DNA of 24,761 bases from a virus: positions 1-24,761 of the IMG/VR virus record IMGVR_UViG_3300020183_000438; one strand, written 5' to 3'. The position numbers were made by a program, and so were the translations under genes. Under the pieces are notes generated by a model that saw nothing but the letters and a program-made list of their open reading frames with translations, made no database searches and was not told the origin of the DNA. Shown here one piece after another: positions 1 to 24,761 of the stretch (the stretch's first letter is position 1; the number at the start of each line of letters is the position of its first letter).

Positions 1-2
1 TG

Positions 3-158
3 CAACCTCGTCGTCCCACCGACAATTCGCAGAACAATGGTCAAATCGTTAACACTCCCCGTTTTTCTGAAATGGGTGGACTGTCCAACGCGGCTAAAAC
101 AGGGTCAAAGAACAAAATGACCATGAGCAAGCCCGGTGACACGAAAAAAGTTTATTAA
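3..158 (+). CDS. C-terminal end of an upstream phage protein (partial)
   Basis: An open frame enters from the left edge and stops with TAA at 156-158, giving 51 residues that end in DTKKVY. The tail is polar and low in hydrophobic residues (rich in Asn, Gly, Ser, Lys), as is common for the disordered C-terminus of a structural protein. It lies just before the scaffold candidate and capsid gene, where portal or a small head gene usually sits, so a portal C-terminus is possible. Nothing in the visible part proves this. The start lies outside the window. Confidence 0.55.
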   Translation, partial: QPRRPTDNSQNNGQIVNTPRFSEMGGLSNAAKTGSKNKMTMSKPGDTKKVY

Positions 159-177
159 GAACAGAAGGGGCTAAACC

Positions 178-711
178 ATGAGTCTTGAGAACTATTCACC
201 AGAAGCAATCTCCGAACTGGCTGCACTTTCCAAGCGTTTGTCGGAAGACCCTTCTACCCGCAAAGAGTTTTTGCGGCTAACTAAGAAAGTCCATCCTGAC
301 CTGCCCGTGCCTGAGATTGAAATGGAAGAGGCAGTCAATCAGCGCGCATCTGTTGCTGAAGAGAGGGTGGCTCAACTAGAAGCCAAACTCAAACAGCGTG
401 AGATTCGTGATGAGTTGATGAAGCGACGCAACTCCCTTAAGGAAAAAGGCTACGTCCAGTCCGATGAGGAAATCTTGGAAATTGAAAAACTGATGACCGA
501 GAAAGGCATTGCTAACCATGAGACGGCTGCTGACTACTGGCAGAAGTCACGTGAGACTGCGGTTCCCACGGCTAATAATGGTTTCCCGCAACCCGTTATG
601 TCTCGGTTTGACATTAAGGGTTATATGAAAAACCCAGTTGGTGCAGCGCGTGAAAACGCTGCGGCGGCTCTTGCAGAACTTCGCAAGAATCCCAAGCCGA
701 TTGGCCTGTAG
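178..711 (+). CDS. Probable capsid scaffolding protein
   Basis: This 177-residue protein lies directly upstream of the major capsid gene, the usual place for a scaffold. It is highly charged and helical in character: residues about 50-110 are rich in Glu, Lys, Arg and Leu (AEERVAQLEAKLKQREIRDE) and look like a coiled coil. The N-terminal part holds a segment ending in LTKKVHPDLPVPEIE that I associate with phage scaffold-like proteins. The C-terminus is basic (ELRKNPKPIGL), as expected for a scaffold's coat-binding tail. The ATG at 178 follows a GAAGGGG motif. Scaffold sequences diverge fast, so the call rests mainly on position, composition and size. Alternative: another minor head protein. 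Confidence 0.65.
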   Translation: MSLENYSPEAISELAALSKRLSEDPSTRKEFLRLTKKVHPDLPVPEIEMEEAVNQRASVAEERVAQLEAKLKQREIRDELMKRRNSLKEKGYVQSDEEILEIEKLMTEKGIANHETAADYWQKSRETAVPTANNGFPQPVMSRFDIKGYMKNPVGAARENAAAALAELRKNPKPIGL

Positions 712-750
712 TTTGGTATGGGGCTTATTTTGAAACTTCGGAGGTAAATC

Positions 751-1761
751 ATGCCTATTGGTGGCGGCATCCTTCCGGCTTCGGGTACAAGTCAATTCAA
801 CGAGTTAACCTATGTTACTCGGCGCGCATTTATCCCGAAGTTGGTCGTACAAATCTACAACTCGACGCCCCTTATGGCGGCGCTGATCGCTAACAGCCAA
901 ACCGCTTCTGGCGGTGTGTCTTCAGTATCAGTCCCCGTCCAGGGTTCCCAGTTTGTAAACGCTCAGTGGTCTGACTACTCGGGTTCGTTTGCACAACCTT
1001 CTGTTCAGCAGGGTGCATACCAGGCTGAATTTAACCTCAAGTTGCTTGTCTCCCCCGTTCCGTTCCTCGGAATGGAAGGTGCAGTGCAGCAAGACTACGC
1101 GATCATCCCCCTCATTGAGGCTCGCATGAACGATGCGACCAACGTGATGATGGATTCGATGGCAACTGCCTTGTATACCAATACCAGCAATCAGCAGCAG
1201 TTTATTGGACTGCCTGCAGCGATTGACGATGGTACGGGCACTGCAACCTACGGAAACATCAACCGTACTACTGAAACCTGGTGGAAATCCAAGCAGTACG
1301 CTGCTGGCTCTGTAAACCCCACCCGCCAGAACGTCCTTCAGTACATCTCCGGCACTGTGAAGAACGGCGCTGAAGTGCCTACTTTTGGTGTCTGCGGATT
1401 TGGTACATGGACCCTTTTGGCCCAAGACTATGTGGGTCAAGAGAACTACATGATTACCCCAGGATCGGGTTTTGACGGTGATGCCAATGGCCCCCAGGCT
1501 GCTTTCCGCGCCCTGATGGTTGCTGGTGTGCCTATCTATCCAGACCCTTACTGCCCAGAAGGTACTATGTATTTTCTGAACAGCAACTACATGTCGCTCT
1601 ACATCCATGAACAAGCATCGTTTGCGTTCACTGGGTTTGAGTCCACCCTGCCGAACTTCCAAATTGGTTATGTTGGTGCCGTGCTGATGATTGCTGAACT
1701 CGTCAACACCAAGCCAAAAGCCATGACGAAGATTACCGGCTACAACTCACTTAGCCTGTAA
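751..1761 (+). CDS. Major capsid protein (HK97-fold type)
   Basis: A 336-residue protein with a strong ribosome binding site (GGAGG 8 bases before ATG) and the expected position after the scaffold candidate. It has a flexible N-terminus, then alternating hydrophobic and polar segments typical of a capsid shell protein: an early segment ending in YNSTPLMAALI, an acidic long-helix-like part around EARMNDATNVMMDSMATALY, and a later segment with VAGVPIYPDPYCPEGTMYFLN, which resembles the 'measured antigen-like' strand region of HK97-fold capsid proteins. Its length matches the class of small podoviral capsid proteins such as epsilon15 gp7 (about 335 residues, from memory). Assignment is by pattern and context. 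Structure prediction would settle the fold. Confidence 0.82.
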   Translation: MPIGGGILPASGTSQFNELTYVTRRAFIPKLVVQIYNSTPLMAALIANSQTASGGVSSVSVPVQGSQFVNAQWSDYSGSFAQPSVQQGAYQAEFNLKLLVSPVPFLGMEGAVQQDYAIIPLIEARMNDATNVMMDSMATALYTNTSNQQQFIGLPAAIDDGTGTATYGNINRTTETWWKSKQYAAGSVNPTRQNVLQYISGTVKNGAEVPTFGVCGFGTWTLLAQDYVGQENYMITPGSGFDGDANGPQAAFRALMVAGVPIYPDPYCPEGTMYFLNSNYMSLYIHEQASFAFTGFESTLPNFQIGYVGAVLMIAELVNTKPKAMTKITGYNSLSL

Positions 1762-1770
1762 GGAGGAATC

Positions 1771-2106
1771 ATGTCATTAGCAACTAACAAAATCCTTCTC
1801 GCTGACGCTAACGCAAACACCGCTGGTGCGTATTTTCAGGCCGAGACTATTGCTGTTGCCAACGCCTCTTCTACCGTGCTGGACGCTGGTGCATATTATG
1901 TGTACCCGACCTCCAACGTGGTGATTCAGGTCAACAATAATTCAAACGGAAATGCGTTTGCTAACGTGTACGCTGCTAACGCTGGCGGGTTGGTTATCTC
2001 TGACGGTACTAACGTGCGCCTTAATAACTTTGGTGGCGCAGGCAACATTAACGTCTCCGTGGTGGCTGTTAACGGTGGTGAGCCTGCTGGCGAAACCTAC
2101 GCATAA
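1771..2106 (+). CDS. Small head protein, possible capsid decoration protein
   Basis: This 111-residue protein starts 9 bases after the capsid gene behind a perfect AGGAGG. It is rich in Ala, Asn, Val and Gly and looks all-beta (VVIQVNNNSNGNAFANVYA). It has no signal peptide, membrane segment or catalytic motif. Strong translation signal, small size and the site next to the capsid gene suit a cement or decoration protein; the epsilon15 staple protein has a similar size. I see no clear sequence match, so the role is inferred from context only. Confidence 0.5.
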   Translation: MSLATNKILLADANANTAGAYFQAETIAVANASSTVLDAGAYYVYPTSNVVIQVNNNSNGNAFANVYAANAGGLVISDGTNVRLNNFGGAGNINVSVVAVNGGEPAGETYA

Positions 2107-2115
2107 GGAGAAATC

Positions 2116-2532
2116 ATGGACGCTAACAGTGTAGGTACCCAGTTACCCAATAGGTTTGGACAAATCCTGTTGGGGCAATTGATTAGCGCCAACATGAACT
2201 CCACTGCGGATCAGCAGATCGTTATTTTCTCTGCGCCTGCCAAGTACATCATTCGTCGAATTGTGGCTACAAACGCTTCTGTCAGCCTAAGTACGGCTGC
2301 CGGAGGCGTTTATCCGCAAGAGAGCAAGGGTGGAACAGCAATTGTCGCAGCGGGACAGGCATACAGTGGCTTGACTGCATCGGGCAAGTTTATCGACTTG
2401 ACCATTGCATCTGGCTACACCTCTGGCGGTGATGTTCTTACTGCCAAGAGTATTTACCTGTCTTTAACGACGCCCCAAGGTGCAGCGGCTACCGCTGATG
2501 TTTATGTTTTTGGTGACATTGTGACGCTATGA
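2116..2532 (+). CDS. Small beta-rich virion protein, function unknown
   Basis: A 138-residue protein with an AAGGAG site before its ATG. The sequence alternates hydrophobic and small polar residues (APAKYIIRRIVATNASVSLS) and ends in YVFGDIVTL, consistent with a beta-sandwich. It lies between the putative decoration protein and the next head gene, and its stop overlaps that gene (ATGA at 2529-2532). It may be a second decoration protein or a head-fibre base. I do not recognise the family with certainty. Confidence 0.5.
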   Translation: MDANSVGTQLPNRFGQILLGQLISANMNSTADQQIVIFSAPAKYIIRRIVATNASVSLSTAAGGVYPQESKGGTAIVAAGQAYSGLTASGKFIDLTIASGYTSGGDVLTAKSIYLSLTTPQGAAATADVYVFGDIVTL

Positions 2533-2873
2533 CAAATGTTTTTGTACGCAACAACGGTGACAATCCTTTGGTAGACGCCTTTGATGGCGTCACTTATAAC
2601 TTTGCCTGTGGCAAGGAAGTGGAAGTACCCGAAATTGCTGCAAAGCATATATTTGGTTATGGCGATGACAATAAAGAGCCGTATCTTGTAAGGCTTGGTT
2701 GGATGAAAATGAGTACAGACTATTCTATTGCAATGGAGCGTTTGGCTACGTTTTCATTCAGTCGTGAGTCTTCCAAACCCGTCCACGTGTCAGCCCCCGT
2801 GGTGGAGCGAGTAGCCGCACCCATGCCTAAAGCGCGGGTTGCGGCGAAAGTGCCATCCTCAACAGATGATTAA
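2529..2873 (+). CDS. Conserved small head/connector-region protein
   Basis: This 114-residue gene starts inside the stop of its neighbour (ATGA), so its translation is probably coupled. The N-terminal 70 residues contain a compact motif, FDGVTYNFACGKEVEVPE followed by HIFGYG and EPYLVRLGW, that I recognise as recurrent in phage head regions without a known function. The C-terminal 35 residues are Pro, Ala and Val rich and probably disordered. It lies directly before the adaptor gene, so a connector or head-completion role is possible but unproven. Confidence 0.5.
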   Translation: MTNVFVRNNGDNPLVDAFDGVTYNFACGKEVEVPEIAAKHIFGYGDDNKEPYLVRLGWMKMSTDYSIAMERLATFSFSRESSKPVHVSAPVVERVAAPMPKARVAAKVPSSTDD

Positions 2874-2875
2874 GA

Positions 2876-3514
2876 ATGGCAACAACTCTATCGGGTTACA
2901 TTACAGAAACCCGTCGATTGCTGCATGACGTTAACGCAAATTTCTGGACCGATGCGGAGTTAACGGACTACATCAACGACGGACGAAACACCCTAGTGCG
3001 AGACAGTGGGTGTAATCGCGTCCTTCAGTCTTACACTGCTCCATACAATGTTGAGACGATTGACTTTTCGGCTTTACCGGAAGATGTAAAAACAATTGAT
3101 ATTCTTAACATCAACCTGTATTGGGGAAACTCTCGGGTTCCCCTTATGTATTTTCCCTGGACAAACTTTAACGCTCAGTTGAGGTACTGGCAAAACTACA
3201 CTGGGCGACCAGCGGCGTTCTCCATGTATGGTCCTAAAAAAATATTTATTGGCCCTAAACCGGATCAAGCCTATGTAATGGAACTTGACACAGTTGTTGA
3301 GGTTGACCCAATGGTCAATGGTGCAGACGTAGAGACTTTGCCAACCCCCTTTACTGAGTCAGTGCCGTTCTATGCGGCTTACATTGCCAAGTATCAAGAG
3401 CAGTCCTATGGCGAGGCTGAAATATTCAAACAAGAATATGCTAAGCACGTTATGGAAGCCCTTAATGGAACCTTTACCCGACGGCTACCCACACCTTACA
3501 TATCGGGGTACTAA
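2876..3514 (+). CDS. Head-tail adaptor protein
   Basis: This 212-residue protein opens with a helical segment (TTLSGYITETRRLLHDVNAN) followed by FWTDAELTDYINDGRN. That 'LLHD..xxxWTDxEL..YIN.aR' pattern is characteristic of phage adaptor (gp4/gp6-like) proteins that extend the portal towards the tail. The middle contains WTNFNAQLRYW and GPKKIFIGPKPD, where the family usually shows a beta-rich section, and the C-terminus returns to helix. Starting 2 bases after the previous stop, it precedes the nozzle-like gene, the expected order for a short-tailed phage. Fold family is moderately certain; exact orthology is not. Confidence 0.72.
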   Translation: MATTLSGYITETRRLLHDVNANFWTDAELTDYINDGRNTLVRDSGCNRVLQSYTAPYNVETIDFSALPEDVKTIDILNINLYWGNSRVPLMYFPWTNFNAQLRYWQNYTGRPAAFSMYGPKKIFIGPKPDQAYVMELDTVVEVDPMVNGADVETLPTPFTESVPFYAAYIAKYQEQSYGEAEIFKQEYAKHVMEALNGTFTRRLPTPYISGY

Positions 3515-5245
3515 ATGGCTGCCGTTGAGCAAAAGAAACAGTACGCCGTTGTCAAGGACTTCAAAGGTGTAAACACCAAGAATAGCCGCACGGTTATTGA
3601 AAATGGTGAGTTTGCTTGGCTTGAGAACGCGCAACCCATAGGTTTTGGCAATCTGAAAATCGTTGAGGGCAATCAGTTGGTGAACTCGACTGCTTGGACC
3701 GCCAATGTGACCTATATGTCTTCAGTCAACATTCAGAACAATGAGTACATTCTTGGCTTTCAGGACGATGGATCGGCCCAGTATGTCAACATTACGACTG
3801 GCACAACAGGAAATATCGCTGCTGCCAATACGTTTTCCAATACCGGCGTAGCCATTACCCAGTGGAAAAATGAGCGCGCCCTAATTATTGACCCTGACAG
3901 AGGGTATAAAACTTGGGATGGCGTGAACCTGCTTGACATTGGCTCGGTGGTCACGGTAACAATCAACAATCCTGGCACTGGCTACAACGCCGCTAATACC
4001 ACTGTTTCTTTTGGTGCCCCTAACCAGGCCAACGGAGTGCAGGCTACGGGTGAGGTGGTCATCGTTGCAAACGCCGTCTCGGAAATCATTGTGACCGAGG
4101 CTGGCACCGGATACACCAGCCCACCCACGGTGACAATTACGGGCGGTGGCAGCAATGCCAACGTGACTTGCTCAATTCTTGACCAGAACGGCACTGACGT
4201 AGCCACCTTTTCTGGGCGTGCCTGGATTGCTTCGGATCGGACCACGTTCTACACGGCAGCCGATACCTACAATGACTTCACAAACATCTCAGCCGGGTTC
4301 TTGACTATTTCGGACTCGACCCTGAGAACCAACATTACCCGCATCCTGTCAGCCAATAACTTCTTGTATGTCTTCGGCGAGGACTCTATTAACGTGTTTT
4401 CAGATGTGCGGATAGATTCTATAACTGGCGTAACTTTGTTTACAAACACCAACGTCTCGGCGTCTATTGGTTCCAACCTCAGAAACACCATCTTCCCGTA
4501 CTTCCGGTCTGTGTTGTTTATGAACGAGTACGGGGTGTACGCCCTGGTGGGTGCTACCACGACCAAAATCAGTGACCCCTTGGATGGGGTATTCCCGCTG
4601 ATTAACTTTGACGAGCCGGTTTCTGGTGGTCAGTGTCTTATCAATAACATCCTGTGCGCCGTGTACAACTTTAATTACAACGACAACGGAACAATGCGCT
4701 GGATTCAGGCAGCGTTTTTTGAGCGTAAGTGGTTTTTTACTAACCAACTAACAGATGCCTACTTTGTGGTTCCGGCGGTCAAGGATGGTTTTTTAAACTT
4801 GTATGGCACTACTGGAAACAATTTGTACCAATTCTATGAAGATGCAGCCAATCCAGTAGAAGTTGAGGTTGAGACTGCCCTATTGCCTATGGGCGACCCT
4901 ATCCGCGACAAGCAGGCGCTCAAGATTGGCATTGAGGCCACCTTGGGCAATGTGCCTATCTTGTTGACGGCTTTTGTCGATTCAGAATCCCAGCAGTCTC
5001 CGGCAATTAATTTTGCCAATACGATTTTTTGGATCAACAATTCTTTGCAGACTATTGATTGGACCAACAACCTGTCTCAAGTCGTTGGTTGGATTACTGG
5101 AACCAGTGCTGGCGCTGGATATTACTTGTACAAATCAGACGCCAAAATGTTTGGCAAATACCTTGGAATGACTATCACAACCAATGCAACCCCATTTACA
5201 ATCAATGGGTTCCAATTTGAACATGAACTGAGAGCGAGGTTCTAA
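3515..5245 (+). CDS. Tail nozzle / DNA-stabilisation-like protein (P22 gp10-like role)
   Basis: A 576-residue, mostly beta protein immediately after the adaptor gene. The N-terminus (VVKDFKGVNTKNSRTVIENG, then WLENAQPIGFGNLK) matches the start I associate with podoviral nozzle proteins, where the chain enters a beta-propeller. Repeated short blades follow (for example RAWIASDRTTFYTAA and FLYVFGEDSINVFSD). Residues about 146-225 form an apparent insertion with two GTGY motifs (see the repeat entry). The start ATG directly follows the previous stop (TAA ATG) with only a weak GGGG site. Role: sealing the portal channel below the adaptor. Identification is from order and architecture, not from a strong motif. 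Confidence 0.68.
   Translation: MAAVEQKKQYAVVKDFKGVNTKNSRTVIENGEFAWLENAQPIGFGNLKIVEGNQLVNSTAWTANVTYMSSVNIQNNEYILGFQDDGSAQYVNITTGTTGNIAAANTFSNTGVAITQWKNERALIIDPDRGYKTWDGVNLLDIGSVVTVTINNPGTGYNAANTTVSFGAPNQANGVQATGEVVIVANAVSEIIVTEAGTGYTSPPTVTITGGGSNANVTCSILDQNGTDVATFSGRAWIASDRTTFYTAADTYNDFTNISAGFLTISDSTLRTNITRILSANNFLYVFGEDSINVFSDVRIDSITGVTLFTNTNVSASIGSNLRNTIFPYFRSVLFMNEYGVYALVGATTTKISDPLDGVFPLINFDEPVSGGQCLINNILCAVYNFNYNDNGTMRWIQAAFFERKWFFTNQLTDAYFVVPAVKDGFLNLYGTTGNNLYQFYEDAANPVEVEVETALLPMGDPIRDKQALKIGIEATLGNVPILLTAFVDSESQQSPAINFANTIFWINNSLQTIDWTNNLSQVVGWITGTSAGAGYYLYKSDAKMFGKYLGMTITTNATPFTINGFQFEHELRARF
3950..4189 (+). repeat. Two-fold GTGY repeat inserted in the nozzle-like protein
   Basis: Residues 146-225 of the nozzle-like protein carry two copies of a short beta motif: VTVTINNPGTGYNAANTTVSF and, about 40 residues later, IIVTEAGTGYTSPPTVTITG. 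Such 'GTGYTSPPTVTI' units occur in many phage structural proteins as surface-exposed beta repeats. The block interrupts propeller-like sequence and is more Gly, Thr and Asn rich than its flanks, so it looks like an acquired surface domain. Confidence 0.6.
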
Positions 5246-5247
5246 CT

Positions 5248-5811
5248 ATGGCACTCCCTATTACCATACCCAATACGTTTGCAACCGCTAACGCGGCAAT
5301 ACCGTTGTCTCAACTGGATAACAATTTCACCACAGTTGCGGGTGCAATCAATGGCATTGGCAACGGGGCAGAAGCCCTAACAAATGTTGAAATAACTGGT
5401 GGCGATCTAGCCAATGTTGTGCTGCAAAACCGCAACCGAGAGTTTGTCACGATTAACACTGGTGGTGCGGCCAACACAATCAACTATGACGTAAACACGC
5501 AACAAGTGCTGTTGTATACCGGCAATGCTACTGCGAACGTAACGCTCAATATTCGCGGCAACTCGTCGGCTACGCTCAACAATGTGATGGAGACTAACTC
5601 TTCGATCACGGTTGCTTTTGGCATGACAAGTAATGCCAATGCTCGTTACGTTAGCCTTGTCCAGATTGATGGCTCAAACGTCACACCCAAATGGCAGGGC
5701 GGCGCTCCGACCAGCGGTACTGCAAACAGTACAGAGTTTTATGTACTAAACACCATTAAAACTGGGGCAAACACTTACAGTGTGTTTGGTTCTAAGACAG
5801 CCTTTACATAA
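5248..5811 (+). CDS. Tail fibre or fibre-adaptor protein
   Basis: This 187-residue protein begins with LPITIPNTFATANAAIPLSQ and LDNNFTTVAGAINGI. This opening ('ITIPNTFA..tx.IPLSqLDxNF') is common at the N-terminus of phage tail-fibre proteins, where it fixes the fibre to the tail. The remainder is beta-rich with many Asn, Thr and Val residues (TNVEITGGDLANVVLQNRN). It is short for a complete fibre, so it may be an adaptor or a small spike. It lies between the nozzle and the large glycine-rich protein, with 9-base spacing to the latter, which suggests they work in one receptor-binding complex. Confidence 0.65.
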   Translation: MALPITIPNTFATANAAIPLSQLDNNFTTVAGAINGIGNGAEALTNVEITGGDLANVVLQNRNREFVTINTGGAANTINYDVNTQQVLLYTGNATANVTLNIRGNSSATLNNVMETNSSITVAFGMTSNANARYVSLVQIDGSNVTPKWQGGAPTSGTANSTEFYVLNTIKTGANTYSVFGSKTAFT

Positions 5812-5820
5812 GGAATAGCG

Positions 5821-8800
5821 ATGCCTGTTCTTTCTTCGCTTGCTTACGCCACAGCCAAAGCCTACGGGTTTGGTTTATTCCAAGCCGCTGGTGGCATAAC
5901 AGTCATCCAAACCTTTACTTCCTCGACCACATGGGTCTGCCCTGCTGGGGTAACGGAGGTTGAGTATTTGGTTGTTGCTGGTGGGGCGGGTGGAGGGCAT
6001 AACATTGGCGGGGGTGGCGGTGCTGGTGGCTTTAGAACAGGAACAGGGTTTGTTGTAACCGAAGGCACTTCTTATACAGTCACTGTTGGTGGTGGCGGTA
6101 CAGGCAGCAGTTCCTCCCCATCGGCTGCTGCTTCTAATGGCTCTGACTCCGTGTTTAGCACCATTACATCTACCGGGGGTGGAAGGGGTGGGAATGGAAC
6201 TCCAGCCAACTCAGCAAATGCTGGTGGATCGGGTGGTGGCGGCACCTATGTTGGTGGGTCAACTACAGGCGGAAACGGAAACACCCCATCGACATCGCCG
6301 TCGCAGGGAAGCAACGGTGGCAATGGAATAGCGTCAAATCCTTACTTTGGTGCTGGCGGTGGAGGTGGCGCTTCTGCTGTTGGTGGAAACGCTCCAGCAA
6401 GTGCGGCTGCAAATGCTGTTGGTGGCGCAGGAACAGCATCGTCTATTAGCGGTTCTTCTGTAACCTATGCAGGAGGTGGGGGTGGAGGTTCTCAGTCTCC
6501 CGGTTCGGCTGGTGCAGGCGGTGCAGGGGGAGGCGGTGCTGGGTCAACAACTACTAGCGCAACTGCCGGTACTGCTAATACGGGTGGTGGAGGTGGCGGA
6601 TGCGGCCCCAATGGGCCAAACTCAACAGGTGCAGCAGGCGGCTCTGGCATCGTAATCATCAAATACGAAGTAACTCCTGCTACGACTGTTGATGTTGTTC
6701 AGCAATTTACTGCATCTGGCACTTGGACTTGCCCGACTGGTGTGACCGAGGTTGAGTATCTCGTTGTCGCTGGTGGTGGTGGGGGTGGCTTAGGAAATAC
6801 CAACTGCGGGGGTGGTGGAGGAGCAGGGGGATACAGAACTGGAACTGGGTTTTCTGTAACCGCTGGAACTGATTACACGGTAACTATTGGTGCTGGCGGA
6901 GCAAATACCACCAATGGATCAAATTCTGTTTTTTCTACCATAACTTCTGCTGGTGGCGGGAAAGGTGGAACAGGTAACGCAGATGCGGGTGGAAGTGGTG
7001 GTTCTGGCGGCGGCGGAGGAGCACAAAGTGGAGGTGGTGGGACTGGAAACACTCCCTCGGTAAGCCCATCGCAAGGAAACAACGGCGGTGGCGGAAACAA
7101 TACGGGCTATTCCGCCGGCGGAGGTGGTGGCGCAGGCAGTGCCGGAGTTACTGCTGGAGGCGGATCTGGTGGCAATGGGGGAAATGGAGGGGCTGCGGGT
7201 GTATCTACTATCTCCGGGTCTTCTGTGTCATATGCCGGCGGCGGCGGAGGCGGGGTGGCGGGTAGCGGAACGGTTGGTTTGGGCGGTGGAACATCAACAA
7301 CTGCCGACAAGGGCGGTGGCGCCAACGGAGGCAAGAATGCTGTTGGCGGAACAGGAACGGCTAATACCGGCGGTGGAGGGGGCGGAGGTGGCGGACCCTC
7401 TGCTTTTAATGGTGGTCCCGGCGGCTCCGGGGTCGTGCTTCTTCGCTACGCAGTACCTTTATCGACAGTAGAGACATTCAAATCCTCGACCAAGTGGAAG
7501 CCTCCTGTTGGCGTGACCTCTGTTGACTACCTTGTGGTTGCGGGTGGTGCAGGGGGCGGTGGAACTGCGGCTGGTGGCCCCGGTGGTGGTGGTGGTGGAG
7601 GTGCTGGAGGATTTAGAACAGGTACTGGTCTTGCCGTTGCATCTACTACTGAATACACAATTACGGTTGGTGCGGGTGGTAATGGAGGAGCCGCTGGTGC
7701 GTCTGGGTCAAGTGGTGGAGATTCCACATTCAGCACCATTACATCTAACGGTGGCGGTGGAGGCGGTTATGGACAAGGCGGAGTAAACGGCCTTTCTGGT
7801 GGTTCTGGTGGGGGTGCTGGAAGTAAGAGCGGAACTGGAACTGGTGGCACCGGGAACACTCCTTCAACATCTCCATCACAAGGCAACAACGGTGGTGGTT
7901 TTACTGCACCAAATACCGGAGGTTCTAATGGTGGCGGAGGTGGTGGCGGAGCGTCAGCAGTAGGTGGGGGTGCTGCGAATGGTGCTAACGCTGGCGGAAA
8001 CGGTGGTGATGGCACAGCCTCTACTATTACTGGTTCGTCCGTAACTTACGCAGGCGGTGGAGGTGGGGGAGGAAACCCTGCTGGTACTGGAGGGGCCGGA
8101 GGTGGTGGAACAGGCTCAACTGCTGGAACCAACAACTCTACTACTGGAACTGCTAACCTTGGAGGGGGCGGTGGTGGTCAAGCATTGGCTTCTACGGCTG
8201 GAAAAGCAGGCGGCTCAGGAGTAGTCATCCTTAAATACCTTGCCAAGCCCAATTACCAAATCTTCCAAGCATCAGGCACATGGGTCTGTCCTACGGGTGT
8301 GACTGAAGTCGAGTACCTAGTCGTGGCTGGTGGTGGGGGTGGTGGTTGTGGCGGTGGCGGCGCTGGTGCAGGTGGTTACAGAACAGGCACGGGGTTTAGC
8401 GTCACAGCAGGAACTTCATACACAATTACGGTGGGTGGAGGAGGTGCTGGTGCTACCGCTACCAATGCCAAAGGAGTTAATGGTTCTGATTCGGTCTTTA
8501 GCACCATTACATCTACCGGAGGAGGTGGTGGGGGTTCTAATTTAAGCGCCGCAGGAGCAAACGGTGGGTCTGGAGGCGGTGGAGGCGTTTCTGCAAATAG
8601 TGGTGCCGGTGGTTCTGGTAACACACCATCAACAAGTCCATCTCAGGGAAATAATGGGGGTAATAACATTACAAGCCCTTCTTACGGAGGAGGAGGCGGC
8701 GGAGGAGCGGGTGGTGTTGGTAGCAACGGAACTGGCTCCGCTGGCGGGAATGGTGGCAATGGAACGGCATCTTCTATTTCTGGAATTTCAACCACATACG

Positions 8801-9012
8801 CTGGAGGTGGAGGAGGGGGCATTTTTGGAGGTTCACAACCAGCGGGGTCAGGAGGTAGTGGTGGCGGCGGTGGAGGAACAAATACCAATACAACTGGTAC
8901 TGCTGGCACTGTCAACACAGGCGGTGGCGGTGGCGGGGGCGGTCAGTCGAGTGGTGGTACAAATGGCAACGGCGGCACAGGCGGTTCAGGTATCGTGATT
9001 ATTCGTTGGTAA
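5821..9012 (+). CDS. Giant glycine-rich adhesin with four tandem modules
   Basis: A 1063-residue protein, the largest in the window. After a 28-residue leader come four modules at residues 29-282, 293-543, 549-806 and 812-1063. Each has the same order: a 'FxxSxTWxCPxGVTEVEYLVVAGG' opening, a Gly stretch with GGFRTGTG or GGYRTGTG, a beta strand pair (SYTVTVGGGG), a VFSTITSTGG strand, the spacer GNTPSTSPSQG, then SISGSSVTYAGGGGGG and a closing GGSGIVIIKY-like strand. Polyglycine blocks probably form polyglycine-II sheets, as known for some phage adhesins. Modules are joined by 5-10 residue linkers. Position in the fibre cluster indicates receptor binding. No enzymatic motif is visible. Opposite-strand proline-rich frames are mirror artefacts. 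Confidence 0.85.
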   Translation: MPVLSSLAYATAKAYGFGLFQAAGGITVIQTFTSSTTWVCPAGVTEVEYLVVAGGAGGGHNIGGGGGAGGFRTGTGFVVTEGTSYTVTVGGGGTGSSSSPSAAASNGSDSVFSTITSTGGGRGGNGTPANSANAGGSGGGGTYVGGSTTGGNGNTPSTSPSQGSNGGNGIASNPYFGAGGGGGASAVGGNAPASAAANAVGGAGTASSISGSSVTYAGGGGGGSQSPGSAGAGGAGGGGAGSTTTSATAGTANTGGGGGGCGPNGPNSTGAAGGSGIVIIKYEVTPATTVDVVQQFTASGTWTCPTGVTEVEYLVVAGGGGGGLGNTNCGGGGGAGGYRTGTGFSVTAGTDYTVTIGAGGANTTNGSNSVFSTITSAGGGKGGTGNADAGGSGGSGGGGGAQSGGGGTGNTPSVSPSQGNNGGGGNNTGYSAGGGGGAGSAGVTAGGGSGGNGGNGGAAGVSTISGSSVSYAGGGGGGVAGSGTVGLGGGTSTTADKGGGANGGKNAVGGTGTANTGGGGGGGGGPSAFNGGPGGSGVVLLRYAVPLSTVETFKSSTKWKPPVGVTSVDYLVVAGGAGGGGTAAGGPGGGGGGGAGGFRTGTGLAVASTTEYTITVGAGGNGGAAGASGSSGGDSTFSTITSNGGGGGGYGQGGVNGLSGGSGGGAGSKSGTGTGGTGNTPSTSPSQGNNGGGFTAPNTGGSNGGGGGGGASAVGGGAANGANAGGNGGDGTASTITGSSVTYAGGGGGGGNPAGTGGAGGGGTGSTAGTNNSTTGTANLGGGGGGQALASTAGKAGGSGVVILKYLAKPNYQIFQASGTWVCPTGVTEVEYLVVAGGGGGGCGGGGAGAGGYRTGTGFSVTAGTSYTITVGGGGAGATATNAKGVNGSDSVFSTITSTGGGGGGSNLSAAGANGGSGGGGGVSANSGAGGSGNTPSTSPSQGNNGGNNITSPSYGGGGGGGAGGVGSNGTGSAGGNGGNGTASSISGISTTYAGGGGGGIFGGSQPAGSGGSGGGGGGTNTNTTGTAGTVNTGGGGGGGGQSSGGTNGNGGTGGSGIVIIRW
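5905..6666 (+). repeat. Glycine-rich adhesin module 1
   Basis: Residues 29-282 of the adhesin. It opens with FTSSTTWVCPAGVTEVEYLV, contains GNTPSTSPSQGSNGG near residue 153 and closes with GGSGIVIIKYE. It shares the exact 16-base stretch at 6157-6172 (agcaccattacatcta) with modules 3 and 4. Confidence 0.85.
6697..7449 (+). repeat. Glycine-rich adhesin module 2
   Basis: Residues 293-543. It opens with FTASGTWTCPTGVTEVEYLV and has GNTPSVSPSQGNNGG near residue 409. The closing strand is GGSGVVLLRY. This is the module most diverged at the DNA level: the VFSTITS region reads with different codons (ttttctaccataacttct) from the other three. Confidence 0.83.
7465..8238 (+). repeat. Glycine-rich adhesin module 3
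   Basis: Residues 549-806. The opening strand differs in sequence (FKSSTKWKPPVGVTSVDYLV), with the first Cys of the other modules replaced by Lys. It carries GNTPSTSPSQGNNGG near residue 678 and ends in GGSGVVILKYL. The 16-base identity with modules 1 and 4 is at 7732-7747. Confidence 0.83.
8254..9009 (+). repeat. Glycine-rich adhesin module 4
   Basis: Residues 812-1063, ending the protein with GGSGIVIIRW. It opens with FQASGTWVCPTGVTEVEYLV and has GNTPSTSPSQGNNGG near residue 933. The 16-base identity with modules 1 and 3 is at 8500-8515. Confidence 0.85.
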
Positions 9013-9025
9013 ACAAGGAGAAAGA

Positions 9026-9274
9026 ATGAATCAAGCACAGATATACAGGTTGTACGGTATCAACACAGCGATGGAAATGCTCCGTCCCGGTGCTAAATGG
9101 GAAATCTCTAATCGAATGATTACGAGATGGGATGACCCACGCCCATGCCCGACATGGGAAGAAATTGATGCCACGATGGAGAAGATCAAAGCGTTTGAAG
9201 ATTCCATCACTACAGTCTGGCTACCTGAGCAATATGCCGAACTCACGGGGCAACCTAAGAAAGAAGCCGCATGA
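9026..9274 (+). CDS. Small tail-fibre-associated protein, possible fibre chaperone
   Basis: This 82-residue protein follows the adhesin gene with an AAGGAG site. The segment RPGAKWEISNRMITRWDD followed by RPCPTWEEIDATM resembles the 'xWxDxxxPxPTxEEI' motif found in short proteins and fibre tails encoded next to phage fibre genes (XkdW-like or fibre-assembly-like). It may help the adhesin fold or form part of its tip. Its stop overlaps the next start (ATGA). The function is inferred from motif and position. Confidence 0.55.
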   Translation: MNQAQIYRLYGINTAMEMLRPGAKWEISNRMITRWDDPRPCPTWEEIDATMEKIKAFEDSITTVWLPEQYAELTGQPKKEAA

Positions 9275-9882
9275 TTCATAACCTATTCCCCATCCCAGTC
9301 GGCATCTACAAGTTAGACCGTGACCTGACCGAAAAAGAGATTGACTTCATCAAGGGCCAAGAGACTCGCCCGAACATGGGCAATGTCACCTCTAAGGACA
9401 ACACGATCCTACGCAACCGTGCCTTGACCAAACTGCGTGACTTCATTGAGTCGAGCGTTTCTGACTACTTCAAGACCATCCACAACCCCAAGCACAATGT
9501 AAACCTACGCATTACGCAATCGTGGTGCAATTACACCGAACCGGGGCAGTTTCATCACAAACACGCCCATCCCAACTCATTTGTCTCTGGTGTGTTCTAC
9601 CCACAGGCCAATCGGGAGACAGACAAGATTTACTTCTATCGTTCTGGCTTCCAACAGATCAAATTACCTCCTGAGAACTGGAATGTCTGGAACTCGGAGT
9701 CGTGGTGGTTTGAGGCGGGTACTGGAGACTTGATTCTGTTTCCGTCGAGTCTTGAGCACATGGTCGAAACGGTGCAGGGCGACCAGACCCGCATCAGTCT
9801 TTCTTTTAATACTTTCCCACTAGGAGTGGTCGGTGAGGAAATGGACTTAACTGGTCTTAAACTTGAATCTATTAAGGAGTAA
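9271..9882 (+). CDS. 2OG-Fe(II) oxygenase-like protein
   Basis: A 203-residue protein that fits the phage-type 2-oxoglutarate/Fe(II) oxygenase family (2OG-FeII_Oxy_5-like). Visible signatures: the metal-binding region FHHKHAHPNSFVSGVFYP with the HxH pair at His98 and His100, the distal His163 in SSLEHMVE, and Arg174 in the TRISLSFNTF strand that would bind 2-oxoglutarate. The first metal position is thus HxH rather than the classical HxD, a variant I associate with this subfamily. Such enzymes hydroxylate protein or small-molecule substrates in the cytosol; the substrate here is unknown. Placed in the fibre cluster and coupled to the preceding gene by ATGA, it may modify a virion protein. Confidence 0.8.
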   Translation: MIHNLFPIPVGIYKLDRDLTEKEIDFIKGQETRPNMGNVTSKDNTILRNRALTKLRDFIESSVSDYFKTIHNPKHNVNLRITQSWCNYTEPGQFHHKHAHPNSFVSGVFYPQANRETDKIYFYRSGFQQIKLPPENWNVWNSESWWFEAGTGDLILFPSSLEHMVETVQGDQTRISLSFNTFPLGVVGEEMDLTGLKLESIKE

Positions 9883-9885
9883 TTC

Positions 9886-10263
9886 ATGGCACATTTTGCC
9901 CAACTTGATGACAACAACGTGGTGACGCAAGTCATTGTCGTTGGTAATTCTGATACCGCTGACGCAAACGGCGTGGAAAAGGAGCATATCGGTGCTGCTT
10001 TCTGCGAGAAACTCTTTGGCGGAAACTGGAAACAGACCTCTTACAACGGGTCAATCCGTAAGAACTACGCTGGCATCGGCTACACCTACAACGAGGACAT
10101 TGATGCGTTTGTGCCTCCCAAACCTTTCCCATCTTGGCTACTGAACAACGAGACTGCCCAATGGGAAGCCCCTGTTGCAATGCCGACTGAGGGTATGTGG
10201 CGGTGGGATGAGGATGCTGGTGAGTGGGTAGAAGTTGAAATGGAGGTTCAAGATGGGAATTAA
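9886..10263 (+). CDS. Conserved phage protein of the 'RKNYAGIGYTY' type
   Basis: This 125-residue protein starts with MAHFAQLDDNNVVTQVIVVG and contains QTSYNGSIRKNYAGIGYTYN then DAFVPPKPFPSW. I recognise this set of motifs from many cyanophage and other aquatic phage proteins near tail or fibre genes; no function is established that I know of. It is Trp and acidic rich at the C-terminus (MWRWDEDAGEWVEVE). The ATG follows AAGGAG. It overlaps the start of the next gene by 11 bases. Probably a structural or fibre-associated protein. Confidence 0.6.
   Translation: MAHFAQLDDNNVVTQVIVVGNSDTADANGVEKEHIGAAFCEKLFGGNWKQTSYNGSIRKNYAGIGYTYNEDIDAFVPPKPFPSWLLNNETAQWEAPVAMPTEGMWRWDEDAGEWVEVEMEVQDGN
10242..10246 (+). 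promoter_or_regulatory. Ribosome binding site fixing the start at 10253
   Basis: GGAGG lies 6 bases before the ATG at 10253 and within the end of the preceding gene. An earlier in-frame ATG at 10235 has no such site, so 10253 is the better start. Confidence 0.65.
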
Positions 10264-10597
10264 CGCTTTCACAAGTCTAGGCAAGACCGTCAAGTTGGTG
10301 GCTGCTGTATCGCCTCCTACGCCCGTTCAGGTGCCTTCTACCAGCCTGGGTGGAAACCAGTACCGGGTTATTAATCTGTCGAGTACCACAGCCTGTTTTC
10401 TGGCTTTCTCGCAGAACGCTGCGGATGCCACAACTAACTGCGTCATTCCGACTGGAGATGCAGGCAATAGTACGGTGGTGCTGCCGTTGCTTCCGCAGAC
10501 AGACGAAATCCTATCTTTTGTTCCCAATGCTTATTTCACGGCGCGTACTGTTAGCGGGACTGCTGACTTGTACATTACGCCGGGTGATGGCTTGTAA
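10253..10597 (+). CDS. Small structural protein, paralogue of the 21350-21694 protein
   Basis: With the start at 10253 this protein has 114 residues. It is beta-rich, begins MGINAFTSLGKTVKLV, has GNQYRVINLSST in the middle and ends YITPGDGL. The 114-residue protein at 21350-21694 shows the same plan (FQEMGKTVRI, CNQLRLHNGSA, YATPGEGF), so the two are probably paralogues. Neither has a recognised catalytic motif. Equal length and beta pattern suggest small virion-surface or fibre-associated proteins. Confidence 0.6.
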   Translation: MGINAFTSLGKTVKLVAAVSPPTPVQVPSTSLGGNQYRVINLSSTTACFLAFSQNAADATTNCVIPTGDAGNSTVVLPLLPQTDEILSFVPNAYFTARTVSGTADLYITPGDGL

Positions 10598-10607
10598 GGA
10601 GTAAATC

Positions 10608-11351
10608 ATGCTCAAGGCGTTAGGTGGTGTAGCAGGCGGGGGTGGCGTAGGCGCTGTCACTTACAAAGGCACTTGGAATGCCGCTACAAACACGCCTACG
10701 CTGGTATCAAGCACTGGCACTCAGGGCGACTACTACGTTGTCAATGTGGCTGGTAGCACTAACCTCAATGGAATTACCGACTGGGCCGTAGGCGATTGGG
10801 CTATTTTCAATGGCTCCGTGTGGGAGAAGGTCGATAACACTGACGCGGTAAGTAGCGTCAACGGGCAGGTCGGAACGGTGGTTTTGACGGCTGCCAACGT
10901 GGGTGCTGCAGCCAATACGGTTGAGATTATTGCTGGGGTTGGGCTGGACGGCGGTGGAAACCTGGCTGTCAATGTCACGATTGACTTGGCTAACACGGCT
11001 GTAAGTCCCGCAACCTATGGGGACGCAAACAATGTGGCTCAATTTACTGTTGATGCCCAAGGGCGCCTAACCTCTGCTGCCAATGTTGCTATTAGCATAT
11101 CCACAGCCAATGTCACTGGCTTGGGTACTATGGCGACTCAGAACGCCAATGCAGTAGCAATTACTGGTGGAAATGTGGCTGTAACCAATGTTTCAGCCTC
11201 AAACGTAACAGTAACCGCTAACTTGTATGCAAACCTTGCTACGGCTAACACGGCTGCTATGCCTGATCCCAGTCTGCCATTGAACCCTGAAGGTTATGTT
11301 TCGGTGGTAATTAATGGTGCAACCAAAAAAATTCCTTATTACGGAGTGTAA
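10608..11351 (+). CDS. Tail fibre protein with VNGQVGTVVL motif
   Basis: A 247-residue protein with clear tail-fibre signatures: TYKGTWNAATNTPTL and GDYYVVNVAGST (the short 'cap' domain common in fibres), GDWAIFNGSVWEKVDN, then SSVNGQVGTVVLTAANVGA, a repeated fibre-shaft motif. A second shaft motif follows (FTVDAQGRLTSAANVAI). The Ala, Asn, Thr and Val rich C-terminus is a probable triple-beta shaft. The ATG has an AAGGAG site. It likely joins the host-recognition apparatus with the glycine-rich adhesin. Confidence in the class is high; the exact receptor role is unknown. Confidence 0.8.
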   Translation: MLKALGGVAGGGGVGAVTYKGTWNAATNTPTLVSSTGTQGDYYVVNVAGSTNLNGITDWAVGDWAIFNGSVWEKVDNTDAVSSVNGQVGTVVLTAANVGAAANTVEIIAGVGLDGGGNLAVNVTIDLANTAVSPATYGDANNVAQFTVDAQGRLTSAANVAISISTANVTGLGTMATQNANAVAITGGNVAVTNVSASNVTVTANLYANLATANTAAMPDPSLPLNPEGYVSVVINGATKKIPYYGV

Positions 11352-11353
11352 GA

Positions 11354-11575
11354 GTGGACCCTCAATGGCTCATTAATTTTGGATTCGGTGCGGCTGGTGC
11401 CTTTGGCATGTGGATTCTTAATAGACTTAGTACGTCCGTCGAAAAGATTGAGGACAGCGTTAAAGATATGCCGTTGCGGTATGTGACCAAAGATGATTAC
11501 CGAGAGGACATTCTTGAGATCAAGACCATGCTCGGAGATATTTACAAGGAACTAAGGAACAAGGCTGACAAATGA
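11354..11575 (+). CDS. Small membrane protein with cytosolic or periplasmic coiled coil
   Basis: This 73-residue gene starts with GTG at 11354, 2 bases after the previous stop. Residues 5-24 (WLINFGFGAAGAFGMWILNR) form one membrane segment; residues 25-70 are charged and helical (KDDYREDILEIKTMLGDIYK). The pattern is common in phage small membrane proteins sometimes labelled holin-like, but a single segment plus coil does not prove lysis function. Its stop overlaps the next start (ATGA at 11572-11575), making it the first gene of the coupled cassette that holds the acyl carrier protein and ketosynthase. Confidence 0.62.
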   Translation: MDPQWLINFGFGAAGAFGMWILNRLSTSVEKIEDSVKDMPLRYVTKDDYREDILEIKTMLGDIYKELRNKADK

Positions 11576-11919
11576 GCCTTAACATGGACGCCCTGGCAAC
11601 CCCTATCTTTGGGGAGCCAGACAGCCTTAGAGACTTCCTCTTTGAGAATGGCATCCAGCATCAAGTCTTCTGTGAGCGTCTGACTGACGCTGGTTTTAGC
11701 GTCCCACGCTACCCTCTTATTGACGCCGATCCTCAAGACCTAGACGATTGGTTGCAAATACATCAACTTGAACACCAACGCTTTGCTACAATCCTTAACT
11801 TGAATGATCCATTTAACTTGCTCGACTTGGACTTCAACCAGGAGGATGACTTTTATGATTGGGTAAACAGTCATCTGTTAATCCATGAACAAATAGCAAG
11901 ACGCTTGGGGGTGACATGA
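11572..11919 (+). CDS. Triple-repeat His/Asp-rich protein of unknown function
   Basis: A 115-residue acidic protein built from three related helical units at residues about 18-37, 57-76 and 93-112. The units read SLRDFLFENGIQHQVFCERL, LDDWLQIHQLEHQRFATIL and FYDWVNSHLLIHEQIARRL, sharing 'hxDWh..H..iH...a..L'. Each unit has His residues spaced four apart in the second and third copies. I recognise similar short repeat proteins beside phage fibre genes but no function. It overlaps both neighbours by ATGA, so it is likely made together with the acyl carrier protein. Links to acyl chemistry are inference only. Confidence 0.6.
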   Translation: MSLNMDALATPIFGEPDSLRDFLFENGIQHQVFCERLTDAGFSVPRYPLIDADPQDLDDWLQIHQLEHQRFATILNLNDPFNLLDLDFNQEDDFYDWVNSHLLIHEQIARRLGVT

Positions 11920-12209
11920 TTTCTGATGAAGACTTTATTCGATTATTCAACGCCTGCGCCACACTAGCCAAGACTCCAACCAACCCGCCCATTGCGGCAG
12001 GATCACTGGATGATCTTTTCCCCGACTTAAACATTGACAGCCTGGATGCCTTGATACTTGGCATGTACCTGTGCGATGCGTTTGGGGTGCCGGAAGAGAT
12101 TGGCAAGACCATGCAGGTGCGCTCTGTAGGCGATACAAAGGCTTTTTTGGTAGCCAATACAACCGTAAAGTCGATTGACGTTGATAAAGTCATAGAAGGC
12201 TTCAAATGA
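11916..12209 (+). CDS. Acyl carrier protein
   Basis: A 97-residue acidic protein with the acyl carrier protein pattern. Residues 34-54 read LFPDLNIDSLDALILGMYLC, with the Asp41-Ser42-Leu43 motif where a host phosphopantetheinyl transferase would attach the prosthetic group. The following hydrophobic helix, then AFGVPEEIGKTMQVRSVGDTKAFL, matches helices II and III and the 'tVgD...y' ending of the family. The N-terminal helix (ISDEDFIRLFNACATLAKT) fits helix I. Length is a little over the usual 75-85. It is joined by ATGA to the ketosynthase gene downstream and to the triple-repeat gene upstream, the arrangement expected for an enzyme and its carrier. Alternative: a non-functional ACP-like fold; the adjacent ketosynthase argues against it. 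Confidence 0.85.
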   Translation: MISDEDFIRLFNACATLAKTPTNPPIAAGSLDDLFPDLNIDSLDALILGMYLCDAFGVPEEIGKTMQVRSVGDTKAFLVANTTVKSIDVDKVIEGFK

Positions 12210-13333
12210 GCCTCTTTCTCGCCTATGGAAATACTTTTACAGGGCACGAAACCACCCTTTTAGACGAAATAATGTACCCCCAGAGGGTCATCTGGGACCC
12301 CCAAACGTACTCAAAAACCAAGTCTGGTTTTGTCTACGTTCCGCATTTAATGGTTTCCAAAGTCCTCCCCGCCGACAAAAAATTTTCGGTTTTTCGGGAA
12401 AACCCTAGTATTGGGAAGACTGCATTTATCTTGGCGTCTGGCTCTTCAAACTTCGCTGGTGCCAGCCCGAGGAACAATCAGAACCACACTAGGCTGTTTT
12501 ACAACTACAAACCGCTGCCGTTGACCCTTACAAACGTCTATGCCGGTCGGATAGCCAATCAGATATGCCAGCCAGACTACGTGGCTACGGACGCCACTGC
12601 CTGCGTATCCAGCCTTAAAGTGCTAATGGATTGCCTGATGCTAGAAAAGTACGGGTTTACTCGCTTTTATATCGTTTCAACCGAAGACCAGGTAAGCAAT
12701 ACCACCCTGGAGTTTTTTGGGGAAGCCAATGCAAGCCTGACAAAGAAAAGAGAAGACGAAGAAAACATCGTGCCAAGCGCATTTGATAGCGTAAATGGCG
12801 GGTTTTACGTGGGCCAAGGCGCTGTTTTTTCTGTTTTTGTGACCGAAAAAGAAGCGCAACATCTTGGGATTACCCCCAAGGCTAGGCTGTTGTCTGCCTA
12901 CCATTGCGCTGAAACATCGGGCAATGCCATAGGGCAGAGAGAAGATGGCAAGGGATACTCTGATGCAATAGATGGGGCGTTAACTTATGGTCAAGTTCAT
13001 GCAAGTGAAATCACTATTGTTAAGACTCATGGCACGGGAACTAAATCAAACAACGCCTCGGAGAAGGCTGGGTTACAAAAATCGCTTAAAGACTTCGTAG
13101 CAACGTCTTACAAACAAAAAATAGGGCATACGATGGGCGCTTCGGGGTTGTTAGAAACCCTACTTTTGCTTGACAATTTGGCGTATGGTGTTGTACCAGG
13201 AATAGCCAACAGGACCGAGAAGGACGATGTTTTCTTGTCTGAAGACTGTGAGGCGCCTGATGGCTTGGTGTTGAGTGTAGCAGCGGGAATGGGCAATGTT
13301 TACTCTGCCGCTATCTTTGAACCTGTGAGGTAA
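12206..13333 (+). CDS. Beta-ketoacyl-ACP synthase (FabF/FabB-like condensing enzyme)
   Basis: A 375-residue thiolase-fold condensing enzyme. Catalytic residues are all present: nucleophile Cys133 in DATACVSS, His275 in KTHGTGTK, Lys303 and His308 in YKQKIGHTMGASG. Spacing (Cys to first His 142, first to second His 33, Lys five before His) closely tracks E. coli FabF (Cys163, His303, Lys335, His340). Flanking landmarks also fit: NVYAGRIANQ before the Cys, YVGQGAVFSVFVTEKEAQHLG in the middle (FabF VLGDGAGMLVLEE), and a closing AAGMGNVYSAAIF where FabF has GFGGTNGSLIF. The two-His set means decarboxylative condensation on ACP-bound malonyl rather than the KASIII type. The N-terminal region is about 30 residues shorter than FabF and diverged. 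No partner reductase or dehydratase lies in the window. Confidence 0.93.
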   Translation: MSLFLAYGNTFTGHETTLLDEIMYPQRVIWDPQTYSKTKSGFVYVPHLMVSKVLPADKKFSVFRENPSIGKTAFILASGSSNFAGASPRNNQNHTRLFYNYKPLPLTLTNVYAGRIANQICQPDYVATDATACVSSLKVLMDCLMLEKYGFTRFYIVSTEDQVSNTTLEFFGEANASLTKKREDEENIVPSAFDSVNGGFYVGQGAVFSVFVTEKEAQHLGITPKARLLSAYHCAETSGNAIGQREDGKGYSDAIDGALTYGQVHASEITIVKTHGTGTKSNNASEKAGLQKSLKDFVATSYKQKIGHTMGASGLLETLLLLDNLAYGVVPGIANRTEKDDVFLSEDCEAPDGLVLSVAAGMGNVYSAAIFEPVR

Positions 13334-13336
13334 AGC

Positions 13337-13783
13337 ATGATACAGATGGTAGACAGCCAGCAAGAAGAACTTGATGTAGATGACATTATTGGCATCGCTG
13401 GCATGAACACCGATGCAGGCATTGATTTTCAAACACTCAAAACTGCTATTACTGCTGAACTCAACATGCCGAACACTTTGTTTCTTCGGCAGGGCAACAC
13501 ACTATTTATCATTCACAAAGCAGCGCCTGGAGTTGGTTGGTTCCGCGCCTTGAACGCTGACACAGCACCCAACTTCTTGCAAAACAGCATGGAATTTATT
13601 AAAGCCAGTAACAAAATGGGCTTTCAAACCATGGCTACAAACTTTACCGACCCAACAATTTTAAGTGTATTTCGGTATATCTCTCAGAATCCGCCGTTTG
13701 AAGGAATGGGCTACGAGGTTCAACGAACAGAGGACGGAGAGTTTTACGTAACCGTCAATACTGGGAAGGAAGAGGCCGAATAA
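13337..13783 (+). CDS. Small unknown protein, possibly GNAT-like
   Basis: This 148-residue protein begins 3 bases after the ketosynthase stop, with GAGG ahead of its ATG. The first 45 residues are acidic. The core (LFLRQGNTLFIIHKAAPGVG, ALNADTAPNFLQNSMEFIKA, NKMGFQTMATNFTD, GMGYEVQRTEDGEFYVTV) alternates strands and helices in a way reminiscent of a minimal acetyltransferase fold, and T7 gp13, also encoded before internal virion proteins, has a comparable plan. No acetyl-CoA motif is obvious, so this is weak. It could be a partner of the ketosynthase or a virion assembly factor. The stop overlaps the next ATG by one base. Confidence 0.5.
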   Translation: MIQMVDSQQEELDVDDIIGIAGMNTDAGIDFQTLKTAITAELNMPNTLFLRQGNTLFIIHKAAPGVGWFRALNADTAPNFLQNSMEFIKASNKMGFQTMATNFTDPTILSVFRYISQNPPFEGMGYEVQRTEDGEFYVTVNTGKEEAE

Positions 13784-15780
13784 TGGGTGGCGTAGCCAAG
13801 GCGGTAGGAAATCTTGTTGGTGATGTTGGCGATGCAATCGGTGACGTATTTGAGGCTGTTGGTGATGCCGTTGAAGACGTTTGGGAGGCTGTTGAAGATG
13901 TGGGTCGAGCAGTCGATGACTACGTTATCCAGCCGATCAAAAACGATCCGGTTACTTTTGCTGTCACCTTGGCTGCTGCTTCTGTTGGGATACCGCCCCC
14001 TGTTACTGCTGCTGCAATTACCGCAGCAAAAGGCGGTAACCTTGAAGACATTGGAAAGTCTGCTTTAACTTCATATGCAACACAAAGGGTGGGTAACATT
14101 GTTGGTCAACAGGTTGCTACGGCTGCAGCCGGTTCTTCTCTTCAAAATGTTTTAGCCTCCGCTGCCGCTGGCGCAGCAAGTGGTGCAACTGCTGCTGTTA
14201 TTCAAGGCGGCAATGTTGGTCAGTCTGTTTTGTTGGGCGCGGCTGGCAGTGCTGGCGCTTCTCTTGGTAGAAGTGCTGCTCAAGAATTTGATATTAAGAG
14301 GTTTGAACAAATTGGCTCTGATGTTGGTGCGGCGCTTGGTCGAGCAGCAATTACTGGCGATGTAGAAGGTGAACTATCAAAAGCATCTGCAGGTGTTGCC
14401 TCACGTGAAATTGCTGATATTTTGCGCTATGCGTTTAAGACTGGTAGCGAAACTGAAGAGGTTAAAAAGGCAGAGGTTGCATTGGCTGCCGAGTTGGAAA
14501 GCAACCCAGCCTTTGCTGAACAGATAAGGTTGGCTGAGATTGCAGGTGGCGATCAACCGTTGACTACAGACCAGAAAATTGATGCATTGGCTGAAGCGGT
14601 TGCGCGTGATGTATTTGCTCAAGCCGTAGATGGTGGTGAACAAGTGGCTGGTCTGCCTGCTGTTGCCCTGCCAATTGCTGTTAATGCTGCTGCCCGTGCT
14701 GCCCAAAACGCTGCACCAGAGGTGGTGCGTCGAATTGCTCAGTTTGCAGCCAATGACCCACGGTTTGCTCAAGTGATGGTTACAAACCCATACACACAGC
14801 AATTGCTGGCTGCTGCTGGATTGGTTATGGGTGTAAGCATGACTGGTGAGGTTACTATCAATCCGATAGTGTCTGCTTTGCCAGTTGGAACTGATGGATT
14901 AAGTAGAGATCGAAGTGCCGCTGAAACTCAAAGAGCCAATCGCTACGCTGCTGAAGTTGCCAAAACCGTTCCAAACGTACAAAAAGACAATGTACAACGT
15001 TTAGAAACCGCTGCAAAACAGGCAGAAACTGCTTCACGGGAAGAAACGCTGACTGAGCGTCAAGAGCAATTACGTGCCCTTGAGCGCCAAGGTTTTCCCG
15101 TGCAGCAAGAGTTGAGCCGTGTTCAAGAATTGCAGAAACAGCCTGCTCCTGGTGTTGACTTTGATATTCCTGACCAGCCGGGTACGTTGCCTCCTCCGAC
15201 AATTGATATTGATTTGCCGCAACCACTTGTGCCTTCTACTCGTCCTGGACGCGCTCCTGCTCGCGCTCCTGCTGAAGAACCGCTACCAGTTTCAGAACCA
15301 ATGCCAGAAACACGGCCTACGGCGCGTGAGCAGACTCAGGCAGATGCTCGCCGCCGTCCAGAGGCCAGGACTGTTCAAAAGTTGGAACCAGCACCAAAAG
15401 TGGGGGGGCCAACTGGCACGACTCGTATTCCAGAGCCGATTGACATTGACACGTTGTTTACCGACCAAGACATTCTTGACTTCATTACTCAAGGGCTTGG
15501 CGAGGACTTTGTTACCCTTAATACGTATGCTGCTGGAGTTGAGGGCGGTCAGCCGCAAGAAGGTCAGGCACAAGAAGGTCAGGCACGTGCTGTAATTGAT
15601 AGAAGGGGTGCTTTGGTTGGCAAGGACAAAACTCCAGTGTCGATTACAGGCCGTTCTGTTGGTACGGGTCCGGGTGCCATTACAGGCATGAAGGAACCCA
15701 CGTTTGGTGGTGATCCAGGGCAACAGCAAGAGGTATGGAACATCCGTTCTCTCCGTCTGCGTAAAGCGTTAGGACTCTAA
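13783..15780 (+). CDS. Internal virion (ejection) protein 1
   Basis: A 665-residue Ala-rich protein. Residues 4-47 form four 11-residue units (VGDAIGDVFEA, VGDAVEDVWEA, VEDVGRAVDDY and an upstream copy), an apolipoprotein-like amphipathic helix. Residues about 55-165 are Ala/Gly rich with hydrophobic segments (VTFAVTLAAASVGIPPPVTA) fit to enter membranes. Residues about 395-460 are charged and coiled-coil like; residues 465-550 are proline-rich and disordered; near residue 590 sits a QEGQAQEGQA repeat. The composition and the run of three such large genes before lysis match podoviral ejection proteins (P22 gp7/gp20/gp16 roles). Sequence homology is not demonstrable by eye. Confidence 0.65.
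   Translation: MGGVAKAVGNLVGDVGDAIGDVFEAVGDAVEDVWEAVEDVGRAVDDYVIQPIKNDPVTFAVTLAAASVGIPPPVTAAAITAAKGGNLEDIGKSALTSYATQRVGNIVGQQVATAAAGSSLQNVLASAAAGAASGATAAVIQGGNVGQSVLLGAAGSAGASLGRSAAQEFDIKRFEQIGSDVGAALGRAAITGDVEGELSKASAGVASREIADILRYAFKTGSETEEVKKAEVALAAELESNPAFAEQIRLAEIAGGDQPLTTDQKIDALAEAVARDVFAQAVDGGEQVAGLPAVALPIAVNAAARAAQNAAPEVVRRIAQFAANDPRFAQVMVTNPYTQQLLAAAGLVMGVSMTGEVTINPIVSALPVGTDGLSRDRSAAETQRANRYAAEVAKTVPNVQKDNVQRLETAAKQAETASREETLTERQEQLRALERQGFPVQQELSRVQELQKQPAPGVDFDIPDQPGTLPPPTIDIDLPQPLVPSTRPGRAPARAPAEEPLPVSEPMPETRPTAREQTQADARRRPEARTVQKLEPAPKVGGPTGTTRIPEPIDIDTLFTDQDILDFITQGLGEDFVTLNTYAAGVEGGQPQEGQAQEGQARAVIDRRGALVGKDKTPVSITGRSVGTGPGAITGMKEPTFGGDPGQQQEVWNIRSLRLRKALGL
13792..13923 (+). 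repeat. 11-residue amphipathic repeat in ejection protein 1
   Basis: Four consecutive 11-residue units at residues 4-14, 15-25, 26-36 and 37-47 with Val at position 1 and acidic residues in between, a period that gives a long membrane-surface helix. Confidence 0.6.
15556..15585 (+). repeat. Exact 15-base tandem repeat, two copies
   Basis: The unit caagaaggtcaggca is repeated head to tail (15556-15570 and 15571-15585) inside ejection protein 1, encoding QEGQA twice. Length variation by whole codons is likely here. Confidence 0.9.
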
Positions 15781-15781
15781 T

Positions 15782-16801
15782 ATGGATACTTTGAAGATGA
15801 TGTTTGGTGGTGGCGCTGACGTTGCTCAGTTAGCCGAGATGATCCGTCGATTTGGGCGTGGAAAAGACAAGATTCTTGCCCATATCACGCCTGAAGAGGC
15901 TGCCAAACTCAAAGAGATGGGCGGCAACGGGACGATTAACCCCATGACTGGGCTGCCTGAGTTTCAAGAAGATGACTACGGCCCACTGTTGGCTTCTGAA
16001 TTTGAAGATCGAAGCACTCCAAATTATCGTGAGCAAGTTCTTGCGTCTGAAACTGCTATGCCTGGGCAAGATTACTATGGGCAGATGGCTGCCCCTCAGT
16101 TTGCTGAAGGCCCAATGGTTTCTTATGGAGATCAGATGGGCGGATTACAACAACCGTCTTACCTGCCTTCTGATGCCGTTAGAGACATGGAAATTGCAGA
16201 CCTGCAACGCGCTGCCCCACCTCCTGTTGGTGGGCGCCAAGTAACGCCAGAAGAAGAAGGAATCTTTGGTCGTGCTGAGCGTGGCTTGAAAGACCTGCGT
16301 GGCACTTTGGACCGCTATCCAAACCTTACCCGCCTTGGAACTGCTGGTATAAGCACACTTGGTCAGGCTTTATTGGCCCGTCGTGCAGGCCAAGCAAGGG
16401 AAGCCGAGGCTGCTCGTCTGCGTGAACGTGCAGCGCCTCTACGTGCTGCCGAGGCAGAGGCCATGGGTCGTGTTCGCGGGGAGGGTTTAACTCCACAGCA
16501 AGCCCGTCAAATGGAAATTGACATGGCTCAAGCCAGACAAGGATTGAGTGCTGCTAACCGCGCCACTGGGAGTGCTGCATCTGGAATATTGGCTGGTCAG
16601 ATGCAACGTGCCCGTAGCAGAGCGCGTCAAGAAAGCCTGCAGAGTGCGCTTGACCTGGCTCAGATTGCTGATCGGTATGAAAGACAGGCAATTCAAGAGG
16701 AACTGGCTAAAGATGCTGATCTTTCTAGGCTGTTTGCTGAAGTTGTAGGCAAAGAGATTCAAGCCGCTTCTCGTACTCAGGCACCCCAAAGGAGGGCTTG
16801 A
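15782..16801 (+). CDS. Internal virion (ejection) protein 2
   Basis: This 339-residue protein contains, at about residues 30-61, DKILAHITPEEAAKLKEMGG followed by GTINPMTGLPEF. That 'ILAHINPEEAxxLKxxGGSGTxNPxTGLPEF' block is a recognisable signature of phage virion proteins encoded beside ejection genes. The middle is Gln, Tyr and Pro rich and probably disordered. The C-terminal 150 residues are long charged helix (AREAEAARLRERAAPLRAAE). The start lies one base after the previous stop. Function: component of the ejected core or channel, from context. Confidence 0.65.
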   Translation: MDTLKMMFGGGADVAQLAEMIRRFGRGKDKILAHITPEEAAKLKEMGGNGTINPMTGLPEFQEDDYGPLLASEFEDRSTPNYREQVLASETAMPGQDYYGQMAAPQFAEGPMVSYGDQMGGLQQPSYLPSDAVRDMEIADLQRAAPPPVGGRQVTPEEEGIFGRAERGLKDLRGTLDRYPNLTRLGTAGISTLGQALLARRAGQAREAEAARLRERAAPLRAAEAEAMGRVRGEGLTPQQARQMEIDMAQARQGLSAANRATGSAASGILAGQMQRARSRARQESLQSALDLAQIADRYERQAIQEELAKDADLSRLFAEVVGKEIQAASRTQAPQRRA

Positions 16802-18216
16802 TGGCTCAACCAGGCGAAAGCACTCTACCGGATACGCTAGGCACTCTGCCTGAGAGGGTTAAGAGTTTTGTTACCCCAGCGAGTGTCGAGGCGCGTGGCG
16901 CGGCTGCTAGGCGTGAACTTCCTGCGTTGATGAGGGAAAAACGAGAGGCAGCAGCAGAGCAAGAAAGGCTTGAGTTTCAACGCGACCAAGACACAATTCG
17001 TAAAACTGCCGAGGCAGAACGTGATGTTGCCCGTGGCACCCGCATGGAAACCGAGAAGTTGGAAAGCGGCTTGCAACAGCGTGGGGTATTTGAAGCCCCT
17101 CAGTACAAGGCATCTGACTATGCTGCTAATTCGGCTACTCGGCTTTTATCTGCTGTGCTGCTTGGTGGTATAGCCAAAACCTCTGCTAGAGGGCAGTTAG
17201 AGGCTATTAAGGCCATGCAAGATGCTGAAGAGCGTGGCTTAAACGACCAGTTTGAGGCTGCTCGTCTACGGTTTGACGAGCAGGAAAAACAGCGCCTAGA
17301 CAACAACAAGATGCTCAAAGACAGGTTTGATCGCATGATTGACCTGCTTGGCAAAGATCGCACTGCTGCGCTTGCAGAAGCAAAAATTATTGAAGGGCAG
17401 GTTGGGCAAGGAATCATTGCTCAGAAACTGCGGTCTGGGATGTTAACCGATGCTTATGCATTGGCTCAGAAAGCGTTCGATGCCGCTGACAAAGTAACTA
17501 TCCAACGTGTTCAGGCCGCCACAAAACAGGCAGCCGGTCCTGATCGACGGCTAAAGCCGGGTGAGCGTTGGAACGAAGAGAAGCAGGTCATCGAAGCGAT
17601 TCAGGGTTCAGACATATTTAAGAAGCAGAAAGAGAAGTTTTCTGACGAGTACAAAGGTGCTACGTCTGTTGTTAGCCAAACTGAGAATGGCCTTAATAAA
17701 ATCAACGAAATTCTTAATGAAGCCAATACGGAAGGCTTTAAGATGAATTTTGGTGGTTACAACGCTTATGCAACTCGGTACGTGTCTGGTCCTGCCAGTG
17801 ACATGCGTAAAAAAATTGACTCTTTTAAGAGCGACATGAAGGCTGCTGGTAAACAGTTGCTTGCTACTGGTGGATCAATTGGGCAGATTACTGAGCGTGA
17901 GTGGCCTATCCTCGAACAGATGATTGCCTCAATTGATCCTGTTTTGTCTGAAGAAGAAGCCAGAAAAACATTTGAGGACATACAAAATCGGTTTCGCAGG
18001 CTTATTGAACGCACTATTGATACCTACGAAACTCAGTTTTCGGACTCTCAGTTTTATAAACCGTTACCTTTGGGTGGCGTTTTTGGCACTCCTTCTCCTA
18101 GCGGTGCAGGTGGGCAGCCTGCTGCGCCTACTGGACCACAGCCTGGAACGGTCGATGATGGATACCGATTCAAGGGTGGTGACCCCGCTAATCCTAATAA
18201 CTGGGAGAAAATCTAA
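16801..18216 (+). CDS. Internal virion (ejection) protein 3
   Basis: Using the ATG at 16801, with AAAGGAGGG just ahead, this protein has 471 residues; a TTG one codon earlier is less likely. The N-terminal 90 residues are a strong coiled coil (REKREAAAEQERLEFQRDQD). A hydrophobic stretch (ATRLLSAVLLGGIA) lies near residue 117, then more helix with Gln, Lys and Glu. The C-terminus GTVDDGYRFKGGDPANPNNW is an ending I associate with phage ejection proteins. It overlaps the previous stop by one base (TGATG). Part of the three-gene ejection block. Confidence 0.63.
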   Translation: MAQPGESTLPDTLGTLPERVKSFVTPASVEARGAAARRELPALMREKREAAAEQERLEFQRDQDTIRKTAEAERDVARGTRMETEKLESGLQQRGVFEAPQYKASDYAANSATRLLSAVLLGGIAKTSARGQLEAIKAMQDAEERGLNDQFEAARLRFDEQEKQRLDNNKMLKDRFDRMIDLLGKDRTAALAEAKIIEGQVGQGIIAQKLRSGMLTDAYALAQKAFDAADKVTIQRVQAATKQAAGPDRRLKPGERWNEEKQVIEAIQGSDIFKKQKEKFSDEYKGATSVVSQTENGLNKINEILNEANTEGFKMNFGGYNAYATRYVSGPASDMRKKIDSFKSDMKAAGKQLLATGGSIGQITEREWPILEQMIASIDPVLSEEEARKTFEDIQNRFRRLIERTIDTYETQFSDSQFYKPLPLGGVFGTPSPSGAGGQPAAPTGPQPGTVDDGYRFKGGDPANPNNWEKI

Positions 18217-18218
18217 TC

Positions 18219-20402
18219 ATGGCTTCGCCTTGGGAAAAGTATCAGAAGGCCGAAACCACGCAAGAGACTGGGCCTTGGTCTAAGTTTCAAAAAACCCAGA
18301 CTGGCCCTGATCGCTCTTTCGAGGTTCCAACAGCAGAAAACCTGGCTGCTGATCGGGCGCGTCCTGTTCAACCCTCTGAGCCAAGAGGCGTTGCTAGTCG
18401 TGCTAAAGAGGCTGCTGGCAATATTTTTCCTATGGCTAGAAACGCTAGGATGCCAACCAGAGCAGAAACGGCAGACATTTTAGGACCGGCTATTTCTGCG
18501 GCAACAACGACTGGTGGTGCTGTTTTAGGTGGCACAGCAGGAACTTTTGGTGCTGGACCCGTTGGAACAGTAACCGGTGGCATTGCTGGCGGTAGCCTTG
18601 GCTATTCAATTGGAGAAGAACTAGTACGCCGTATCCGTGGCGATAGACCCACTGCTCCATCGCAAACTGTTAGAGACATAGCCACAGGCGCAACCTTCGA
18701 GGCTGGTGGACGGGTTGCAATGCCAATCATTGAAAAAGGTATTGGCGCAGCCGCACGTGGAGCAGGAAAACTTTCTGACATTTTTGACATATCTAATATC
18801 CGAGCAGGGCGCATCGCTCGACAGGCGATAGGAAGCCCCCAACAACTGCAACGTGCCCGTGCTGCACTGCAATCTGCTGTTGGTGAGGATATTACCGCTG
18901 CCCAGGCACTTGCTCGAAATGAAGAGTTAAACCTTCCTGTGGCTCAAGCGTTGCTTAGAAGGGCCGCTGAACGTGATCCCGACTTTTTTACGACCCTGTT
19001 TAGCCAGCAAGAATTGGCTCGGATACGCACTCTCGAAGAGTTAGCCGGTGGAGCAAATCAGACCGCAGCCAATGAAGCACGTCGAGAAATGCAGAAGTTG
19101 CTCAACCAAAAACTAATTCCCACTCTGGAGACTGAAATGGAAGCGGCAAACATTGCCGGACGCATGGTTCCCAGCATGGAGCGACAGGTTGCTGCACTGA
19201 AAGGTGCGGCTGCTGACAAGGTGCAGGACGTGCGCCGGATGACTGCTGCGGCTGAACGGGCAAGAGGAACCCAGGAGGTTCCTGTACCTGGATTTCCAAG
19301 GGTTTCGACTGAGATCACGTACCGTGGTGATTTAGCCCGTGCTGCTGACCAGTTTTCCGAAGACGCTGCGGAAGCATCGTTGCGCTTGGGTGAGGGCGCT
19401 AGGTTTGCCCAGGCCGCTATGCAAAGCCTAGAGGCTCATGGCTTGCGTCCACTGCGTGCTGACTCGATCATTCGGGCCATTACGCAGCGGTTATCTGACC
19501 CTCGCCTTGCCCCAGGCAACCGTGATCTACAGACGGCGCTGACTCGGATTGGGGAAGACATACAGCAGTGGACAAATGCTAACGGTATTATTGATGCTTG
19601 GGCTTTGGATACCATTCGTAAAAATTCAATTAACGCCTACATTAACAGCCTGCCATTAAACCCAAAGCAGGCTCGAAGCCTTGCTGCCGACTTGACTGAG
19701 CAGATCAGGCCGGTCCTGATTGATGCCGTTGAAAGTGCCGGTGGAACTGGATACCGTCAGTATTTAATGGACTATGCCAAAGGCATGCAGTTGATTGGGC
19801 AGTCCCAATTGGGCGCAGAGGCCATGAGAATGTACGCAAGCGATCCCAAGTCATTTATCCGCCTGGTTGAGGGTAATGATACCAAGACGATCAGAAAGAT
19901 ATTTGGCCCTGGCTCTGACAATATCTTTGAGGAACTGAGCCTTAACACACAGCGCAGACTTGGCAACATAGCCAATGAGGTTAAGCGTGAGATAGCCATG
20001 GATGCTCAAGCCACCGCTGGTGAGAAGGCGCTGGTAGAGTTGATGAAGGAAAACATGAAACTGTTGCGTTTGCCCAACTTTTTGAACAGGGTAGCCACAG
20101 CGACAAACACGACCATCGACATTCTTGAGTCCAAGGTTGGCGCAAGAACGCTAAAGATTCTTACTGAAGCAGCCAAAAGCGCCAAGAGTTTTGATGAACT
20201 ACTAAATGTTTTGCCAACAGCAGAGCGCAACGTAGTCCTCCGTGCTTTGCAAGACCCAACAACTTTCCAAGCAAGTCAGCCTGTGGTCGGCGGTTTGGCA
20301 GCCGGTGTATCTGAGCCTGCCCGTCAGCCACGACCTGAGACATTGAACACTACTCGAATGGGTGGTATTACTAACGTAGCGCCAGCAATAGGAGGCCGAT
20401 AA
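18219..20402 (+). CDS. Internal virion (ejection) protein 4, glycine-zipper
   Basis: A 727-residue protein starting 2 bases after the previous stop. It opens with a doubled PWEKYQ / PWSKFQ motif (residues 4-24), a feature of phage internal proteins. Residues about 88-130 form a Gly/Ala/Thr-rich membrane-insertion segment ([20 protein letters not shown]) of the glycine-zipper type. From residue 150 to the end it is mostly long helix with Gln, Arg and Ala (for example [20 protein letters not shown]). No lytic transglycosylase motif is evident. Being the last and largest of the series, it may form the periplasmic channel for DNA entry. Identification is by architecture and gene order. Confidence 0.62.
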
Positions 20403-20539
20403 TGCCATTGGTCAAGGGGTATAGTCAGAAGTCAATCAGTAAGAACATCTCGAAAGAAGTGAAGCGTGGCAAGCCGCAGAAGCAGGCGGTTGCTATAGCG
20501 TTATCCACGGCCCGTAAAGCCAGGAAGGAAAAGCGATGA
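20402..20539 (+). CDS. Small basic protein, DUF6496-like
   Basis: A 45-residue gene, [20 protein letters not shown] followed by [20 protein letters not shown]. It overlaps the previous stop by one base (TAATG) and has GGAGG ahead. This sequence belongs to a widespread family of small lysine-rich phage proteins (DUF6496, from memory) with no known function. The strong positive charge suggests nucleic-acid binding or packaging with DNA. It starts the small-protein cluster. Confidence 0.75.
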
Positions 20540-20715
20540 ACGGTTACGGCAAGAATGGCTCTGACTATGAGAAGTCTCAGGCAGGGGAAACTGACACTGT
20601 GAGGAAGATGAAACAATTGGCAGAGTCCAGGGAGTTCCTAAAGAACACCGCCTCCCTCATTGGCAACCGCAGGATGCGTAGAGATAAGAAAGAGGGAAGG
20701 ACTATGGATAGATGA
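20536..20715 (+). CDS. Small basic hypothetical protein
   Basis: A 59-residue gene overlapping its neighbours by ATGA on both sides (20536-20539 and 20712-20715). It begins [15 protein letters not shown] and has a helical, basic C-terminal half ([19 protein letters not shown]). No motif is recognised. The double overlap and codon continuity support a real coding region. Confidence 0.55.
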
Positions 20716-20921
20716 GTAAGAAGTCAAAGGGCGTCAACCCAGAGTTAGAGGATGCGATAAGCAAACTGTTGCGGGAAGTGATGCAGGATCAGACGGCATC
20801 GTTAACTGACAAGACCAAGGTACTTGATAGGGCATTGAAACTTGAACAGATCAAACAAAAAATCAGCGACGATGAATGGGGCAAAGGATTCTATACAACC
20901 GAGGAAGAAGGAGAAGAATGA
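20712..20921 (+). CDS. Conserved small helical phage protein
   Basis: This 69-residue protein contains ELEDAISKLLREVMQDQTAS followed by LTDKTKVLDRALKLEQIKQK and DDEWGKGF. I recognise this set as a recurrent small phage protein of unknown role; it is mostly helix with an acidic tail (TTEEEGEE). It is coupled to both neighbours by ATGA overlaps (20712 and 20918). A helix-turn-helix-like regulator or a packaging accessory is possible, but neither is shown. Confidence 0.6.
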   Translation: MSKKSKGVNPELEDAISKLLREVMQDQTASLTDKTKVLDRALKLEQIKQKISDDEWGKGFYTTEEEGEE

Positions 20922-21148
20922 TGACGGACGGGGCTGTGTTCAAGATAGTAAGGGTGGCAATGGAGATAATCTCTATGCGGTTATTGACCATCCTGGCTAT
21001 GGTTGGCAGTTTCCTGCTGGCCTGCTGGACCATGTGGGACCCCACGTGGGAGAGGATGGCGATGGCTGGGTTCTTTGCCGTGTGCGTTTTTTTACCGTGC
21101 ATTAACTGGGAAAGGAAGAAGAATGAAAATGACGATCAAAAAGAGTGA
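20918..21148 (+). CDS. Small two-segment membrane protein
   Basis: Starting at the ATG in the ATGA overlap with the previous gene (20918) gives 76 residues; longer in-frame starts would overlap the neighbour more. Two membrane segments are visible at residues 21-40 (RLLTILAMVGSFLLACWTMW) and 47-62 (MAMAGFFAVCVFLPCI), then a charged tail (ERKKNENDDQKE). The size and topology suit a holin or accessory lysis protein, although the better holin candidate lies downstream at 21694. Role unproven. Confidence 0.6.
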   Translation: MMTDGAVFKIVRVAMEIISMRLLTILAMVGSFLLACWTMWDPTWERMAMAGFFAVCVFLPCINWERKKNENDDQKE

Positions 21149-21350
21149 AACGACGGTCATGGCAATGGATCGCTCTGCAGGCAAACCCATTCGCCAACAG
21201 TCGATTCAAGATACCTACGGGCTTGGGAAACCTAGCCGCACTAACCCCATGGGTGGCTTTATGGGCATGCACTGCTACTCGGGTTCTTCCGATCAGAAGC
21301 AATCGCCTACTAGCAAACCAGGCAATGCCGGTGGCAAAAGGATCATCTAA
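21123..21350 (+). CDS. Small basic hypothetical phage protein
   Basis: A 75-residue protein starting at 21123, with GGAAGGAAGAAG ahead, inside the end of the membrane-protein gene. It is polar and basic with Gly, Ser and Met (IRQQSIQDTYGLGKPSRTNP, then NPMGGFMGMH). No domain is recognised. It overlaps the next gene's ATG by one base (TAATG). The position in the late small-gene cluster suggests a minor virion or assembly protein. Confidence 0.5.
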   Translation: MKMTIKKSETTVMAMDRSAGKPIRQQSIQDTYGLGKPSRTNPMGGFMGMHCYSGSSDQKQSPTSKPGNAGGKRII

Positions 21351-21694
21351 TGGCTAACAACATCCCCTTTCAGGAGATGGGCAAGACGGTAAGAATCAAC
21401 ACTTCTAATGTCGCTAACACCGTTGCCGTAACAGCCGATTCTCCTTGCAATCAGTTGCGTCTACACAATGGTTCTGCGGCAGAAGTGTTTATACGGCTTG
21501 GCACAACAAGCACTTCCAATGCTGCAATTCCAGTTGCCGGAACGCCAGAGTACGGCATGTTATTGCACAACAACTCAACTCATGTTTTTACTGCACCGAG
21601 GTCTACAAGTAATACGGGTGGTTACATATTTTATGTTTCAACCATTTCGGCAAGTAACACCGTTGTTTACGCTACGCCTGGTGAGGGTTTCTAA
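21350..21694 (+). CDS. Small structural protein, paralogue of the 10253-10597 protein
   Basis: This 114-residue beta-rich protein begins with IPFQEMGKTVRINTSNVANT and ends TVVYATPGEGF. The same plan and length occur in the protein at 10253-10597 (GKTVKL start, NQYRVINLSS, YITPGDGL end), about 11 kb upstream. The middle parts have diverged. No enzyme motif is visible. Two copies in separate late clusters may mean two virion sites or two variants. The TAATG overlaps couple it to its neighbours on both sides. Confidence 0.62.
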   Translation: MANNIPFQEMGKTVRINTSNVANTVAVTADSPCNQLRLHNGSAAEVFIRLGTTSTSNAAIPVAGTPEYGMLLHNNSTHVFTAPRSTSNTGGYIFYVSTISASNTVVYATPGEGF

Positions 21695-22071
21695 TGTTTG
21701 ACCCGTTGAGCGTCGCTGCCATCTTCGGCCCATTGGCGGTCGAGGCAGGCAAGGCTGTTATCAACAAGTACATTGCACCTGCTGAGTTTAAGCCTGCAAC
21801 CATAGACCAGTACGTTCAGATGCGTGAGGTTGACTTACGCATGTTTGAGGCCATGAATAACGCTGGTGGCTCCAATCCATCTTACCCATGGGTGGATGCC
21901 ATTGTGCGCCTCATGCGCCCCACCGTGGCTGTCATAGTCTTGGGCACTTGGGCGTGGAGCAAGTTGGCTGGCTTTCCATCAGAGTCGATTGATAACTTTG
22001 CCGCTGCCATAGGGTTCTACCTCTTTGGTGATCGCACCCTGTTCTATGCCCGTAAAGGGATGCAGAAGTAA
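21694..22071 (+). CDS. Holin of the three-segment (GTA/holin_3TMs) type
   Basis: This 125-residue protein has an N-terminal hydrophobic helix (PLSVAAIFGPLAVEAGKAVI), a central polar helix, then membrane segments at about 67-88 (VDAIVRLMRPTVAVIVLGTW) and 99-112 (IDNFAAAIGFYLFGDR). The 'RLMRPTVAV' and 'AAIGFYLFGDRTLFY' blocks match the holin family PF11351 (from memory). Its stop overlaps the endolysin ATG by one base, the classical holin-endolysin order. It would permeabilise the inner membrane at the end of the late phase. No spanin gene was recognised nearby. Confidence 0.82.
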   Translation: MFDPLSVAAIFGPLAVEAGKAVINKYIAPAEFKPATIDQYVQMREVDLRMFEAMNNAGGSNPSYPWVDAIVRLMRPTVAVIVLGTWAWSKLAGFPSESIDNFAAAIGFYLFGDRTLFYARKGMQK

Positions 22072-22442
22072 TGGACTGGGCCAGGTTTCCAAACTTTAAG
22101 GAGTCGGAGTTTACCTGCCGCCATTGTGGGAAGGTGGAGATGAACGATGATTTCATGTTCCGCTTGCAGACCCTTAGAACCCGCTATAACAAGCCCATGA
22201 CCATCACTTCAGGGTATCGGTGCAGACAGCACCCTGTGGAGGCTGTGAAGGCTTCTGCTGGCCCCCATAGCACTGGCAAGGCTGTTGACATAGGGGTGCA
22301 GGGTGCCGATGCCCACCGTCTTCTTTCTCTTGCGCTTGACCTTAATTTTAAAGGTATTGGAGTGCAACAGAAAGGTGACAAACGGTTCTTGCATATTGAT
22401 GATGTTAGTGAAGGCTCACGACCTACTGTTTGGAGTTACTGA
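22071..22442 (+). CDS. Endolysin, peptidase M15A (D,D-/L,D-endopeptidase type)
   Basis: A 123-residue M15A peptidase. The motif TSGYRCRQHP (residues 46-55) and the zinc site GPHSTGKAVDIG with His66 and Asp73 are present, as is the third ligand His108 in FLHIDD, with Asp110/111 near the catalytic position. The family cuts peptide cross-links in peptidoglycan. Length is that of the compact catalytic domain with no extra cell-wall binding domain. A Cys-rich N-terminal FTCRHCGK is typical for this family. It is coupled to the holin gene (TAATG), so lysis timing would be shared. Confidence 0.9.
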   Translation: MDWARFPNFKESEFTCRHCGKVEMNDDFMFRLQTLRTRYNKPMTITSGYRCRQHPVEAVKASAGPHSTGKAVDIGVQGADAHRLLSLALDLNFKGIGVQQKGDKRFLHIDDVSEGSRPTVWSY

Positions 22443-22687
22443 TGGCTAAGAAGAATATATCTTTAGCAGTGGGTCGTGGTGAGAAGTTGCCGGTGAGCCA
22501 GGGTGCTGGATTGACCGCTAAAGGCAGGGCAAAGTACAACCGGGAGACGGGCAGCAATCTAAAAGCCCCTGCTCCAAATCCTAAAACCAAGCGTGATGCC
22601 GCTAGAAAGAAATCCTTTTGTGCCCGTAGTCAGGGATGGAAAGGTGAGCGTGGCAGAGCCGCTAGAGCCAGATGGAATTGTAGGTAA
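22442..22687 (+). CDS. Small basic protein, DUF6321-like
   Basis: Starting at the ATG in the TGATG overlap with the endolysin stop gives 81 residues. The block VGRGEKLPVSQGAGLTAKGR followed by AKYNRETGSNLKAPAPNPKT and KKSFCARSQGWKGE is a widely conserved phage protein (DUF6321, from memory). It is Lys/Arg rich with two Cys residues. Function is unknown; composition suggests a nucleic-acid contact. Coupled to the lysis genes. Confidence 0.78.
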   Translation: MAKKNISLAVGRGEKLPVSQGAGLTAKGRAKYNRETGSNLKAPAPNPKTKRDAARKKSFCARSQGWKGERGRAARARWNCR

Positions 22688-22703
22688 CGTTTGTTTTTAG
22701 CAA

Positions 22704-22710
22704 AGGAGGA
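22704..22710 (+). promoter_or_regulatory. Strong ribosome binding site before the ATG at 22715
   Basis: AGGAGGA lies 5-10 bases ahead of ATG 22715. This site serves the 15-residue reading frame, not the longer gene that starts inside it, which makes the start choice here unusual. Confidence 0.6.
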
Positions 22711-22714
22711 AATC

Positions 22715-22762
22715 ATGCCAGGACGAGGCCGTGGGCGTGGTAATAGACCACCCAAAAAGTAA
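22715..22762 (+). CDS. Fifteen-residue Arg/Gly peptide, possible leader
   Basis: The frame MPGRGRGRGNRPPKK ends with TAA at 22760-22762. It has the best ribosome binding site in the area (AAAGGAGGA). The peptide is strongly basic. It overlaps the start of the following 113-residue gene in another frame, so it may be a leader that couples or frame-shifts into that gene, or an independent micro-protein. The short length makes coding status uncertain. Confidence 0.4.
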   Translation: MPGRGRGRGNRPPKK

Positions 22763-23072
22763 AACAGACTGGGGTAGTTATTTTGCCTCAATCAAGCAGG
22801 AATGTCCTTGGAGTTACCTTGCGTGGCAACGAGGGCAGATTGACATTGTTGAGTGGGATGGTGACATCTTACCGTTAGGCAATTTACAGGCCAGAATCTA
22901 TATCGTAGATACTGACTATAAAACGCTAGAGCAAATGTCAATAGACTTGGACGAGGGCGAATATGAGTGGCTCTTTAGTTACCCAGAGTACGGAGAGTTT
23001 GCAACCCCTGAGAAAGTTTTAATCCAACAGTTGAGGGCTAGACTTACCGAATTGAGGAGCAAACATGAGTAA
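22731..23072 (+). CDS. Conserved phage protein of unknown function (CPWSYLAW type)
   Basis: A 113-residue protein with the block TDWGSYFASIKQECPWSYLA followed by WQRGQIDIVEWDG and PLGNLQARIYI, known to me as a recurrent phage protein without function. The C-terminal helix QLRARLTELRSKHE closes it. No ATG lies near; GTG at 22731 or 22737 are the candidates, both inside the short Arg/Gly frame. The stop overlaps the next gene by 8 bases. Start uncertain; coding region well supported by content. Confidence 0.6.
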   Translation: MGVVIDHPKSKTDWGSYFASIKQECPWSYLAWQRGQIDIVEWDGDILPLGNLQARIYIVDTDYKTLEQMSIDLDEGEYEWLFSYPEYGEFATPEKVLIQQLRARLTELRSKHE

Positions 23073-23214
23073 ACCAGGGCTTTATGCCAACATCAATGCC
23101 AAGCGTGAAAGAATCAAAGCAGGTTCTGGCGAGAGAATGAGAAAGGTGGGTAGTAAAGGTGCCCCCACCGCCAAAGCATTTAGGGATTCTGCCCGTACCG
23201 CCAAAAAGAGATAG
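23065..23214 (+). CDS. Small basic conserved phage protein (KPGLYANINAKR type)
   Basis: This 49-residue protein reads MSKPGLYANINAKRERIKAG then SGERMRKVGSKGAPTAKAFR, a sequence type seen in many phages next to lysis genes, function unknown. It is Lys/Arg/Ala rich. The ATG has GAGGAGC ahead and overlaps the previous gene. It is the last gene before the terminator. Confidence 0.72.
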   Translation: MSKPGLYANINAKRERIKAGSGERMRKVGSKGAPTAKAFRDSARTAKKR

Positions 23215-23251
23215 GTTTCTTGGTAGTCTCCTTGGGTCTTTTAGACCTTTC

Positions 23252-23288
23252 GCCCCTGGTTACTTCTCCTTCCCAGGGGCATTTTTTT
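23252..23288 (+). terminator. Rho-independent terminator of the late operon
   Basis: An 8-base-pair stem, gcccctgg (23252-23259) with ccaggggc (23273-23280), 13-base loop, then a run of seven T (23282-23288). It lies 38 bases after the last plus-strand stop and faces convergent minus-strand genes. A weaker small hairpin ggtct/agacc (23235-23247) precedes it. Confidence 0.88.
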
Positions 23289-23496
23289 AATATCGGCTGT
23301 TTATTAAACCGATAATCTCACCGGCTGCCAGCGCAGCAGTCTGATCGTCTCCCATGACCATCTTGGCTACTACGCTACCGTCACGGTCTAGTATTTTGAT
23401 TGCACCAGGGTCTAACTTCACAGCCCATGGCGTCCTCAACTGGTCAGCCAGCCACTCTCTTTCTCTTGTTACTGTTTCGTGCCACTCTTGATCCAT
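23287..23496 (-). CDS. Small hypothetical protein, minus strand
   Basis: A 69-residue protein read leftward, with GGAG 7 bases ahead of its ATG. It begins MDQEWHETVTREREWLADQL and has IKILDRDGSVVAKMV and AAGEIIGLINSRY at the end, a short beta-helix pattern typical of small phage proteins. It overlaps the end of the glycosyltransferase gene by 53 bases, more than usual in this window. No function is recognised. Its stop lies against the terminator T-run. Confidence 0.5.
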   Translation of the reverse strand: MDQEWHETVTREREWLADQLRTPWAVKLDPGAIKILDRDGSVVAKMVMGDDQTAALAAGEIIGLINSRY

Positions 23497-24244
23497 TTTC
23501 GCTCTCCATTGTTGTAGGTTCAGGCGTCGGTATTAGTGTTCCCTCAAACAGGTAGGAACCCATGTGACCCAGTTGGCACCAAGGCGCTGCATACACTTTG
23601 CCCCCTGCTTTGCGCCACTTGTGGCAGAAGTCATAGTCTTCGCTTAAAAGACGGCCTGTCTCTTTGTCTATCGGCACCCCAAAAAATTCATGGATTTCCT
23701 CTCCATGGGCCATGGCACTCATATCGTTTTTGAAGACCTTAACCTTCTTCTTTAACTTCTCTAGTACGTGGCGCTTAATTAGCATGAAGCCAGTGCCCAG
23801 GGCAGCCACCTCGCATGGCTCATCCCGCTTGACCACAACGCTGCCGTTGGTCGGATTGATGAGATTGACCACAAACGATCCGGTAAAGTTTTGCAGATTG
23901 TCCTTGTCCTTCTTGGCTGCTTCCTTAACCATGGTCCAGTTGATTTCCTTCTTTGGGTAGATGCCGCCAATAACATCCTTGTCGGCTACCAACATCCGCA
24001 GAGCGTCTTCAGACCTGAACTTAATATCTGCGTCGATCCAAAACAGATAGTCGGCCTCACTTTTTAGGAACTGGTGGGCCATGTTATTCCTGGCCCGTTG
24101 GATCAGTGACTCATTAAACATAAAGGCGCATGAGACTTTGTGCCCCAGGGAAGAGAAGTGTCCTGTCATTGATAGCAAGGACTGAACGTAGTGTCCTGTA
24201 GCCATTCCTCCATACATGGGAGTGCAAACCATAATGTGTGCCAT
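23444..24244 (-). CDS. GT-A family glycosyltransferase
   Basis: This 266-residue protein has a GT-A pattern: N-terminal strand MAHIMVCTPMYGG, the metal and nucleotide-sugar site DAD (Asp71-Ala-Asp73 in LFWIDADIKF), a GTGFMLIKR segment at 150-158, and LSEDYDFCHKWRKAGGKVYA (200-219) with Asp/Glu residues where the catalytic base and acceptor loop usually sit; a His near residue 227 (QLGHMGS) fits the C-terminal metal ligand. Such phage enzymes resemble Anp1/GT2-like proteins and may glycosylate DNA bases, virion proteins or host surface sugars; the substrate is unknown. GAGG lies ahead of the ATG. It is on the opposite strand to the late genes, so it is probably expressed separately. The C-terminal 20 residues are basic and overlap the next gene. 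Confidence 0.82.
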   Translation of the reverse strand: MAHIMVCTPMYGGMATGHYVQSLLSMTGHFSSLGHKVSCAFMFNESLIQRARNNMAHQFLKSEADYLFWIDADIKFRSEDALRMLVADKDVIGGIYPKKEINWTMVKEAAKKDKDNLQNFTGSFVVNLINPTNGSVVVKRDEPCEVAALGTGFMLIKRHVLEKLKKKVKVFKNDMSAMAHGEEIHEFFGVPIDKETGRLLSEDYDFCHKWRKAGGKVYAAPWCQLGHMGSYLFEGTLIPTPEPTTMESENGSRVARNSNKRKRVAG

Positions 24245-24251
24245 GTTTTCC

Positions 24252-24359
24252 TCAGTGATATTTGCTTATACGTAGCCAGACCAGCACTTCTTCCCAACTC
24301 AATCCAGTCTCAAATGCGTCTGGTTCTCTGATGCCAAACAATCTGTAGTCAATCTTCAT
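24252..24359 (-). CDS. Short hypothetical protein, minus strand
   Basis: A 35-residue frame, MKIDYRLFGIREPDAFETGL then SWEEVLVWLRISKYH, starting inside the end of its upstream neighbour (stop at 24349) and ending 7 bases before the glycosyltransferase start. The tight spacing and an ATG in coding continuity suggest a real small gene. No family is recognised. Confidence 0.5.
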   Translation of the reverse strand: MKIDYRLFGIREPDAFETGLSWEEVLVWLRISKYH

Positions 24360-24531
24360 GCTTCTTCTCTTTCCGCAGCCGTCGCAACTCGGTGCCTAAC
24401 TCTTTGGCTACCTTCCAGAGTACGTGCATGTGCTTCGATGACTCCAGGTGCCCGTTCTCTTTGAGCGTATTGACATGGGCCATCGTGTCATCAAAGGTCT
24501 TTAACTTATCTAAAACGTCTGTCTCTCTCAT
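24349..24531 (-). CDS. Small conserved helical phage protein, minus strand
   Basis: Starting at 24531, where GGAG sits 6 bases ahead, gives 60 residues (MRETDVLDKLKTFDDTMAHV, then NTLKENGHLESSKHMHVLWK and ELRRLRKEKKHED). An in-frame ATG 10 codons earlier lacks a site. It is a charged helical protein of a type seen in several phages; function unknown. It overlaps the next small gene by 11 bases. Confidence 0.58.
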   Translation of the reverse strand: MRETDVLDKLKTFDDTMAHVNTLKENGHLESSKHMHVLWKVAKELGTELRRLRKEKKHED

Positions 24532-24537
24532 TTTGAT

Positions 24538-24541
24538 CTCC
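24538..24541 (-). promoter_or_regulatory. Ribosome binding site fixing the start at 24531
   Basis: GGAG on the minus strand lies 6 bases before the ATG at 24531-24529. It favours this start over the in-frame ATG at 24561. Confidence 0.6.
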
Positions 24542-24556
24542 GAATAAATGGGGCAA

Positions 24557-24621
24557 GCCACGGTGCCACTGTGCCCCGGCAGTGGTCCTAACTATCCCCA
24601 GGCGGGGATTCATCCCGTGGC
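24557..24621 (-). other. Nested inverted repeats, possible three-way RNA junction
   Basis: An outer 7-base-pair stem (24557-24563 gccacgg with 24615-24621 ccgtggc) encloses two hairpins: ccactg (24566-24571) with cagtgg (24580-24585), loop 8; and atcccc (24594-24599) with ggggat (24604-24609), loop 4. Nineteen base pairs in 65 bases, mostly G-C. It spans the end of the 56-residue minus-strand gene and the gap before the next one. It could be an RNA processing or regulatory structure. No T-run follows, so it is not a plain terminator. Confidence 0.5.
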
Positions 24622-24758
24622 TGATGGGGGTCCACCTCATTTGCTAATAACTTCAGCAGATCAGGCAGGTGCAAGACGGCTAAAGACTTCTTGCCGTCAG
24701 CCCGCATGATGACTATTGGGGTCTGCCCTGACTCACAGGCAGTCTCTGCCTGGTCCAT
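24588..24758 (-). CDS. Short hypothetical protein at the right edge, minus strand
   Basis: A 56-residue frame (MDQAETACESGQTPIVIMRA, then DGKKSLAVLHLPDLLKLLAN and DESPPGDS) reading leftward. The ATG is 3 bases inside the window and the frame is open beyond it, so it could be the end of a longer gene. Its 3' part overlaps the nested inverted repeats. No family is recognised. Confidence 0.45.
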   Translation of the reverse strand: MDQAETACESGQTPIVIMRADGKKSLAVLHLPDLLKLLANEVDPHQPRDESPPGDS

Positions 24759-24761
24759 AAA

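What the first reader, a model, noticed from the sequence alone, without database searches (positions are those of the whole stretch)
5821..9012. Four-module glycine-rich adhesin
Four modules of about 255 residues keep the same order of strands, polyglycine blocks and a constant GNTPSxSPSQG spacer while DNA identity varies. Exact 16-base identities shared by modules 1, 3 and 4 (6157, 7732, 8500) could drive recombination and module gain or loss. Module 3 replaces the first Cys with Lys, and its opening strand differs most, hinting at different receptor specificity. Such a protein could change host range by module number.
Basis: partly seen in the sequence, partly recalled or inferred. Interest (0 to 1): 0.65.

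Follow-up and report, generated by a model that had tools for sequence, protein, structure and literature searches.

The report
Phage adhesin with swappable module bodies
A freshwater phage's probable host-binding protein is four copies of one known glycine-rich domain in a row, and in its relatives the inner part of each copy is exchanged between phages and between positions at two fixed seams while the rest of the protein stays put, a domain-sized version of the swapping long known in the tail-fibre tips of T-even phages.

Summary
ORF 5821-9012 (1063 aa, 36% Gly) has four modules of 253-259 aa, each a Pfam Gly_rich_2 domain (E 2e-97). A confident AlphaFold2 model of module 1 matches the TNF-like plus glycine-rich tip of cyanophage Pam3 fibre gp24 and a Bxb1 tail-tip protein (Z 15.8 each). 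The protein follows a conserved anchor gene and is probably the receptor-binding adhesin (inferred). The highlighted 16-mers are near chance, and module 3 has Pro, not Lys, at the Cys site. Its odd opening strand is a trait of position 3 that most relatives share, so it does not suggest a new receptor. Relatives show real recombination elsewhere. In seven phage pairs module bodies are replaced between similar flanks, with breaks at YLVVAGG and GGSG. In six cases the same body sits behind a different opening strand. In ten 4-module genes the opening strand's nearest relative is at the same position 40/40 times; the body's only 5/40. Module number varies (1-4, mostly 2), with one good case of 2-to-1 loss. 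The closest known process is T-even gp38, where conserved motifs swap adhesin specificity; this is a domain-scale tandem variant. That module number sets host range remains untested.

The parts
5248..5811 (+). Anchor protein (187 aa): residues ~1-60 conserved in relatives whatever adhesin follows; residues ~65-187 form a second domain found when a gene with the docking peptide follows
   Evidence: phrog_5906
5821..9012 (+). Adhesin: N-terminal docking peptide plus four Gly_rich_2 modules
5821..5880 (+). Docking peptide MPVLSSLAYATAKAYGFGLF; similar MP...(Y/F)GF-type start seen in all 33 distinct genes that directly follow the anchor's C-terminal domain, including non-module adhesins (counted by eye)
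5899..6666 (+). Module 1 (256 aa)
   Evidence: AF2 pLDDT 89.5 for residues 1-282
6691..7449 (+). Module 2 (253 aa)
7462..8238 (+). Module 3 (259 aa); opening strand of the position-3 type
8248..9009 (+). Module 4 (254 aa)
5959..5985 (+). N-side seam of module 1 (VEYLVVAGG); equivalents 6751-6777, 7522-7548, 8308-8334
   Evidence: breakpoints in relatives map here; position in window
6637..6666 (+). C-side seam of module 1 (GGSGIVIIKY); equivalents 7420-7449, 8209-8238, 8980-9009
   Evidence: position in window
6154..6176 (+).
9026..9274 (+). 82-aa protein (phrog_21526), directly downstream of the last module gene in relatives; possible small chaperone, only a sub-threshold XkdW match
9271..9882 (+). 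2OG-Fe(II) oxygenase (PF13759), often part of the adhesin cassette
9886..10263 (+). 125-aa protein (phrog_7759), nearly always in the same cassette

Best explanation
This is the phage's receptor-binding adhesin. It plugs through a short N-terminal peptide into the C-terminal domain of the anchor gene product (5248-5811) and carries four tandem TNF-like plus glycine-rich modules as beads on a string. Each module has a position-specific frame (opening strands up to YLVVAGG, and the closing strand GGSGIVIIKY) and an exchangeable body of about 200 residues with the glycine lattice and variable loops. Co-infecting related phages exchange bodies by homologous recombination in the conserved seams, so receptor specificity can be reshuffled while the frame and the plug still fit; unequal exchange at the seams occasionally changes module number. 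SHOWN: modules, fold of one module, cassette neighbourhood, position-locked frames, body replacement and transplantation, breakpoint positions, one module loss (all exchanges in relatives). INFERRED: receptor binding, docking, receptor contact by the loops, homologous recombination as the mechanism.
For: Four Gly_rich_2 domains. Module model pLDDT 89.5, pTM 0.85, matching Pam3 fibre gp24 (7ypx_A Z 15.8, rmsd 3.5 over 193; 7yfw_a Z 15.5) and Bxb1 tail tip (9d93_Qb Z 15.8, rmsd 3.1 over 181), then LTK/ALK at Z 7.7 or lower. Pam3 gp24's glycine-rich domain has a conserved stem and a hypervariable tip proposed to bind the host (PMC9608196). Genes placed after the conserved anchor are swapped among phages with nearly identical capsids. 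Body replacement between flanks of 84-99% identity with inner identity 0.50-0.61: seven pairs, N break -12 to +14 nt from the GG of YLVVAGG, C break -7 to +27 nt from GGSG. Six body transplants behind dissimilar opening strands, e.g. L086 m3/4 = L098 m1/4 (body 99% aa, opening strand 52%). In ten 4-module genes: opening strand nearest neighbour at same position 40/40, body 5/40; body identity same vs different position 0.410 vs 0.407. The four Gly columns of 68 with the highest synonymous identity are residues 247, 28, 248 and 30, at the seams. L202 one-module gene flanked by 94-95% identity to two-module relatives. Anchor domain and docking peptide co-occur 33/33.
Against: No exchange is demonstrated in the window's own gene; all events are in relatives. 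No direct test of receptor binding or virion location. ML breakpoints may be drawn to conserved motifs, and C-side breaks of the transplants scatter more (up to +167 nt), as does one N-side break (+126). Bodies may also diverge fast, which alone could erase the positional signal (but not produce the transplants). All relatives used are metagenome contigs, so some near-100% cases could be assembly chimeras. The full-length model failed (pLDDT 48.9), so the module arrangement is unknown. The seam-glycine test set was chosen after the breakpoints were known and columns are not independent.
Confidence: 0.75

Rival explanations
1. No special exchange: bodies simply diverge fast under selection while the frames are constrained, so positional signal is lost only from bodies.
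For: Body identity is uniformly about 0.41 (non-Gly) regardless of position; loops are expected to evolve fast; synonymous sites between window modules are nearly saturated.
Against: L153/L154 flanks are 99% identical while the body is 50% identical with indels; near-identical bodies sit behind different opening strands and at different positions.
Confidence: 0.07
2. Assembly chimeras: short identical glycine-coding stretches let assemblers join different phages, creating apparent swaps and losses.
For: All relatives are metagenome contigs; Gly codon runs are repetitive; L088 carries a broken reading frame in a gene that is intact in L089.
Against: Transplanted bodies at 82-92% DNA identity (L090/L099, L127/L136, L178/L215) have diverged since the exchange, which chimeras would not show. 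Frame/body uncoupling holds across ten distinct phages. The window's module order is recovered identically in contigs of two metagenomes, L082 and L003 (as far as L003 reaches).
Confidence: 0.1
3. A structural spacer or virion decoration protein, not the receptor binder; the tandem modules only extend the tail or stick non-specifically.
For: Gly_rich_2 domains occur widely; no binding data; another tail-like gene (10608-11351) lies downstream.
Against: Position after an anchor whose downstream partner is swapped for LamG-like or other fibre genes in near-identical phages, body hypervariability, and the Pam3 gp24 match fit a receptor-binding role.
Confidence: 0.12
4. Intragenic recombination between the window's own modules is the main driver.
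For: M1-M4 share 23 nt (P=0.033); M1-M2 and M3-M4 codon identity slightly above chance (P=0.01, 0.006).
Against: Number of 16-mers is near chance (P=0.13); best within-record body identity is 69%, so no recent copying between modules of one genome was seen; breakpoints lie elsewhere.
Confidence: 0.05

Closest known systems
Cyanophage Pam3 tail fibre gp24 (PDB 7ypx, 7yfw)
   Same: TNF-like plus glycine-rich domain, conserved glycine stem with hypervariable distal tip proposed to bind the host; Z 15.8 to module 1
   Different: One such domain per chain behind a long helical trimerisation shaft; the window protein has four in tandem, only ~26 residues before the first module, and no gp25-like chaperone found by sequence
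T-even phage gp38 adhesins (T2, S16, PP01)
   Same: Hypervariable segments between conserved glycine motifs; recombination at conserved motifs swaps adhesin specificity (Tetart et al. 1998, known here from its citation in PMC6027323); polyglycine II lattice with receptor loops (PMC12892980)
   Different: gp38 exchanges short segments within one small domain; here whole bodies of ~200 residues are exchanged among tandem TNF-like modules with position-locked frames; no gp38 family match in Pfam or PHROGs
Mycobacteriophage Bxb1 tail-tip protein (PDB 9d93 chains Qa/Qb)
   Same: Same fold, Z 15.8 over 181 residues
   Different: One stretch of ~230 residues is seen in the chain; host and backbone unrelated
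ALK/LTK TNF-like/glycine-rich (TG) domain
   Same: Related TNF-like plus glycine-rich arrangement, Z up to 7.7
   Different: Animal receptor kinase domain; Z is in the range where only a shared arrangement can be claimed

Membership tests
Pfam PF21722 Gly_rich_2 | Whole-protein score above the curated cut-off (24.3 bits) | tested here: met
   326 bits, four stretches
TNF-like + glycine-rich tail tip fold (Pam3 gp24 type) | Beta-sandwich with inserted glycine lattice, close structural match | tested here: met
   Module 1 model, Z 15.8/15.5 to 7ypx/7yfw
TNF-like + glycine-rich tail tip fold (Pam3 gp24 type) | N-terminal helical bundle and trimeric assembly | tested here: inconclusive
   Only ~26 residues precede module 1; a helix 4-14 appears at low confidence in the full-length model; oligomer not modelled
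TNF-like + glycine-rich tail tip fold (Pam3 gp24 type) | Dedicated Tfa-like chaperone gene (gp25) next to it | tested here: inconclusive
   Downstream 9026-9274 and 9886-10263 show no PDB or above-threshold Pfam match to a chaperone
T-even gp38 adhesins | Sequence family match (Pfam or PHROGs) | tested here: not met
   No gp38 family listed at E up to 0.01
T-even gp38 adhesins | Recombination at conserved glycine-flanked motifs exchanges variable parts | tested here: met
   Works alike, in relatives of the window:
Polyglycine II lattice proteins | Glycine strands in PG-II conformation packed hexagonally | tested here: inconclusive
   Glycine stretches are confident coil in the model and align with solved glycine lattices; dihedral angles were not available
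Phage receptor-binding proteins | Binds a host receptor | not testable with these tools
   Needs binding or adsorption assays

The most novel reading that the evidence does not exclude
A combinatorial adhesin system: a widespread family of aquatic phages keeps a fixed multi-position chassis and plug while drawing module bodies from a shared pool, with the two seams kept alike at synonymous sites because they serve as recombination sites. A tandem adhesin would then display several unrelated specificities at once, and one exchange would alter one of them.
Probability: 0.35. Interest if true: 0.75.

Novelty: new variant of a known kind. Interest (0 to 1): 0.55.

Why it matters
It makes domain-scale specificity swapping in uncultured aquatic phages directly testable from sequence: the seams, the pool of bodies and the frames can be read off any contig. 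It separates what stays with the phage (frame, plug, anchor) from what moves (bodies), which matters for predicting hosts of uncultured phages and for reading tail-gene diversity in metagenomes.

Tried and rejected
tblastn of the full protein against cultured phages found nothing, probably because the low-complexity filter hides it; anchors and neighbours were used instead. The full-length AlphaFold2 model with ten sequences failed. The downstream 82-aa and 125-aa proteins gave no usable fold or chaperone match; the 9gzg hit is a designed repeat protein with no counted domain. The first module tree grouped M2s and M4s by position; cutting modules into edge and body showed that this signal comes from the edges. 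L088/L089 (broken frame) and L166/L168 (truncated edge) were listed by script as transplants and discarded. Apparent 3-module hits in edge-truncated contigs (L084, L102) are cut 4-module genes and were not counted. A link between the 2OG oxygenase and the adhesin (e.g. proline hydroxylation of GNTPSxSPSQG) was considered; the enzyme is often but not always in the cassette, so it is left as an idea. Literature search found no description of tandem Gly_rich_2 exchange, but the library lacks most subscription papers.

Full report
OBSERVATION. The ORF at 5821-9012 is real: 1063 aa, 36% glycine, four modules of 253-259 residues with 58-69% protein and 56-62% DNA identity. Each is a Pfam Gly_rich_2 domain. 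GNTPSxSPSQG occurs once per module. The modules are old copies. At the Cys position M3 has Pro; the Lys is one residue earlier.

FOLD. A 97-sequence alignment of modules gave a confident model of residues 1-282 (pLDDT 89.5, pTM 0.85). It matches the Pam3 fibre gp24 and a Bxb1 tail-tip protein at Z 15.8 each, then the ALK/LTK TNF-like/glycine-rich domain at Z up to 7.7. [quoted passage not shown] The 4-module protein could not be modelled as a whole.

SURROUNDINGS. The window is a whole IMG/VR record of 24,761 bases. Among contigs whose capsid protein is 89-100% identical, the gene after the anchor is a 4-module gene, a 2-module gene, or an unrelated fibre, e.g. a LamG-like 679-aa protein in L254 (capsid 99%, tail gene 95%) ('LamG-like' is my reading of the sequence, not a database match). 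The anchor's first ~60 residues are kept throughout; its C-terminal domain (residues ~65-187) is present when the next gene starts with an MP...(Y/F)GF-type peptide, in 33 of 33 distinct cases counted by eye, including non-module adhesins. I read this as plug and socket. Downstream, an 82-aa protein, often a 2OG oxygenase, and a 125-aa protein travel with the module gene across phages with unrelated backbones, including the lake phage genome DSL-LC04 (metagenome-assembled, PMC10611076); relatives of the small proteins lie near a one-module gene in the cultured cyanophage S-SSM5.

MODULE NUMBER. Directly upstream of the 82-aa gene, distinct complete module genes have 1, 2, 3 or 4 modules in 3, 56, 1 and 11 cases. 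Two-module genes have a first opening strand like positions 1-2 and, in many cases, a second like position 3 of the 4-module genes. One good case of number change within a lineage is L202: a single module whose left side follows module 1 and whose right side follows module 2 of two-module relatives, with 94-95% identical flanks.

EXCHANGE OF BODIES. L153 and L154 are 99.2% identical over 4.7 kb, then drop to about 50% inside one module, return to 97-98%, and drop again inside the first module of the next gene. A systematic search found seven such replacements; two-breakpoint fits put the N break -12 to +14 nt from the GG of YLVVAGG and the C break -7 to +27 nt from GGSG in all seven. Conversely, six bodies of 89-100% protein identity sit behind opening strands of only 0.30-0.61 identity, sometimes at another position (L086 m3/4 and L098 m1/4; L090 m2/4 and L099 m4/4). 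Their breaks scatter more, and several have diverged to 82-92% DNA identity since, which argues against assembly artefacts.

FRAME VERSUS BODY. In ten 4-module genes the opening strand's closest relative in another gene is at the same position 40 times of 40; the body's is 5 of 40. Mean non-glycine identity for same versus different position is 0.684 vs 0.440 for opening strands (0 of 2000 permutations) and 0.410 vs 0.407 for bodies (408 of 2000). Hence M3's unusual opening strand marks a position. Most class members share it (L096 is an exception and the L090/L099 class has its own set). Of 68 glycine columns in 200 diverse modules, the four with the highest synonymous identity are residues 247, 28, 248 and 30, the two seams (nominal P 1.5e-4, for a set chosen after the breakpoints were known). 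Overall the seam excess is modest (1.20-1.25 vs 1.09 in the body).

MECHANISM. Best reading: a receptor-binding adhesin whose module bodies are exchanged between related phages by homologous recombination at conserved seams, leaving frame, plug and anchor intact. Exchange and breakpoints are shown in relatives; receptor binding and the recombination pathway are inferred. In T-even phages recombination between conserved motifs swaps gp38 adhesin specificity (Tetart et al. 1998, cited in PMC6027323), so the principle is known; the domain scale, the tandem chassis and position-locked frames are the variant. I found no earlier description, within an open-access library that lacks most subscription papers.

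LIMITS. All events come from metagenome contigs of relatives; none is in the window's own gene. The counts are small, and some pairs may be non-independent. Host range by module number was not testable.

Noticed in passing
11916-13333: An ACP-like gene (PP-binding, just below cut-off) directly followed by a beta-ketoacyl-synthase gene (C-terminal domain well above cut-off); the pair is conserved in many capsid relatives.
   Followed up: partly
9271-9882: 2OG-Fe(II) oxygenase inside the adhesin cassette in many but not all relatives; in cyanophage S-SSM5 (L300) the homologous small genes also lie among 2OG-oxygenase, leprecan-like and PF05721 genes. Possible modification of the adhesin.
   Followed up: partly
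L254:3715-6284: Closest backbone relative (capsid 99%, tail gene 95%) carries a LamG-like 679-aa adhesin in place of the module gene: whole-gene replacement behind the same anchor N-terminus.
   Followed up: yes
L069:6409-7458: An anchor fused to a glycine-rich C-terminal region in one reading frame, suggesting fusion of anchor and adhesin.
   Followed up: no
L153:222-7000; L089:5947-10913: Some relatives carry two or three module genes in tandem (2+3+2, 2+4), so gene number varies as well as module number.
   Followed up: partly
L088:3994-7304: The 4-module gene intact in L089 is split by a frame change in L088; sequencing error or real, not decided.
   Followed up: no
22071-22442: Peptidase M15 gene, a likely endolysin.
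   Followed up: no
23444-24244 (-): Glycosyltransferase-like gene on the opposite strand (weak Anp1 match below cut-off).
   Followed up: no
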